From: Acidobacteriota bacterium | GTDB lineage: Bacteria; Acidobacteriota; Vicinamibacteria; Vicinamibacterales; CAVVIG01 | Direction: 5' to 3' | NCBI GenBank assembly: GCA_020850715.1 | Contig: JADZED010000059.1 | Span: 18,934-82,933 of the forward strand | DNA length: 64,000 bases | Part shown: piece by piece, positions 1 through 64,000 of the stretch | Position numbering within the stretch: the stretch's first letter is position 1 | How the letters are laid out: every line of letters begins with the position of its first letter | Notes under the pieces: generated by a model | Databases searched by the model: none | What the model saw: the letters and a program-made list of their open reading frames with translations, nothing else | Told to the model about the DNA's origin: nothing | Position numbers and translations under genes: made by a program

Positions 1-221
1 TCCCCGACTTCCGAGGGAAACGAGAGCACGTCGGTTGCGGCGTCCTTCCTGCGGTACCGCCGATTCAGGGCGCGCACGCGGGCGTCGCTCACGATCGCGA
101 CGGCCACGGCGCCGCGGGCGCGGGCCGGCGCCACGCCGGCGAGCCAACGCGCCAGCCGCGGCGCGATCGGCCGGCCGCGCTCGTCCACCACGACGACCCG
201 CAGCGCTGCCGCGCCGCTCAC
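1..221 (-). CDS. ybeY: Endoribonuclease YbeY, N-terminal part (cut by window edge)
   Basis: Reading the minus strand from a GTG at 221 gives about 73 residues containing the YbeY-type stretch ending [18 protein letters not shown], the conserved region ahead of the metal-binding histidines. YbeY is a zinc-dependent endoribonuclease acting in 16S rRNA maturation and ribosome quality control. The catalytic HxxxHxxGH part lies outside the window, so activity cannot be judged. The GTG overlaps the phoH stop codon (GTGA), implying translational coupling; phoH-ybeY is a very common neighbour pair. The ORF track missed it because it runs off the edge. Confidence 0.85.
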
Positions 222-1186
222 CCCGGCCCCTTGCCGTTGGCGCCCGAGAAGGCCTCGTAGGCCTTGACGATCTGCTGCACGAGCTTGTGCCGCACGACGT
301 CGCGTTCGTCGAAGTGGACGAACGCGATCCCCTCGATGCGGCCGACGACCTTCATCGCCTCGACCAGGCCCGAGGTGCGGCCGGGCGGCAGATCGATCTG
401 CGTGATGTCGCCCGTGATCACGGCCTTGGCGCCGAACCCGAGGCGCGTGAGGAACATCTTCATCTGCTCGGTGGTCGTGTTCTGGGCTTCGTCGAGGATC
501 ACGAACGAGTCGTTCAGCGTGCGCCCGCGCATGAAGGCGATCGGCGCGATCTCGATCGTGCCCCGCTCCAGATAGCGGGCGACGCGGTCGACGTCCAGCA
601 TGTCGTACAGCGCATCGTAGAGCGGCCGGAGATACGGATTCACCTTCTCCTGCAGGTCGCCCGGCAGGAAGCCGAGCTTCTCGCCGGCCTCGACCGCCGG
701 ACGCGCCAGGATGATCCGGCTCACGCGCTTCGCGACGAGAAACGACACCGCCTGCGCCATCGCCAGATAGGTCTTGCCGGTGCCGGCGGGTCCGATGCCG
801 AACACGATGTCGTGCTGTTCGATCGCGTCGAGATAGCGCCGCTGATTGGCGGTCTTCGGAGCGACGCGGCGGCGCCCCGCCGTCGTCAGGCTGCCCTTGA
901 GGAAGTGGTCGCGCAGATCGATGCCGTCGTCCTGGGCGATCAGGTCGGAGGCCGTCTTCACGTCGGCGGTCGAGAGCGCGTAGCCGTCGCGCAGGAGCGA
1001 GGCGAGCTGGCCGACGAGGCGGTCGACCTTGGCGAGGCCGGCCGTGCCGCCTTCGACCAGCAGGTCGTGTCCCTGAGTGCGGATGCGGACATTGAAGAGC
1101 GCTTCGAGGTGCTTGAGGTTCTCGTCGTAGGAGCCGAACAGCGTCTCAATCCCCTCTTCGGGGACCGCAATGCGCTTCATCCCCAT
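218..1186 (-). CDS. phoH: PhoH family ATPase (PhoL/YbeZ-like)
   Basis: A 322-residue protein with a Walker A motif (GPAGTGKT) near residues 132-139, a Walker B-like stretch ([10 protein letters not shown]) and the family signature around [13 protein letters not shown]. The N-terminal ~100 residues contain a KH-like region typical of the YbeZ/PhoL subgroup. These are cytoplasmic P-loop ATPases linked to RNA metabolism, and the gene is normally followed by ybeY, as here. The ATG at 1186 overlaps the aspS stop as TGATG; an alternative ATG lies two codons in at 1180. The long ORF in the track that extends to 2281 is read-through into the antisense of aspS and is not the gene. Confidence 0.93.
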
Positions 1187-2949
1187 CAATTCTGGGTCTT
1201 CAAATGCAGCTCGCGCAACTGCCTCGGATCGACCCCCGAGGGCGCCCCCGCCATCAAGTCGATCGCATTGGCGGTCTTGGGGAACGCCATGACCTCGCGG
1301 ATGGACGATTCGCCGGCCAATATGGCAACCATCCGATCGAGCCCGAGCGCAATGCCGCCGTGGGGCGGCGTGCCGTACTCGAGCGCCTCGAGGAAGAACC
1401 CGAAGCGCGCCTTCGCCTCCTCCTCGCTGATGCCGAGCCGGCGGAAGACCCGCGCCTGCAGCGCGGCGTCGTGGATGCGGATGCTGCCGCCTCCGACCTC
1501 GCTGCCGTTCAGCACGAGATCGTAGGCCACGGCGCGCACAGCGCCCGGATCGGTCTCGAGCTTGTCCCAGTCGTCGGGATGCGGCGAGGTGAACGGGTGG
1601 TGCATGGAGTACCACCGCCCGTCTTCCGCGTGATATTCGAGCAGCGGAAAATCGGTGACCCAGAGGAACTCGAACCGATCGGGATCGAGCAGCCCGTCCT
1701 TCTTCGCCAGGTGCAGGCGCAGCTGGCCGAGCAGCTTCGACACCCCCTCGGCGCCGCCGGCCGCCAGCAGCAGCAGGTCGTCGCGCGAGGCGCTCCCGCG
1801 CGCGAAGGCGGCGCGCAGCGAGGCCTCGCCGATTGCCTTGACCGAACTGGACGGCGGCTCGCCGGGGCGCGCCCAGACGAGGCCGGCGAATCCCATCTGC
1901 CTGGCCTGATCGACGAGCGCGTCGAGCTGACCGCGCGAATAGGCGTTGCCCTTCGGCAGCACGATGCCGCGCACCGCGCCGCCTTCCGCGACGATCTGCC
2001 TGAAGACGCGGAACTCGGACTCGCGGAAGACCTCCGAGAAGTCCTGGATCTCGAGGCCGCAGCGCAGGTCGGGCTTGTCGGAGCCGTAGCGCGAGAGCGC
2101 CTCCGCGTACGCCAGGCGCCGCATCGGCAGCGCGACCTCGCGGCCGATCAGCTTGAAGACGCGCTGCATGAGCGGCTCGATGAGCTGGAAGATGGTCTCC
2201 GCGCGCGCGAACGAGACTTCCACGTCGACCTGCGTGAACTCCGGCTGGCGATCGGCGCGCAGGTCCTCGTCGCGGAAGCACTTCGCGATCTGAAAATAGC
2301 GGTCGGCGCCGCCGATCATCAGAATCTGCTTGAAGAGCTGCGGCGACTGCGGCAGCGCATAGAACTCGCCCGGGTGCACGCGGCTCGGCACGAGATAGTC
2401 CCGCGCCCCCTCCGGCGTCGACTTGGTGAGGATCGGCGTCTCGATCTCCCAGAATCCGCTGGCGTCGAAATACTTCCGGATCTCCATCGTCGTCCGGTGG
2501 CGGAGGCCGATGTTGTGCTGCAGCCGCGGCCGGCGCAGGTCGAGGTAGCGGTAGCGGAGCCGCACGTCCTCGGAGACCGACGCGTCCTCGGCGAGCTGGA
2601 AGGGCGGCGTCTTCGCCTCGTTCAGCAGCCGCAGCTCGCGGACCAGCACCTCGACCTCGCCCGTCTCGAGCTTCGAGTTGACCGTCTCCTCGGAGCGGCG
2701 CTGCACGATGCCGCGCGCGGCGACGACGAACTCGGATCGCAGCCGCTTGGCGACCCCCATCAGCGCGTCGTTCTCGCGGACGACGAGCTGCGTGATGCCG
2801 CCGCGGTCGCGGATGTCGAGGAAGGTGACGCCGCCGAGGTCGCGGACGCGGTGTACCCAGCCGAGGAGCACGACGTCGGCGCCGACGTCGCTCGCGCGGA
2901 GGGCGCCGCAGGTATGAGTTCGTGCGAGATCGCCGAGTTGGTCAGGCAT
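1186..2949 (-). CDS. aspS: Aspartyl-tRNA synthetase (possibly Asp/Asn type)
   Basis: A full-length 587-residue bacterial-type class II synthetase. It has an N-terminal OB-fold anticodon-binding domain (about residues 15-110), the catalytic core with motif 2 ([18 protein letters not shown]), the bacterial GAD insertion domain (about 300-420) and motif 3 (GIALGLDRM) near the C terminus. It charges tRNA-Asp, and in organisms without asparaginyl-tRNA synthetase also tRNA-Asn; the sequence alone does not settle discrimination. The gene follows hisS by 93 bp and is coupled to phoH by a TGATG overlap. Confidence 0.96.
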
Positions 2950-2970
2950 AAGTCAGGACGGAGAGGGGCC

Positions 2971-3030
2971 AGGGTGCCAGGGTGCGAGAGTGCCAGGGTG
3001 CGAGAGTGCCAGGGTGCCGGGTGCCACGGT
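2971..3030. repeat. Short GC-rich tandem repeat between hisS and aspS
   Basis: Two perfect copies of a 16-bp unit (GGTGCGAGAGTGCCAG, at 2981-2996 and 2997-3012) are flanked by partial units (GGTGCCAG, GGTGCCGG). They fill most of the 93-bp gap between the hisS stop and the aspS start. Such slippage-prone spacers are common in GC-rich genomes; no function is evident. Confidence 0.8.
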
Positions 3031-3042
3031 GCTCTGCACGCT

Positions 3043-4377
3043 TCAACGCGGCGATGCGGCGAGGAGGCGTGCCACCGCCGCCGCCGCCGCCGCGCGCGGC
3101 ACCGAGTGCTGCTCGCGGGTCTCGAGGTTGCGGACGGTCGCGGCGCCGCGCGCGCGCTCCTGCTCGCCGAAGATGATCAGCGCGCGCGCCCCGCGCGCCG
3201 CCGCGTACTTGAGCGGCTTCTCGATCTTGCGGCCCGCGTCCGGGTACAGGTCCACCGCGTGCGCCATCGCCCGCAGTGCCGAGGCCATCTGCAACGCGTC
3301 GGCCTGCGACTCCTCGTCCATGAAGGTGACGACCGCATCGACGGCACCGGCGGCAATCCGCGGCGGGAACATCCCCCGCTCGGCCATGACGACGATGATG
3401 CGCTCGAGGCCGAGCGAGAAGCCGCAGGCCGGCACGTCGCGGCCGAGAAACATGCCGACCAGGCCGTCGTACCGCCCGCCGCCCCCCAGGCTGCCGATCC
3501 CCTCGACTGCAACCTCCATGATCGCGCCGGTGTAGTATGACAGGCCGCGGGCAAGGCTCGCATCCACGCGCACGTGCGCCCCCGCGGCATTGGCCTGACA
3601 CAGGTGGACGATCCGGCGGAGCTCGCCGAGCGCCGCCGCGCCGTCCGGGCTCGTCTCCAGCGCGCCCTCCAGCCACGCGAGGCGATCGCCGGGCGCGGCA
3701 AACGCCTCCATCAGGCGTGCCGCGGACGCGGCTCCGATGCCGCGCGCCGCCAGCTCCGCGGCCACCCCGTCGGGTCCGATCTTGTCGAGCTTGTCGATGG
3801 CGACGAGGGCGCCGGCCTGCGAGCCGGGCTCGACGCCGGAGACGGCCAGCAGCGCCGCCAGCACGCGGCGGTGGTTCAGCCTGATGACGAAGTCGTCGAA
3901 GCCCAACGCGACGAGGACATCGGTCACCGCGCCGAGGATGTCGGCCTCGACCACCGGCGAGGTCGACCCGACCGCGTCGACGTCGCACTGGTAGAATTCG
4001 CGGAAGCGTCCGCGCGCCGGCCGGTCGGCGCGCCAGACCGGCTGGATCTGATACCGCTTGAAGACACGAGGCAGGTCGTGCTGGTACTGCGCGACCACGC
4101 GGGCCAGCGGCACCGTCAGATCGTAGCGCAGCGCGAGATCGGCGCGGCCCGACGCCCCGCCCTCTCCGCGTTCGAGGATCTTGAAGATGAGCCGGTTGCC
4201 TTCGTCGCCGTACTTGCCGAGCAGCGTCTCGATGTGCTCGAACGCGGGGGTCTCGAGCGGCTCGAAGCCGTACCGCTCATAGACGCCCCGCACGACGTCG
4301 ATCACGTAGGCGCGCCGGCGGACATCGGCCGGCAGGAAGTCGCGCGTGCCGCGCGCAGGCTGCGTGTGGCTCGTCAC
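3043..4377 (-). CDS. hisS: Histidyl-tRNA synthetase
   Basis: A 444-residue class II synthetase with the expected N terminus (ARGTRDFLP), motif 1/2 region (LRYDLTVPLAR, then FREFYQCDVD), the histidine-specific motif ASLARGLSYYTGAIMEV, the glycine-rich stretch GGGGRYDGL and motif 3 GFSLGLERI. A C-terminal anticodon-binding domain (about 345-440) follows. Translation begins at a GTG at 4377 whose first bases overlap the TGA of the upstream fusion gene (GTGA), which fixes the start and implies coupling. The C terminus is alanine-rich but complete. Confidence 0.95.
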   Translation of the reverse strand: MTSHTQPARGTRDFLPADVRRRAYVIDVVRGVYERYGFEPLETPAFEHIETLLGKYGDEGNRLIFKILERGEGGASGRADLALRYDLTVPLARVVAQYQHDLPRVFKRYQIQPVWRADRPARGRFREFYQCDVDAVGSTSPVVEADILGAVTDVLVALGFDDFVIRLNHRRVLAALLAVSGVEPGSQAGALVAIDKLDKIGPDGVAAELAARGIGAASAARLMEAFAAPGDRLAWLEGALETSPDGAAALGELRRIVHLCQANAAGAHVRVDASLARGLSYYTGAIMEVAVEGIGSLGGGGRYDGLVGMFLGRDVPACGFSLGLERIIVVMAERGMFPPRIAAGAVDAVVTFMDEESQADALQMASALRAMAHAVDLYPDAGRKIEKPLKYAAARGARALIIFGEQERARGAATVRNLETREQHSVPRAAAAAAVARLLAASPR

Positions 4378-6209
4378 ACCTGCGCGGGTTCCGGAGCCTT
4401 CGCAACGCGCACGCCCGCACCCTCCTTGGCCATCACCGTGTTGAGCAGCTTGACGCAGGCGTAGATCGCCTCGATCGCCGGCGCCGGCGTCTCGGTGGCG
4501 CGCGCCATCTCGAGCACCGACCCCACGAGCGCCTCGGTCTCGAGCGACCGGCCGGCCTCGACGTCCTGCAGCATCGAGGTCTTGTGGGCGCCGACCGCCT
4601 CGGCGCCCGCGATGCGCTTGTCGATGGTGACGCGGAACGTCACGCCGAGCTTGCCGGCAATGGTCTGCGCCTCCTCCATCATCTGCGCCGCCAGGTGCCG
4701 CGTCTCCGGGAACTGGCAGATGTCGACCAGCGTTGCGTGCGTCAGCGCGCTAATCGGGTTGAACGACAGATTACCCCATGCCTTGAGCCAGATCTCCGAG
4801 CGGATGTCGGGCAGCACGCGCGACTTCAGGCCCGACTTCACGAACATGTCGTGCACCCTCTTGACGCGCTCGGTCACCGCGCCGTCCAACTCGCCGATCG
4901 GGAACCGGTCCCCCTCGACGTGATGGATGACGCCGGGCGCCCTCACCTCCGCCGCCGGGTACACGACGCAGCCGATGATCCGTCCGGCGTCGATCGTCTT
5001 CGACAGCACGCCGGTCGGGTCCAGCCGCTCCAGCGTGCGGCCGTCGTACTTGCCGCCGAGCTTCTGGAAATACCACCACGGCAGTCCGTTCTGCACCGTC
5101 AGCACCATCGTGTCTGGACCGAGCAGCGAATCGATGTCGGCCGCGACCTTGTCCAGGTGGTGCGCCTTGACGGCGAGGACGACGAGATCCTGTGTGCCGG
5201 CCTCCGACGCCTTCGCGACGCCGCGAACTTTCGCGGTCTGCACCGTGCCGTCGTGCCATTCGAGCGTCAGGCCGCTGCGCTGGATGGCTTCCAGGTGCGC
5301 GCCCGTGTCGACGACGGTCACCTCGTTGCCGCCGAGGGCGAGCTTGGCGGCCACCAGGCCGCCGATCGCGCCGGCGCCGACCACGCACACTCTCATCGGG
5401 GCGACCGGTTCCTCGAGCAGAAACGGGCTCGGCAGCACCTGGTCGAAGGGATTGCTCAGCGTCCCGACGCCGTCGATCACGACGTCGACGACGTTGCGGG
5501 CGAGCGTCATGGCGCCGGCGCCGAACGAGGTGCCGCACGAGATCACGTCGCCCGGCAGGAGCGTCATGTCGCGCGAGATCGCGGCCACCAGCCTGTGGGG
5601 CGGGAAGAACATGTCCGAGACCGGATAGTTCTGCACCTCCCTGCCGTTCAGGATGGTGCGAATCACGAGGCTGCCGGGATCGACGCCGGTGCTGATGACC
5701 GGACCGAACGCGGCGAACGTGTCGAAGCTCTTGGCTCGCACCCACTGTTCGAACGAGGGGTTCTTGCGGAGCAGGTCGAGCGCCGTCACGTCGTTCACGC
5801 AGGTGTAGCCGAAGATGTAGTCGCCGGCCTCGGCTTCGGCGATCATCGAGCACTTCTTCCCGATGACGACCCCGAGCTCGCCCTCGTACAGGATCCGGCC
5901 GGCGTAGGAGGCCGGCCGCACGATCGGCGCGAGGTGGGGATGATAGGCGTTCGGCGTCTTCACGAAGTACAGCGGATCCTCGGGCGCGATGAAATCGTTC
6001 TTCCTGGCAACCGACCTGAAGTTGTTCCAGAGCGCCAGGAACTTGCTCGGCGTGCAGGGTGTCAGCACCGTGACGTCCGCCAGCGGCACGGTCTCACCGG
6101 TCGGCCCGGGGTTCGCGAACATGTCGCCGGCATGAACCGCAATCGTCCCGTCGCTCAGGGTACCGAAGCCGGCCCGTCCGTTCCATTCGTACCGAAGCCA
6201 CTGTGCCAT
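4374..6209 (-). CDS. Fusion protein: fumarylacetoacetate hydrolase-family domain plus ketopantoate reductase (ApbA/PanE)-family domain
   Basis: One uninterrupted 611-residue frame. Residues ~1-270 are FAH-like: the fold's acidic metal ligands appear in EGELGVVIG and DVTALDL, and the C-terminal FAH signature GDVISCGTSFG is present. From about residue 272 a complete 340-residue ketopantoate reductase-like protein begins (MRVCVVGAGAIGG Rossmann motif). It carries the AVK motif and a C-terminal domain with the catalytic-type stretch EIWLKAWGNLSFNP. FAH-family enzymes hydrolyse or decarboxylate 2-oxo acids; KPR-family enzymes reduce 2-oxo acids with NADPH. A sequential action on one 2-oxo intermediate is an inference. 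Start: ATG at 6209 behind a GGGGGG tract. It is the first gene of the hisS-aspS-phoH-ybeY unit. Confidence 0.85.
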   Translation of the reverse strand: MAQWLRYEWNGRAGFGTLSDGTIAVHAGDMFANPGPTGETVPLADVTVLTPCTPSKFLALWNNFRSVARKNDFIAPEDPLYFVKTPNAYHPHLAPIVRPASYAGRILYEGELGVVIGKKCSMIAEAEAGDYIFGYTCVNDVTALDLLRKNPSFEQWVRAKSFDTFAAFGPVISTGVDPGSLVIRTILNGREVQNYPVSDMFFPPHRLVAAISRDMTLLPGDVISCGTSFGAGAMTLARNVVDVVIDGVGTLSNPFDQVLPSPFLLEEPVAPMRVCVVGAGAIGGLVAAKLALGGNEVTVVDTGAHLEAIQRSGLTLEWHDGTVQTAKVRGVAKASEAGTQDLVVLAVKAHHLDKVAADIDSLLGPDTMVLTVQNGLPWWYFQKLGGKYDGRTLERLDPTGVLSKTIDAGRIIGCVVYPAAEVRAPGVIHHVEGDRFPIGELDGAVTERVKRVHDMFVKSGLKSRVLPDIRSEIWLKAWGNLSFNPISALTHATLVDICQFPETRHLAAQMMEEAQTIAGKLGVTFRVTIDKRIAGAEAVGAHKTSMLQDVEAGRSLETEALVGSVLEMARATETPAPAIEAIYACVKLLNTVMAKEGAGVRVAKAPEPAQV

Positions 6210-6275
6210 GAGTCCCCCCGTCTGGCCTGGGCCGGAAGAATCGCGCGGCGATTGCAAACGCGAAATGTACCACAG

Positions 6276-6656
6276 ATGATTGACCCCATGGCGCATGTGC
6301 TGCTCCGCCTCTATCTCGCCGGCCAGCGGCCGCTCGGGCCCGGCAAGGTCCGCATCCTCGAGTGCATCCGCGACGGCGGATCGATCAGCGAGGCGGCCCG
6401 CGACATGAAGATGTCCTACCGCTCGGCGTGGCTGCTGGTGGACAGCATGAACCGCCAGTTCAGGGAACCGCTCGTCCGGACCTCGCTCGGCGGCCGCGGC
6501 GGCGGCTCCGCCGCGCTCACGCCGCTCGGCGCCGAAGTGATCCGGCGGTACCGTACGATGGAGCGCGCGACCCATCGGGCGATCGCGCGCGATCTCGCCG
6601 CCCTCGAGCGCTGCCTCCGTCCCGGCCGCGCGGCGAGGCCCGGCGGGCATCGCTGA
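6276..6656 (+). CDS. ModE-like winged helix-turn-helix protein (N-terminal domain only)
   Basis: A 126-residue protein matching the LysR-type wHTH of ModE (GKVRILECIRDGGSISEAARDMKMSYRSAWLLVDSMN, with a GGRGGGSAALTPLGAEVI wing). It lacks the C-terminal Mop domains that bind molybdate in E. coli ModE, so metal sensing is not evident. The gene runs divergently from the FAH-KPR operon across 66 bp and sits directly ahead of moeA, so control of the cofactor genes or of the divergent operon is plausible (inference). Start is ATG at 6276, or 6288 (MAHVLL). Confidence 0.8.
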   Translation: MIDPMAHVLLRLYLAGQRPLGPGKVRILECIRDGGSISEAARDMKMSYRSAWLLVDSMNRQFREPLVRTSLGGRGGGSAALTPLGAEVIRRYRTMERATHRAIARDLAALERCLRPGRAARPGGHR

Positions 6657-6735
6657 GCGGCCGCGCCGGAGGCCGCGTCGAGCTTCCGGCTCCGGGCCCA
6701 CCCCGATGTCGAGCCCCCGAGGTACCCTAGTCCTC

Positions 6736-7950
6736 ATGACCGACGACGTGCGGATGCGCGGCTTCGCGCGCCGCCAGACGGTGGACCAGGCGCTGGCCTG
6801 GCTCGATGCGCACCTTGCGCCGCTGCCGGCCGAGCAGGTCGGGCTCGCCGCGGCGGCCGGCCGCGTGCTCGCCGCCGCCGTGCAGAGCGGGGTCGATGTG
6901 CCCGGCTTCGATCGCGCGACGATGGACGGCTACGCGGTGGTCGCCGACAGCACCGAGGGCGCCACCCCGTACAACAGCCTGCCGCTCGACGTGGTTGGCG
7001 AAGCGCTGCCGGGGCGCCCCTTCGACGGCTCGCTGGCGCGCGGGCAGGCGGTCCGCATCATGACGGGCGCGCCGATTCCCCGCGGGTGCGACGCGGTGCT
7101 CCCGGCCGAACTGGCGTCGGACGAGGTGCGCGCGCTTGCCGCAGTGTCCCCCGGCAAGCACGTCGGCCGGCGTGGCGAAGACATCGCGCGCGGCACGATG
7201 GTGCTCCCCATCGGACGCCGCCTCCGGCCGCAGGATCTCGGCGTGCTCAGCTCGATCGGCGTCTCCGAGGTCGCGGCGATCCGGCGTCCGCGGGTTCGTC
7301 TGATCGTGACGGGCAACGAGCTGCTGCCGGCCGGCTCGGTCCCTCACGGCTCGTGCATCGCAGACGCCAATGGTCCGATGCTGGCGGCGCTCGTGGAACG
7401 CGACGGCGGCCTCGTCGACTTCCCCGGCATCGTGCGCGACGAGACCGAGCCGCTGCTCGCCGCGCTGCGCGCGCCGGCCGATCTCGCGATCGTGTCGGGA
7501 GGATCGAGCGTGGGCGTCGAGGATCTCGCGCCATCGCTCGTCGCGCGTCACGGCGAGCTCGCCGTGCACGGGATCGCCATGCGGCCGAGCAGCCCGACCG
7601 GCCTGGGACGAATCGAGGGGCGCCTGGTGTTCCTGCTGCCGGGCAACCCCGTCTCGTGCCTGTGCGCCTACGACTTCTTCGCCGGCCGCGCCGTCCGCGC
7701 GCTCGGCGGGCTGGCGCGCGACTGGCCCTACCCTCGCAGGCGCGGGAGGCTGGCGCGGAAGCTCAGCTCCCAGATCGGCCGGCTCGACTACGCGCGCGTG
7801 CGGCTCGTCGACGGCGAGGTCGAGCCGCTGGCCATCGCCGGCGCATCGGTCCTCTCGTCGACGACCCGCGCCGACGGCTTCGTCGTCGTGCCGGCCGACA
7901 GCGAAGGATTCGCCGCCGGCGCCGACGTGGACGTGTGGCTCTATGCCTGA
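6736..7950 (+). CDS. moeA: Molybdopterin molybdenumtransferase (first MoeA)
   Basis: About 404 residues with the MoeA signatures: DVPGFDRATMDGYAV, IMTGAPIPRGCDAVLP, the MoCF-binding GNELLPAG...DANGPML, SGGSSVG, and the C-terminal LPGNPVSC. It inserts molybdate (or tungstate) into MPT-AMP, the last step of Mo-MPT synthesis. ATG 6736 is preferred over 6706 because it begins the conserved region. The second moeA overlaps its end by 8 bp. A TACCCT box 7 bp upstream of the ATG could be the -10 of a nearly leaderless transcript, but no convincing -35 is visible. Confidence 0.92.
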   Translation: MTDDVRMRGFARRQTVDQALAWLDAHLAPLPAEQVGLAAAAGRVLAAAVQSGVDVPGFDRATMDGYAVVADSTEGATPYNSLPLDVVGEALPGRPFDGSLARGQAVRIMTGAPIPRGCDAVLPAELASDEVRALAAVSPGKHVGRRGEDIARGTMVLPIGRRLRPQDLGVLSSIGVSEVAAIRRPRVRLIVTGNELLPAGSVPHGSCIADANGPMLAALVERDGGLVDFPGIVRDETEPLLAALRAPADLAIVSGGSSVGVEDLAPSLVARHGELAVHGIAMRPSSPTGLGRIEGRLVFLLPGNPVSCLCAYDFFAGRAVRALGGLARDWPYPRRRGRLARKLSSQIGRLDYARVRLVDGEVEPLAIAGASVLSSTTRADGFVVVPADSEGFAAGADVDVWLYA

Positions 7951-9868
7951 TCAGGAGCAGTTCCTCCAGGTCCTCGATCGCGACCAGGCCGAGCGTCGCT
8001 TCCGTGCCGCGCTCGACCTCGCGCCGCGCGGCATCGAGACGGTGGCGCTGGACGACGCGCTCGGGCGCGTGCTGGCGGCCGACGTCGTCTCGCCGGTCGA
8101 CATCCCGTCGTTCGACCGCGCCAACGTGGACGGCTTCGCCGTGGTCGCCGCCGACACCTTCGGCGCCTCGGAAGAGGCGCCGCGAGTCGTCGCGCTGGAG
8201 CGCGAGACGATTGCCACCGGATGCGTGCCGTCGACGATCGTCGGATCCGGACGCGCCGCGGCCATCGCCACCGGCGGCATGATGCCGCGCGGCGCGGACG
8301 CGGTGGTCATGGTGGAGCACGCGGACGTCCGCGGCGGACGGCTGTTTGTCGCGCGGGCGGTGGCCGCCGGCGGCGGCGTCTCGTTCGCCGGCACCGACAT
8401 CACGGCGGGCGAGACGGTGCTGCGCCAGGGACAACTGCTGACGAGCCGCGACACGGGCGTGCTGGCGGCGATCGGCGTGGCGCGGGCGGAGGTCTGGCGC
8501 CGCCCGCGAGTCGCCATCCTCTCCACCGGCGACGAGATCATCGCGCCGGGCGCACCGATGGCGCCCGCGAAGGTCTACGATTCGAACGCGCAGGCGATCG
8601 CCGACGCCGTCCGCGAGCTCGGAGGCGAGCCGCTCCGGCTCGGCATCGCACCCGACGACGTCGCGGTGCTGCGGCCGATGGTGCGCGACGCGCTGGCGCG
8701 CGCGGACCTGGTGCTGCTCTCCGGCGGCACGAGCAAGGGCGCCGGCGACGTCTGCTATCGGGTCGTCGCCGAACTGCGCGATCCGGGAGTCGTCGCGCAC
8801 GGCGTCGCGCTGAAGCCGGGCAAACCGATCTGCCTGGCCGCCACCGGCGGCCGCGCCGTTGTCGTGCTCCCCGGCTTTCCGACCTCGGCCATCTTCACCT
8901 TCCACGAGTTCGTGGCGCCGGTGCTGCGCGCGCTCGCGGGCAGGCCGGACCAGCCCCCCGCGAAGGTTCGGGCGCGTCTGGCGGTGAAGGTCAACAGCGA
9001 GATCGGCCGCACCGAGTACCTGCTGGTCGGTCTCGTCGAGGGACAGGACGCGCCGCACGGGCGGCCGCTGGCCGCCTATCCGATGGGCCAGGGATCGGGC
9101 AGCGTGACCACGTTCAGCCGGGCGGACGGCTTCGCGACGATCGCACGCCACCAGGAGATCGTCGAGGCGGGAACGATCCTCGACGTGCAGCTGCTCGGCC
9201 GCGACCTGCAGGTCGCGGACCTTGTCGTCATCGGGAGCCACTGCGTCGGGCTCGACTATCTGCTGAGCGAGCTGCAGCGGCGCGGCATCCGGTCCAAGTT
9301 CCTCGCCGTCGGCAGTACCGGCGGTCTCGAGGCGGCGAGGCGCGGCGAGTGCGACCTTGCCGGCGTCCACCTCCTCGATTCGGTCAGCGGGAGCTACAAC
9401 TCGCCGTTCCTCACGCCGGCGCTGGAGCTCGTCCCCGGATACGGGCGCCTGCAGGGCGTGGTGTTCCGCCGGGGTGATGCGCGATTCGAGGGGCTCGGTC
9501 CGAGCGCGGCGATCGCAGCCGCGCGGCGCGACCCGGCCTGCGCGATGGTGAACCGCAACCAGGGCAGCGGCACGCGCGTGCTGATCGACCGGCTGCTCGA
9601 GGGCGCCCGCCCGCCGGGCTACGCCGTGCAGCCGCGGAATCACAACGCGGTGGCTGCGGCCGTGCGCCAGGGACGCGCCGACTGGGGCGTCACGCTCGAC
9701 ACGGTCGCGCGGGCCGCCGGCCTCGGCTTCCTGCCCCTTCAGGAGGAACGCTACGACTTCTTCGTGCCGGTCGCACGCGCGGGGCGCCCCGGCGTCGGCG
9801 CGTTCAAGGCGCTGCTGGGCAGCCGGGAGGCACGCGACTCGCTGGCCCGTCTGCGCATGCGCCCCTGA
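7943..9868 (+). CDS. MoeA-like molybdopterin biosynthesis protein fused to a C-terminal periplasmic-binding-like domain
   Basis: 641 residues. Residues ~1-410 are a complete second MoeA (DIPSFDRANVDGFAVV, IATGGMMPRGADAVVMVEH, STGDEI, LSGGTSKGAGDV, LPGFPTSAIFTFHEFV). Residues ~420-640 form a PBP/LysR-substrate-like domain of the PF12727 kind (IGSHCVGLDYLL, NRNQGSGTRVLID, RNHNAVAAAVRQGRADWG). This architecture is known from archaea and some bacteria. The extra domain resembles oxyanion sensors, so a role in delivering or discriminating molybdate or tungstate is plausible but inferred. It overlaps moeA by 8 bp and precedes mobA. Confidence 0.88.
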   Translation: MPDQEQFLQVLDRDQAERRFRAALDLAPRGIETVALDDALGRVLAADVVSPVDIPSFDRANVDGFAVVAADTFGASEEAPRVVALERETIATGCVPSTIVGSGRAAAIATGGMMPRGADAVVMVEHADVRGGRLFVARAVAAGGGVSFAGTDITAGETVLRQGQLLTSRDTGVLAAIGVARAEVWRRPRVAILSTGDEIIAPGAPMAPAKVYDSNAQAIADAVRELGGEPLRLGIAPDDVAVLRPMVRDALARADLVLLSGGTSKGAGDVCYRVVAELRDPGVVAHGVALKPGKPICLAATGGRAVVVLPGFPTSAIFTFHEFVAPVLRALAGRPDQPPAKVRARLAVKVNSEIGRTEYLLVGLVEGQDAPHGRPLAAYPMGQGSGSVTTFSRADGFATIARHQEIVEAGTILDVQLLGRDLQVADLVVIGSHCVGLDYLLSELQRRGIRSKFLAVGSTGGLEAARRGECDLAGVHLLDSVSGSYNSPFLTPALELVPGYGRLQGVVFRRGDARFEGLGPSAAIAAARRDPACAMVNRNQGSGTRVLIDRLLEGARPPGYAVQPRNHNAVAAAVRQGRADWGVTLDTVARAAGLGFLPLQEERYDFFVPVARAGRPGVGAFKALLGSREARDSLARLRMRP

Positions 9869-9889
9869 TCTGCGTGGTATCGTCACGCG

Positions 9890-10519
9890 ATGGACGCCAG
9901 CCGCAGCGCCGCGCCCCGGACCCTCGCGGGCATCGTCCTGTGCGGCGGCCGCTCGACGCGGATGGGCACGTCGAAGGCGCATCTCGCGTTCGGCGACGAG
10001 ACGATGCTGCAGCGCGTCACGCGGCTGCTCGGAACGGTGGCTTCGCCGATTGTCGTCGTGGCGGCCGCCGCGCAGGAACTGCCGCCGCTCCCTGCGACGA
10101 TCGCCGTCGCACGCGACGCGCACGAAGGACGCGGCCCGCTCGAGGGCCTGCGGGCCGGCCTGAACGCGCTGCCGCCCGCGATCGACGCGGCCTACGTGAC
10201 CAGCTGTGACGTGCCCCTGCTCGTGCCCGCCTTCGCGATACGGATGCACGATCTGCTCGCCGGCCACGACATCGCGGTCGTCGAGATCGATGGCTTCGCG
10301 CACCCGCTCTCGGCGGTCTATCGGCGGCGGGTGCTGCCGCACGTCGAGGCGCTGCTGGCGGCCGACCGGCGGCGTCCGGCCTTTCTGTTCGAACAGGTGT
10401 CGACCAGGCGGGTTGCGCCGGCAGAGTTGACGGGCGCGGACCCGGCCCTGCTGACCCTCAGGAACGTGAACACACCCGAGGATTATCAGGAGGCGCTGAG
10501 GGTGGCGGGGATCTCGTAG
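9890..10519 (+). CDS. mobA: Molybdenum cofactor guanylyltransferase
   Basis: 209 residues with the nucleotidyltransferase N terminus GIVLCGGRSTRMGTSKAHL, the GPLEGLRAGL segment, the metal-binding SCDVPLL, and the C terminus NVNTPEDY typical of MobA. It attaches GMP to Mo-MPT, producing the guanine dinucleotide cofactor used by DMSO-reductase-family enzymes such as the formate dehydrogenase encoded ~3 kb away. It lies 21 bp after the moeA fusion, in the same transcription unit. Confidence 0.92.
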   Translation: MDASRSAAPRTLAGIVLCGGRSTRMGTSKAHLAFGDETMLQRVTRLLGTVASPIVVVAAAAQELPPLPATIAVARDAHEGRGPLEGLRAGLNALPPAIDAAYVTSCDVPLLVPAFAIRMHDLLAGHDIAVVEIDGFAHPLSAVYRRRVLPHVEALLAADRRRPAFLFEQVSTRRVAPAELTGADPALLTLRNVNTPEDYQEALRVAGIS

Positions 10520-10850
10520 TCACCCTTCGTCGGTCGCCAGGCAGGACGCCGCTCCGAGTCGCCGCTGATCGGTCTGAGCGGCTCGCCGACTCCCAGGCCC
10601 CTGCCGCGGGCCACCGCCACCGGCCGCGTCGGGAGTCCAGCCGCCGTCAGCCGGCAACCGCCGGTTGCGCCATCAGGCACTCGTCATTGGACTCGGACCG
10701 ATCCGCGCCGTTCTGAGCCGCCGTCAACCGCATCGTCTGTCGCCGTTCTCGATCGCGCGATATCCGACCCGCCGGCGCCCTGCCGGCCGGCACGTGGCAG
10801 GTTGGAGGTCCGACGATTCGAGACTGAAGACCGGCAACCGGCGGCTCCCG
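10520..10850. other. Gene-free gap between convergent genes
   Basis: About 330 bp separates the converging mobA and AOR genes. It contains small inverted repeats around 10651-10670 (CCGGCAACCGCCGGTTGC) and a related CCGGCAACCGGCGG near 10832. These could help termination from either side, but no U-tract follows, so no terminator is called. The ORFs listed here have no recognisable protein features. Confidence 0.5.
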
Positions 10851-12590
10851 CTACCACCCGCGCTGGCGGTGGTACTCCGCCACCAGCGTCTCCAGCCGTT
10901 CGCGGCTGAGGGCCGCCGCCGGATCCCCTTCGAGCGCCGTCTCGAGAAACCGATCGGGCAACGTGTCCTCTTCGGGCGTCCACCCGGCGAACGCGTTGAA
11001 CCGGCGCTTGGCGCCGACGATGCGCCGCGCTGTCTCGCGGAGCTCGGCGGCGGCGACATCCCATCCGGTGACCAGCCGCAGCATCTCCGCTGATTCCGCG
11101 TAGAAGTCGCCGAAGACCCCGCGCAGGAACTTGCAGAGGATGAGCGAGTCCATGATTGCCGCCCTGTCCTCGGTCTCGATGGCGTAGCGGACGGCGTCGA
11201 CGGTCACCCGCCGCCGATCGACCTTCTCGGAAAAGTCGACCTCGTAGGCGCCGCTGCGATTGTGATCGGCGCCGCGCGCACCGACCGCGAACCCGAGCGC
11301 CATCGTCTGCAGCGCCCGCGGCTCATAGCCGGGAATCTCGAGCCCCTTGACCTGCGGTGCGATGGCGCGGCTGCCGTGGCCGATCGCGTCGGCGGCCCGC
11401 CGGCTCCCCTCCGCGAGCAGATTGCCGATCCCTTCACGCCGTGCGATGAGCTCGATCGCGCGGAGCATCGCACGCCCCGATTCGAAGCGCAACCACGGCG
11501 CGTCGAGCCAGCCGCGCTCGGCGCACTCCATGGCGAATGCGATGGTGCCGCCGGCGCTGATCGTGTCGATTCCCAGCTCGTCGCACAGCCGCGAGGCCCG
11601 GAGGACGACGTCGGCCTCCGCCACGCCGCAGAGCGAGCCGAGGGCGAAGAGGCTCTCGTATTCGATCCGCACGCCTTCGTCGTCGCCGAGCGCGTAGATG
11701 TGCTCGCACCCGATGGTGCAGGTGACGCAGCTCGCGCGCGTCCGGCTGCGGGTCTGCCGGATCTCCTCGGGCGATATGGCGGATGCCCCCTCGAAGGTAC
11801 CCGTCTGGAAGTTGCGCGTGGGCAGGACGCCCAGGCGATTGAATGCGAGCAGGTTCGACGCCGTGCCGAGCTCACGATACTTCGCGGTGGCCGGGCCGAA
11901 CGATCGCTTCGACAGCGCCTTGCTGTACTCGGCGAGCTCGTGCGGGTGGGCCCACGCGGGACGCTGGGTGCCACGGAGGGCGACCGCCTTCAGGTTCTTG
12001 GCGCCGAGCACGGCCCCGCTGCCGCCGCGGCCGGCGTGTCGGCCGTCGTGCGAGATCGTCGCGTAGCGGACGCCACGCTCGCCAGCCGGTCCGATCGAGG
12101 CCACCTGGTAATCGGCGCCCAGGCGCGCCTTCAGCGCGCGCTCGGCCTCGCCGCAGGTCGCCCCGCGCAGGTCGACGGCGCGCTCGAGCCGGATACGGCC
12201 GTCGTCGATGATCAGCGTCGACAGTTCCGGCGCGCGGCCCGCCACGACGATCGCATCGCAGCCGCAACGCTTCCCGGCAATCGCGAATCCGCTGCTGGCC
12301 AGCGAGTCGTTGATGCGATCGGTCAGCGGACTCTTGCTGACGACAGCGAACTTCGCGGAGGTGGTGAGGGGGCTGCCGACCAGCGGGCTGAAGACGAAGG
12401 CGAGGGGCGCTTCCGGAGCGAGGGCATCGGCGCCGGCGCATCCCTCCTCGAGCAGCAGCCAGGCACCCAGGCCGCTGCCCCCCAGGAACTGGCGCAGCAC
12501 GCGCTCGGGCAGCGGCGTGCGCTCGCTCGTCCCACGCGACAGGTCCACGCGCAGACAGTGGCCGTGATATCCGAACGGAGAGGGGGCCAT
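10851..12590 (-). CDS. Aldehyde:ferredoxin oxidoreductase family enzyme (tungsten/molybdopterin)
   Basis: 579 residues with the AOR plan: N-terminal cofactor-binding domain (LRVDLSRG, FLGGSGLGAWLL, IAGKRCGCDAIVV, HAGRGGSGAVLGAKNLKAVA) and C-terminal helical domains. The [4Fe-4S] ligands are the CVTCTIGC cluster near residue 290 and the distal cysteine in LILCKF. The ARGADHNRSG stretch matches the substrate and pterin region. AORs oxidise aldehydes to acids with ferredoxin, usually using a tungsten bis-pterin cofactor. The ATG overlaps the moaD stop (TGATG), so the two are made together. Substrate is unknown. Confidence 0.88.
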   Translation of the reverse strand: MAPSPFGYHGHCLRVDLSRGTSERTPLPERVLRQFLGGSGLGAWLLLEEGCAGADALAPEAPLAFVFSPLVGSPLTTSAKFAVVSKSPLTDRINDSLASSGFAIAGKRCGCDAIVVAGRAPELSTLIIDDGRIRLERAVDLRGATCGEAERALKARLGADYQVASIGPAGERGVRYATISHDGRHAGRGGSGAVLGAKNLKAVALRGTQRPAWAHPHELAEYSKALSKRSFGPATAKYRELGTASNLLAFNRLGVLPTRNFQTGTFEGASAISPEEIRQTRSRTRASCVTCTIGCEHIYALGDDEGVRIEYESLFALGSLCGVAEADVVLRASRLCDELGIDTISAGGTIAFAMECAERGWLDAPWLRFESGRAMLRAIELIARREGIGNLLAEGSRRAADAIGHGSRAIAPQVKGLEIPGYEPRALQTMALGFAVGARGADHNRSGAYEVDFSEKVDRRRVTVDAVRYAIETEDRAAIMDSLILCKFLRGVFGDFYAESAEMLRLVTGWDVAAAELRETARRIVGAKRRFNAFAGWTPEEDTLPDRFLETALEGDPAAALSRERLETLVAEYHRQRGW

Positions 12591-12844
12591 CAGCCTCCGG
12601 CGTCGGCCGAGAGAATGAGCACGCTGTCGTCCTCCACGAGCGGCGTGGCCGGATCGCTCACGAAACGGTCGCCGTTGAGGTTGGCGACGAACGCCGGCTG
12701 CAGCCGTTCACCGTTGACGATATCGCCGAGCATGGGGAACCGCGTCGAGAGCATCGCGAGCATCTGACCGAGCGTCGCCGCCGGGAACGTCACCTCGGCA
12801 GTGCCGGCGCGCTCCCGCGCGATTCCCATGAATTCAACCCGCAT
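12590..12844 (-). CDS. moaD: MoaD/ThiS-family sulfur carrier protein
   Basis: 84 residues of beta-grasp sequence ending in the diagnostic Gly-Gly (LILSADAGG), which is adenylated and thiocarboxylated before giving sulfur to the pterin. It overlaps the AOR gene by one base (TGATG). MoaD-like genes beside AOR genes are well known and may serve the tungstopterin cofactor. A carrier for another pathway is possible, but the context argues for pterin synthesis. Confidence 0.85.
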   Translation of the reverse strand: MRVEFMGIARERAGTAEVTFPAATLGQMLAMLSTRFPMLGDIVNGERLQPAFVANLNGDRFVSDPATPLVEDDSVLILSADAGG

Positions 12845-12862
12845 GCGCCTGGTCAGATCATA

Positions 12863-13215
12863 TTAGCGCGGCCACGGGTCGGCGAACCGCCGATCCGCCA
12901 GGAGCGCCTCGTCGCTCGGCGGCGCGGAGGAACGTCAGCAGATCGGCGCGCTCCGCGGACGCCAGCGAGAAACCCCGTATGCGCTCTTGAACGTGTGCGA
13001 CGTCCACCGGGGCAGCGTCCACTTCGATGGCAGCACCGCAGGCATGATCGTCGTCGGGACCGCGAAACCGGCCGGTCGCCGGCAGCGTCGCATATCTCCC
13101 GTCATCAAAGGTATCGAGGCCGTTCTCGGATGCGTTGTGCTACAGCTTCGTCTTGAGCTTGGTGCCATCGGCGAACCGCGGTCGCGCCGGCAACGACATG
13201 CTCGCACGTTCCATT
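12863..13215 (-). pseudogene. Degraded remnant resembling the tail of a di-heme cytochrome c peroxidase/MauG-type gene
   Basis: No intact gene spans this part of an ~850-bp gap. The minus strand carries FADGTKLKTKL, an in-frame TAG, HNASENGLDTFDDGRYATLPATG and VQERIRGFSLASAERADLLTFLRA. A frame change follows, then SDEALLADRRFADPWPR and a stop at 12863. The last two pieces together look like the usual C terminus of MauG/CcpA-type proteins (LTFLRAL.DE.LL.DPRFADPWP). One nonsense codon and one frameshift interrupt it, and no CxxCH motif survives. Family assignment rests on the tail only. Confidence 0.45.
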
Positions 13216-13521
13216 ACGGCCAGCGCCAACGGCTGTTTCAAGGGACTGGCGAATTGTCGTACACGTTCAGCGGCGCTCCCTTTGCCCGTCTACCGCGTAC
13301 AGTCGACCGTGTCATCGTCGTGGTCGTTCGGCGTCACCCCCGGCCTCGAGATTCCCCCGCATGCCGGAGCCGTCCGAGCTCAGGCGGCGGCCCCGTCGTT
13401 GAAGTGATTCAGGGGGCGGCCGCCAGCTGCCGGGCAGCGTCCAGGAGTTCCGATCCGAGTAGGTGGCGCTCCCGTGATGGTTGTCGCGGGGTCGCCCTCG
13501 AGACGCCGGGCATGAGGCCGG

Positions 13522-13539
13522 TATGTTATCAGAAACATA
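13522..13539. promoter_or_regulatory. Candidate operator palindrome upstream of formate dehydrogenase
   Basis: TATGTT-N6-AACATA is a perfect 6-bp inverted repeat in an AT-rich patch that stands out from the surrounding GC-rich DNA. It lies about 155 bp ahead of the formate dehydrogenase start. It could bind a dimeric regulator; no regulator can be named. Confidence 0.35.
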
Positions 13540-13682
13540 TCGGTCCGCCGGCGCTGCGGCCGGCCGGATTGGTCCGGCGTCGCGCAACCGCCCGCGCGGG
13601 GCCGGCGATCCGGTCGCGCGCGGGCTCCGGCGCCGATCCCGCGCGGCCGGCGCCGAGCGTTCGGAATGGGACTGAGTAGGGA

Positions 13683-13688
13683 TAGAAT
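13683..13688 (+). promoter_or_regulatory. Possible -10 box of the formate dehydrogenase operon
   Basis: TAGAAT (5 of 6 to TATAAT) ends 6 bp before the ATG at 13695, so transcription would start at or next to the start codon. The best -35 at 17-bp spacing (TTCGGA) is weak. No clear Shine-Dalgarno sequence precedes the ATG, consistent with a leaderless message. Confidence 0.4.
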
Positions 13689-13694
13689 ACGCGA

Positions 13695-15449
13695 ATGAAG
13701 GATTCGGTTTCCGCGTCAGTCCCCGATATGGCCCCGCGCAGGCGCCAGGGCCGGAAAGCGGCCCGCAGCAGGCCCAAGGGGCGGACCGTCGACCCCCAAG
13801 CCCGGCAGGAGATCCTGGAGCTGCTCGGCGGCGCTCCGAGGCGCCGCGATCTGCTCATCGAGCACCTCCACAAGATTCAGGATCGCTTCGGCTGCCTGGC
13901 GGCGCGCCATCTGGTCGCGCTCGCGGCCGAAATGAAGCTGGCCATGACGGAGGTCTACGAAGTCGCCACGTTCTACCATCATTTTGACGTCATACGAGAG
14001 GGCGAGGCGCCGCCGCCCGAGATCACCGTCCGGGTGTGCGATTCGATCGCCTGCGAACTCGCCGGGGCGAAGACGCTGCTCGAACGGCTGCCGGCGCTGC
14101 TCGGCGCGAACGTCCGCGTGCTCCACGCGCCGTGCGTCGGTCGCTGCGACACCGCGCCGGTCGCGGTGGTCGGGCAGAACCCGGTTCCGCACGCGACGAT
14201 GGACAAGGTGGCAAGGCTGGTGCAGGCGAAGGCCGTGGAGCACCCGGCGGCCGGGAGCGCACCCGCCGCCCATCCGCATCTCGACATCGTGAGCCCGGGG
14301 CACGTCGACTACGCGGCATACCGCGCCGCCGGAGGCTACGCACTGGCCGCCGCGTGCGCCCGGGGCGAACGGACCTCCGGGCAGGTCATCGGGATCATGG
14401 AGCATTCGGGGCTGCGCGGCCTCGGCGGCGCCGGCTTCCCCGCCGGCCGGAAATGGAAGATCGTGGCCGCCGAGCCGGCGCCCCGCTATCTGGCCGTCAA
14501 CGTCGACGAAGGCGAGCCCGGCACCTTCAAGGACCGCTTCTATCTCGAGCGCGACCCGCACCGCTTCATCGAGGGCGCCCTCGTCGCCTCCTGGGCGGCA
14601 GGCCTCGAGGCCATCTATATCTACCTGCGCGACGAGTATCACGGCTGCCGCGCGATCCTGGAGCGCGAGATCGCGGCGCTGCAGGCCGATCCCCCCTGCC
14701 CGCTGCCGCCGATCCACCTGCGGCGGGGCGCCGGCGCCTACATCTGCGGCGAGGAGTCGGCGATGATCGAGTCGCTCGAAGGCAAGCGCGGCGAGCCGCG
14801 CCTGCGCCCGCCGTATGTGGCGCAGGTCGGGCTGTTCGGCCGGCCCACGCTCGAGCACAACATGGAAACGTTGCACTGGGTGCGCGACATCGTCGAGAAG
14901 GGGGCCGACTGGTTCGCCGGCCAGGGCCGGCACGGGCGCAAAGGGCTGCGCTCCTTCTCGGTCAGCGGGCGGGTGAAGAAGCCTGGCGTGCACCTGGCGC
15001 CCGCCGGCATCACGGTACGCGAACTGGTCGACGAACACTGCGGCGGAATGCTCGACGGCCACGCGTTCTACGCGTATCTTCCCGGCGGCGCCTCGGGCGG
15101 CATCCTGCCGGCCTCGATGGGCGACATCCCGCTCGACTTCGACACGCTCAACCAGTACGGCTGCTTCATCGGGTCGGCCGCCATCGTCATCCTGTCGGAT
15201 CGCGACAGGGCGGCCGACTGCGCGCGCAACCTGATGAAGTTCTTTTCGACTGAATCGTGCGGCCAGTGCACGCCGTGCCGGGTCGGCACGGTCAAGGCGA
15301 AGGCGCTGATGGAGGGCGCCCGATGGGATCAGGCGCTGCTCGCGGAACTGTCCCAGGCGATGATCGACGCCTCGATTTGCGGCCTCGGACAGGCCGCGCC
15401 GAACCCGGCCCTCACCGTGATGAAGTACTTCCCCCAGGAGATCGAATAG
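13695..15449 (+). CDS. NAD-linked formate dehydrogenase beta subunit (NuoE-NuoF fusion, FdsB/HoxF-like)
   Basis: 584 residues. After a basic N-terminal tail, residues ~35-170 are NuoE-like with the [2Fe-2S] ligands in CDSIACELAG and CVGRCDTAP. Residues ~200-580 are NuoF-like: GLRGLGGAGFPAGRKW (NADH/FMN), NVDEGEPGTFKDR, GAYICGEESAMIESLEGKRG and the [4Fe-4S] site ESCGQCTPCRVG with a distal cysteine in ASICGLGQ. It accepts electrons from the alpha subunit and reduces NAD+. The stop is immediately followed by the alpha subunit ATG. No separate FdsG, FdsC or FdsD gene is adjacent. Confidence 0.9.
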   Translation: MKDSVSASVPDMAPRRRQGRKAARSRPKGRTVDPQARQEILELLGGAPRRRDLLIEHLHKIQDRFGCLAARHLVALAAEMKLAMTEVYEVATFYHHFDVIREGEAPPPEITVRVCDSIACELAGAKTLLERLPALLGANVRVLHAPCVGRCDTAPVAVVGQNPVPHATMDKVARLVQAKAVEHPAAGSAPAAHPHLDIVSPGHVDYAAYRAAGGYALAAACARGERTSGQVIGIMEHSGLRGLGGAGFPAGRKWKIVAAEPAPRYLAVNVDEGEPGTFKDRFYLERDPHRFIEGALVASWAAGLEAIYIYLRDEYHGCRAILEREIAALQADPPCPLPPIHLRRGAGAYICGEESAMIESLEGKRGEPRLRPPYVAQVGLFGRPTLEHNMETLHWVRDIVEKGADWFAGQGRHGRKGLRSFSVSGRVKKPGVHLAPAGITVRELVDEHCGGMLDGHAFYAYLPGGASGGILPASMGDIPLDFDTLNQYGCFIGSAAIVILSDRDRAADCARNLMKFFSTESCGQCTPCRVGTVKAKALMEGARWDQALLAELSQAMIDASICGLGQAAPNPALTVMKYFPQEIE

Positions 15450-18230
15450 ATGGCGATCGCGTTCACGCTCAACGGCGAACCGGTCGAAGCCCGATCGGGC
15501 GAGACCATCATCGAGGCCGCGAAGCGCTACGGCGTCGAGATCCCGCACCTCTGCTACAAGCCGGGCATGCGCGAAGACGGCAACTGCCGCGCGTGCGTCG
15601 TCGAGATCAAGGGCGAACGGGTGCTGGCGCCTTCCTGCTGCCGCCATCCGACGGCGGGCATGGACGTCACGACCGACAGCGCGCGGGCGCGCCTGAGCCA
15701 GAAGATGGTGCTGGAGCTGCTGCTGGCCGACATGCCGGAGACGCCCTACACGCTCAACTCCGAGCTCGATGCCTGGGCGCGCAAGCTCGAGGTCGGCAAG
15801 CCGCGCTTCGGCACGCGGCCCCAGCCGGTGCAGGATCTGTCGCATCCGGCGATGGCGGTCAACCTCGATGCCTGCATCCAGTGCACGCGGTGCGTACGGG
15901 CCTGCCGCGAAGAACAGATGAACGACGTCATCGGCTACGCCTTCCGCGGCAGCGCGTCGAAGATCGTCTTCGACCTCGACGATCCGATGGGCAACTCCAC
16001 CTGCGTCGGGTGCGGCGAATGCGTGCAGGCCTGCCCCACCGGCGCACTGATGCCGGCGCGCGGGGTGGGCCTCATCGCCCCCGATCGGCAGGTCGACTCG
16101 GTCTGCCCCTACTGCGGCGTCGGCTGCCAGCTCACCTATCACATCAAGGACAACCGGATCCTGTACGTGCAGGGCAAGGACGGCCCCGCCAACTCGAGCC
16201 GTCTGTGCGTGAAGGGGCGCTACGGCTTCGATTACGTGCAGCACCCGCACCGCCTCACCGCTCCGCTCGTCCGCAAGCCGGGCGTCCCCAAGCACAAGGA
16301 CTTCGTGGTCGATCCCGAGCACTGGTCGAGCGTGTTCCGGGAGGCGAGCTGGGACGAGGCGCTCGAGCTCGCGGCGCGCGGGCTGCGCGACATCCGCGAC
16401 ACGCACGGCAAACGGGCGCTCGCCGGCTTCGGATCGGCGAAGTGCACGAACGAAGAGGCGTACCTGTTCCAGAAGCTGGTGCGCACGGGGTTCGGCTCGA
16501 ACAACGTCGACCACTGCACGCGGCTGTGCCATGCGTCCAGCGTGGCCGCGCTGATCGAGGGGATCAACTCCGGCGCCGTCTCCAACCAGGTGCGCGACGT
16601 GGCGAACGCCGAGGTGATCTTCGTCATCGGGTCGAACCCGACGGTCAACCACCCGGTGGCCGCCACCTGGATGAAGAACGCGGCACGGCGGGGCGCGACG
16701 CTCATCGTCGCCGATCCCCGCCGCTCGGACCTCGCACGGCACGCCGCCTACTACCTGCAGTTCAATCCGGACACCGACGTCGCCATGCTCAACGCGATGC
16801 TCCACGTCATCGTGACCGAAGGCCTCGTGAACGAAGCCTTCGTGCGCGACCGCACGTCGGGCTATGAGGCCCTGGCGGAGAACGTCAAGGCCTACCCGCC
16901 GGAGGCGATGGCGCCGATCTGCGGCATCGACGCGCAGACGCTGAGGGACGTCGCCAGGCTGTATGCGACATCGAAGGCCTCGATCATCATGTGGGGCATG
17001 GGGGTCTCGCAGCACGTGCACGGCACCGACAACGCGCGCTGCCTGATCGCGCTGGCGCTGTCCACCGGCCAGATCGGCAAGCCGGGCTCCGGGCTGCATC
17101 CGCTGCGCGGCCAGAACAACGTGCAGGGCGCCTCCGATTCCGGGCTGATCCCGATGTTCTACCCCGACTACCAGCGCGTCGAACAGCCTGAAGCCAGGGA
17201 GCGTTTCGAGAAGCTCTGGGGCACGGCGCTGGATCCGGCCAATGGCCTCACGGTGGTCGAGACGATCAACGCGGCAAAGCGGCACGAGGTTCGCGGCATG
17301 TACGTGATGGGCGAGAACCCCGCGATGTCCGACCCCGACGTGGATCACGCGCGCGAGGCGCTCGCCTCGCTGGATCATCTCGTCGTGCAGGACATCTTCC
17401 TCACCGAGACCGCCTATCTCGCCGACGTGGTGCTCCCGGCGACCGCCTGGCCTGAAAAGAGCGGCACCGTCACCAACACGGATCGGATGGTGCAGCTCGG
17501 ACGCAAGGCGCTCGACCCGCCCGGCGACGCGCGGCCCGATCTCTGGATTCTCAACGAGCTCGGACGCCGTCTCGGCTCGAGCTGGAGCTACACCCACCCG
17601 CGCGAGGTGTTCGACGAGATGCGGCAGTGCATGAAGTCGATCGCCGGCATCACCTGGGATCGGCTCGAGCGCGAATCGTCGGTCACCTACCCGTGCGAAC
17701 AGGTCGGCGATCCGGGCCAGCCGGTCGTCTTCATCGACCGGTTCCCGACGGCGAGCGGCCGCGCCCGGTTCGTGCCGGCCGATTTGATCTTCGCCAACGA
17801 GCGGCCCGACGATCAGTACCCGATGGTGCTGATCACGGGCCGGCAGCTCGAGCACTGGCACACCGGCTCGATGACGCGACGCGCGTCGGTCCTCGACAGC
17901 ATCGAGCCCGAGCCGATCGCGTCGGTGCACCCGCTCGACCTCGCACAGCTCGGCGTCGAACCCGGCGAGACGCTGACCGTCGCATCGCGCCGCGGCCGGA
18001 TCTCGCTCTACGCGCGCGCCGACGAAGGCATGCCGCGCGGATCGGTGTTCGTGGCCTTCTGCTACTACGAAGCGGCGGCCAACATGCTGACCAATCCGGC
18101 TCTCGATCCGTTCGGCAAGATTCCCGAGTTCAAGTACTGCGCGGTGCGGCTGTCGAAAGGCGGCAGCACGCCGCGGCAGCTCAGCTTTGGCGGTGGAGTG
18201 TTGCTGGCGTCGGAGGCGGCGCATTCGTAG
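15450..18230 (+). CDS. Formate dehydrogenase alpha subunit, Mo/W-bis-PGD, Cys type (FdsA/FdhF-like)
   Basis: 926 residues. Residues 1-80 are a [2Fe-2S] plant-ferredoxin/NuoG-like domain (IPHLCYKPG, GNCRACV); residues ~135-200 hold two [4Fe-4S] motifs (CIQCTRCVRAC, CVGCGECVQAC). The catalytic DMSO-reductase-family domain starts at CPYCGVGC (~219). In NNVDHCTRLCHASSV, Cys360-His361 align with SeCys140-His141 of E. coli FdhF, so this is a cysteine enzyme. The C-terminal MopB domain is complete (LITGRQLEHWHTGSMTRR). It oxidises formate to CO2; with the beta subunit the electrons go to NAD+, and reversal is possible in this class. Confidence 0.93.
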   Translation: MAIAFTLNGEPVEARSGETIIEAAKRYGVEIPHLCYKPGMREDGNCRACVVEIKGERVLAPSCCRHPTAGMDVTTDSARARLSQKMVLELLLADMPETPYTLNSELDAWARKLEVGKPRFGTRPQPVQDLSHPAMAVNLDACIQCTRCVRACREEQMNDVIGYAFRGSASKIVFDLDDPMGNSTCVGCGECVQACPTGALMPARGVGLIAPDRQVDSVCPYCGVGCQLTYHIKDNRILYVQGKDGPANSSRLCVKGRYGFDYVQHPHRLTAPLVRKPGVPKHKDFVVDPEHWSSVFREASWDEALELAARGLRDIRDTHGKRALAGFGSAKCTNEEAYLFQKLVRTGFGSNNVDHCTRLCHASSVAALIEGINSGAVSNQVRDVANAEVIFVIGSNPTVNHPVAATWMKNAARRGATLIVADPRRSDLARHAAYYLQFNPDTDVAMLNAMLHVIVTEGLVNEAFVRDRTSGYEALAENVKAYPPEAMAPICGIDAQTLRDVARLYATSKASIIMWGMGVSQHVHGTDNARCLIALALSTGQIGKPGSGLHPLRGQNNVQGASDSGLIPMFYPDYQRVEQPEARERFEKLWGTALDPANGLTVVETINAAKRHEVRGMYVMGENPAMSDPDVDHAREALASLDHLVVQDIFLTETAYLADVVLPATAWPEKSGTVTNTDRMVQLGRKALDPPGDARPDLWILNELGRRLGSSWSYTHPREVFDEMRQCMKSIAGITWDRLERESSVTYPCEQVGDPGQPVVFIDRFPTASGRARFVPADLIFANERPDDQYPMVLITGRQLEHWHTGSMTRRASVLDSIEPEPIASVHPLDLAQLGVEPGETLTVASRRGRISLYARADEGMPRGSVFVAFCYYEAAANMLTNPALDPFGKIPEFKYCAVRLSKGGSTPRQLSFGGGVLLASEAAHS

Positions 18231-18446
18231 GCGGCCGGCGCCACCGGCGCGCGCGATCGCCGGTAACGGCGGCCGCGCGTTCCCGGCGTGCGCAGGCAAG
18301 GCGAGCAGCCGCGGCCGGCTGCGTCGGCTCGGATGTCGAAACCCGGCGTTGTCCAGCCCCACGGGTTTGGTTACCATTCACCATTCGAACCAGGCCGCGC
18401 GGCCCGCCGATTTCGGCCCCCAATCCCTGTCGCACTGGAGGATGCT

Positions 18447-20207
18447 GTGTCAGACGCCGCCACCATTGGCACCGCCAGGAAACCGTCGACCACCGCTGAA
18501 GACACCCTCCAGCAGAAGAGCCGCGACGCCGGCGTCATCTCCGGCGGCCACCTGGTGGCCAAGGCGCTGAGAGCCGAAGGGGTCGACACCATCTTCACGC
18601 TCTGCGGCGGCCACATCATCGATATCTACGACGGCTGCGTCGACGAAGGCATCAGGGTGGTCGACGTCCGGCACGAGCAGGTCGCGGCGCACGCCGCCGA
18701 CGGCTACGCGCGGCAGACCGGCCGTCTCGGCTGCGTCGTCACCACGGCCGGCCCAGGCTGCACGAATGCGGTTACCGGCATCGCCACCGCGTTCCGTTCG
18801 GAGAGCCCCGTGCTCCACATCGGCGGTCAAAGCGCGCTCGCGCAGTGGAGGATGGGCGGCCTCCAGGACCTCCCGCACGTCGACATGATGCGTCCGATCA
18901 CCAAGTTCGCCTCGACCGTCATGTCGACCGAGCGCGTTGCCGACATGATCTCGATGGCGGCGCGCGAGTGCTTCGCCGGCGCCTGCGGGCCGGTCTACCT
19001 CGAGATTCCGCGCGATGTGCTCGACCGCGAGATCGACCTCACCCGCGCGGTGCTGCCGAAGGCGGGGCACTACCGCGCCTCGGTGAAGTCGGCCGGCGAT
19101 CCGCGCGCAGTGGAGCGGCTTGCCGACCTCCTGGTCGACGCCGAACGGCCGGCCATCCTCTATGGCCAGCAGGTCTGGACGGCCCGCGGTCACGAGGAAG
19201 CGATCGCGCTGCTGCGGGGCCTGGACGTGCCCGGCTACTTCAACGGCGCGAGCCGCGGTCTGCTGCCGCCGGACGACCCGCACCACTTCGATCGCACGCG
19301 CAGTTACGCGTTCGGCAAGGCCGACCTCATCATCGTCGTCGGCACCCCGTTCGATTTCCGCATGGGCTACGGCAAGCGGATTGCCGCGCCCGCCCTGGTC
19401 CAGATCGACCAGGACTACCGCACCGTCGGCAAGAACCGCGACGTGACCCTCGGCCTCGTCGGCGACCCTGGTGCGATCCTCGCGGCGGTGCTTCAAGCCG
19501 CCAGCGGGCGGCTCGAGAACGGCAAACGGCAGGCGCGGCGGGCGTGGATGAAGGAACTGGCTGATGCGGAGGAGGTCGCCACCGGGAAGCTGATGCCGCT
19601 GTTCCGGTCGAACACCGTGCCGATCCATCCGTACCGCGTCGCGTACGAGCTGAACCAGTTCCTGCAGGACGACACGATCTACATCGGCGACGGCGGCGAC
19701 GTCGTCACCATCTCGGCGCAGGCGGTGCGTCCGCGGCGGCCGGGCCAGTGGATGGATCCGGGCGCGCTCGGCAGCCTTGGCGTCGGAACCGGTTTCGCGC
19801 TGGCGGCCAAGCTGGTCAATCCGCAGAAGGAGGTCCTCTGTTACTACGGCGACGGCTCCTTCGGCATGACCGCGTTCGACATGGAGACCGCCAATCGCTT
19901 CGGCGCCCCCTACCTCGCGGTGATCGGCAACAACTCCGCGATGAACCAGATCCGCTACGGTCAGATCACCAAGTACGGCGAGGCGCGCGGCAGCGTCGGC
20001 AACCTGCTCGGCGACGTCCCCTTCAGCAGGTTCGGCGAGATGCTGGGCGGATACGGGGAGGAGGTGCGCGACCCGGCGATGATCGCGCCGGCGCTCCAGC
20101 GTGCGCGCGAATCGATTGCGGCGACCGGCAAGTCCGCCGTGGTGAACATCTGGGTCGACCCTCGAGAGTACGCGCCGGGGACCAGGAATCAGACGATGTA
20201 CAAGTAG
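18447..20207 (+). CDS. ThDP-dependent enzyme, probably 2-hydroxyacyl-CoA lyase-like (acetolactate synthase superfamily)
   Basis: 586 residues with the three ThDP-enzyme domains: N-terminal Pyr domain with the catalytic glutamate in VDVRHEQVAAHAADGYAR, central domain, and C-terminal PP domain with the Mg/ThDP motif GDGSFGMTAFDMETANRFGAPYLAVIGNN. The tail, ending NQTMYK, resembles 2-hydroxyacyl-CoA lyases as I recall them, not acetolactate synthases, and the true ilvB lies elsewhere in the window. HACL cleaves 2-hydroxyacyl-CoA to an aldehyde and formyl-CoA; oxalyl-CoA decarboxylase is an alternative. The GTG start at 18447 is fixed by GGAGG five bases upstream. Following formate dehydrogenase, it may supply formyl-CoA-derived formate (inference). 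Confidence 0.65.
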   Translation: MSDAATIGTARKPSTTAEDTLQQKSRDAGVISGGHLVAKALRAEGVDTIFTLCGGHIIDIYDGCVDEGIRVVDVRHEQVAAHAADGYARQTGRLGCVVTTAGPGCTNAVTGIATAFRSESPVLHIGGQSALAQWRMGGLQDLPHVDMMRPITKFASTVMSTERVADMISMAARECFAGACGPVYLEIPRDVLDREIDLTRAVLPKAGHYRASVKSAGDPRAVERLADLLVDAERPAILYGQQVWTARGHEEAIALLRGLDVPGYFNGASRGLLPPDDPHHFDRTRSYAFGKADLIIVVGTPFDFRMGYGKRIAAPALVQIDQDYRTVGKNRDVTLGLVGDPGAILAAVLQAASGRLENGKRQARRAWMKELADAEEVATGKLMPLFRSNTVPIHPYRVAYELNQFLQDDTIYIGDGGDVVTISAQAVRPRRPGQWMDPGALGSLGVGTGFALAAKLVNPQKEVLCYYGDGSFGMTAFDMETANRFGAPYLAVIGNNSAMNQIRYGQITKYGEARGSVGNLLGDVPFSRFGEMLGGYGEEVRDPAMIAPALQRARESIAATGKSAVVNIWVDPREYAPGTRNQTMYK

Positions 20208-20334
20208 CGGCCGCTTTCTCTCGAACGCACGGCGTCGCGGAGCGCGCGCTCCGGGACCGCACGGCGTTTCCTGTAGGGCTTCCCGGCTCCCGGCGATCCG
20301 TGGACGGGGCCGGTGGCCTCATGGTGAGGATCCG

Positions 20335-21918
20335 TTGAAGATTGTCGTCGCCGATGGGATGCCAGACGCCGCGCTCGAGTTGCTGCGCGCCGAAGGATGG
20401 GAGGTCGACACGCGGCGCGGCCGGACGCCCGAGGAGCTGGCCGCCGCCCTCCACGATGCCGACGCCCTGATCGTCCGCAGCGCGACGAAGGTGACCGCGG
20501 CGCTGTTGAGCGCCGCCCCGGCGCTGCGCGCGGTTGCCCGCGCCGGCACCGGCGTCGACAACGTGGACGTCGCCGCCGCCACCGCGCGCGGCATCCTGGT
20601 GATGAACGCGCCTGGCGCAAACAGCGTGTCGGTCGCCGAGCTCGCCATCGGCCTCATCCTCGCCCTCGCGCGCCGCCTCCCCGCCGCCGACGCGTCCATG
20701 AAAGAGGGCCGATGGGAGAAGAGGGAATTGATCGGCGAGGAGCTGCGCGGGAAGACGCTCGGCCTGGTGGGGCTCGGCCGGATCGGCCGGGAGGTCGCCG
20801 GCCGCGCCGCCGCCTTCTCGATGCGCCTGATCGCGCACGATCCGTTCATCTCCGGACAGGCCGCCGCCTCGATCGGGGCCGAGCTCGTCTCGCTCGACGA
20901 GCTCTTCACCCGCGCCGACTACGTCTCGCTGCACGCGCCATCGAACGAGAAGACGCGCCATCTCGTGAACCGCGAACGCCTGCGCGCCGCCAGGCGGGGC
21001 ATCCGCATCGTCAACACCGCCCGCGGCGACCTCGTCGACGAAGCGGCGCTCGCCGAGGCCATCGAAGCCGGCCACGTCGCGGGGGCGGCCATCGACGTGT
21101 TCGGCCAGGAGCCGCCCGCCGACCAGCGGCTCCAGAAGCTCCCGCAGGTGATCGCGACCCCGCACATCGCCGCGTCGACGCGCGAGGGGCAGGCGCTGGT
21201 GGGCGCCGAGACCGCCGCGGCGCTGCACGGCTATCTCCGTCACGGCGTGATCCGCAACGCCGTGAACTTTCCCTCGCTCCCTGTCGAGGAGCTCGCGCGC
21301 CTGAGGCCGTTCCTCGATCTGGGCGAGCGGCTCGGCGCCTTCGTCGCCCAGACGACCGACGCGCGGCCGCGCGAGCTCGGCGTCCGCTATTACGGCGACC
21401 TCTCGGCCGCGCGCAACGAAGTCCTCGTCGATGCCGTGCTCGTCGGCCTCTTCAGCCCCGTCCTGTCGAGCCGCGTCAACCTCGTGAACGCCCGGACCGT
21501 CGCCGCCGAACGCGGCATCGACCTCGTCGAATCGCGCAGTTCGCGCGTGCGTCCTTACACCGGGGTGCTCTCGGTCACGCTCGACACCAGCGAGGGCACC
21601 CGCTGGGTCGAAGGGGCGGTGTTCAACCTCAGCGCGCCGCGCCTGGTGCTGGTCGACGGCATCGCCGTCGACGCACCGCTCGCCGGGACGATGATCGTCG
21701 TCTGCAACAACGACGAGCCTGGAGTGATCGGCGAGGTTGGGACGATCCTGGGCCGCCACGGCGTGAACATCGCGAATTTCGCCCTGGGGCGCGACGGCGC
21801 CGAACGCGCCGTCGGCGTCGTCAACGTGGACGAACCGCGGCCGATCCCGGAGGCGGTGCTGGCCGAGATCGTGGCCGTGCCGGCGATTCGCGAAGCGAGG
21901 CTGGTGAGACTGCCCTGA
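20335..21918 (+). CDS. serA: D-3-phosphoglycerate dehydrogenase
   Basis: 527 residues, the long form. It has a substrate/NAD domain with GKTLGLVGLGRIGREVA and the catalytic set (NTARGDLVDEAAL, then the His in TPHIAAST), an ASB/intervening domain (~320-450) and a C-terminal ACT domain (TMIVVCNNDEPGVIGEVGTILGRHGVNIANF). It oxidises 3-phosphoglycerate in the first step of serine synthesis; the ACT domain typically mediates serine feedback. Start is TTG at 20335 with GTGAGGA upstream. Confidence 0.95.
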   Translation: MKIVVADGMPDAALELLRAEGWEVDTRRGRTPEELAAALHDADALIVRSATKVTAALLSAAPALRAVARAGTGVDNVDVAAATARGILVMNAPGANSVSVAELAIGLILALARRLPAADASMKEGRWEKRELIGEELRGKTLGLVGLGRIGREVAGRAAAFSMRLIAHDPFISGQAAASIGAELVSLDELFTRADYVSLHAPSNEKTRHLVNRERLRAARRGIRIVNTARGDLVDEAALAEAIEAGHVAGAAIDVFGQEPPADQRLQKLPQVIATPHIAASTREGQALVGAETAAALHGYLRHGVIRNAVNFPSLPVEELARLRPFLDLGERLGAFVAQTTDARPRELGVRYYGDLSAARNEVLVDAVLVGLFSPVLSSRVNLVNARTVAAERGIDLVESRSSRVRPYTGVLSVTLDTSEGTRWVEGAVFNLSAPRLVLVDGIAVDAPLAGTMIVVCNNDEPGVIGEVGTILGRHGVNIANFALGRDGAERAVGVVNVDEPRPIPEAVLAEIVAVPAIREARLVRLP

Positions 21919-21920
21919 GG

Positions 21921-22086
21921 CTAGTGCCCCGTCCCAGTGGTTCGCGACACAACTTGCGGGCGGCGCATCCCCGCTGGCGGCGTGGCTCGTCGCTCAGATA
22001 TCCCCAATATCCTCACGCCTCGCGCCTGGCCATCGGGGCGCGGCGCTCCGCGACGTATGCCACGATCCACTGGGACGGGACACTAG
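21921..22086. mobile_element. MITE-like palindromic element, copy 1
   Basis: A 166-bp sequence bounded by CTAG at both ends, with inverted ends (GTCCCAGTGG / CCACTGGGAC, extended by CGGGACA). It contains no ORF of its own. A second copy, inverted and roughly 85-90% identical by eye, lies at 56126-56292. CTAG (or its central TA) may be the target duplication. The right end supplies the TAG stop of the octaheme cytochrome gene (22085-22083), and the left end starts 2 bp after the serA stop. No transposase is in the window. Confidence 0.8.
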
Positions 22087-24932
22087 TTCGCCGCGCGCGT
22101 CGCACCTGCAGCGATCTTCGGGTTCGGGCCTCCACGCAGCGTCATCAGATGATCGCGGATCGCCCTGATCTGCGCCTCGGCGTCGGCGTCGAACTGCGGG
22201 AACGCCGATTTCGGGTAGTCGGGCCAGAACGCGGGCATCCGGGTGCCCGGCAGGATCGTCGCCGGGTTCTTCAACCAGCCGAGAATCCAGTCGGGCTGCA
22301 GCCGCTCGGAAGACATGCGGAGATCCGGCGCGAGGTTCGACGTCGGTTGATCCTTCGGCACCTCGCCGAGCACGTGGCACTGCTGGCAGCGCAGGAGATC
22401 GAAGAGCTCCTTGCCCGTGCCTTCGACGCTCGCCGTCTGGACGATCTCGTGCGTCTGGAAGGGCCCGATCGTGTTGGAGATCGCGCCGAAGTAGTCGATG
22501 ATGCCGTTCAGCGCCGGATCGTCCAGGCCGAAGGTCGGCATGCGTACGTTCAGCCACGGGCGGATCGTGATCGGTCCGCGGAGGAAGGCGTACAGCCAGT
22601 CGGGCTGGACGCGGGCGCCCTCCGGCGTCAGCATCGGCGGCCCCAGCGACGGATCCTCGACGAGCTGCAGGAAGTCGCCGCCGTCGCCCTCGACGATGTG
22701 GCAGCCCACGCAGTTGCGTCGGTGCACCAGCGTCCGGCCGGCCGCGAGGTAGTCCAGGCGCGCCGAGCGCACCGGCATGGCCGCCGGCGGCTGGATCTCG
22801 CGCTGAAAGCTCATGATCGCCGTGAGCAGCCGATCGATCTCGACGTCGCTGAAGTCGAAGTTCGGCATGCGCAGCTTGTCGAGCGGGGGCAGCACGCGTC
22901 CCCGGTCGAAGATGCGCGGGTCGTGCAGCTTGCTGCGGAACCAGGCGATCTTCGACGTGTGCGGGATGTCCGAGATGAACGCGAAGTCGAGCCGCGTGAC
23001 CAGCTTGCTGCCCTCCTCGGAGAGGTCGGTGCCGATCGGCTGTGCGTTCTCGAAGCCCTTGATCTCATGGCAGCTGAAGCAGCCGTAGCGGCCGATCGCG
23101 CGCCGGCCGAGCTCGAGCTGCTTCTGCTCGGGGTTCATCCCCGCCATCTGCGCCTGGGCGTCGGCGAACGGCATGACGCCCTTCATGTAGTCGAGCAGGA
23201 CCGCGTCGACCGCCGCTGCGTCGGGCGTCGCCCTGGCCGCGTCTCCCTCGGGACCCTTCAACCCGCTGAGGAAGGTGGCGACGTCGGCGACCTGCTGGTC
23301 GGTGAGGCGCAGGTTCGGCATGTAGGTCGCCGGGCTGTAGTGCTTCGGATCGCGGACCCAGTTGTAGATCCACTCGTAGGACGTCTTGTTGCCGATGTTC
23401 TCGAGCGGCTGGCCGAAGGTGCGCCGCGGCCCGATCTGGTCGCGTTCGCCCTCGCCCACGACGTGGCAGCCGAGGCAGCCGACGCTCTTGACGAGCGCTT
23501 CGCCGGCCGCCGCGTCGCCGCGCGGCGGACTGGCCTCCGCGGGCTGATAGGCCTCGGCGCTGGCGAACAGATAGGCGGTGATCGCGTCGATCTCGGCCTC
23601 GTTGCGCACCGCGTCTTCGGGCGCGCTGTTGTTGGAGTTGTACCAGAAGCGCGGCATCCAGGTCGTCGGCTTCACCGCGCGCGGGTTGCGAATCCAGTTC
23701 TTCACCCAGGCGGGCGACAGCTTCGACTCGATCTTCGTGAGGATCGGCCCCGGCTTCCTGACGTCCTCGAACCCCTTCGTCTTGTGGCAGGCGTAGCAGC
23801 CCGCGCGCTCGAACGTGGCGTACGCCACGTTCAGCGCGTCCGCCTTCGGGATGTAGACCTGCGCCTTGTGGCACTTCGCGCAGGAGGCCTGCGTCATGCC
23901 GGTGGGCAGCATCGGATAGTCCCACAGGTGCGGCTCTTCCCAGTGGTACTTCCCTTCCCACTCCGCCTTCTGCTCCTCGCTCCCCGGCGTGTGCGCGGCG
24001 TCGACGAAGCTCACCGACTGCCCCATGCCCTCGTGGCAGACCGTGCAGCCGACGCGGTCGATCGGATGCGGCGAGCTGCCGCCCAGGTACATCTCGAGAT
24101 CGGGGTGCGTGGTGAACGGCTGCGGGTACTTCTCGTAGCCCTTGCGATCGATCGCCAGGTGGCACGTCTGGCAGCGGTCCATCTTCGGCACGCGCGTGAA
24201 ATTCACGTCGTCGACGACGTTCGGCAGGATGATCTGCCGCACCTTCAACGTCGGCGCCATGAAGTCGAGGAGCGGTGCATTGCGGAAGTAGTCCTTCACG
24301 GCGCTCGGCGCGATCGTGTCGATCTGCTTGCGCAGCCGCGTCTCCTCCGAGTGCATCGTCTGAATCTGCTTGGCGATGTCGGCCGCCTGCCCGGTGTACT
24401 GGGTCAGCTCCTTCTGGACCGCCGCGCGGTCGGCCTCGGCCTTCTGCTGCGCCAGCGTCAGCTCGTTGAGCCGCTGTTCCAGGCCGAGCGCGCGCTGCTC
24501 CTTCTTCTCGACGCCGGATCCGCCCGCGTTGCGCGTGGCCTCGAAATCGTAGCGATCCTGGTCGTAGGTGGCCTTCACCGACTGGAAGTCGAGCGTGGCG
24601 CGGAACAGGACGTTGTCCGCTTCCTTCAGCTTCGTCTGGAGCTCGGCCACCTTCGCCTGATTCGCCGACACGCCCTGCTGCGCCGCCTGCAGATCGGCCT
24701 GCAGCTGCGCCAGCCTCGCCTTGTCGACCGAGCCTGCCGCCGTATCGAGCTGCGCCTGCGTCACCTGCATCTCGAGCTCGTTGAAGCGCCGCTGCGTGTT
24801 CTTCCAGTCGCGATCGAAGTCGTCCCAGACCATCCAGACGACCGACAGGAAGAGAAACAGGCTGGACGCCGCAAAGACGACGTTCAGGAAGTCGATGTTG
24901 TAGGCGTGCCCGACACCCTTCTTTTCAGCCAT
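22083..24932 (-). CDS. Membrane-anchored octaheme cytochrome c of the Rieske/cytochrome b operon
   Basis: 949 residues with eight CxxCH motifs (CQTCH, CTVCH, CAKCH, CYACH, CLGCH, CFSCH, CVGCH, CQQCH). An uncleaved N-terminal membrane helix (NVVFAASSLFLFLSVVWMVW, ~17-36) is followed by a long predicted coiled coil (~37-210). The hemes sit in a series of mono-heme cytochrome-c-like modules, several with the distal P.MP / TRMPAFWP methionine pattern. It probably takes electrons from the Rieske/b subunits on the outside of the membrane, replacing cytochrome c1/f (inference). It starts 1 bp after the preceding cytochrome b gene; its TAG stop lies in the MITE end, so the original C terminus may have differed. 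Confidence 0.88.
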   Translation of the reverse strand: MAEKKGVGHAYNIDFLNVVFAASSLFLFLSVVWMVWDDFDRDWKNTQRRFNELEMQVTQAQLDTAAGSVDKARLAQLQADLQAAQQGVSANQAKVAELQTKLKEADNVLFRATLDFQSVKATYDQDRYDFEATRNAGGSGVEKKEQRALGLEQRLNELTLAQQKAEADRAAVQKELTQYTGQAADIAKQIQTMHSEETRLRKQIDTIAPSAVKDYFRNAPLLDFMAPTLKVRQIILPNVVDDVNFTRVPKMDRCQTCHLAIDRKGYEKYPQPFTTHPDLEMYLGGSSPHPIDRVGCTVCHEGMGQSVSFVDAAHTPGSEEQKAEWEGKYHWEEPHLWDYPMLPTGMTQASCAKCHKAQVYIPKADALNVAYATFERAGCYACHKTKGFEDVRKPGPILTKIESKLSPAWVKNWIRNPRAVKPTTWMPRFWYNSNNSAPEDAVRNEAEIDAITAYLFASAEAYQPAEASPPRGDAAAGEALVKSVGCLGCHVVGEGERDQIGPRRTFGQPLENIGNKTSYEWIYNWVRDPKHYSPATYMPNLRLTDQQVADVATFLSGLKGPEGDAARATPDAAAVDAVLLDYMKGVMPFADAQAQMAGMNPEQKQLELGRRAIGRYGCFSCHEIKGFENAQPIGTDLSEEGSKLVTRLDFAFISDIPHTSKIAWFRSKLHDPRIFDRGRVLPPLDKLRMPNFDFSDVEIDRLLTAIMSFQREIQPPAAMPVRSARLDYLAAGRTLVHRRNCVGCHIVEGDGGDFLQLVEDPSLGPPMLTPEGARVQPDWLYAFLRGPITIRPWLNVRMPTFGLDDPALNGIIDYFGAISNTIGPFQTHEIVQTASVEGTGKELFDLLRCQQCHVLGEVPKDQPTSNLAPDLRMSSERLQPDWILGWLKNPATILPGTRMPAFWPDYPKSAFPQFDADAEAQIRAIRDHLMTLRGGPNPKIAAGATRAAN

Positions 24933-24933
24933 A

Positions 24934-26010
24934 TCAGATGTTGAAGAAGATTTCCGGGATGGCGACGACGTACTTCAGGTTGAGGATCCAGCGCGCGAGC
25001 ATCTTGAGGGGCAGCGACATCATCGCGAGAAACAGGAATGCCGTCACGTAATAGCGCGACGGCCCCAGCTTCTCGTAGTAGCCCTTGAAGACGCTCTTCC
25101 CGAGCAGCACCGGGAGCGCGAACACGTAGAGCAGCACGAGAACGATCCCCGGCAGCTCGCGCACGGCCCAGGCCGAGGGATAGCCGGTCTTCAGCATCCG
25201 GATCCAGAAGTACTCCGACAGGTTCACGTTGGTCAGCGCCGCCAGCTTGTGGATGTCCCAGTACTCGAAGGGCCCGAAGAAGTTCCAGTTGGGCCCCCGC
25301 AGGAACGTGCCGAGCACGATGAGCGACGACCAGAGCACCGCGAACCCGAACAGGAACAGCACGATCTCGGGCTTGCGCTCGTTGAAGGTGTAGTAGCCGT
25401 TGCCCTTCGGGTTGCGATCGATGTAGGGAATGGCGATCAGGCCGGCAATGATGAGCCCTGGCAGCACGACCCCGGCGAGCCACGGATCGAAGTACACGAG
25501 CATCTCCTGCAGCCCGAGGAAATACCAGGGCGCCTTCGACGGGTTCGGCGTGTTCGCGGGATTGGCCGGCTGTTCGAGCGGCGCTTTCAGGAAGATGGAC
25601 CAGACGATCAGCAGGACCGAGCAGAGGACCAGGGCGATGAGCTCGATGTAGACCAGGTCGGGCCAGACCCAGACGCGATCCGACTCGGCCTTCTCGATCG
25701 GCCCCTGCCCCGCGGCGATGCGCCGGTCGTTGAGCACCCCCTCGCGCAGCGAGTACCAGACGAAGAAGGCCAGCAGGAAGATCAGGCCGACGATCGGCAC
25801 GTTGTCCGGCTTGGTGACGATGAGCCGGAAGTTCGGATCGAAGGTGCCGAAGACGAAGAAGATGCCCAGGAACCCGAGCGTGCCGTAGCCGACCGCGCTG
25901 GACGCGAGCTGTTCGCGCTTCCAGATCAGCACGGCGAGCCCGACGCACGCGAGCAGGAAGAACAGCCGCGGGTCCGCGAGCGTGTTGACGAAGCCCTTGA
26001 TCAAGACCAT
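24934..26010 (-). CDS. Cytochrome b C-terminal domain protein (subunit IV-like, with extra N-terminal helices)
   Basis: 358 residues and highly hydrophobic. Two or three N-terminal membrane helices are followed by the cytochrome b C-terminal signature (PNPSKAPWYFLGLQEMLVYFDPWLAG) and further helices. In b6f-type complexes this half is subunit IV and forms the Qo site with the heme-bearing half; the classic PEWY is not obvious here. It lies between the b6-like gene (86-bp gap) and the octaheme gene (1 bp). Confidence 0.85.
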   Translation of the reverse strand: MVLIKGFVNTLADPRLFFLLACVGLAVLIWKREQLASSAVGYGTLGFLGIFFVFGTFDPNFRLIVTKPDNVPIVGLIFLLAFFVWYSLREGVLNDRRIAAGQGPIEKAESDRVWVWPDLVYIELIALVLCSVLLIVWSIFLKAPLEQPANPANTPNPSKAPWYFLGLQEMLVYFDPWLAGVVLPGLIIAGLIAIPYIDRNPKGNGYYTFNERKPEIVLFLFGFAVLWSSLIVLGTFLRGPNWNFFGPFEYWDIHKLAALTNVNLSEYFWIRMLKTGYPSAWAVRELPGIVLVLLYVFALPVLLGKSVFKGYYEKLGPSRYYVTAFLFLAMMSLPLKMLARWILNLKYVVAIPEIFFNI

Positions 26011-26096
26011 TCGCCCATCCTCGAAATCAGGCGTTCGGAAGGAGGAACCGGCAATCGGCGGCCGATTCCCCAGATCACGTTCGGACCCTCACCGTC

Positions 26097-26912
26097 TCAG
26101 AGCGGTCCCGAGATGCCGCCGTCCTTGCGCACGCGCCAGAAGTGCACCGCCATCAGCACCGCAATCGCCAGCGGCAGACCGACGCAGTGCAGCACGTAGA
26201 AGCGCAGCAGCGCACCTTCGCCGACGAACGTGCCCCCCAGCAGCGCGAAGCGCGCGTCGTCGGCGGCGTGGATCAGCGGCACGTCGCCCAACCGGAGCAG
26301 TTGCGCGCCCGGACCCTCGTACCCGAGGAACGGGGTGGCGCGCGCCATGTTGGAGCCGACCGTGATCGCCCAGATCGCGAGCTGATCCCAGGGCAGCAGA
26401 TAGCCGGTGAACGACAGGAGCAGCGTGAGCACCAGCATGACCACGCCGACCGACCAGTTGAACTCGCGCGGCGGCTTGTAGGAACCGGTCATGAAGACGC
26501 GGAACATGTGCAGCCACACGGTGATGACCATGGCGTGCGCGCCCCAGCGGTGCATCTCGCGCATGATCCCGAGCGGCACGTGCTCGCGGAGACCAACGAT
26601 GTCGGTGTAGGCGTACTCCAGCGTCGGCCGGTAGTAGAACATCAGGAGCAGGCCGGTGAACGTCAGGACGAGGAACAGGAAGAAGCTGAGGCCGCCCATG
26701 CACCAGGTGTAGCGCAGCCTCACGCCGGACTTCCGGAGGCGCACCGGGTGCAGGTGCAGGAAGACGTTGGACAGCACGACGAGCACGCGATTGCGGTCGC
26801 TGTCGGGGCGCCCGTGGCGGAACACCGACGTCCAGATCTGCGTCTCCGTCAGCCAGTTCCAGAATCGAGTGCCGGGCCCCTCCGCGGGCGCGATCGTCTT
26901 CGTCTCAGCCAA
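26097..26912 (-). CDS. Cytochrome b6-like protein (cytochrome b N-terminal half)
   Basis: 271 residues, four core helices. The bis-His ligands are visible: the His of HRWGAH and of WLHMFR 14 residues on, and the His of VLHCVG and of AVHFW 15 residues on, the spacing of cytochrome b6. The stretch [12 protein letters not shown]...LLMFYYRP aligns with b6 and places a cysteine where b6f Cys35 binds heme ci. It transfers electrons across the membrane from the quinol site. Translation begins at TTG 26912; the AGGGGA ribosome site lies in a duplicated 17-bp block. Confidence 0.88.
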
Positions 26913-26914
26913 GG

Positions 26915-26952
26915 CTCAATCCCCTGAGTAGTTCACTCAATCCCCTGAGTAG
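26915..26952. repeat. Tandem 17-bp direct repeat carrying the ribosome binding site of the b6-like gene
   Basis: CTCAATCCCCTGAGTAG occurs at 26915-26931 and again at 26936-26952, a 21-bp period. On the minus strand each copy reads CAGGGGAT, and the copy nearest the TTG start provides its Shine-Dalgarno sequence, so the site has been duplicated. Confidence 0.75.
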
Positions 26953-27049
26953 GTCCATTGTCAGACGCTCGCGTCGTCGGATGCGATCGAATCCCAAGCC
27001 CCCTGGATCCCGCGCTTCCCTGCAGGCCCGAAGGCCCTGAGCTCCATCT

Positions 27050-27916
27050 CTACGCCTTCAGAAACGCTTCCGGGTCGGTCCACTGACCGAGCTCGCGTTG
27101 AAACTTCCGGCTCTTGTCCACCAGGATCTGCCCGTCGTCGGCCAGCACGATCCGGAAGCGCTCGAGCGGCCGTGGCGCCGGCCCCTCGAAGTTCACGCCC
27201 GTGATGCGGAAACCGCTGCCGTGGCAGGGACACTTGAACTTCGCTTCCGCCGACAGGTTGTTCGGTGTGCAGCCGAGATGCGTGCAGGTCGTGCTGAGCG
27301 CGTAGAAGCCGCTCGCCTGGTTGTCGATGTCTTCCGCCGTCCGGACCAGCCAGACGCCGTAGCGTTCCTTCCATCGTTCGTCGACGCCGACGCCGTACTC
27401 GCTCGGGAACCCGGCCTTGAACTGCTGCGGCGGCTCGTTCAGCACGTTGGGGAACATGAAGCGCCCGGTCGCCGCGAGCGCCGCCGCCGAGGCGGCCGAG
27501 AAGGCTCCCCACGCCAGCCCCATCCAGGCACGGCGATTCAGGAGCGGCGAGGTGTCATCGGCCGCGCGGCCGCCGGCCGCCTTCGCGGCAGCCGTTGCCG
27601 CGACCGTCGCTTTCGCGGCGGCGCCGCCGGGCGATGCCACCGACGTGGTCTTGCCGGCGAGATCGGGAATCGGTGCGGCGGGAGGACGAGGCGCAGGAGC
27701 GGGGCGAGCGGGACCGTGCGCGCCGGCTCCCACAGGCGCAGTGCGCGCGGCGGCCGCCGCGGCCGGGCGCGCCGCCGGCGAGACGCCTGCCGCGGGCGCG
27801 GCGCCGGCGGCAGCAGCCACGGCCGGCTCCGGCGTCGCCGCGCCCGCCGCCGCCTCGCCCGTCTCGGCGGCGGCAAGCGGCCGGGATGTCTCGGGAGTCG
27901 GATCCTCGTCAGCCAT
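27050..27916 (-). CDS. Rieske iron-sulfur protein with long Ala/Pro-rich N-terminal extension
   Basis: 288 residues. The C-terminal ~130 residues are a Rieske domain with [2Fe-2S] ligand boxes CTHLGC and CPCHGSGF. A Tat-compatible RRAWMGLAWG precedes a single membrane helix at ~130-150. Ahead of it lie ~125 residues of Ala/Pro-rich, low-complexity sequence, presumably cytoplasmic and much longer than in canonical Rieske proteins. It accepts the first electron from quinol and passes it to the cytochrome c partner. It starts 6 bp after the HEAT gene. Confidence 0.9.
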   Translation of the reverse strand: MADEDPTPETSRPLAAAETGEAAAGAATPEPAVAAAAGAAPAAGVSPAARPAAAAAARTAPVGAGAHGPARPAPAPRPPAAPIPDLAGKTTSVASPGGAAAKATVAATAAAKAAGGRAADDTSPLLNRRAWMGLAWGAFSAASAAALAATGRFMFPNVLNEPPQQFKAGFPSEYGVGVDERWKERYGVWLVRTAEDIDNQASGFYALSTTCTHLGCTPNNLSAEAKFKCPCHGSGFRITGVNFEGPAPRPLERFRIVLADDGQILVDKSRKFQRELGQWTDPEAFLKA

Positions 27917-27922
27917 GTCCTC

Positions 27923-28819
27923 TCATCCCATCGCGTTCAGCGCCTGCAGCGCCGCTTCGCGCACCTTGAGGCTTTGATCGCTCTGACTCAGCGAGGCCAC
28001 GACGGGACGAAGCGACTGATCCTTCAGCGACGCGGCAGCCCGCAGCCCGCTGATCATGACGTCGGCAATCGGGTCGCGATCCTCATCCTGACGGACGGCA
28101 ATCTTGACGGCCTGCTCCACGTACCCGCGGTCCAGCATCTGCGTGATCACCGGGACACCCTCGCGGCTCCCATGCCGCGCGAGCGCGACGGCAGCATTCC
28201 AGCGGACGTCGGGCACCTCGTCGGCCAGCGCCGTGCGCAGCGTGTCGAGTTGCGCGTCGCCCGGCAGCGCACCCAGCGCATAGACCACCATCTTGCGGAT
28301 CCCAGGGTCGTTGCCCTGCGCGTTGAACAGCGGCATCAGCCGCGGTACGACGGCGGGATCGCCCGACGAACCGAGCGCCCAGATCACGCTGATCCGCGTC
28401 TCGCTGTCCGGTTCCTCGAGCGCCCGCGCGAGGCTCGCGATCGCGTCGGCCGGCAGCGGCGGATCGAGGCGTCCGATCGCGAGCGCAAGGTAGCGCCGCA
28501 CCTGCGGATCCCCCGTCGACGCTTCGAACGCCTGTACGAGCGCCGGTGCGAGCGTCCGGTCCGCACGCACCGCCGGATCGGCCATCAACCGCGAAAGCTC
28601 ATAGGCCGCGGGCCAGCGCCGCTCGGAACCGCCGCGCTGAATCTCGAGCAGGTAGTCCTGCGGCGTCCTGGCGTCGGTCAGCAGGCTCCGAAACCCGACA
28701 TACACCAGCACCGTGACCGCGACGACGGCCAGAGGCACCAGGAAGAACTGAACGGCCAGGGCGGGCGCTGCAGCTAACGGGTGTCGAGTCGCATTCTCGC
28801 GCTCGGTCAGTTTGTCCAT
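27923..28819 (-). CDS. Membrane-anchored HEAT-repeat protein of the Rieske/cytochrome b operon
   Basis: 298 residues. An N-terminal membrane helix (LAVQFFLVPLAVVAVTVLVYVGF, ~22-44) precedes about six HEAT/PBS-lyase-like repeats (for example ISVIWALGSSGDPAVVPRL, VRWNAAVALARHGS, VREAALQAL). HEAT scaffolds mediate protein contacts, so an assembly or accessory role in the quinol-oxidising complex is likely (inference). It is the first gene of the five-gene unit, with a plausible promoter ~50 bp upstream; no strong ribosome site precedes the ATG. Confidence 0.8.
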   Translation of the reverse strand: MDKLTERENATRHPLAAAPALAVQFFLVPLAVVAVTVLVYVGFRSLLTDARTPQDYLLEIQRGGSERRWPAAYELSRLMADPAVRADRTLAPALVQAFEASTGDPQVRRYLALAIGRLDPPLPADAIASLARALEEPDSETRISVIWALGSSGDPAVVPRLMPLFNAQGNDPGIRKMVVYALGALPGDAQLDTLRTALADEVPDVRWNAAVALARHGSREGVPVITQMLDRGYVEQAVKIAVRQDEDRDPIADVMISGLRAAASLKDQSLRPVVASLSQSDQSLKVREAALQALNAMG

Positions 28820-28865
28820 CTACGGGAGCTGGCCGGGGGCCCGACAGAGTCCCCGAGCCGTGCAC

Positions 28866-28895
28866 GTTTTACTACGTGAGGTGTATGACGGTCAA
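28866..28895 (-). promoter_or_regulatory. Probable promoter of the Rieske/cytochrome b operon
   Basis: On the minus strand TTGACC (5/6) is followed after 18 bp by TAAAAC (4/6), in a less GC-rich patch upstream of the HEAT gene. It would give a leader of about 40 nt. Confidence 0.5.
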
Positions 28896-29156
28896 GGGCA
28901 GACGGTATGGCGGCGCCGGCACGGACATGATCAACCGGGCGTTCTGCCTGCTCAGGTTCGCGGCTGACCGTTCTCGAGGGGGGCGTGCCGCAGAGATCCG
29001 CCGGTACCTGTCCTGGGGCCGAACGGCCCTGCGCCGTCGAGCGCGGCCACCGGTTGGCAGCCCGCGAAGCGCGAGATTGTCGGGAATGCCTGAGCGCAGG
29101 CCCGCCTCAGGTCCGCACGGGCCGGGGCCTGCCGCGGTATCGGGCTCGAAAACGCT
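28896..29156. other. Gene-free gap upstream of the Rieske/b operon
   Basis: The gap 28820-29156 carries the promoter listed above. The remaining ~260 bp shows nothing recognisable; the 94-residue plus-strand ORF here has no ribosome site and an Arg/Pro-rich composition typical of GC-driven frames. Confidence 0.5.
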
Positions 29157-31079
29157 CTAGATGGCGATCAGCCCGCTCTCATAGAGGACGTGAAGAACAT
29201 TGAGATTGCCCAGCATCAGCAGCGGCCAGAACCAGGCGCCTCTCGTCAACAGCACGTTGAATGCGAAGGTCATCGGTATCAACACGCGGACGGCCGCTGC
29301 GGGCTCGCCTTCCCAGACGGCCGGCCCCAGCAGCGTCATCAGCCCGACATAGGCGATCCCCAGCCGCCACCAGGATTGCCGCCACTCCCGTCGCCAGATC
29401 AGCGTCACCGCCTGCGTCGTCAGCGCAATCAACGCAAAGAGACTGAACCGCGCCTCAGAGCCCCAGCCGTTCGCATGCAGCGTCGTCACCGTGTCGATCC
29501 ACTTCTGCGCGTAACCCTCCAGCGGCAATCGGAAGTTGCCGCCCCCCGGGGAGCCGAGCGGCAGGCCGATGAGGTGGAGGTAGAGCATCCATGCGGCGAA
29601 CGGCCCGATGAGCAGGAGCCCGCGAAGGATCGTCCGGCCGGGCGCGCGCCGGGGCGCGCCGCCCGCCGGCAGGAGCACGGCGCCGCCGAGCAGGTTGACT
29701 TCCCGTGCGAGCCCCGATACGCCCATCACGGCGCAGGCGAGCCACCGGCGGTTGCGCTCGAACGCCAGGATGCCCAGGGCCAGCAGCGCCATGCTCGGCC
29801 CGTCGAGCAGCGCCCAGCGAATCGAGTTCACGATCCCCTCGCCCAGCATGCACATCAGCCAGGCCGCGGTCGGGCGAATCGCGCCGGCCGGCAGCGTCTG
29901 CAGCAGCAGCCAGCCCAGCGCCAGCCAGGAGAACACGTTCAGCAATGCGTAGGCCTCGATGATCAGGCGCGGCTGGCCCAGGCCGAGCACGTGCGCGACA
30001 AGCGGCAGCAGGATCCGCCGGCTTCGATAACCGGCATCATCGAGGGCGGTGCGCGTGGGCTCCCCACGCAGGCCGGGATCGAGCGCGAGTTGCGCATAGA
30101 ACTGGCCATCGTACCCGGCGCCCGGCACGATCACGTGAGGTATCGCCGCCAGGGACGGCACGGTGCTCGAGTCGAACTGCTCGCCGAACCTGACGAGGGC
30201 CGTGAAGCCCCTGCCGGGCTGATAGGTCCCCCACACGACCGAGCCGACCATCGCGACGGCAGCCGCGTGCGGAATGAACGGTCTGCAGGCGCGGAACGCG
30301 CGTGCGAGCACTGGCCGCGACCGTACCAGCGCCGCGGCCAGTCGATCGACATGGATCAGCGCCGCGCCCAGCAGGAAGGTCCTGGCGGACAGCCGGATGT
30401 CGAACGGCGTCGCGACGCCGAGCAGGAGGACCGCGCCGAAGAACACGAGGCCGATGCCTGCGGCGGCACCCAGAATCGCCCGTGTTGCCGGTCCAGTCGT
30501 CAAGATCGGCTGCGGCACCGCACTCAGCATCAGGAGTCCGAACGCCGCGAGCCCGATTGCCCATGGCGGGACCGGCGCTCCCTTCATGCCGCCGCGCGGC
30601 ACGATGGCGAAATTCAGGAGACCGGTCGAGAAGCCATGAACGTTGGCGACCTCCAGGCCGTCGAGATGCCAGCCCGCGCGATCGCTCGCAACGGTCAGCC
30701 GATGTCCCGGCCCGGAGAGAACGCCGGCCGACGCGTCCACGCGGACCTGGCGGCCGGCCGGCGCCACGGCCTGCGCGATCGGGTGATCATCGAGCGCGAT
30801 CGAGAGCGGCGCTGCCTGTGCTCCCCCGCGGACGCGCAGAACAATGGCGGCCCGGATGCCGGCGAGCCGTTCCATGTCAGGCAGGGGAACGACGACCGAC
30901 CGGACATCAACCGCGTGCGCCGGCACCTGCGGGAACAGGCGCACTCGCGAAAACCCGAAGTGGACGTGCGTCGCAAGAACGGCGAGGCAGGTGGCCCCGA
31001 GAAGGCTCGCGCGCACGAGAGGCGTCAGAAAGCGCTCGTGCCGCTGCTGGAGCGGTCGAGGGCGGGCAGCGTGGCCCAT
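29157..31079 (-). CDS. Polytopic membrane protein, glycosyltransferase-like (function unknown)
   Basis: 640 residues. One N-terminal helix is followed by an extracytoplasmic segment (~45-165), then about a dozen hydrophobic helices. Motifs such as GAGYDGQFYAQLALDP and RRILLPLVAHVLGLG recall GT-C/PMT-like membrane glycosyltransferases and polyprenyl-phosphate-sugar-using proteins. I cannot name a substrate. The ATG at 31079 is 11 bp after the radical SAM stop, so the two are co-translated. The 1086-residue ORF in the track extends upstream through the antisense-frame of the radical SAM gene. Confidence 0.65.
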   Translation of the reverse strand: MGHAARPRPLQQRHERFLTPLVRASLLGATCLAVLATHVHFGFSRVRLFPQVPAHAVDVRSVVVPLPDMERLAGIRAAIVLRVRGGAQAAPLSIALDDHPIAQAVAPAGRQVRVDASAGVLSGPGHRLTVASDRAGWHLDGLEVANVHGFSTGLLNFAIVPRGGMKGAPVPPWAIGLAAFGLLMLSAVPQPILTTGPATRAILGAAAGIGLVFFGAVLLLGVATPFDIRLSARTFLLGAALIHVDRLAAALVRSRPVLARAFRACRPFIPHAAAVAMVGSVVWGTYQPGRGFTALVRFGEQFDSSTVPSLAAIPHVIVPGAGYDGQFYAQLALDPGLRGEPTRTALDDAGYRSRRILLPLVAHVLGLGQPRLIIEAYALLNVFSWLALGWLLLQTLPAGAIRPTAAWLMCMLGEGIVNSIRWALLDGPSMALLALGILAFERNRRWLACAVMGVSGLAREVNLLGGAVLLPAGGAPRRAPGRTILRGLLLIGPFAAWMLYLHLIGLPLGSPGGGNFRLPLEGYAQKWIDTVTTLHANGWGSEARFSLFALIALTTQAVTLIWRREWRQSWWRLGIAYVGLMTLLGPAVWEGEPAAAVRVLIPMTFAFNVLLTRGAWFWPLLMLGNLNVLHVLYESGLIAI

Positions 31080-31090
31080 GAACGCGGCGA

Positions 31091-32998
31091 CTACGAGTCC
31101 GGCCGGCGGCCCTCGCGGTTGGAACGGATCGGCCGCGCCGCTCCGCCGATCCGCCGCCGGAGGTGATCGGCCAGATAGTGCGGATCGGTCGCGGCGCGCC
31201 AGACGCGAGTACCCATCCACCTGACCGCCGCAAGGGTTCCCGACGCCGCGCCTCCCGTGAGCCGATCCGTCCGTGCGATCCAACGGCGGCTGCGCAGGCG
31301 CACCCGCTGCCCGAGCGGCAGCGCACGAGCCTCGAGCGACTTCTGAACGATCGGGCAGGCCGGCGACTTCAGACAATACTCGTGAAAGCGGCCGCTGGCC
31401 AGTTCCGACCGGATGGCCTGAACGACGGGCGCGTTCCACGTCTCCCGGTACTGATCCATCGGCGCCAGGGGCACGCCGCCGTAGCAGCAGGGAAATACGC
31501 CGCGGCGCAGGATGTAGAGGCTCTTCCACGGTTCGGTGCACGCAGGCTTCCGATCGCCGCCCAGGGACGGCAGCGGTTCGTCCGGACCGGACGCCCCACC
31601 GGTCTGGTCGGGCGCGGCAGTCGCTGATGCGGCCTCTTCGACAGGCACGGTGGACGGCGCGGTCGCGACGGTGTCTGGCGTTTGCGCGGAGACGACAGCC
31701 TCGCCGCCTCCTGCCAAACGGCGGCCCTCCGCGAACAGGCGTTCGAACCGTTCGCTCATCGTCCCGCCGAAGTCCATCTGGTCGGCCAGCGGGACGCCGT
31801 GTATCCGGCAGAGTTCCGCGACACGACCGCTCACGCGCACCAACTCGTCGAACGGGAGCAACTCCTTTGCGTACTCGAACCGGTGGCCGGCACGCTCCCA
31901 GTCCAGGTTCACGCCGGGCGAATCGTTGAGCGGGCGGAGCACGACGCGATCGACCTGCAGAGCGGCGGCCGTGCGCACGAATGCGTCGACCTCGTGCACG
32001 TTCACGCGCATCGGCATGAACACCAGATGGATGAACGGCCGCCGGCCCGGACCGCCTTTCGCTTCGATGAGCCGGCCGAGATTGTCGAGAATGGCGCCGA
32101 ACCGGTCGTTGCGCAGCTTTGCATAGGTCTCCGGCGTGCCGGCGTCGAGCGAGACATACAGATCGATGCGGCGTTCGAGCAGCTTCTGGATGTTGCGGTC
32201 GGTGAGAATCTGGCCATTGGTGGTCATCTCCAGCACCTTCCCGCCCTCGTCGAACGCGTCCAGCAGGTCGTCGAGCTCCTTCATCATGAACGGTTCGCCG
32301 ATCGAACAGTTCACGAGCGTGCCGCTGTTCTCGAAGAAGGCTCCCCATTCGCGCAGCGTCGCCGGCGTGAACGGCACGTCGACGTAGGGCCCCTCCAGCC
32401 TCTTGCTGAAGTCCCACTCGCAGTAGACACAGGGCGGCTTCACGTTGCAGACGGCGTACAGGTCGATGCCGAGACTGACCGGCGTCGATGCGAGGACGAC
32501 GCGGCCGTCGAGCGTCTCGCGCGCGTTGCGCACCCGATTCTCCTGCTGCGCGCGCACGAGCCGGTGGCGCGCCGGGTCGCCGTGCAGCAGCGGCGGGCGC
32601 GCCCGGACCGCCAGCGTCCGACGGTCCGACGGATGAAGGCGGGCAGGCAGGACCTTGTTGACGGAGAGGTCCGCATGGGCGCGCTCCGGCGGCACGCGGA
32701 AGCTCAGTGGTGCCCAGCCGGCCGCGAGCGGGAAGGCGTCGTGGCTCCCGCCCGCACTGCAGGTGAGCATCTGCGAGAGATCCTCGAACTCGGAGAAGGC
32801 CCAGAGCTCGAGGTAGCGCTCGCGTGCGGCCGGCGAAAACCTGAGGGATGCGGAGGCCGCCATCCAGCGGAAGCGGTCCAGGCCGGGTGTTTCTTCGTCC
32901 CAGAATCCGCTTCCGAATTCGACAGGTTCCGACGTGGCCAGCGAGGGCGACAGGCGCCGCACGGGCGGCGACGGAAGCGCCATCCGCAACTGTGGCAT
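31091..32998 (-). CDS. Radical SAM/SPASM-domain protein (function unknown)
   Basis: 635 residues. A ~145-residue N-terminal region precedes the radical SAM core, whose cluster site reads CNVKPPCVYC, a CX5CX2C spacing instead of the usual CX3CX2C. Core elements follow (NCSIGEPFMM, EMTTNGQILT, VSLDAGTPETYAKLR). A Thr/Ala/Pro-rich linker (~450-500) leads to a SPASM-like iron-sulfur region (CTEPW...FPCCYG...CLKSPACPIV). SPASM proteins modify peptides or sugars by radical chemistry. The following membrane protein suggests cell-envelope or glycan work (inference). The start at 32998 lies 53 bp after ilvC; an alternative ATG is 15 bp further in. Confidence 0.8.
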   Translation of the reverse strand: MPQLRMALPSPPVRRLSPSLATSEPVEFGSGFWDEETPGLDRFRWMAASASLRFSPAARERYLELWAFSEFEDLSQMLTCSAGGSHDAFPLAAGWAPLSFRVPPERAHADLSVNKVLPARLHPSDRRTLAVRARPPLLHGDPARHRLVRAQQENRVRNARETLDGRVVLASTPVSLGIDLYAVCNVKPPCVYCEWDFSKRLEGPYVDVPFTPATLREWGAFFENSGTLVNCSIGEPFMMKELDDLLDAFDEGGKVLEMTTNGQILTDRNIQKLLERRIDLYVSLDAGTPETYAKLRNDRFGAILDNLGRLIEAKGGPGRRPFIHLVFMPMRVNVHEVDAFVRTAAALQVDRVVLRPLNDSPGVNLDWERAGHRFEYAKELLPFDELVRVSGRVAELCRIHGVPLADQMDFGGTMSERFERLFAEGRRLAGGGEAVVSAQTPDTVATAPSTVPVEEAASATAAPDQTGGASGPDEPLPSLGGDRKPACTEPWKSLYILRRGVFPCCYGGVPLAPMDQYRETWNAPVVQAIRSELASGRFHEYCLKSPACPIVQKSLEARALPLGQRVRLRSRRWIARTDRLTGGAASGTLAAVRWMGTRVWRAATDPHYLADHLRRRIGGAARPIRSNREGRRPDS

Positions 32999-33051
32999 CG
33001 GCCTGATCTGGCGGAGCACTCTACCACAGGGGCGTCGGACCGAGGTGCCGG

Positions 33052-34077
33052 TTATCGCGATGCGCCGACGGTGTCTTCGGTCTTGACCGGCTTGAGGAAC
33101 GGCATCAAATCGCGCAGCCGGGCGCCCACCTGCTCGATCTGGTGGCGCCGCTCGGCCTCCCGCGTCTTGTTGAACGTCGGCCGTCCTGCCTCGTTCTCCG
33201 CGATCCATGCCTGCGCGTACCGGCCGCTGCGGATGTCCTCGAGCATCTGCTTCATCACGCGCCTGGTCTCGGCCGTGACGATCCGCGGCCCGCCCGTATA
33301 GTCACCATGCTCGGCGGTATCGCTCACCGAATAGCGCATGTAGTTCAAGCCACCCTGATACATCAGATCCACGATGAGCTTGAGCTCGTGCAGGCATTCG
33401 AAATAGGCGATCTCCGGCTGGTAGCCCGCCTCGACCAGCGTCTCGAAGCCCGCCTTGACCAGCGCGCTCACGCCGCCGCACAGCACGGCCTGCTCGCCGA
33501 ACAGGTCGGTCTCGGTCTCCTCGGCGAAGCTCGTCTCGATCACCCCGGCGCGCGTCACGCCGATGGCCTTGCCGTACGACAGCGTCAGCGCGCGCGCCTG
33601 CCCGGTGGCATCCTGGTGCACGGCGAAGAGCGCCGGCGTCCCGGCCCCTTCCACATACAGTTCGCGCACGCGATGTCCGGGCGACTTCGGTGCGACCATC
33701 GCGACATCGATGTCCGGGCGCACCGTCACCGTGCCGAAGCGGATGTTGAACCCGTGGGCGAACATCAGCATGTTCCCCTTCTCGAGATTCGGCTCGATCT
33801 CCTCGCGGTAGACCCTTGCGGTGATCGTATCGGGAATCAGGACCATCACCACGTCGGCCCACTTCGAGACCTCGCCCACCTCGCCGACGGCCAGGCCGGC
33901 GGCCTGCGCCCTGGCGCGCGAGCGGCTCGTGGCCGGCAGGCCGACCTTCACGCTGACGCCGCTGTCCCTGAGGTTCAGCGCGTGCGCGTGCCCCTGCGAT
34001 CCATAGCCGATCACCGCCACCTTGCGGCTGCGGATGAGCGCCAGATCCGCCCCATCGTCGTAAATCATCGTCGCCAT
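33052..34077 (-). CDS. ilvC: Ketol-acid reductoisomerase, class I
   Basis: 341 residues, the normal short class I length. The NADPH Rossmann motif [17 protein letters not shown] is followed by catalytic residues in [14 protein letters not shown] and the Mg-binding knotted domain ([32 protein letters not shown]). It isomerises and reduces acetolactate in valine/leucine/isoleucine synthesis. ATG 34077 has AGGGAGT upstream. It is the last recognisable biosynthetic gene of the pheA-ilvBNC unit; TAA stop at 33052. Confidence 0.96.
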
Positions 34078-34134
34078 GTCGGGACTCCCTGAAGTTGAGG
34101 ATGTTGAGATTTCGAGGACTTGGCTGCGGCCCTT

Positions 34135-34695
34135 TCAGACCGAGCACGAGCTGATGTCGCCGTTCACCTCCGAGGCGGCGGCGCCCGCGCCCGTTCGCGG
34201 CGCGATCCGCCGGCCGTTGACGAGGCCGCGCGCCATCGCGACGCGTCCCGTGCGCACCATTTCGACGACGCCGTAGGGCCGGAGCACCTCCACCAGGCTG
34301 TCGATCTTGTCCTCGGTTCCGGTGGTCTCGATGACCATCGACTCCGGGCTGACGTCGACGATCCGCGCGCGGTAGACGTCGACCAACTGCATCACGTGGG
34401 TGCGCGCCTCGCCGGTGGCGGCGACCTTGATGAGCGCCAGATCGCGGGCGATGGCCGGCGCGTGCGTGATGTTGTCGACCCGCCGGCACGGCACCAGCTT
34501 GTAGAGGTGCGCCTCGAGCCGCCGCGCCCCGTACTCGTCGGTGTCGACGACGACGGTCATGCGCGAGACCCCGTCGGTCTCGGTGTGGCCGACCGTCAGC
34601 GACTCGATATTGAAGGCCCGGCGTCTGAACAGCGAGGCGACCCGGTTCAGCACGCCCGGCTTGTTGTCCACGTAAACCGCGAATGTATGCAGCAT
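34135..34695 (-). CDS. ilvN: Acetolactate synthase regulatory (small) subunit
   Basis: 186 residues: an N-terminal ACT domain (FAVYVDNKPGVLNRVASLFRRRAFNIESL), a second ACT-like half (~80-160) and a serine/cysteine-rich tail. It binds valine-type effectors and activates the large subunit. It lies 69 bp after ilvB and 57 bp before ilvC. The first 70 residues match the ilvH/ilvN family closely. Confidence 0.93.
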   Translation of the reverse strand: MLHTFAVYVDNKPGVLNRVASLFRRRAFNIESLTVGHTETDGVSRMTVVVDTDEYGARRLEAHLYKLVPCRRVDNITHAPAIARDLALIKVAATGEARTHVMQLVDVYRARIVDVSPESMVIETTGTEDKIDSLVEVLRPYGVVEMVRTGRVAMARGLVNGRRIAPRTGAGAAASEVNGDISSCSV

Positions 34696-34764
34696 GATGC
34701 CCTTCAGCCACCCCTCTTCATCGGACGCGCGACGTCACGAACGCGACGTGGAGAATCTCCGCGA

Positions 34765-36471
34765 TCAATCGGCGGCCGTCTCGACGATCGGCGAGGGCCG
34801 CCGGATCATCTTGTGGAGATCTGCGCCCGCCGGCACCATCGGGTACACCGTGTCCTCCTGCTCGACCTGGAAGTCGATGACGGCGGTCCGCTTCTGGCGG
34901 CGCGCCGCCTCGACTGCCCCGGCCACCTCGGCTCGCGTCTTCACCACGGCCGCCGGGATTCCGAACGACCCGGCCAGCCGGGCGAAGTCGGGCCCGCTGA
35001 TCGGCGTGGCGGCGTAGCGCTTGTCGTAGAAGAACTCCTGCCACTGCCGCACCATGCCCAGGTAGCCGTTGTTGATGATGGCCACGTTGATGTCGAGCTG
35101 CTCCTGCACCGCCGTCGCCAGCTCGCACATCGTCATCTGGAAGCCGCCGTCGCCGACCACGACCCAGACCTCCTTGTCGGGGCAGGCGATCTTGGCGCCG
35201 ATGGCGGCCGGCAGGGCGAAGCCCATCGTGCCCAGGCCGCCCGACGTGATCAGCGAGCGCGGCGTGTCGTGCTTGTAGTACTGCGCCTCCCACATCTGAT
35301 GCTGGCCCACGTCGGTAACCACGATCGCGTCGCCATGCGTGAGCCGCCACAGGTCGTTGATCACGTGCGCGGCATAGAGATGGCCGTCATCGGGCAGGTT
35401 CTGGATGTCGCGGACGGCGGCGTCCCCCTTGAGGGCGTGGATGCGGGCGAGCCAGCCCGCACGATCGCGCGGCGTGATGAGCGGCAGCCACTCGTCGAGC
35501 GCGGCGCGCAGGTCCCTGGCGATCGCCACGTCGACGCGCACGTTCTTGTTGAGCTCGGCGCGATCGATGTCCACGTGGATCTTGCGCGCCGTCTGCGCGT
35601 AGGTCTTCAGGTTGCCGGTCACGCGATCGTCGAACCGCATGCCGAGCGCGATCAGCAGGTCGGCCTCCTGAATGGCCTGGTTCACCCAGGCTTCGCCGTG
35701 CATGCCCATCATGCCCATGTTGAGCGGATGCGAGGCCGGCACGCCGCCGATGCCGAGCAGCGTCACCGCGATCGGGATGCCGGCGCGCTCGGCGAGCTCG
35801 CGCACCTGGCGCTCGGCGCCCGCCTGCACGATGCCGTGCCCCGCCAGGATGAGCGGCCGCTCGGCGGTCGCGATGAGCGCCAGCGCGTCGTGTGCGTCGC
35901 CGTCGCCCGGCAGCGCATCGTCGTACGCCTCGCTCAGGCGCGGCGCGGCGGCGTCCCAGTCGACCTCGGCGCTCGCCTGCTGCGCGTCCTTGGTGATGTC
36001 GATCAGCACCGGCCCGGGCCGCCCGGCGCGGGCGATGGCGAACGCCTCGCGAATCGCCGGCGCAATGTCGTGCACGCCGGTCACCAGGTAGTTGTGCTTG
36101 GTGATCGGCAGGGTGATGCCCGTGATGTCGGTCTCCTGGAACGCGTCGGACCCGATGAGACGGCTGCCCACCTGGCCGGTGATGCAGACGATCGGCGAGG
36201 AATCCATCATCGCGGTCGCGATCCCGGTGACCATGTTGGTGGCGCCGGGTCCGGAGGTCGCAATGGCGACGCCCACTCTCCCGCTGGCGCGCGCGAAGCC
36301 GTCGGCCATGTGCGCAGCCCCCTGCTCGTGGCGAACCAGGACGTGGCGGATCGGATAGGCGAGCATCGCATCGTAGGCGGGCAGAATCGCGCCGCCCGGA
36401 TAGCCGAAGACGTCGGTGACGCCCTCGCGTACCAGGGCCTCCCAGAGTATCTGCGCACCGGTCAATGTCAT
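34765..36471 (-). CDS. ilvB: Acetolactate synthase catalytic (large) subunit
   Basis: 568 residues with the ThDP-enzyme layout: catalytic Glu in VRHEQGAAHMADGFARASGRVGV, SGPGATN, the FAD/regulatory middle domain (GMRFDDRVTGN) and the ThDP motif GDGGFQMTMCELATAVQ...NNGYLGMVRQWQ. The last stretch is specific to acetohydroxyacid synthases. ATG 36471 has GAGGAA upstream and lies 40 bp after pheA. The track ORF starts 216 bp further out, inside pheA's region, and is not used. Confidence 0.95.
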   Translation of the reverse strand: MTLTGAQILWEALVREGVTDVFGYPGGAILPAYDAMLAYPIRHVLVRHEQGAAHMADGFARASGRVGVAIATSGPGATNMVTGIATAMMDSSPIVCITGQVGSRLIGSDAFQETDITGITLPITKHNYLVTGVHDIAPAIREAFAIARAGRPGPVLIDITKDAQQASAEVDWDAAAPRLSEAYDDALPGDGDAHDALALIATAERPLILAGHGIVQAGAERQVRELAERAGIPIAVTLLGIGGVPASHPLNMGMMGMHGEAWVNQAIQEADLLIALGMRFDDRVTGNLKTYAQTARKIHVDIDRAELNKNVRVDVAIARDLRAALDEWLPLITPRDRAGWLARIHALKGDAAVRDIQNLPDDGHLYAAHVINDLWRLTHGDAIVVTDVGQHQMWEAQYYKHDTPRSLITSGGLGTMGFALPAAIGAKIACPDKEVWVVVGDGGFQMTMCELATAVQEQLDINVAIINNGYLGMVRQWQEFFYDKRYAATPISGPDFARLAGSFGIPAAVVKTRAEVAGAVEAARRQKRTAVIDFQVEQEDTVYPMVPAGADLHKMIRRPSPIVETAAD

Positions 36472-36511
36472 GGGTTCCTCAGCAGGCGATCGAGAGACTC
36501 CCCTTCCGCGA

Positions 36512-37366
36512 TCACCGCGCCGCCTCGACCGAATCGGCGCGGCGCGCCTCGCGCCGCTTCCAGCTCGCGTACGAGCCGAGCACGCGCAGCATTGGCGCGA
36601 ACTCGGCCAGGTGCGTGAGCGCGCGCGCGCACGGCAGCTCGTCGCGCGCCGCCGCGACGTCCGCGTAGAACAGGTACTCCCACGCACGCCCCGGCATCGG
36701 CCGCGACTCGAGCTTCGTGAGGTCGACGCTGCGCAGCGCGAACGCGCTCAGCGCCTTGAAGAGCGAGCCCGGTTCGTTGGGCAGCGTGAAGACGATCGAC
36801 GTCTTGTCGGCGACGGAGGCGTCGAACGGCCGGCGGCCGATCACGATGAAGCGGGTGACGTTGTGCTCGTAGTCCTGGATGCCCGAAGCGAGGGGCTCGA
36901 GGCCGAAGACCTCGCCGGCCCGCGCCGAGGCGATCGCCGCCGCGTCGCGCAACTGTTGGTCGGCGACCATCTTCGCGCTCCCGGCCGTATCGTAGGTGGC
37001 AATGATCTCCACCCCCGACAGCGTCCGGAGGAACCGCTCGCACTGCGCCAGCCCCTGCGGATGCGAGTAGATGCGCCGCAGCCCGCCGATGGCCACGCCC
37101 GGCAGCGCCAGCAGGTGGTGCACGATCGGCAGCTCCACTTCACCCACGATCGGCAGATGATGCTCGACCAGCAGGTCGTAATTGCGGTGGATGCTGCCGC
37201 CGATCGAGTTCTCGATCGGGAGCACGCCGTAGCCGGCCGGCCCCTGCTCGACCGCCGCGAACACTTCCTCGAAGCTGCGGCACCCCACCAGCTGCGCATC
37301 GGCGCTCACCGCGCGCGAGGCCGCCTCGCTGAACGCGCCCGGCTCCCCCTGATAGGCAATCCTCAT
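36512..37366 (-). CDS. pheA: Prephenate dehydratase (monofunctional)
   Basis: 284 residues from ATG 37366 (a TTG at 37381 would add five). The catalytic domain starts MRIAYQGEPGAFSEAA and contains LPIENSIGGSIHRNYDLL and the TRF motif (EHNVTRFIVIG). A C-terminal ACT domain (SIVFTLPNEPGSLFKALSAFALRSVDLTKLESRP) binds phenylalanine. It converts prephenate to phenylpyruvate. There is no chorismate mutase domain. It is the first structural gene behind the attenuator leader. Confidence 0.94.
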   Translation of the reverse strand: MRIAYQGEPGAFSEAASRAVSADAQLVGCRSFEEVFAAVEQGPAGYGVLPIENSIGGSIHRNYDLLVEHHLPIVGEVELPIVHHLLALPGVAIGGLRRIYSHPQGLAQCERFLRTLSGVEIIATYDTAGSAKMVADQQLRDAAAIASARAGEVFGLEPLASGIQDYEHNVTRFIVIGRRPFDASVADKTSIVFTLPNEPGSLFKALSAFALRSVDLTKLESRPMPGRAWEYLFYADVAAARDELPCARALTHLAEFAPMLRVLGSYASWKRREARRADSVEAAR

Positions 37367-37386
37367 AGGTCGGTCTTTCAAGCACG

Positions 37387-37419
37387 AAAAAAGGCCATCA
37401 TCCGCTGCGGATGATGGCC
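37387..37419 (-). terminator. Intrinsic terminator/attenuator hairpin ahead of pheA
   Basis: The minus strand reads GGCCATCATCCGC, a one-base loop, then GCGGATGATGGCC: a perfect 13-bp inverted repeat followed directly by six T residues. It lies inside the leader, about 20 bp before the pheA ATG, so it would stop transcription before the operon. Its 5' arm can instead pair with an upstream copy of GCGGATGA at 37445-37452 (see the leader peptide entry). Confidence 0.85.
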
Positions 37420-37444
37420 TCGGGTGCTTCGCGCCCCGCTCACC

Positions 37445-37567
37445 TCATCCGCGCGGCCACCGCCGCCTCACCCTCAGGCGCCCGACGACCAGGCGCCCGA
37501 CAACCGGGCCGAACAGGGCAATGGTCCCGGCCTGGGGCCCGGAACCGGCGACGGCCGTGAGCCACAT
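37445..37567 (-). CDS. Attenuator leader peptide (40 codons) of the pheA-ilvBNC operon
   Basis: ATG 37567 to TGA 37445. The peptide carries a run rich in branched-chain and aromatic codons (IALFGPVVGRLVVGRL), including an imperfect 15-nt duplication encoding VVGRL twice (37475-37504). The stop codon lies inside GCGGATGA (37445-37452), which is complementary over 8 bases to TCATCCGC (37407-37414) in the terminator's 5' arm. A ribosome stalled at the Val/Leu codons would leave the antiterminator arm free; one reaching the stop would cover it and let the terminator form. This is the classical mechanism, inferred here. The ORF was too short for the track. Confidence 0.7.
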   Translation of the reverse strand: MWLTAVAGSGPQAGTIALFGPVVGRLVVGRLRVRRRWPRG

Positions 37568-37576
37568 CGTGCGTCG

Positions 37577-37606
37577 ATTAGACTGCCCGCGAGCACTAGA
37601 AGTCAA
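37577..37606 (-). promoter_or_regulatory. Promoter of the pheA-ilvBNC leader
   Basis: TTGACT (5/6; 37606-37601), an 18-bp spacer and TCTAAT (5/6; 37582-37577) on the minus strand, inside an unusually AT-rich stretch (37600-37650). The expected start point is about 37570, only ~3 nt before the leader-peptide ATG, so the leader peptide would be read from a nearly leaderless transcript. Confidence 0.75.
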
Positions 37607-37667
37607 ATTGATAATCATTACAAGATCATCATCAATACGAATGCTTTGATCCCTGGCTCCCGCCCCT

Positions 37668-38222
37668 CTACAGCCTCGGCAGCGTCACCCCCCGCTGCGC
37701 CTGATACTTCCCCTTCTTGTCGCGGTACGACACCGCGCACGGCTCGTCGCCCTGGAAGAACAGGACCTGCGCAATGCCTTCGTTGGCGTAGATCTTCGCC
37801 GGCAGCGGCGTGGTGTTGGAAATCTCGATGGTGACGTGCCCTTCCCATTCCGGCTCGAACGGCGTCACGTTCACGATGATCCCGCAGCGTGCGTAGGTCG
37901 ATTTTCCCAGGCAGACGGTGAGCACGTCGCGCGGGATGCGGAAGTACTCGATGGTGCTCGCCAGGGCAAACGAGTTCGGCGGGATGATGCAGACCTCCGC
38001 GCGGATGTCGACGAAGGACCTCGGGTCGAACGCTTTCGGATCGACTACCGTGTTGTGGACGTTGGTGAACACCTTGAACTCGTCGCCCACCCGCACGTCG
38101 TAGCCGTAGGACGACACACCGTACGAGATGACGCCGCTGCGGACCTGGCCGTCGACGAACGGCTCGATCATGCCGTGCTCGCGCGCCATGCGCGTGATCC
38201 AGGTGTCGGGCTTGATGGACAT
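37668..38222 (-). CDS. dcd: dCTP deaminase
   Basis: 184 residues with the Dcd trimer signatures: [14 protein letters not shown], the catalytic region [34 protein letters not shown] and the C-terminal [21 protein letters not shown]. It deaminates dCTP to dUTP for thymidylate synthesis. ATG 38222 (MSIKPDTW) is preferred over the upstream GTG/ATG in the track. It lies 26 bp after the DUF2905 gene; the attenuated pheA operon follows with its own promoter. Confidence 0.94.
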
Positions 38223-38248
38223 CGTTCGGGTCGCCTGCCGCACGGCGG

Positions 38249-38443
38249 CTATCGCCGCAAGAGGGCCAGGATCAGCGTGAGCAGGAGGCTCACAACGATC
38301 GAGGACGTGATCGGGACGTAGAACGCGAAGCTGCCCCGGCGCACGTAGATGTCGCCCGGCAGCCGTCCGATCGGCAGCCCGAACATCATCGCCAGCCCGA
38401 GCGCGGCGATGCCCAGACCGAGCAGAAGGAGGATCTTCCCCAT
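38249..38443 (-). CDS. DUF2905 family small membrane protein
   Basis: 64 residues: two membrane helices ([19 protein letters not shown] and [21 protein letters not shown]) joined by the conserved loop [22 protein letters not shown], which defines DUF2905. Function unknown. The ATG at 38443 begins the conserved part; the track ORF start at 38584 is inside ndk. Confidence 0.85.
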
Positions 38444-38501
38444 TGCGTCTCGTGCGCCGCGAGGATCGCGCGGCCCCCGGCGATCGTCGCCTCCGGCGCC
38501 G

Positions 38502-38921
38502 CTAGGGGACGAGCTCGCACCCCGCGAAGAAATATCCGATCTCGAATGCCGCCGTGTCGGGCGCGTCGGATCCATGGGTCGCATTCCGCTCGATCGACTC
38601 GGCGAACTGCTTGCGGATGGTCCCCGCGTCGGCCCTGGCCGGATCGGTGGCGCCCATGGCGGACCGCCACTTCCTGATCGCGTCGGGCGCCTCCAGGACC
38701 ATGACGATTGCCGGCCCCGACGCCATGAACCTGGTCAGGCTCGCGAAGAACGGCCGCTCGCGGTGCACGGCATAGAACCCTTCGGCCTGCGCCTGCGAGA
38801 GCTCCACGCGGCGCATGGCCCGGATGGCGAACCCGTCGGCTTCGACGCGCTGAATGATGGCGCCGGCAAGGTGCCGCGCCACGGCATCGGGCTTGATGAT
38901 GGCGAGCGTCCGTTCGGTCAT
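38502..38921 (-). CDS. ndk: Nucleoside diphosphate kinase
   Basis: 139 residues with [10 protein letters not shown] at the N terminus, the [14 protein letters not shown] segment and the active-site motif NATHGSD, whose histidine is phosphorylated. It balances nucleoside triphosphates by phosphotransfer. Start is ATG 38921, with an extended -10 TGCTATAAT centred 16 bp upstream, so the message is nearly leaderless. Succeeded by the DUF2905 gene and dcd, giving a nucleotide-metabolism run. Confidence 0.95.
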
Positions 38922-38933
38922 ATGCAGCCGACG

Positions 38934-38942
38934 ATTATAGCA
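38934..38942 (-). promoter_or_regulatory. Extended -10 promoter of ndk
   Basis: The minus strand reads TGCTATAAT: a perfect TATAAT preceded by the TGn extension, with no clear -35. The predicted start (~38927) leaves about 6 nt before the ndk ATG. Confidence 0.6.
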
Positions 38943-39186
38943 GGCGCCACCTCGGCCGCCGGCCGCAGGAGCGGCGGAAGGAGAACGCGGGAACGGTGCT
39001 GGCGGGCCGGCGGGGCAGCCGCGGCGCGCACCATGGACGCGACCCGCGCACCGGCCAGCCGGGGTCGTTCGTGGTCGCCTGCGACCGCGCGCCGAGGGTG
39101 GTGGCGCCAATCCGCACGCGGCCGGAGGAGCCAGGAGCCCGGCTGGCGGCGGCCAGCGCCCCGCAAGCGGGCCCGGCCGTCGACAG

Positions 39187-40215
39187 CTATCTGAGCCCCT
39201 CCATGATCTCCTCCAGCGCTTCCTTCCCGGGTCGTACGCGCTCGAGCGGCAGCGTGGCCAGCGGCTCGTCGACCACGTTGAGCAGCGTCAGAAAATCGTC
39301 GCGGTCGGGCTCGATGTAGATCAGCCCGGTGGCGAACTCGCCGCGCCGCGCCGCCTCATGCAGCCGCCGAAGGGCCCCGATGCGATCGGTGGGGTCGTAG
39401 TCCTCTTCGAGCTTCTTGAGCATCAGTTTCGAGCCGTCGTGCATCGCCACCTCCTGGGCGCTGCCCGGCAGGTAGTCGACGTTGATGTCCTCGAAGAACG
39501 GGATGAAGCTCACCTCCTCGAGCGGATCGTCGTGATCCTTCACGTAGGCGTAGCTCTTGGTCGACCCCTCGTGATCGTTGAAGGTGACGCAGGGGGAGAT
39601 GACGTCGAGCATCACCGTCCCGCGGTGCGCAATCGCCGCCTTGAGCAGCGCCAGCAGCTGCTTCTTGTCGCCGGAGAACGAGCGGGCGACAAAGGTCGCC
39701 CCCAGCTCGATCGCCAGCGCGCAGGTATCGATCGGCGGCAGATCGTTGACGACCCCCGTCTTGAGCTTCGAGCCGAGGTCGGCGGTCGGCGAGAACTGCC
39801 CCTTGGTGAGCCCGTAGCAGCCGTTGTCCTCGATGATGTAGATGATCGGCAGATTGCGGCGCATCAGGTGGACGAACTGGCCGATGCCGATCGCGCCGGT
39901 GTCGCCGTCGCCGCTGATGCCGATGGCCAGCAGGTGCTTGTTGGCCAGCAGGGCCCCGGTGCCCACCGACGGCATCCGCCCGTGCACGGCGTTGAAACCG
40001 TGGGATCCGCCCAGGAAGTACGCCGGGCTCTTGCTCGAGCAGCCGATCCCGGACAGCTTGACCACCCGCTGCGGATCGACCCCCATTTCGTAGAACGCCT
40101 CGATGATGCGCTCGGAGATCGCGTTGTGCCCGCAGCCCGCGCAGAGCGTCGTCTTGCCGCCCTTGTAGACCTGCGGCTCCAGTCCGATCCGATTCACTTT
40201 CGCTGGTGTCGCCAT
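39187..40215 (-). CDS. korB: 2-oxoacid:ferredoxin oxidoreductase, beta subunit (2-oxoglutarate type likely)
   Basis: 342 residues. N-terminal [30 protein letters not shown] and [10 protein letters not shown] lead to the ThDP motif [39 protein letters not shown], as in KorB/PorB proteins. It binds ThDP and, through its cysteines, a [4Fe-4S] cluster. With KorA it converts a 2-oxoacid plus CoA to acyl-CoA, CO2 and reduced ferredoxin. Neighbouring sucCD supports 2-oxoglutarate as substrate. Start ATG 40215, 52 bp after korA. Confidence 0.9.
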
Positions 40216-40267
40216 GATGCCGAAACCTGACTCCTGATGCCCTGCGTCCCGGTCCCTGATACCCCGT

Positions 40268-42157
40268 CTATTCGCCGCCCGCCGACCCGGCGCTGATGCG
40301 CCCGGTCGTCGGCTTCGCGACCTCGAAGCCTTCCTGCGAGAGCAGATCGTCGCTGATGCTGCGCGCATCGATCGGCAGGCCGCTGTAGTGGAGCACGCTC
40401 CGGAGCTTCGCGACCTGCTCGGGTGCGAGCTCCATCTTCATCAGTTCCAGCATCTGCGCGTCGCGGTTCTGCTCGACGACATAGACGCGCTCGTGCGCGT
40501 CGATGAACGCCGGCAGATCGGCGGTGAACGGGTATGCACGCAGGCGGTAGTAGGAGGTCTCCACGCCCGCCTCCTCGCGCAGCTGGTCGCGGCTTTCTCC
40601 GGCCGCGTAGTGCGACGTCCCGTAGGCGATGATGCCGATCTTCGCCTTCGCCGCCCGCTCGACGATCGGCGCGGGCACGTGCGCCCGGGCGGTCTCGAAC
40701 TTGCGGGCGAGCCGATCGACATTGTCGACGTAGTCGTCCGGCCGCTCGCTGTACTGCCCCTTCGCGTTGTGTCCGGAGCCGCGCGTGAAATAGGCGGGCA
40801 GGCCGTCGCCCGGAATCGTGCGGTAGGGGATGCCGTCGCCGTCGACGTCCTTGTAGCGTCCCCATTCCCCGAGCGCCTTCAGCTTCTCGGCCGTCAGCCG
40901 CTTGCCGCGGTCGATCGGCCGGGTCGGGTAGGCGAACGGATCCGAAGTCCAGGTGTTCATGCCGAGATCGAGATCCATCAGCACGAACACCGGCGTCTGG
41001 AACCGCTCGGCCAGATCGAAGGCGTCCATCGCCATCGTGTAGCACTCGTCCACGCTGGCGGGAATCAGCAGGATGTGGCGCGTGTCGCCGTGCGACAGCA
41101 GCGCGGCCTTGATCACGTCGCCCTGCGCGGTGCGCGTGGGCAGCCCCGTCGACGGGCCGACGCGCTGCACGTTGAAGATCACGGCCGGCGTCTCGGCGTA
41201 GTAGGCCAGGCCGGCGAACTCGGACATCAGCGACATGCCGGGGCCCGACGTCGCGGTCATCGAGCGGGCGCCCGCCCAGCTGGCGCCAATCACCATCCCG
41301 AGCGACGCGATCTCGTCCTCCGCCTGCACGATGGCGAACGTCGCCTTCCCGGTCGTCTTGTCGACGCGGTACTTCTTCATGTAGCCGATGAGCGACTCGC
41401 ACAGCGACGAGGACGGCGTGATCGGGTACCAGGCGACCACGGTGACGCCCGCCATCATGCAGCCGATCGCCGCGGCGGCGTTCCCGTCGATGAGGATCTT
41501 GCCGGCGGTCTCGTTCATCCGCTCGATGAAGTACGGATCCTGCTTGGCGAGGTGCTTCTCGGCGTAGTCCCAGCCGGCCTCGAGCGCGGCGAGGTTCAGC
41601 GCGACCGCCTTCGCCTTCCGGCCGAGCTGCTTCTGCAGCGCCTGTTCCATCAGCGGCATCTCGATGCCCAGCAGCCGGGCAAGGACGCCGTCGTAGATCA
41701 TGTTGCGCACGAGCCGGCGCAGCTTCGCGTCGGGGCACACCGGCGCGACGAGCTTGTCGAACGGCACTGCGTAGCAGGTGAGATCGCGGCGCAGCGCGTT
41801 CAGCTTCAGCGGCTCGTCGTACACGACGGCGCAGCCCGCGTCGAGCGTCAGCACGTCTTCCTTCGCCGTCTCCGGGTTCATCGCCACGAGGAAGTCGACT
41901 TCCTTCTTGCGACCGATGTACCCGCGCTTGCTCGCGCGGATCGTGTACCACGTGGGCAGCCCGGCGATGTTCGACGGGAACATGTTCTTGCCCGAGACCG
42001 GAATCCCCATCAGCAGCAGCGATCGCAGCAGCACCAGGTTGGCGGTCTGGCTGCCCGAGCCGTTGACGGTGGCGACCTGAATGCTGAAATCGTTGACGAC
42101 GCGCGGCTGATTGGGGGTGGAGCGGGCTTCCTGTACGGCCAATTCACTCGGTGACAT
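40268..42157 (-). CDS. korA: 2-oxoacid:ferredoxin oxidoreductase, fused gamma-alpha subunit
   Basis: 629 residues. Residues ~20-210 are the gamma domain (GSGSQTANLVLLRSLLLMGIPVSGKNMFPSNIAGLPTWYTIR), and from ~225 the alpha/pyrimidine-binding domain (GNAAAAIGCMMAGVTVVAWYPITPSSSL, ATSGPGMSLMSEFAGLAY) and domain II follow. The fusion is the common KorA form in bacteria. It pairs with KorB. A TATACT box lies at 42201-42206 over the sucD stop, so a promoter internal to the cluster is possible. AGGA precedes the ATG by about 10 bases. Confidence 0.92.
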   Translation of the reverse strand: MSPSELAVQEARSTPNQPRVVNDFSIQVATVNGSGSQTANLVLLRSLLLMGIPVSGKNMFPSNIAGLPTWYTIRASKRGYIGRKKEVDFLVAMNPETAKEDVLTLDAGCAVVYDEPLKLNALRRDLTCYAVPFDKLVAPVCPDAKLRRLVRNMIYDGVLARLLGIEMPLMEQALQKQLGRKAKAVALNLAALEAGWDYAEKHLAKQDPYFIERMNETAGKILIDGNAAAAIGCMMAGVTVVAWYPITPSSSLCESLIGYMKKYRVDKTTGKATFAIVQAEDEIASLGMVIGASWAGARSMTATSGPGMSLMSEFAGLAYYAETPAVIFNVQRVGPSTGLPTRTAQGDVIKAALLSHGDTRHILLIPASVDECYTMAMDAFDLAERFQTPVFVLMDLDLGMNTWTSDPFAYPTRPIDRGKRLTAEKLKALGEWGRYKDVDGDGIPYRTIPGDGLPAYFTRGSGHNAKGQYSERPDDYVDNVDRLARKFETARAHVPAPIVERAAKAKIGIIAYGTSHYAAGESRDQLREEAGVETSYYRLRAYPFTADLPAFIDAHERVYVVEQNRDAQMLELMKMELAPEQVAKLRSVLHYSGLPIDARSISDDLLSQEGFEVAKPTTGRISAGSAGGE

Positions 42158-42206
42158 GCGGGGGTTCCTGCAGCCTCTGTGAAGCGCTGAGATCCTCGCC
42201 AGTATA

Positions 42207-43076
42207 TCAGAGCATCTCGCGCACCGCTTTCCCCATGTCGGCCGGGCTCCTGACGACGCGGACGCCGGCCGCGGCGAGCGCTGCCATCTTCTCGGCAGCG
42301 GTGCCCTGTCCGCCCGCGATGATCGCCCCGGCGTGCCCCATCCGTCGTCCCGGCGGCGCCGTCTGGCCGGCAATGAAACCGACGACCGGCTTGCGGAAGT
42401 TCGCCTTGATCCAGGCGGCCGCCTCCTCTTCCGCCGTGCCGCCGATCTCGCCGATGAGCACGACCGCCGCGGTCTCGTCATCGTCGGCGACCAGCCGCAG
42501 CGCGTCGACGTGCGAGGTGCCGATCAGCGGATCGCCGCCGATGCCGATGCAGGTGGTCTGGCCGAGTCCGAGACGGGTCAGCTGGTGGATCGCCTCGTAG
42601 GTGAGCGTACCGCTGCGCGACACGACCCCCACCCGCCCCTCACGGCAGATGTGCGCCGGGATGATGCCGGCCTTCGCCCTGCCGGGCGAGATGACGCCCG
42701 GGCAGTTGGGGCCGACCAGGCGGGTCGCCGGTCGCGCCTTCAGGAAGGTGAGCGCGCGCAGCATGTCGAGCGTCGGAATGCCCTCGGTGATGCAGACGAC
42801 GAGCGCCAGCCCGGCGTCGGCCGCCTCCATGATCGCATCGGCCGCGAACGCCGGCGGCACGAAGATGACCGACGCGTTGGCGCCGGTCTCGCGCACCGCC
42901 GCCTGCACGGTGTCGAAGATCGGCCACCCCTCGTGCGCGCTGCCGCCCTTGCCCGGCGTCACGCCGCCGACGACGGTGGTGCCGGCCGCCTTCGCGTTCT
43001 TCGCGTGGAAGGTGCCTTCGCGTCCGGTGAGCCCCTGCACCAGCAGGCGCGTGTGCGTGTCGATGAGTACCGCCAT
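42207..43076 (-). CDS. sucD: Succinyl-CoA synthetase (ADP/GDP-forming), alpha subunit
   Basis: 289 residues with the CoA-binding Rossmann part ([31 protein letters not shown]), [10 protein letters not shown] and the phosphohistidine motif GHAGAI. With SucC it interconverts succinyl-CoA and succinate with substrate-level phosphorylation. Length is normal. It lies 113 bp after sucC; the gap holds degenerate short repeats (ACGGAGGTCACGCAGGCCACGAAG) of no evident function. Confidence 0.95.
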
Positions 43077-43189
43077 AAGCCTCGTACGGGCCTCACCAGG
43101 GCACGGAGGTCACGCAGGCCACGAAGACCATGAATGCTCTTGGGCCTTCGTGCGCGCCGCGTTCGCCGCGCCCTCGTGATGAGGCCGCA

Positions 43190-44350
43190 TCATGCGCCGG
43201 CGAGCCGCACGGCCGCCGCCGCTGCCTCGTCCATCGTGTCGGCGGTGGTGAGCGGCATGCCGCTCTCGCGGAGGATCCGCTTGCCTTCCTCGACGTTGGT
43301 CCCTTCCATCCGGATGACGACCGGCGAGGCGAGCCCGAGCTCCCGGACGGCGGCCACCACCCCCGACGCGAGCACGTCGCAGCGCAGGATGCCGCCGAAG
43401 ATGTTGATGAGCACCGCCTTCACCTTCTCGTCCGACATGAGGATTCGGAAGGCGTTGCGGATCTGCTCGGCGTTGGCGCCGCCGCCGACGTCGAGGAAGT
43501 TGGCCGGCTGCCCGCCCGCCAGCTTGATGATGTCCATCGTCGCCATCGCCAGACCCGCGCCATTGACCATGCAGCCGATGTTGCCATCGAGATGGATGTA
43601 GTTGAGCGAGAACTTCGACGCCTCGATCTCGAGCGGGTCCTCCTCGCCGGCATCGCGCAGCTCGCGCGCGTCGGGATGGCGGTAGAGCGCGTTGTCGTCG
43701 AGCGAGATCTTCGCATCGAGCGCGAGCAGCGCTCCCCCCGAGGTGACGACCAGCGGGTTGATCTCGATGAGCGTGGCGTCGCTGGCCATGAAGGCGTCAT
43801 AGAGCGCCGACGCGATGCCGCCGAAGGCGGGCACCCTCGGGCCGTCGAGGCCGATCGCAAAACCGAGCTGGCGCGCCTGGAACGGCACCAGCCCGACGCC
43901 CGGCTCGATCGCGGCCCGCACGATCCGCTCCGGCGTGGAGGCGGCGACCTCCTCGATGTCCATGCCGCCGGCGGCGCTCGCCATCATCACCGGCTTGCCG
44001 GCCGCGCGGTCGATCACGAGGCCGAGATACAGCTCGCGCGCCATCTGCAGGCCTTCTTCGACCAGCACGCGCGTGACCATCCGACCGGCCGGACCGGTCT
44101 GGTGGGTGACGAGCGTCATGCCGAGCATCTGCGCGGCGATCGTCTCGGCCTCGGCGGGGGTCCGCGCGAGCTTGACGCCGCCGCCCTTGCCGCGCCCGCC
44201 CGCGTGGATCTGCGCCTTCACGACGACCACGCCACCCAGCCGCCGCGCCACGTCGCCCGCCTCCGACGCGCTGAATGCCACCTCGCCGCGCGGCACCGCC
44301 ACGCCGTGCCGCCCGAGGATCGCCTTCGCCTGATACTCGTGAATCTTCAT
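43190..44350 (-). CDS. sucC: Succinyl-CoA synthetase, beta subunit
   Basis: 386 residues: ATP-grasp domain ([76 protein letters not shown]) and the CoA-ligase domain (NGAGLAMATMDIIKLAGGQPANFLDVGGGA). Start is ATG 44350 with CAGGAG upstream; the track start at 44428 lies in the divergent sdh promoter region. First gene of the long minus-strand run toward dcd. Confidence 0.95.
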   Translation of the reverse strand: MKIHEYQAKAILGRHGVAVPRGEVAFSASEAGDVARRLGGVVVVKAQIHAGGRGKGGGVKLARTPAEAETIAAQMLGMTLVTHQTGPAGRMVTRVLVEEGLQMARELYLGLVIDRAAGKPVMMASAAGGMDIEEVAASTPERIVRAAIEPGVGLVPFQARQLGFAIGLDGPRVPAFGGIASALYDAFMASDATLIEINPLVVTSGGALLALDAKISLDDNALYRHPDARELRDAGEEDPLEIEASKFSLNYIHLDGNIGCMVNGAGLAMATMDIIKLAGGQPANFLDVGGGANAEQIRNAFRILMSDEKVKAVLINIFGGILRCDVLASGVVAAVRELGLASPVVIRMEGTNVEEGKRILRESGMPLTTADTMDEAAAAAVRLAGA

Positions 44351-44375
44351 GTTGCGCGAAACTCCTGATGCTAAC

Positions 44376-44405
44376 TTGCGCGTTTGAACGACGCAACAGT
44401 AAACT
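44376..44405 (+). promoter_or_regulatory. Possible promoter of sdhCAB
   Basis: TTGCGC, 18 bp, TAAACT on the plus strand, ending 10 bp before the sdhC GTG at 44416. The start point would lie only a few bases before GTG. Each hexamer matches 4 of 6. On the other strand TTGCGT-17-TAGCAT overlaps it and could serve sucC, so the 65-bp divergent gap may hold back-to-back promoters. Confidence 0.4.
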
Positions 44406-44415
44406 CCGGGGTACG

Positions 44416-45087
44416 GTGTCTTCTCCACGACTGCGCCTGCTGGGATCCTCGGTCGCGACCAAGCTGCTGATCGGCATCACGGGCCTCGCGCTCGTCCTCT
44501 ACTTGATCGTGCACGTGGTCGGCAACCTGCTGATCTTCCTCGGCCCGGACTTCTTCAATCGCTACGCCTACACGCTCGAAGGCAACCCGCTGCTGCCGAT
44601 CGTCGAGATCGGCCTGCTGCTCGTCTTCCTGATCCACATTCTGCGGACGATCAGGAACTTCGTCTTGAATCAGCGGGCGCGCCCCGTCCGCTACGTCGAG
44701 AAGCGGCGCGCCGGATGGCCGAGCCGCAAGAGCTTTCCCTCCTCGACGATGATCGTCTCCGGGCTGTGGCTCGTCGCGTTCCTGCTGGTACACGTGAAGG
44801 CGTTCCGCTACGGCGCCGAGTACCCGTGGCCGGCCGGCGGACGCGATCTCTATCGGCTGGAGCTCGAGACCTTCCGCAGCCCGCTCGTTGTCGCGTTCTA
44901 CGCGATCAGCATGGTCGTGATCGGCGCGCACCTGTGGCACGGCATCGCGAGCGGCTTCCAGTCGCTCGGCGCCGACACGCCCGCATGGAGGCGCTTCATC
45001 CTGCCGGCCGGCAAGATCGTCGCGGTCGCGATCGCCGGCGCCTTCATCGTCATCGCGATCTGGGCGCACCTGCAGGGAGCCGCGTGA
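44416..45087 (+). CDS. sdhC: Succinate dehydrogenase cytochrome b558-type subunit
   Basis: 223 residues with five hydrophobic helices and histidines placed as in the b558 family ([41 protein letters not shown]). It anchors the enzyme and carries heme b between succinate and quinone. The track ORF begins earlier, but GTG 44416 starts the conserved region ([20 protein letters not shown]). It overlaps sdhA by TGATG. Confidence 0.88.
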
Positions 45088-47003
45088 TGCCGCAACTGGA
45101 CGCGCGCGTCCCGGCCGGCCCGATCGCCGGGAAGTGGGACCGCCACAAGTTCGAGATGAAGCTGGTGAACCCCGCCAACAAGCGGAAGTTCACGCTCATC
45201 GTCGTCGGCACCGGCCTGGCCGGCGCCTCCGCGGCCTCCTCGCTCGGCGAGCTCGGCTACAACGTCCTCAGTTTCTGCATCCAGGACAGCCCGCGGCGCG
45301 CCCACAGCATTGCGGCCCAGGGCGGCATCAACGCCGCGAAGAACTACCAGAACGACGGCGACAGCGTGTACCGCCTCTTCTACGACACGGTCAAGGGGGG
45401 CGACTACCGCTCGCGGGAGGCGAACGTCTACCGCCTCGCCCAGCTGAGCGTGAACATCATCGATCAGTGCGTCGCGCAGGGGGTGCCGTTCGCGCGCGAC
45501 TACGGCGGTCTGCTCGACAACCGATCGTTCGGCGGCGCGCAGGTCTCGCGCACCTTCTACGCGCGCGGCCAGACCGGCCAGCAGCTGCTCCTGGGCGCCT
45601 ACCAGTCGCTGATGCGCCAGGTCCACCACGAGACGGTGACGCTGTTCCCGCGCCGCGAGATGCTCGATCTGGTCGTCGTCGACGGCAGGGCGCGCGGCAT
45701 CGTCGTGCGAAACTTGAAGACCGGCGAGATCGAGCGCTACGCCGCCGATGCCGTCATCCTCGCCACCGGCGGCTACGGCACCGCCTACTATCTGTCGACC
45801 AACGCGGTGAACTCGAACGTGACCGCCGCGTGGCGCGCGCACAAGCGGGGCGCCTACTTCGCCAATCCCTGCTACACCCAGATCCACCCCACTTGCATTC
45901 CCGTCAGCGGCGAGCACCAGTCGAAGCTGACGCTGATGAGCGAGAGCCTCCGCAACGACGGACGCGTGTGGGTGCCCAGGAAGGTAGGCGACCGGCGGCC
46001 GCCCGAGCAGATCCCGGAGGACGAGCGCGACTACTATCTCGAGCGGAAGTACCCGAGCTTCGGCAACCTGGTGCCGCGCGACGTCGCCTCGCGCAACGCC
46101 AAGCAGGTCTGCGACGACGGGCGCGGCGTCGGCGAGACCGGCCTCGCCGTCTATCTGGACTTCGCGGACGCGATCAGGCGGATCGGCATCGAAGGGATTC
46201 GCGACAAGTACGGCAACCTGTTCCAGATGTACCAGAAGATCACCGACGAGAACCCGTACGAGACGCCGATGCGGATCTACCCGGCCATCCACTACACGAT
46301 GGGCGGCCTCTGGGTGGACTACAACCTGATGAGCACGATCCCCGGACTGCACGTGCTCGGCGAGGCGAACTTCTCCGACCACGGCGCGAACCGCCTCGGC
46401 GCCAGCGCGCTGATGCAGGGGCTCGCCGACGGCTACTTCGTCATCCCCTACACGATTGCCGACTACCTGGCGTCGACGCCGCTGCCGAAGATCTCGACCG
46501 ATCACGACGCGTTCAAGCAGGCCTCGGACGCCGCGCAGCGGCAGATCAACGCCCTGCTGGACGTGAAGGGCACCAGGACCATCCGCCACTTCCACCGTGC
46601 GCTCGGCAGGATCCTGTGGGACGACGTCGGCATGTCGCGCACCGCGGAGAGCCTCACGCGGGCGCTGGCGGAGATCCCGAAGCTGCGCGAGGAGTTCTGG
46701 CACGACGTCTCGGTGCCGGGCGCACCCGACAACCTCAATCAGAGCCTCGAATACGCCGGACGCGTCGCCGATTACCTCGATTTCGCCGAACTGCTGGCGC
46801 TCGACGCGCAGCACCGGCGCGAATCCTGCGGCGGCCACTTCCGCGAGGAAAGCCAGACGCCCGACGGCGAGGCGCTGCGCGACGACGAGCACTTCTCGTA
46901 CGTCGCCGCGTGGGAATACACAGGCCCCGGGCAGCGGCCCGAACTGCACAAGGAGCCGCTCGTGTTCGACGAGGTGCATCCGACGCAGAGGAGCTACAAG
47001 TAG
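45087..47003 (+). CDS. sdhA: Succinate dehydrogenase/fumarate reductase flavoprotein subunit
   Basis: 638 residues. FAD-binding [20 protein letters not shown], the FAD-attachment histidine region [24 protein letters not shown], substrate residues in [13 protein letters not shown] and the [25 protein letters not shown] motif. Of the b558-type subgroup typical of Bacteroidetes, epsilon- and deltaproteobacteria and Acidobacteria. It oxidises succinate; direction is not shown by sequence. Confidence 0.95.
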
Positions 47004-47041
47004 ATTCGAGGATTTGTGGATTCGAGAATTCGAGGACCCAG

Positions 47042-47791
47042 GTGCGGCTGAAGCTCAGAATCTGGCGGCAAGCGGGTCCGACCGCACCCGGACGTCTCGA
47101 AGACTACGCGGCCGACGACATCTCGCCCGACATGTCGTTTCTCGAGATGCTCGACGTCGTCAACGAGGGACTGGTCCGCCAGGGCAAGGACGCCATCGCC
47201 TTCGACTCGGACTGCCGCGAAGGCATCTGCGGGATGTGCAGCCTCGTGGTGAACGGCGTGCCGCACGGCCCGGACCGCGGCACGACGGTGTGCCAGCTCC
47301 ACATGCGCCGCTACAAGGACGGCGATACGATCACGATCGAGCCGTGGCGCGCCCGGGCCTTCCCCGTCGTCAAGGACCTCATCGTGGATCGCAGCGCCTT
47401 CGACCGCATCATCGCGGCGGGCGGGTACGTGTCGGTGAACGCCGGCGGCGCCCCCGACGGCAACGCGATTCCGATCTCCAAGGCGATCTACGAGCAGGCG
47501 ATGGACTCGGCCGCCTGCATCGGCTGCGGCGCCTGCGTCGCCGCGTGCAAGAACGCCTCGGCACACCTGTTCATGGGCGCCAAGATCTCGCAGCTCGCGC
47601 GACTGCCGCAGGGGCAGGTCGAGCGCGCGTCGCGGGTGGCGGCCATGGTCCACCAGGCCGACGCGGAAGGCTTCGGGAGCTGCTCGAACGAAGGCGAGTG
47701 CGAGGCGGTCTGCCCGAAGGAGATCCCGATCTCGAACATCGCACGGATCACGCGCGAGCTCGTCAAGGCCGTCTGGCGCGGCGGCGAATAG
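47042..47791 (+). CDS. sdhB: Succinate dehydrogenase iron-sulfur subunit
   Basis: 249 residues. [2Fe-2S] domain with [15 protein letters not shown] and the distal cysteine in TTVCQLHM, then [15 protein letters not shown] and [16 protein letters not shown] for the [4Fe-4S] and [3Fe-4S] clusters. The GTG at 47042 is preceded by GAGG six bases upstream, which decides the start. The 38-bp gap after sdhA holds a short GATTCGAG repeat. Confidence 0.94.
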
Positions 47792-47807
47792 CGGGCCACC
47801 GCCCGAT

Positions 47808-48050
47808 TCAGCCGGACGTCCGGCGCGCCCTCCGCGGCGGCAGCGCCAGCACCTCGCCGGCGGCGACCGCATCCTCGATCCGCACCATCACGGTGATGCC
47901 GTTGCTCATCGCGAGCGGCGGCTCCAGCGTTCCCGCGTCGTCTGCACGCAGCATCGATTCGATGCCGGCGGCTTGAAGCGCCGACTGCGCCAGCTCCGCC
48001 TCGATGCGATCGGAAAACGTGCGCACGGCGACAAAGGAGATTTCGCTCAT
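47808..48050 (-). CDS. DUF2007 family protein
   Basis: 80 residues starting MSEISFVAVRTFSDRIEAELAQSALQAAGIES, the pattern of DUF2007 (putative signal-transducing fold, related to PII-like ferredoxin folds). It converges on sdhB with a 16-bp gap. Function unknown. Confidence 0.75.
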   Translation of the reverse strand: MSEISFVAVRTFSDRIEAELAQSALQAAGIESMLRADDAGTLEPPLAMSNGITVMVRIEDAVAAGEVLALPPRRARRTSG

Positions 48051-48164
48051 GAACTCACGTTACACCCATTCCGCCCGGCACCCCTCCCTGCCGCGGCGTC
48101 GCCGCCTGCCGGCGCCAGCTCGCGTGCCGCCTCGGCGTTTGTGCAAGAATACGGCGCAGTTGCC

Positions 48165-48557
48165 ATGGTCGAGACGCGCACCGCGCTGATTCATCTGGCC
48201 GACTTCGGGATCGTGATCGCCCGGATCAAGAAGGACATCCTCCAGTCGCTGGACGACGCGGCGAGGAACCTGTCGGCTGCCGTCGAGGTGGCGGCGGGAC
48301 AGCGCCGGCCGCTGCTGATCGACATCCGCGCGGCGCTCCCCCTCGACGACGATGTCCGCCGCCGGTATTCGGGCTCCAGGGTCGTCGACCATTTCTCGGC
48401 GCTCGGCCTCGTCGTCGACGACGGACCGTTCGGACGCATGATGGGGAACCTGTACTTCCGTGTCGCCGATCTCACGATCGCAACGCGGCTCTTTGCCGGC
48501 GAGGGAGAGGCGGTCGCCTGGCTCCTGGAATATCGAACGCCCCAACCGGAGCGGTAG
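48165..48557 (+). CDS. STAS/SpoIIAA-like domain protein (unknown function)
   Basis: 130 residues. Alternating strands and helices with LLIDIRAALPLDD in the position of the STAS core strand and AVAWLLEYRTP at the end, as in SpoIIAA/STAS-like single-domain proteins (DUF7793 type). No phospho-serine motif is evident. No clear ribosome site; ATG 48165. Confidence 0.6.
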   Translation: MVETRTALIHLADFGIVIARIKKDILQSLDDAARNLSAAVEVAAGQRRPLLIDIRAALPLDDDVRRRYSGSRVVDHFSALGLVVDDGPFGRMMGNLYFRVADLTIATRLFAGEGEAVAWLLEYRTPQPER

Positions 48558-48611
48558 CCGCCTCCGGAACGGCTCCCGCCACAGCCGTCGCCACGCCCCC
48601 AGCTCTTCTTG

Positions 48612-48641
48612 TTGACGCAGACCGCGTCGTCTCCGTAACAT
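48612..48641 (+). promoter_or_regulatory. Promoter of the toxin-antitoxin pair
   Basis: TTGACG (5/6), 18 bp, TAACAT (4/6). The predicted start is at or next to the antitoxin's ATG codons at 48646/48649, so the message is probably leaderless. Confidence 0.55.
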
Positions 48642-48645
48642 ACGG

Positions 48646-48951
48646 ATGATGTCCACCGACGCCAGACGTCCTCGCCGCCGGGACACCCGCGTCTCGGCCA
48701 CTACCGCGGCAAAGAACCTCGGCCGGCTCGTCGACCGCGTGCGCGAAGAGCGGATCACCTACGTCGTCGAGCGCGCCGGCACGCCGGTCGCGCGGATCGG
48801 CCCCGTGGAGCGGGCGCCGTTCACGATGGCCGATTTCCGGGCGCTCCTGGCGACCGCCCCGCCGGCCGACGAGGCGTACCTGACGGCCCTCGAAGGGGCC
48901 GCGGCGCGGCACAACCGGCCGCGCGTCCGGCGCAATCCGTGGGCACGCTGA
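48646..48951 (+). CDS. Antitoxin, Phd/YefM-like
   Basis: 101 residues (or 100 from the second ATG). RVSATTAAKNLGRLVDRVREERITYVVERAGTPVARIGP has the Phd/YefM N-terminal DNA-binding layout (Ala-X2-Asn-Leu, then an -ERxGxPVA- strand). The C-terminal half would bind the toxin. It overlaps the downstream PIN-domain gene by 13 bp, the usual type II toxin-antitoxin arrangement. Confidence 0.75.
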   Translation: MMSTDARRPRRRDTRVSATTAAKNLGRLVDRVREERITYVVERAGTPVARIGPVERAPFTMADFRALLATAPPADEAYLTALEGAAARHNRPRVRRNPWAR

Positions 48952-49340
48952 TCGATTCGAGCGTCCTCATCGCGGCGCAGCGCGGACAGATCGATCCGGC
49001 CCCCTTGTCGGCCGAAGACGAGGACGAACCGATCGCCGTGGCGGCGATTTCAGCGTCGGAGCTGCTGCACGGGGTGCACCGGCTGAAGGGCGCCGTTGCG
49101 CGGCTGCGGGCCGAACGCTTCGTCGAGCACATTCTCTCTTCCATTCCGGTCGTCGCGTTCGATCTCGACATCGCACGGGTGCACGCGCGCATCGACGCGG
49201 AGCTCTCGGCAGGCGGCGCGGCGGTCGGCGACGCAGATCTGATGATCGCCGCCACGGCGGTCTGGCTCGACTACCGGGTCGCTACGCGCGACCGCCGCAG
49301 CTTTCCCAGGATCAAAGGCCTTCGCCTCGTCCGGTGGTGA
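48939..49340 (+). CDS. PIN-domain ribonuclease toxin, VapC-like
   Basis: 133 residues starting at GTG 48939. PIN acidic residues: Asp in LIDSSVLI, Glu in AISASELLHGV, Asp in VGDADLMIAATA and Asp in ATRDRRSF. VapC toxins cleave tRNA or rRNA and are held by the antitoxin, which here is Phd-like. Overlaps the antitoxin gene by 13 bp. Confidence 0.85.
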   Translation: MGTLIDSSVLIAAQRGQIDPAPLSAEDEDEPIAVAAISASELLHGVHRLKGAVARLRAERFVEHILSSIPVVAFDLDIARVHARIDAELSAGGAAVGDADLMIAATAVWLDYRVATRDRRSFPRIKGLRLVRW

Positions 49341-49708
49341 GATGCCTGCGAGCCGAGTCGAACGCAGGACCGCGGCCCGAGCGCGCGTGCGTCAGCGCCT
49401 GCGCCTGACGCCGCCCGTGGCGAGCGTCGCGATCGCCTCCACCGGCGCCTCGGGATCGAACCTCTTCGGCAGCGCCGGTCGTACCCGGCGTCAGACACCT
49501 GCCGGCGATCCCGCAGACGCGCAGAGGCCGACAGGCCTTCGCGATCGCCGGCAGACCGATGGCCCGACGTGGGGTGAGAAGTGGCCGCGCGACAGACACT
49601 TCCGTCGCGGCAGGCTTGGCGCGGGACCGCTGGGCGCCATCGGTATCGATGCAACCCGAGGCCTCGCGGCAGCGTCTGAAGGCCACGGACATCTTCAGGA
49701 GGGCCGGG
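49341..49708. other. Gene-free gap before the MBL-fold hydrolase
   Basis: About 370 bp. Open frames run through on both strands, but with no recognisable protein features and no ribosome sites. A good Shine-Dalgarno (AGGAGGG) at its end belongs to the next gene. Confidence 0.45.
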
Positions 49709-51157
49709 ATGATGAGACGACTTGCCGCCGCCGCACTCATGGCGGCCGTGCCGCTGCAGGCGGCCGCACAGACGGATGCCGTGTCCGCGGCCGCCGAGGC
49801 CATGGGCGTGGAGACGCTCGATTCGATCACCTACTCGGGCACAGCCCGCAGCGGCGCGTTCGGACAGAGCAAGGCGATTGGCGATCCGATGACGACGGTC
49901 AACGTCACCCGGATCACCACGTACACGCGCACGGTCACCTTCGCGCCGCCGGCCTCGGAGACCGCACTCGTATCGCGCGCCACCGGGCCCACGCAGCCGC
50001 CCACGGTGCCCGGTGTCGCACCGCAGCCGCCGGGGGTGTTCAACCAGAACGTCAGCGGCGCGCAGGCCGCGAGCTGGGCCCAGGCGCTCAACATCTGGAC
50101 GACGCCCTGGGGGTTCCTGAAGAGCGCGGCGGCAAACAACGCCGCCCCGCGCGCTGAAGGCGGGCAGCAGGTCGTCACCTTCTCGCCCGCGGGATTCAGA
50201 TCGCCGTCCGGGCAGGCGTACACGGTCACCGGCTACATCAACGCGCAGAACCTGGTGACGAAGGTTGAAACCCGTGTCGAGCACCCGGTGGCCGGCGACC
50301 TCCTGGTCGAATTCGAGTATTCCGGCTATCGGAACATGAGCGGCGTGCAGGTGCCCGCGCGCATCGTGCAGAAGCAGGCGGGAATGACGACGTTCGAGGC
50401 GACGATCGCGGCGGCCACGCCGAATCCCGCCAACCTGTCCGAGCTGCTGGCGCCCCCGCCGGCTCCGGCGCCTGCGGCCGCTGCGGCGCCTGCGCCGGCG
50501 GGTGCGCCGCCCGTCGACCGACTCGGCGAGGGTGCGTTCAAGATCGGCGGCAACTACCAGTCGCTCGCGATCGACATGGGCGATCACATCCTCGTCGTCG
50601 AATGCGGTCAGGGGGACGCGCGCGCGCAGGCGGTGTTCGCGGCTGCCAGGCAGGCGATCCCCGGCAAGCCGATCCGTTTCGTCGTGAACTCGCATCCGCA
50701 CTTCGACCACGCGGGCGGTCTCGGCGCGGCCGTCGCCGAAGGCGCGACGATTCTCTCGCACGCCAACAACGAGGCGGTGCTCGAACGGCTCCTCTCCGGG
50801 CCGCGCGCGCTGTCGGGCGATGCGCTGTCGAGGCTCTCGAACCGCCGGACGGACGTGGTTCAACCCGTCGGCGATCGCGACGTCCGTCGCGGTACGAACG
50901 GCAGGATCGTCGAGCTGCACCGCGTTCCGAACGAGCACACCGACGGCATGCTCGCGGTGTATCTGCCGGCGGACAAGGTGGTGTGGACGGCAGATCTGAT
51001 GGCGGTCAACCCGAATCCGGTCCAGCTCGGCGCCCTGCGGTCGTCGGTCGACGCGCTCGACCGCCTGAACCTGGACTACTCGACGTGGATCCAGGCGCAC
51101 CCGCCGAACCCGGATCGACCGCTGACGAAGGCGGACGTAATGGCCGCTGTGAAGTAG
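49709..51157 (+). CDS. Secreted MBL-fold metallo-hydrolase
   Basis: 482 residues from ATG 49709, which has AGGAGGG nine bases upstream. Signal peptide (MMRRLAAAALMAAVPLQAAAQ) with a likely cut after AAA. A ~230-residue N-terminal domain of unknown type and an Ala/Pro-rich linker ([17 protein letters not shown]) precede the metallo-beta-lactamase fold with NSHPHFDHAGG, the dinuclear metal site. The later histidine ligands may be in NEHTDGML. Substrate unknown. Confidence 0.78.
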   Translation: MMRRLAAAALMAAVPLQAAAQTDAVSAAAEAMGVETLDSITYSGTARSGAFGQSKAIGDPMTTVNVTRITTYTRTVTFAPPASETALVSRATGPTQPPTVPGVAPQPPGVFNQNVSGAQAASWAQALNIWTTPWGFLKSAAANNAAPRAEGGQQVVTFSPAGFRSPSGQAYTVTGYINAQNLVTKVETRVEHPVAGDLLVEFEYSGYRNMSGVQVPARIVQKQAGMTTFEATIAAATPNPANLSELLAPPPAPAPAAAAAPAPAGAPPVDRLGEGAFKIGGNYQSLAIDMGDHILVVECGQGDARAQAVFAAARQAIPGKPIRFVVNSHPHFDHAGGLGAAVAEGATILSHANNEAVLERLLSGPRALSGDALSRLSNRRTDVVQPVGDRDVRRGTNGRIVELHRVPNEHTDGMLAVYLPADKVVWTADLMAVNPNPVQLGALRSSVDALDRLNLDYSTWIQAHPPNPDRPLTKADVMAAVK

Positions 51158-51175
51158 GACGCTCCTTGCTCTGCC

Positions 51176-51592
51176 CTACTTGATCTCGTACGTCTTGTCC
51201 GGCAACTGGTCACGATGAGCGGTGTGACAGCCCGCGCAGGTGCCGCCGAGCGCCTTGCTCGCCGTCTCCATCGCCGCATCGTCTTTCGCCTTGGCGGCGA
51301 TCTCGAGATCCGCGGCGGCCTTCCCGCCCGTCCTGGCGCTCTCGACCGCATCGTTCGCGCTCCTGGCGGCGAAGAACGCCTCGATCTTCGCGTAATTGTC
51401 CTTCAAGGTGATCGCGTTGGCGGCAACGATGTCATAGTCCCTGGCTGGCACGGCCTTGCGGATGGCCCCGTTCGCCGCGCCGTTCGCTTTCATCAGGCTC
51501 TGGAATTCAGCCGTCGGCTTCTCGTTGGCGGCGACGGCGACGCCGAATACCGCGATGCCCAGCACCAGCGCACTCACACTCGCGTTTCGCAT
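51176..51592 (-). CDS. Cytochrome c' (class II) -like protein, exported
   Basis: 138 residues with a signal peptide (ALVLGIAVFGVAVA) and a four-helix profile, ending with a single heme site CAGCH near the C terminus, the class II cytochrome c arrangement. ATG 51592 begins the signal sequence. It may carry electrons or bind NO in the periplasm. It converges with the MBL gene. Confidence 0.8.
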   Translation of the reverse strand: MRNASVSALVLGIAVFGVAVAANEKPTAEFQSLMKANGAANGAIRKAVPARDYDIVAANAITLKDNYAKIEAFFAARSANDAVESARTGGKAAADLEIAAKAKDDAAMETASKALGGTCAGCHTAHRDQLPDKTYEIK

Positions 51593-51675
51593 ACACCCTC
51601 CTCGAAGCCCCCTCGCGCCGGGACCATGGACGACGATCAAGCTGCTATGACGCCTCGCCTGCTCGCGGAGATCCC

Positions 51676-52218
51676 ATGAAGACCTCGGTGTTCATCGGCA
51701 CCAGCCTCGACGGTTTCATCGCACGGCCCGACGGCACATTCGACTTCCTGCCCGACAGCCCCGAGCCGCACGGCTACGAGGAGCTCATCGCGAGCGTCGA
51801 CGCGGTCGTGATGGGCCGGCACACCTACGAAACGGCGCTGTCGTTCGGTGCCTGGCCCTGCGACAAGCCGGTCTTCGTGCTGAGCACGCGGCCGATCGCG
51901 CCGCCTCCATCCGGCGCCGTCGTCGAGCGCCTGAACGGCGCACCCGAAGCCATCGTGGCGCAGCTCTCCGCGCGCGGCATCGGCCATGTCTACGTCGATG
52001 GCGGCAACACGATTCAGCGATTCCTGCGGGCGGGTCTGATCCGGCGGATGATCATCACGCGCGTGCCGGTCCTGATCGGCCAGGGCATCTCCCTGTTCGG
52101 CGCCGTCGACAAGGACATCCGCCTGCGTCACGTTGCCACGCGATCCTATCCAAGCGGCCTCGTGCAAAGCGAGTACGTCATCACGGAATCGGACCCGCTG
52201 GAGCGAGGGCGACCATGA
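51676..52218 (+). CDS. Dihydrofolate reductase-family/RibD C-terminal domain protein
   Basis: 180 residues: SVFIGTSLDGFIARPDG, DAVVMGRHTYET, VYVDGGNTIQRFLRAGLIRRMIITRVPVLIGQG match the RibD C-terminal/DHFR-like fold of stand-alone reductases. The substrate is not known; it is not the riboflavin RibD itself, which would have a deaminase domain. Confidence 0.8.
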   Translation: MKTSVFIGTSLDGFIARPDGTFDFLPDSPEPHGYEELIASVDAVVMGRHTYETALSFGAWPCDKPVFVLSTRPIAPPPSGAVVERLNGAPEAIVAQLSARGIGHVYVDGGNTIQRFLRAGLIRRMIITRVPVLIGQGISLFGAVDKDIRLRHVATRSYPSGLVQSEYVITESDPLERGRP

Positions 52219-52230
52219 GACGGCCCCTCC

Positions 52231-53304
52231 TCACCGCTGGTGCTCCAGCCCTCGTTCCCGTGCAATGGGCGCAACGACCAGCCGCTCGAGGATATCGAAC
52301 AGACCCTGCCGGTGGCCGCGCCGTTCTTCGCCGACCTCCGGCGACGATGTGGCAACGATGACGGTGTCGAGCGCGGGGATGACGAAGATGTACTGGCCGC
52401 CGTACCCCCAGGCGAAGCACGTGTCGTAGCCGCCAATGACGTGCACCCACCAGCCGTAGCCGTACCTGCGGTCACGCATGGGATCCGCGAATCCGGAGGC
52501 GCCAGTGCCGCCGGGCCTCCGGTTCCGGGGACGCCCGGTGCACGACTGCTCGACCCACGATGCGGGCACCACCGGCGTTTCGCCGGCGCGCCCGTGATTC
52601 AGGTACAGCTCTCCCAGCGCCAGCATCTGCCTCGAGGTCATCGCCATCTCGTTGCCGCCGAAGAAGATCCCCTGCGGATCCTTCGTCCACTGCGACAGCC
52701 GGAACCCGAGCGGCCCGGCCAGCACCTGATTGGCGTATTCCCATGTGCTCCTGCCCGTGGTTTTCGTGAGGATGGCAGACAGCAGGTGCGAGTTGCCGGT
52801 GCTGTACTCCATCTCTGTACCGGGCGGTTCGATGGCCGGCTGCGCCAGCACGTACCGCACCCAGTTGGGGCTCGTCACCCACGCGCCGTACTCGCGTCCG
52901 CTCGTGCCCGCAAGCCCCGCTCTCATCGTCAGCAGATGCTCGACGCTGATAGTCCGCTTGCGCGGATCGGGATCCCCTGCCAGCTCGGGGAAGTACCTGG
53001 CGATTGGCGTGCCAGTGCCTGGAATGGCGGCCTGCTGAATGGCGATGCCGACGAGCGTGGAGATCACGCTCTTCGAGACCGACTTGACGTTCGCGGGACG
53101 GTCCGCGCGCGCCCCGTGGTAGTAACCCTCGAAGATCACCCGGCCGCCGCGGCTGACAAGGAGGCTGAAGAGACGCGGCAGTCTCCGGGCTTCGGCCTGA
53201 ATGGCCGACGGGTCCCAGGGTGCCATCTGCGCCGACAGGACCGCCTCTGCGAGTTCGAGCGCGAAGAGCGCCGACACGACGACGCCGTGGGCCGCACGGT
53301 GCAT
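52231..53304 (-). CDS. Serine hydrolase, beta-lactamase class C family
   Basis: 357 residues with an N-terminal signal-like helix. The class C/esterase motifs are the SxxK serine in KSVSKSVISTLVG and a YS-x-(x)-N element in MEYSTGNSHLLSAI. The late HxG-type element is probably within GGYDTCFAWGYGGQ. Such proteins are esterases, peptidases or beta-lactamase-like hydrolases; no specific substrate is evident. It converges with the DHFR-family gene. Confidence 0.78.
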   Translation of the reverse strand: MHRAAHGVVVSALFALELAEAVLSAQMAPWDPSAIQAEARRLPRLFSLLVSRGGRVIFEGYYHGARADRPANVKSVSKSVISTLVGIAIQQAAIPGTGTPIARYFPELAGDPDPRKRTISVEHLLTMRAGLAGTSGREYGAWVTSPNWVRYVLAQPAIEPPGTEMEYSTGNSHLLSAILTKTTGRSTWEYANQVLAGPLGFRLSQWTKDPQGIFFGGNEMAMTSRQMLALGELYLNHGRAGETPVVPASWVEQSCTGRPRNRRPGGTGASGFADPMRDRRYGYGWWVHVIGGYDTCFAWGYGGQYIFVIPALDTVIVATSSPEVGEERRGHRQGLFDILERLVVAPIARERGLEHQR

Positions 53305-53385
53305 GACTTGGAGGTCGATTATAGGGCTGCCCGGGGGGAGACCAGCGCGTCCAGGGGACGGCGGCGCCGCGCCGCAGGCGAAGAT

Positions 53386-54654
53386 CTAGAGGAAGCTCAG
53401 GCTGCTCTTCCTGAAGTCGCCGCCGAGAATGGCGACCGAGCTGGCGCCGAGCCAGCCGTCGATGACGCGCGCGTAGACCGACCGGAAATCGGTCTCGTAC
53501 CCGACGTCGCTTCCATTGTTCTCCAGCGTCGGGTTCGACGTGTCGGCATCGTTGAGCGAGGGGGCGGTGCCGTACAGCCCGCCGCGGACGGCGCCGCCGA
53601 TGACGGTCATGACGCTGGCGGCGCCGTGGTCGGTGCCGCGGCTGCCGTTCTCGCTGATCCGCCGGCCAAACTCCGAGAACTGCACGATCAGCGTGTTGTT
53701 GAGCAGGCCCTGGCCCTGCAGATCGTTGTAGAACGCGAGCAGCCCGTCGTTCAAGGTCCTCATCAACCGCACGTACGCGCCGGTGTCGCTCGTGGTGTCC
53801 TGCGCCGAGTGGGTGTCGTACCCGCCGGTCTGCACCCAGAAGATCTGCGTGCCGATCTGCCTGACCATCGCGCCGGCCACCGCCTGCAGCGCCTGGGCGA
53901 ATCGGCTTGGCGGGTAGGTGACGCTCGGCTTGTAGGTGGCCACCGATGCCACTCGATCGAGCGTCGCCATCGCCGCCTGCGCCGTCGCGCTCACCAGGCC
54001 GACGTGCGGCTGTCCGACCGGCACGTGCGAGGCGATCGCGGCCGCGGCCGCGCGTTCGTACGACGCTTCAGCGCCGGCATTGGGGCTGCTGAACGCGTAG
54101 CCTGCGACGCTGGGAATCGTCGCGACCGCGCTCTTGTTCGACTGCAGCGAATGCGGCGCTTCACCGGCAGCGCACCACGCGGCGAGCGGATCGAGCGGCG
54201 CGGCGAGCGTATCGAGATAGCGTCCGAGCCATCCCGGCCCCGACCAGTTCGAGGGGTTCGCGGTCGACCAGATGTCGGTGCCCTGAAAGTGCGATCGGCT
54301 CGAGTTGGCGTAGCCGGTGCGCTGCACGAACGCCAGACGGCCCTGATTGAACATCTCGCTGAATCCTGGAAGCCCGGGATGCAGCCCGAGCGGCTTCCCA
54401 CTCGAGTCGCTGCCAAGCTGCAGCACCGTGCCCGCGGGCACGGCGAGCGTGGGCCGCCGGCTGTAATAGTAGCTGTCCGTGTACGGGATGAGCATGCTGA
54501 GGCTGTCGTTGCCGCCCAGCAGGTCCAGCACGACCAGGCTCCGCCCGCCCGCGCCCTGCGCGCGTGCGAGATCCGACAGGAACGCCGGCGCGGCAGCGCC
54601 GATTGTGAAGGCCGCGACGCCGTCTTTCATGAAGGTGCGACGCGAAACAGGCAT
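53386..54654 (-). CDS. DUF1501 family exported protein
   Basis: 422 residues with a Tat-type signal (SRRTFMKDGVAAFTIGAAAPAFL) and DUF1501 motifs (VVLDLLGGNDSLSMLIPYTD, HPGL, VQTGGYDTHSAQD, IVQFSEFGRRISENGSRGTDHG). The fold is related to alkaline phosphatase/sulfatase proteins; function unknown. It follows the DUF1800 gene by 9 bp, the usual pairing, and the two are presumed to work together outside the cytoplasm. Confidence 0.9.
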   Translation of the reverse strand: MPVSRRTFMKDGVAAFTIGAAAPAFLSDLARAQGAGGRSLVVLDLLGGNDSLSMLIPYTDSYYYSRRPTLAVPAGTVLQLGSDSSGKPLGLHPGLPGFSEMFNQGRLAFVQRTGYANSSRSHFQGTDIWSTANPSNWSGPGWLGRYLDTLAAPLDPLAAWCAAGEAPHSLQSNKSAVATIPSVAGYAFSSPNAGAEASYERAAAAAIASHVPVGQPHVGLVSATAQAAMATLDRVASVATYKPSVTYPPSRFAQALQAVAGAMVRQIGTQIFWVQTGGYDTHSAQDTTSDTGAYVRLMRTLNDGLLAFYNDLQGQGLLNNTLIVQFSEFGRRISENGSRGTDHGAASVMTVIGGAVRGGLYGTAPSLNDADTSNPTLENNGSDVGYETDFRSVYARVIDGWLGASSVAILGGDFRKSSLSFL

Positions 54655-54663
54655 GGTGGCCCT

Positions 54664-56115
54664 CTACACGAACTGGTATTCGGGGGACCCGGCAATCAGA
54701 TGGGCAAGGCCCGACGCTTTCGCCTGGAGCTGCACGTCGGCGCCGGTCCACGCGGCGCCGGCCCCGGCATATGCGAGCAGATCATCGTAACCCTGCATGC
54801 CGAAGTCGGCCGGCGTCAGCCGGTCGAGCAGGAAGTCGAGCACCGCCTGCGCGCTCTGCCTCGACGGCCGTGCGGCAGTGGCCAGGTGCACCTTCTGGCT
54901 GGATGCGAGCGTCGACGCGAAATTCATCCGTGCCAGCATCGCACCGGTCGAGAACCAGCCCTCTCCGAGCGTCCACCCGGCCACGTCCGGCGGCGAGAAC
55001 AGTTGCTGGCCCATGGCGTCGAGCGGCGTCAGCGTCGACCCGAGCGAGAACCCCTCCCAGCCGATCTCCTTGATCGCGCGGACGACATATTCGGCGGGCC
55101 AGGAGTACCTCGTGAAGTAGACCCGCGCATCGCGGAATTCCGCCGAATTGAGGATGAAGCGAACGACGGGCCTCATCGCGGTCCCGCTCTGGAGGTAGAC
55201 CGCGGCGATCTGGTCGACGAATCCCGGGTCGGGCGCTGTCGTCTCGCTCACGAAGTAGCCGTAGAGTCGGGCAGCGAGCCGGCGTGCGGTTTCGGGGTGA
55301 TAGGCGAGCGCGGTGAGCAGATCGATCCCGTCCTGCATGCCGTCGCGCGCGGCCCGCGCCGGAATCGTCCGGCCGCCGTCGCCGTAGATCGGGAAGCTGA
55401 ACGTCTTCGCGCCGGTCTCGTGCTGCCCTGCGTTGTACTGGAAGGAGATCGCGGCCGTCGTGCTGCCGCGCCCTGGCTGCGCGACGTTCCATCCGGTGAA
55501 AACGCGCGCAGCGGCGTACACGTCGGATTCGGTGTAGTAGCCGACGCCGCGCGTGAACAGCTCCATCAGCTCGCGGCCGAAATTCTCCTGCGGCCTCGCC
55601 TTCGTGTTGGTGGCGCCGTCGAGCCAATAGAGCATCGCCGGGTCTTTCGCGACCTCGATGAGCAGGTCGCGAACGCTTCCGAGGGCGCGCTGCCGGAACA
55701 ACTCCACCTGCCCCCGCTGCCCGCCGGGATCCTCCGCTGCCTTCGCCGCCATCAGCCGCGTGCCGTTCTCGGCGCCGACCGCGCCGGCGACCTTCGTGTA
55801 GCCGGTGGCGAAGTGGTTGTGCCAGAAGAGCGTCATCTTCTCTTCGAGCGGCCGCGGCGAGTGGAGCATGCGGAACAGCCATCGCTGGCGCGCGTCGTTG
55901 ATGACGGTGTTCGGCGAGAACGGGTTCTGCGAGGTCGTGCCGGCGAACCCTGGCTTCCCGATGTTGCCGTCGGCCGAATCGGGCTGGTTCTCGTAATCCA
56001 CCAGGCGGTCCACCGCCGCGCCGTAGCTCAGGGCCGTATAGGCGGCGAGATCCTCGGCGCTGGCGCCGAACCCGGCCCGCCTGAGGAGGTGCTCAATCAG
56101 CTGATCGTGGGCCAT
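54664..56115 (-). CDS. DUF1800 family protein
   Basis: 483 residues from ATG 56115 (MAHDQLIEHLLRRAGFGAS). DUF1800 pattern: LLRRAGFG, the LFWHNHFATG motif, ENFGRELMELFTRGVGYYTESDV, VDQIAAVYLQSG. Function unknown; always tied to DUF1501. The track ORF begins at 56289, inside the MITE-like element; the real start lies 11 bp from the element, whose CTAG end plus GA supplies AGGA ahead of the gene. Confidence 0.9.
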   Translation of the reverse strand: MAHDQLIEHLLRRAGFGASAEDLAAYTALSYGAAVDRLVDYENQPDSADGNIGKPGFAGTTSQNPFSPNTVINDARQRWLFRMLHSPRPLEEKMTLFWHNHFATGYTKVAGAVGAENGTRLMAAKAAEDPGGQRGQVELFRQRALGSVRDLLIEVAKDPAMLYWLDGATNTKARPQENFGRELMELFTRGVGYYTESDVYAAARVFTGWNVAQPGRGSTTAAISFQYNAGQHETGAKTFSFPIYGDGGRTIPARAARDGMQDGIDLLTALAYHPETARRLAARLYGYFVSETTAPDPGFVDQIAAVYLQSGTAMRPVVRFILNSAEFRDARVYFTRYSWPAEYVVRAIKEIGWEGFSLGSTLTPLDAMGQQLFSPPDVAGWTLGEGWFSTGAMLARMNFASTLASSQKVHLATAARPSRQSAQAVLDFLLDRLTPADFGMQGYDDLLAYAGAGAAWTGADVQLQAKASGLAHLIAGSPEYQFV

Positions 56116-56125
56116 CCTGTGCGTC

Positions 56126-56292
56126 CTAGTGTCCCGTCCCACTGGATCGTGGCATACGTCGCGGAGCGCCGCGCCCTGATGACCAGGCGCGAGGAGTGAG
56201 GACATTGGGGCATATCTGAGCGACGAGCAACGCCGCCAGCGGGGATGCGCCGCCCGCGAATCGTGTCGCGAACCACTGGGACGGGACACCAG
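56126..56292. mobile_element. MITE-like palindromic element, copy 2 (inverted relative to copy 1)
   Basis: 167 bp from CTAG to CCAG. Its reverse complement matches copy 1 (21921-22086) over its length with scattered differences, including the shared blocks GGCGGCGCATCCCCGCTGGCGGCG and GCGCGGCGCTCCGCGACGTATGCCACGATCCA when aligned. Both ends are the inverted GTGTCCCGTCCCA sequence. It has no ORF. It lies 11 bp upstream of the DUF1800 gene. Confidence 0.8.
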
Positions 56293-56373
56293 CTGCCGAG
56301 GCGCCGTTTGCCTGGACTTTAGACGCTCCTGGAAGGCAAAGGTAAAGGCGGCTTCCCGCGCCCCGGGCCCCGC

Positions 56374-56379
56374 TACAAT
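56374..56379 (+). promoter_or_regulatory. Probable -10 box of the DinB-like gene
   Basis: TACAAT (5/6) lies 50 bp before the ATG at 56430. The -35 region is GC-rich and unclear. The gene also has a strong ribosome site (AGGGGGAG), unlike the leaderless-looking genes in this window. Confidence 0.45.
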
Positions 56380-56429
56380 TGGACCCGTCCCGGATACCGG
56401 GAGCGCCAGGAATCTCTCAGGGGGAGCCC

Positions 56430-56969
56430 ATGATCGAACGGCATGTTCTCGACGATACGCTCCTGCAGCTGGGCAAGCTGAAGACGCAGGCCGATCGCGC
56501 CATTCAGCAGGTGGACGACCGGCAGTTCTTCGCGACGCTCGACGCGGAAGCCAACAGCATCGCGATCGTCATGAAGCACATGGCCGGCAACATGCGATCC
56601 CGATGGACCGATTTCCTGTCGACCGACGGCGAGAAGCCCGATCGCGAGCGTGACAACGAGTTCCTCATCGCCGCGGACGAGAACCGGACGGCCGTCACCG
56701 CCGCCTGGGAGCACGGATGGGGCCTGGTCTTCCAGGCAATCGGCGCGCTCGCGCCAGACGATCTGGGGCGGACGGTGCGCATTCGGGGCGAAGCCCACAC
56801 GGTGCTCGAGGCGATCAACCGGCAGGTCACGCACTATGCGGCGCACGTCGGGCAGATCGTGCTGCTGGCGAAGCACTACGCCGGCGGGCGCTGGCAGACG
56901 CTGAGCGTCCCGCGAGGGAAGTCGAAGGAGTTCGATGTTGCGAAAGCCGGAACGACGTACCGGACGTAG
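56430..56969 (+). CDS. DinB-superfamily (DUF1572) protein
   Basis: 179 residues: four-helix DinB fold with ANSIAIVMKHMAGNMRSRWTDFL and a metal-ligand type NRQVTHYAAHVGQIVLLAKH near the end, the DUF1572 pattern. Related proteins are thiol-dependent metalloenzymes. ATG 56430 follows AGGGGGAG; the track start upstream has no support. Confidence 0.85.
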   Translation: MIERHVLDDTLLQLGKLKTQADRAIQQVDDRQFFATLDAEANSIAIVMKHMAGNMRSRWTDFLSTDGEKPDRERDNEFLIAADENRTAVTAAWEHGWGLVFQAIGALAPDDLGRTVRIRGEAHTVLEAINRQVTHYAAHVGQIVLLAKHYAGGRWQTLSVPRGKSKEFDVAKAGTTYRT

Positions 56970-57026
56970 GCGCCGTCGAGCAAGGCCGGTCGTCGTCCTC
57001 GCCCGGCGCCCAGGTCTTCGCCGGCT

Positions 57027-59243
57027 CTACGCCCAGCGATAGCCGCTCTTCGCGATCGGCAGCGCGCGAATCCGGTCGCCCGTCGCCGCGAAGATCGCAT
57101 TGCTCAGCGCGCCAACCGTCGGCGGCAGGCCTGGCTCGCCGAGGCCGGTGGGCGGGTTGTCGCTTCGCAGGAAGTGCACGTCAATGGTCTGCGGCGCCTG
57201 CGGCATGCGCGTCGGCTGGTACTGGTTGAAGTTCCCCTGCACGGCATGCCCGGCTTCCACCGTGATCTCCCAGTTCATCAGGTGGCTCATCCCCTCGATC
57301 ACGGCCCCCTGCAGCTGATTGGTCGCCGAGCTGGGGTTCACGATCTGACGCCCGACGTCGGCGACCACCCAGGCCTTGTTCACGGTGACCCGCTTCTCTG
57401 CGACGCCGACATCTGCGACGACCGCGACATAGCCGCGGTGGCTGTACTGGAACGACACGCCCAGGCCCCGGCCGGCTTCCTGTTTCCGTCCCTGCCACTC
57501 CGATCGGTCGCGAACCATCTCGAGCACACCCCGCATCCGTGCCGGATCGAACCCGTCATCGCCCTGTGCGGGCGGCGGAATCGCCGGCCCCGACAGCAGG
57601 TCGAGCCTGAACTGCAGCGGATCCTTCCCTGCTGCCAGCGCGATCTCGTCGAGAAACGACTGGAAGGCCCATGAGAACGCGTTGCTGCGTGGCGCGCGCA
57701 TGGCCCCGGTCGGCAAGCCCAGTTCGATGAGCGATGCCTGGAAGTCGAAGTTCGGCACGAAGCGTGCCGGGAACTCGACGCCGTTGATGTTGCCGGAGTT
57801 GGTGAAGCCCTGCGCGCCGCGCGCGTTGTCGCCGTAGCTCACGAAGTGGTTGCGCCAGGCGACGAGCCGTCCTTCGGCATCGACCCCCGCCTTCAGGAAG
57901 TGGAAGCCGCCCGGCCGGTAGTGGTCGTGGCGCATGTCGTCCTCGCGCGTCCACAGCACCTTTACCGGCACGCCGATCGTCTTCGCAATCGCCGCCGCTT
58001 CGCCGACATAGTCGTTGGTGAGCCGCCGGCCGAACCCGCCGCCGGCGCGCTGGAGGTGGACGATGATGTCGGCCTCCGGCACGCCGAGCGCGGAGGAGAC
58101 GAGCGCGCGCGCATTCGCCGGCGTCTGCGTCGGCGCCCAGATCTCCATCTTTCCGCCGCGATAGTGGGCGGTGCAGTTCTGCGGCTCGAGCGGCGCGTGC
58201 GAGAGGAAGGGATAGGCGTACGACGCTTCCACCGCCGTCACGCCGGCCGCCGCCAGCGCCTGGTCGACATTGCCGTCGACACGCAGCGGAAACGCGGGCG
58301 GTCTCGCGGCGAACTCCGCCGCCTGGCGCGCGTAGTCGGCGCTGCTCTGGCGCGCCGTCGCCCCCTCGTTCCACACGACCTTCAACTGGCGCCGCGCGCT
58401 CTGCGCCTGCCACCAGGTGTCGGCCACGATCGCCACCCCCGGCATCAGTCCGCGCAGATCGGTCGTGCCGTCGACGACGAAGGCGTGGCGGACGCCCGGG
58501 AGTGCCTTGATCTCGTCGAGGTTCGCGCTCACCACCTTGCCGCCGAAGACGGGACACTTCTCGTACACCGCCGACAGCATGCCCGGGAGCGCGAAGTCGA
58601 TCCCGAATGTCGGCCGGCCTGTGACGATGGCGTCGTTGTCCACGCCGCCGGCCGCCCTGCCGACGATCCGGAACTCCGCGGCCTGCTTGAGCAGCACGCC
58701 GTCCAGCGCGGGCGGCGTGAGCTTCGCGGCCGTCGCGGCGAGCTGTCCATAGGTCAGCGAGCGGCCGCTCGACTGGTGCGTCACCGCGCCCGCCGATGCG
58801 CGGCATTCGGCCGCCGGCACCTGCCACGTCTGGGCGGCCGCGGTGACCAGTATCTGCCGTACGGCCGCGCCGACACGCCGCAGCGGATCGTAGTTGGTCG
58901 GCGTCGCCGTGCTGCCGCCGGCGTTCTGCCGGCCGAAGCTGGCTTCGTCGAGATCCGCCTGCTCGATGCGCACCGCGTCCCACGCGACGTCCAGTTCCTC
59001 GGCAATCAGCATCGGCAGCGACGTCTTCACGCCCTGGCCGATCTCCGGGTTCTTCGCCATGATCGTCACGAGGTTGTCGGACGTGATCTTGACGAACGCA
59101 CTCGGCAGATACGCCGGTCCGGACGCCCCGGCCTGGGCGAACGCCCTGGCGACCGGATCGAGATAGGCGGCGGCCATGAAGCCTCCGCCGGCGAGCGCCG
59201 TAACCTGGAGAAAGGAGCGACGATTGAGGACAGTCGCGTTCAT
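57027..59243 (-). CDS. Isoquinoline 1-oxidoreductase beta subunit-like, molybdopterin-binding
   Basis: 738 residues of the xanthine-oxidase family. Tat signal [17 protein letters not shown]. Cofactor motifs include [39 protein letters not shown] and near the C terminus [17 protein letters not shown], the glutamate-containing active loop. These enzymes hydroxylate N-heterocycles or oxidise aldehydes, using Mo-MCD. It follows the IorA-like gene by 9 bp. Substrate unknown. MCD synthesis needs a CTP-transferase not seen here. Confidence 0.88.
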
Positions 59244-59252
59244 GGCGTCACC

Positions 59253-59747
59253 TTACTGGTTGCGGCTCGCCGACGCGTCGGCCGAGGATGTGGGATGGAC
59301 GGTGCCCGCGGCCGCGTGGATCGCCTCGCGGATGCGAAGGTAGGCGCCGCAGCGACAGATATTGCCACCCATCGCGCGGTCGATGTCCGCATCGTCCGGC
59401 TTGGGCGTTCGTTCGAGCAGCGCCACGGCCGACATGATCTGCCCGGCCTGACAGTAGCCGCACTGCGGCACATCGAGCGCCTTCCAGGCCGTCTGCAGCG
59501 GGTGGCTGCCGTCGGCCGGGAGCCCTTCGATCGTGCTGACCGGCGCCTTGACCGCCGAGACCTGGGTCTGGCACGAGCGGACCGGCCGGCCGCCGACCAG
59601 CACCGTGCACGCGCCGCACTGGGCGATGCCGCACCCGAACTTGGTCCCCTTGAGATTCAGCACGTCGCGCAGCACCCAGAGCAGGGGCATGTCGCCGGGC
59701 ACGTCCACCGTGGCCGATCGGCCGTTGACCGTCAATGTATAAGGCAT
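59253..59747 (-). CDS. [2Fe-2S] subunit, isoquinoline 1-oxidoreductase alpha-like
   Basis: 164 residues with two [2Fe-2S] sets: [12 protein letters not shown] in the ferredoxin domain and [10 protein letters not shown]...[10 protein letters not shown] in the helical domain. It accepts electrons from the molybdopterin subunit encoded just downstream. It starts 2 bp after the P1 peptidase stop, so the three genes form a unit. Confidence 0.92.
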
Positions 59748-59749
59748 GA

Positions 59750-60928
59750 TTACCGTCCGCTTTCCACGAGCCTGTCGTGCTTCCGGAGCACCTCGCGCAG
59801 CTTCTCGTGATCGATCGCGCGGCTGGTCCGGCCGTTGGCGCCGGTGATCGTCTCTCCGGCAATCAACGCGTTGATGATCGCCTCCTCGACCGCTTCCGCC
59901 GTGGCGGTGAACAGCGAGCTGATCCGCCGGTTCGACACCAGGGTGACGGGCGCCGTCTCAGGTGCCGCGGCGGCGCCCGGGTTCGCGGTCGAGAACGCAA
60001 TGGCGATGTCGCCCGACCCGTTGCCGGAGGTCGCGCCGGTCCGCCCCAGACCGTGCGAGGCGCGGTGCGCCAGCCGCTTCAACTGGTGCGGCATCAAGGG
60101 CGCGTCGGTGGCGATCACGATGATGATCGACCCCTCCTCCGCGTGCTCGGCGCCCGGAGGCGCCGGCGCAGCGCCGGGCGCCGGCTGATTGCTCATTTCC
60201 AGATAGACCGGCACGCCGGCCACCCGGAGATTGCCGCCGTGATTCGCCTGGACGAGCACACCGACCGTGTAGCCGCCGTTCTGCGCGGAGAGCCGGCGCG
60301 AAGCCGTGCCGGTGCCGCACTTGTAGCCGTAGCAGTTCATCGCCGTGCCGCCGCCGACATTGCCTTCGGCGACCGGCCCCGGCGCGGCGCCGTCGAGCGC
60401 GGCGAAGACGTGCTCGTCGTGCACGTGAAACCCGTTGATGTCGTTCAGCCCGCCATCGTAGGTCTCCGCGACCACGGGCAGCGCCCACGACTGCTGCATC
60501 ATGCCGTGCCGGACCGCCCACTTGATGGCGGCGTCGCGCACGGTGCCGACGCTGTGCGTGTTGGTGATGAAGACCGGGCCCTCGAGGAAACCGCCTTCGT
60601 CAATCCAGGTCGTGCCGGTCATCTCGCCGTTCCCGTTGATCGAGAACCATGACGCGAACACCGGATCTTTCGACGCCTTGCCTCGCGGCAGGATCGCCGT
60701 CACCCCCGTCCGCACCGGTCCCTTCCCGACCACCAGCGGTCCCTCGCCCGAAATGAGCGTCGTCATCCCGACCTCGACGCCGGCGACGTCGGTGATGGCG
60801 TTGTTGGGACCGGGGCTCCCCTCGAAGGGGATGCCGATGTCCCGGGCTCGCGGCTTCTGCGCCTCCGCCGCGGTCGTGAAGGCGAGCAGCAGCGCGCCGG
60901 CGATGGTCAGGCGATGGGCGGACGTCAT
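59750..60928 (-). CDS. P1 family peptidase (DmpA/BapA-like)
   Basis: 392 residues with a signal peptide ([17 protein letters not shown]). P1/DmpA motifs: [61 protein letters not shown], and the likely nucleophile serine in [17 protein letters not shown], where self-cleavage occurs. Family members are beta-aminopeptidases or D-aminopeptidases. Operon position with the IorAB-like genes is unexplained. Confidence 0.85.
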
Positions 60929-61019
60929 GAACGGTTCTCCTCGGTGCGCAAGGGGCCCGTGCCGCCCCCTCGGGGGGCGGCACGGACATTATCGCCTATT
61001 CCGGCCGGGACGCGACCGG

Positions 61020-62357
61020 CTAAGAGGTGACGGCCTGGTCCGTAATCTCGAGACCTTTGTCGATGATCGCGAGCGCCTCCCGCAGTTCCGGCTCGGTGAT
61101 GCAGAGCGGCGGGTTGGCGAAGAACGTGTTCCAGCGGACCACGGTGTAGAGACCCGAGGTCCGGAAGAATTTCGACAGCGCCTTCATCTCGGGCGAGGTG
61201 CCGTTGAACGGCGCCATCGGCTCGCGCGTCGTGCGGTTGCGCACCAGTTCGACGATGCCGAACAGGCCCAGGTTGCGATGGACGCCGATCGAGGGATGCC
61301 GCCGGGCGAGATCCTCGAGGCCGGCGGTCAGCAGATCGCCCATTCGACGGGCATTGCCAATCAGATCGTCCTGCTCGTAGACGGCGATCGTGGCCAGCGC
61401 CGCCGCACACCCCAGCGGATGGCTGTTGTAGGTCAGCCCGCCCAGGAAGACGTGTTTGCCGAAATGGTCGGCCAGGCCGCGTCGCATGCCGACGGCGCCG
61501 AGCGGCACGTAGGCGCTGGTCAGCCCTTTGGCCATCGTGAGGAGATCCGGCACGACCCCCCAGTGATCCACCGCGAACCATGCGCCGGTCCGGCCGAAAC
61601 CGGACATGACCTCGTCGGCGATGAGGAGGATGCCGTGGCGGGTGCAGATCTCGCGCACCCCCTCGAGGTAGCCCGGCGGCGGCGGCAGGATCCCGTTGGT
61701 GCCGGTCACCGTCTCCAGGATGAAGGCGGCGATCGTCTGGGGACCCTCGAGCTGAATGATCTCCTCGAGCGTCGCCAGCGCGTCGGAGGTGGAATCCCAC
61801 CCGCGCTCGACGCCATGGTACGGGTGCGGGACGTGAACGACCCCGGACATGCCCGGTTCGACCGCCCAGCGTCGCGGCTCCCCGGTCAGCGTGAGACTGC
61901 CCGCCGTGCCGCCGTGATAGGAACGGTACCTGGCGAGAATCTTGTGGCGGCCCGTGACGAGCCGCGCGATCCGCACGGCGTTCTCGTTGGCTTCCGAGCC
62001 GCCGTTGGTGAAGAAGAAGACGTCGATGTCGCCCGGGGCGATTCCGGCCAGCCTGGCGCCGAGGCGCGCCCGCGGCTCGGTGGCCATGAAGGGGTTGGCG
62101 TAGGCGAGCTGCGCCACCTGCTCCTGCACGGCGCGGATCACGCGGTCGTCGCCGTGCCCGATGTTCACGCACATCAACTGGCTGTTGAAGTCGAGGTACC
62201 GCGTGCCGTCGGGCGACCAGAAGTAGACGCCCTTGGCGCGCGCGACGGGAATCGGGTCGACCGCGTCCTGCGCCGACCACTCGTAGAGCGAGTGCCGTTT
62301 CGAGAGCGCGATCATCTCTTCGCCGGTCATCGTGAGGGTCGTGGTGAGAGGATTCAT
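61020..62357 (-). CDS. Class III (omega-amino acid) aminotransferase
   Basis: 445 residues of the PLP-dependent class III family: FFFTNGGSEANENAVRIAR, YRSYHGGTAGSL, LIADEVMSGFGRTGAWFA and MAKGLTSAYVPLGAV, whose lysine binds PLP, and LTYNSHPLGCAA. It overlaps the CoA-acylating dehydrogenase by ATGA. The pair suggests degradation of beta-alanine- or 3-aminoisobutyrate-like compounds to semialdehydes and acyl-CoA (inference from family pairing). Confidence 0.9.
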   Translation of the reverse strand: MNPLTTTLTMTGEEMIALSKRHSLYEWSAQDAVDPIPVARAKGVYFWSPDGTRYLDFNSQLMCVNIGHGDDRVIRAVQEQVAQLAYANPFMATEPRARLGARLAGIAPGDIDVFFFTNGGSEANENAVRIARLVTGRHKILARYRSYHGGTAGSLTLTGEPRRWAVEPGMSGVVHVPHPYHGVERGWDSTSDALATLEEIIQLEGPQTIAAFILETVTGTNGILPPPPGYLEGVREICTRHGILLIADEVMSGFGRTGAWFAVDHWGVVPDLLTMAKGLTSAYVPLGAVGMRRGLADHFGKHVFLGGLTYNSHPLGCAAALATIAVYEQDDLIGNARRMGDLLTAGLEDLARRHPSIGVHRNLGLFGIVELVRNRTTREPMAPFNGTSPEMKALSKFFRTSGLYTVVRWNTFFANPPLCITEPELREALAIIDKGLEITDQAVTS

Positions 62358-63823
62358 CGTGACACCCGTGAAGTGACGATCTTCGAGGCGGTGTAGAAGC
62401 GCACCCCGTCCTTGCCGTGCGCGTGCAGGTCCCCGAAGAACGATTGTTTCCAGCCCGAGAAGGGGAAGACGGCGACCGGCACCGGCACGCCGACGTTGAC
62501 GCCGATCATGCCGGCGTCGGCTTCGCGGACGAAGGTCCGGATGGACCCTGCGTCGCGCGTGAAGATGACGGCGGCATTGCCCATCGGCGACTGCGCGATG
62601 AGCGCCAGCGCATCGTCGAGCGTGTCGACCCGCACGATCGACAGCACGGGACCGAAGATCTCGTCGCGCGCGACCCGCATGCCGGGCTTCACGTGATCGA
62701 GGATCGTCGCGCCCAGGAAGAACCCGCCCGACCGCGGCGCGTTCCTGCGCCCGTCGAGCGCGAGCACGGCGCCCTCGCCGACGCCGATGTCGATGTAGGA
62801 CTCGGCGCGCCGGCGCTGATCGGCGGTGATCATCGGCCCCATCTCGACGCCCTCGCAGGTGCCGGCGTCGACGCGCATCGCGCCGGCGCGCGCGACCAGC
62901 CGGGGCAGCAGCCGGTCTGCGGCGTCGCCCACCGCGATGAGCACCGATCCGGCCATGCACCGCTGCCCCGCCGAGCCGAAGGCCGAGCCGATGATCGAGT
63001 CCACCGTCCGTTCCACGTCGGCGTCGGGCAGCGCGACCATGTGATTCTTCGCGCCGCCCAGCGCCTGGACGCGCTTGCCGCGCGCCGCCGCCCGCGCGTA
63101 CACGGAGGAGGCGGCCGCCGTCGAGCCGACGATCGAGACGGCCCGCACCAGCGGATGATCGATGAGCGCCTCGACCTGCGCGGGACCGCCGTGCACGAGA
63201 CTGACCACCGACGGCGGCAGCCCGGCCTCGTAGAGCAGCTCCACCAGCCGCTGCGCCGTGTGCGGCACCTTGTCGGACGGCTTCAGCACGAACGTGTTGC
63301 CACAGGCGATCGCGAGCGGCAGCATCCAGAGCGGCACCATCACCGGGAAGTTGAACGGCGTGATGCCGACGCAGACGCCGAGCGGCTGCCGCACCGAATA
63401 GCAGTCGACGCCGCCGGACACCTGTTCGAGCGTCTCTCCCATGAGGAGCGTGGGAATGCCGCATGCGAACTCGACCACCTCGATGCCGCGCTGCACCGAC
63501 CCGCGCGCATCCTCCAGCGTCTTGCCGTGCTCGCGGGTGATGCCCCGCGCGATGTCGTCGCGATGGCGGTCGAGCAGCTCGCGATACTTGAAGAGATATC
63601 TGGCCCGCACAAACGGCGAGACGTTCCGCCAGGAGCGGAACGCCTCGTGCGCGGCGCGGACCGTCGCGTCCACTTCGGCGGCCGTCAGGTGCGGCACGCG
63701 GCCGATGATCTCGCCGGTGGACGGGTCGAAGACGTCGCTCGCGGCCTCCGCAGAGGAGGCGCGCCAGGCGCCTTCGCCGTAGAAGCGGCAGGGAGTGATG
63801 TGGGAGGTGACTGCGATGCTCAT
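62354..63823 (-). CDS. mmsA: Methylmalonate-semialdehyde dehydrogenase-type (CoA-acylating) aldehyde dehydrogenase
   Basis: 489 residues: ITPFNFPVMVPLWMLPLAIACGNTFVLKPSD, IVGSTAAASSVY, and the catalytic cysteine in AFGSAGQRCMAGSVLIAVG, with DEIFGPVLSIV and VPVPVAVFPFSGWKQSFFGDLHAHGKDGVRFYT, the MmsA-specific C-terminal stretch. ATG 63823 is preferred to the upstream GTG 63838; AAGGTGAGG precedes it. It makes acetyl- or propionyl-CoA from malonic- or methylmalonic-semialdehyde. Confidence 0.93.
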   Translation of the reverse strand: MSIAVTSHITPCRFYGEGAWRASSAEAASDVFDPSTGEIIGRVPHLTAAEVDATVRAAHEAFRSWRNVSPFVRARYLFKYRELLDRHRDDIARGITREHGKTLEDARGSVQRGIEVVEFACGIPTLLMGETLEQVSGGVDCYSVRQPLGVCVGITPFNFPVMVPLWMLPLAIACGNTFVLKPSDKVPHTAQRLVELLYEAGLPPSVVSLVHGGPAQVEALIDHPLVRAVSIVGSTAAASSVYARAAARGKRVQALGGAKNHMVALPDADVERTVDSIIGSAFGSAGQRCMAGSVLIAVGDAADRLLPRLVARAGAMRVDAGTCEGVEMGPMITADQRRRAESYIDIGVGEGAVLALDGRRNAPRSGGFFLGATILDHVKPGMRVARDEIFGPVLSIVRVDTLDDALALIAQSPMGNAAVIFTRDAGSIRTFVREADAGMIGVNVGVPVPVAVFPFSGWKQSFFGDLHAHGKDGVRFYTASKIVTSRVSR

Positions 63824-63953
63824 ATGGGTGACCCTCACCTTAGTACCGCGGCGGCCAGACGCTCAAGCGCTAACCCCTGCCGGCCAGGCGCCGCGTCGGC
63901 CCCGGGGGTAAGTTTCTCGAAATCATCGGCTTGCGAGGGCGTCACGTCGCGGC

Positions 63954-64000
63954 GGGGCCGCGGCAACCTTACACGAACACCGCAAGGTTACCGCGGCCCC
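63954..64000. repeat. Strong inverted repeat at the window edge
   Basis: GGGGCCGCGGCAACCTT, a 13-base loop, then AAGGTTACCGCGGCCCC: stems of 10 and 6 bp around one mismatch. It may be a terminator or operator of whatever lies beyond the edge. No T-tract is visible within the window. Confidence 0.6.

Follow-up and report, generated by a model that had tools for sequence, protein, structure and literature searches.

A predicted ribosome-mediated attenuator upstream of pheA-ilvBNC in Vicinamibacterales and its core-conserved relatives in Acidobacteriota

Described attenuators and the leader between dcd and pheA

In the trp, his, thr and ilv attenuators of enterobacteria, the position of the ribosome on control codons selects the helix that forms in the leader RNA (PMC1183508). 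The ilvBNC leader of Corynebacterium and the ilvB-II motif combine a branched-chain amino acid (BCAA) leader peptide with an antiterminator opposed to a terminator (PMC11857589, PMC10272879), and transcription of Corynebacterium ilvBNC starts one base from the leader ATG (PMC11857589). Other described systems include the ilvB-OMG motif, a putative uORF rich in BCAA and Thr codons before ilvB that is known from 41 representatives in various phyla (PMC10272879), and the uORFC-8-2 motif before cysS (PMC8632094). In Sinorhizobium meliloti, the trpL RNA begins at the leader ATG, with trans activity possible for both the leader peptide and the attenuated RNA (PMC7298713). For Acidobacteria, Naville and Gautheret noted that hardly any predicted attenuator has an assigned function (PMC2965389), and a literature search on attenuation in Acidobacteria or Vicinamibacter, the scope of which did not include Lopatovskaya et al. 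(2010; cited in PMC4833913), found no description.

The window analyzed here is a stretch of 64,000 nucleotides from a genome of the order Vicinamibacterales (3.6 Mb in 82 contigs, 93.6% complete). With a probability of about 0.93, the 301-bp gap between dcd and pheA on the minus strand carries a ribosome-mediated transcription attenuator of pheA-ilvBNC that senses mainly Val and Ile and that belongs to a core-conserved family of Acidobacteriota. Like the Corynebacterium leader, it would combine a BCAA leader peptide with an antiterminator and a terminator; like the enterobacterial leaders, it would let the position of the ribosome on control codons select the helix. It differs from the enterobacterial leaders in that the stop codon lies inside segment 2, a segment 1 receives no support beyond chance, and one sequence core serves operons of several amino acids. 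The ilvB-II motif, for its part, is actinobacterial, occurs once per genome and has a leader of 15-17 aa, with reuse of its core elsewhere not stated; no sequence match to it was obtained via Rfam. S. meliloti trpL differs in belonging to a Trp operon and in its leader peptide of 14 aa (PMC7298713). The uORFC-8-2 motif, a Cys-codon uORF followed by a terminator, resembles the Cys members of the present family but is alphaproteobacterial and serves one operon type (PMC8632094). As to ilvB-OMG, no Rfam 15 model matched the window or five relatives at permissive thresholds, and some overlap is possible. The mechanism is a classical one, and what appears to be new is a family across Acidobacteriota in which one core serves many operons and amino acids.

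The features of the leader and the operon are collected in Table 1. The gene upstream, dcd, lies on the same strand, and the gap contains, in order, a promoter, an ORF and a terminator. The ORF encodes MWLTAVAGSGPQAGTIALFGPVVGRLVVGRLRVRRRWPRG, and its TGA (37447-37445) falls within GCGGATGA, as the sequence-only reading had described. That reading had also pointed to a hairpin of 13 bp with six T before pheA, and a terminator scan returned exactly this site: the stem (37420-37408 with 37404-37392) has 13 bp plus a 14th as G-U, and 20 nt separate the end of the T tract from the pheA ATG at 37366. The octamer TCATCCGC is able to pair with either copy of GCGGATGA, at the leader stop or in the terminator 3' arm, the duplication on which the proposal of mutually exclusive pairing had been built. 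Folding of the leader stretch, one of the checks proposed with that reading, gave a better structure than all 200 of 200 dinucleotide shuffles (z = -3.4). Two features of the window copy speak less well for the attenuator. First, its Val codons, at -8, -13, -14, -18 and -19 counted from the stop, form a 2+2+1 run, weaker than that of relatives, which often have 4-5 consecutive Val codons. Second, segment 2 departs from the family consensus at one position (GGATGAGG in place of GGATGATG).

Table 1. Predicted elements of the leader and genes of the operon in the window
Feature	Position	Strand	Basis
Promoter: -35 TTGACT 37606-37601, 18-nt spacer, -10 TCTAAT 37582-37577	37577..37606	minus	sequence; predicted
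Leader ORF, 40 codons + TGA, ATG at 37567	37445..37567	minus	sequence; conserved in orthologues
Segment 2, GCGGATGA, contains leader stop; predicted antiterminator partner of segment 3	37445..37452	minus	pair counts, 41 sequences
Segment 3, arm common to antiterminator and terminator; TCATCCGC at 37414-37407	37407..37420	minus	sequence, covariation
Segment 4, second GCGGATGA 37405-37398 and six T 37392-37387; terminator 3' part	37387..37405	minus	terminator scan; 3:4 covariation
pheA, prephenate dehydratase, first controlled gene	36512..37366	minus	NCBIfam NF008865, above cut-off
ilvB, acetolactate synthase large subunit	34765..36474	minus	TIGR00118, above cut-off
ilvN, acetolactate synthase small subunit	34135..34695	minus	TIGR00119, above cut-off
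ilvC, ketol-acid reductoisomerase	33052..34077	minus	TIGR00465, above cut-off

No ilvD lies between pheA and ilvB in the window (36474-37366); most f1 relatives have the order pheA-ilvD-ilvB-ilvN-ilvC.

A sigma-70 scan at default thresholds did not list the leader promoter of the window. The TTGACT and TCTAAT hexamers, spaced by 17-18 nt, nevertheless recur in most pheA-led orthologues. The leader ATG of the window follows only 9 nt past the -10 hexamer. Among 20 pheA-led leaders examined, 15 have a matching promoter, and in all 15 of these the gap from the -10 hexamer to the ATG is 8-13 nt; several ilvD-led leaders of family f8 have a longer gap. Given this spacing, transcription probably begins on the ATG or only a few bases away from it, which would make the message leaderless or almost leaderless. 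The frame remains open further upstream to an ATG at 37618, which is 5' of the promoter. An A+T-rich element (about TTATn..GTAAgAATTATaAATTTGAC) lies around and upstream of the -35 hexamer (37577-37640 in the window). Throughout the order ilv promoters share this element, including those that have no attenuator, as in families f2 and f4 (L072, L080, L098, L107, L117-L123); it could be a UP element or an operator. A candidate Fur box, TTGTAATGATTATCA (37623-37609), fits 13 of 15 positions of a Fur-type palindrome by eye and was judged a coincidence, because relatives conserve the A+T-rich surroundings of the -35 hexamer but not the palindrome.

Exclusive helices and control codons

An alignment of the core (A1, 41 sequences) supports both helices of the proposed switch. 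In the terminator helix 3:4, 92.9% of cells are paired and 5 pairs show double changes; in the antiterminator helix 2:3, the values are 89.7% and 4 pairs. The covariation score of each exceeds those of all 500 shuffles, and pairing falls to 19-58% when the partner is slid. Since segment 3 is common to both helices, compensatory changes come in threes: U-A-U has turned into C-G-C once in L095/L104 and once more, separately, in L137, and in L071/L077 an A-U pair has become G-C with G in segment 4. The mutually exclusive pairing claimed from the window alone is thereby borne out in orthologues. In simulated folding of the nascent RNA, 2:3 formed in 41 of 45 leaders when the ribosome was stalled, and 3:4 formed in 45 of 45, the window included, when it was at the stop. 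RNAalifold draws a helix between segments 1 and 2 in ten f8-type sequences; for the ilv, hom and thrA leaders, the pairing energy of such a 1:2 protector helix equals that of dinucleotide shuffles. Segment 1 is not part of every attenuator model, so its missing support does not exclude membership in the attenuator class.

Leader ORFs were chosen as the frame with a stop in or beside segment 2, ignoring composition. In the control window of 60 ilv leaders, this frame contains 26% Val and 9% Ile, and the other two frames contain 3-4% Val and 1% Ile. Val and Ile together make up 2-15% of each of the last six positions and 28-63% of positions -7 to -18. This placement implies that a ribosome stalled on these codons would leave segment 2 free, whereas one on the stop would cover it. 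Leu, which the sequence-only reading had counted with Val among the regulatory codons, is not enriched in the ilv group (8%), so that of its Val/Leu-rich composition with Ile and Phe the Val and Ile components stand. As to Phe, it is at most a secondary signal, reaching 5.2% of the control window in pheA-led leaders versus 1.3% in ilvD-, ilvB- or ilvN-led leaders (P = 2e-4), a contrast confounded with phylogeny in that nearly all pheA-led cases come from one family.

These Phe codons bear on a second view of the leader, that it senses several amino acids including phenylalanine rather than mainly Val and Ile. The place of pheA at the head of the operon, the Phe contrast and the presence of Phe in pheA-led leaders of f7 (L063) and f15 (L092) too would fit such sensing. 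Most leaders have at most one Phe, against runs of Val, the control window is free of Phe in 6 of 20 pheA-led leaders, and phylogeny may explain a signal drawn almost entirely from one family. We consider sensing of this broader kind unlikely.

Control mainly by Val and Ile could proceed as follows. RNA polymerase would begin on the leader ATG or up to a few bases 5' of it, with a ribosome trailing the polymerase. With enough charged Val and Ile tRNA, the ribosome would reach the stop and cover segment 2, 3:4 would pair, and transcription would end before pheA. With Val-tRNA (or Ile-tRNA) in short supply, the ribosome would stall at least seven codons upstream of the stop, leaving segment 2 free to pair with segment 3 while polymerase continues into pheA-ilvBNC. 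What comparison among genomes brings out in favor of this predicted scheme is the layout of the leader, conservation of its frame and of the place of its stop, covariation of both helices and codons matched to pathway; from these we infer translation of the leader, termination in vivo and relief by starvation for Val or Ile. The helices, the position of the stop and the distance and identity of the codons all support the original proposal of a ribosome-mediated attenuator of pheA-ilvBNC.

One core ahead of several amino-acid operons

Orthologues were surveyed by PheA and IlvN searches in 162 genomes of the order, the upstream regions of which were then read. A total of 46 orthologous attenuators were collected ahead of pheA-, ilvD- or ilvB-led operons, with an identical order of elements, which places the leader elements beyond chance. 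The block precedes pheA in families f1, f7 and one f15 genome, ilvD in f8, f12, f14 and f15, and ilvB in f11 and f13. The comparison of this gap among relatives, which had been proposed as a check, thus finds the hairpin, the segment pair, the frame, the stop position and the Val/Ile codons conserved. The attenuator is absent in G002, G005, G020 and the f2/f4 genomes examined; in such attenuator-free relatives the promoter is retained and the first gene begins near it.

The survey also bears on whether the hairpin does no more than end transcription of the dcd unit upstream, with the ORF and repeats there by chance. The hairpin does share the strand of dcd and lie 3' of it, and intergenic terminators are common. 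However, the attenuator tracks the ilv operon rather than dcd: other families have copies before ilvD or ilvB without dcd, and the block also occurs before hom, thrA and cys genes. Moreover, the interval between dcd and the hairpin holds a promoter and a Val/Ile-coding frame, and covariation links segments 2 and 3. A dcd terminator is therefore a very improbable account.

The core was turned into a covariance model (R1), with which 396 Acidobacteriota genomes and all 162 genomes of the order were searched. Matches at E <= 0.001 were found in 93 of the 162 Vicinamibacterales genomes and, outside the order, matches above 40 bits in five families (f24, f26, f42, f68 and f90). A control phylum, the one to which a Planctomycetota record belongs, was represented by 199 genomes and gave a best score of 32.4 bits, and five other genomes searched with R1 gave no match. 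A broader model (R2) includes some reverse-strand matches to palindromes and was left out of the counts; over the source genome it returned only the two known copies (along with opposite-strand reads of palindromes), the rest having E > 1. The attenuator of the earlier reading thus stands, but not as a stand-alone case: it is one copy of an Acidobacteriota-wide family.

Many R1 matches lie away from ilv genes, and profile searches of the genes downstream identified homoserine dehydrogenase (hom) and bifunctional aspartate kinase/homoserine dehydrogenase (thrA) for Thr/Met, cysteine synthase (cysM) and a CysG N-terminal domain (cysG) for Cys, and citramalate synthase (cimA) for Ile, together with threonine ammonia-lyase, isoleucyl-tRNA synthetase, LysR regulators, glutamate synthase and MFS transporters. 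Codon content in the leaders follows these genes. Thr codons make up 18% of hom leaders and 35% of thrA leaders versus 5% in ilv leaders, Met codons 9% of hom leaders versus 1%, Cys codons 29% of cys leaders versus 1%, and Leu codons 31% of the leaders of a micropeptide group (see below) versus 8%. Fisher P values for the contrasts between operon groups range from 1e-7 to 1e-33; since the sequences are related, these overstate independence, but the differences are large and are seen again from one family to another, in several of them. Examples, each ending at its stop codon, are MQTHPSAATTIVITTTTCGVPRG before thrA (L224), ...MLVRACACPCCCPACCRRQDVVYG before cysteine synthase (L302) and the Met-rich MGMAMRMRSMAAMSMRRRAGG before hom in f11 (L271). 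For the glutamate synthase and MFS cases, a clear match of codons to pathway was not seen.

No other argument for leader translation as the sensor is as strong as this swapping of codons by nature on a fixed core. It is a natural counterpart of the codon-swap experiment by which attenuation is usually supported. That a metabolite riboswitch or a bound protein drives the 2:3/3:4 switch, with the ORF incidental, is scarcely credible: helices conserved in sequence and structure and the same core before many operons would suit it, but no Rfam family matches, the two short helices are the sole conserved structure, and codon content varies by operon to match the pathway.

The Rfam searches covered 4227 families of Rfam 15 against the window, at gathering and permissive E-values, with no match; weak hits were to unrelated sRNA, snoRNA and lncRNA models below gathering scores. 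Against 16 further loci, Rfam 15 returned one tRNA only, and against 5 loci at E <= 1 it returned nothing.

With a core of GGAUGAUG, GGCCAUCAUCC, GGGUGAUGGCC and a U tract, the leader codons would reveal the amino acid sensed. A function can now be proposed for many Acidobacteria attenuators, making regulation readable from MAGs of a soil phylum that is abundant but for the most part uncultured, and the question of why segment 2 keeps eight identical bases in different operons and families becomes testable.

Several groups of copies merit separate mention. Copies before hom or thrA with Thr-rich leaders (Met-rich in f11) include L210, L211, L213, L216-L218, L220, L224, L227, L229, L271, L276, L289, L292 and L295, among others. 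Cys-rich leaders (L212, L247, L299 and L302), carried among others by Luteitalea-like genomes, precede a CysG-type siroheme synthase, a cysteine synthase or a redoxin-domain gene. The Luteitalea-like genomes (f4), which have no ilv copy, carry their Cys copy before a cysteine synthase gene (L302, L247). LysR-type regulator genes follow the core behind Val/Ile-rich leaders at L219, L222, L239, L253 and L254, and these could be BCAA regulators. Before isoleucyl-tRNA synthetase (L282 in G160, L285 in G107), an Ile-rich frame, GIITPIGIPIGIIGAGI, ends beside segment 2; no nearby ATG start was found for it.

Small ORFs of the leucine branch and the LeuA tail

The second copy in the source genome (G000:C10:99985-100071) has the Leu leader MLARTISPRTLPANLGLVSLLLLDLGLPGPGSTG, followed by a stop, and precedes an ORF of 49 aa ending GYGFGV; copy and ORF together make up locus L209 (G000:C10:99985-100250). 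About 20 such small ORFs (46-90 aa, with a variable N part) were seen in f1, f2 and f15. They end in GYG[HYF]G[VI], and most of them lie 3' of a core-family attenuator, the leader being Leu-rich in most cases (L214, L217, L221, L223, L228, L252, L254, L258, L273, L277, L288, L290, L291, L293, L296 and L305). In four f1 genomes the small ORF is placed between the attenuator and hom; at L254 a GYGHGV small ORF sits between the attenuator and the LysR gene. Searches of the small ORFs against Pfam and NCBIfam gave no match, and the string GYGHGV was not found in the literature searched.

The pattern GYGHG[VI]-stop occurs in 69 of the 162 genomes, mostly once in each, and a reversed control gave few matches. 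At 24 of 30 such loci that were read, it is the C-terminus of LeuA, 2-isopropylmalate synthase, the enzyme that opens leucine synthesis. The small ORFs may thus be a mimic of the LeuA tail under leucine control. More tentatively, the family as a whole might form a phylum-wide starvation regulon, with one core and codons swapped by operon, in which the micropeptides of the leucine branch copy the GYGHGV tail of LeuA and perhaps free or stabilize the enzyme when leucine is short. LeuA with a GYGHGV end (L341 in the source genome) is about 408 aa long, and its match to leuA_bact stops at position 377 of 494; the third Pfam domain is absent, so that this short LeuA lacks the usual C-terminal regulatory domain.
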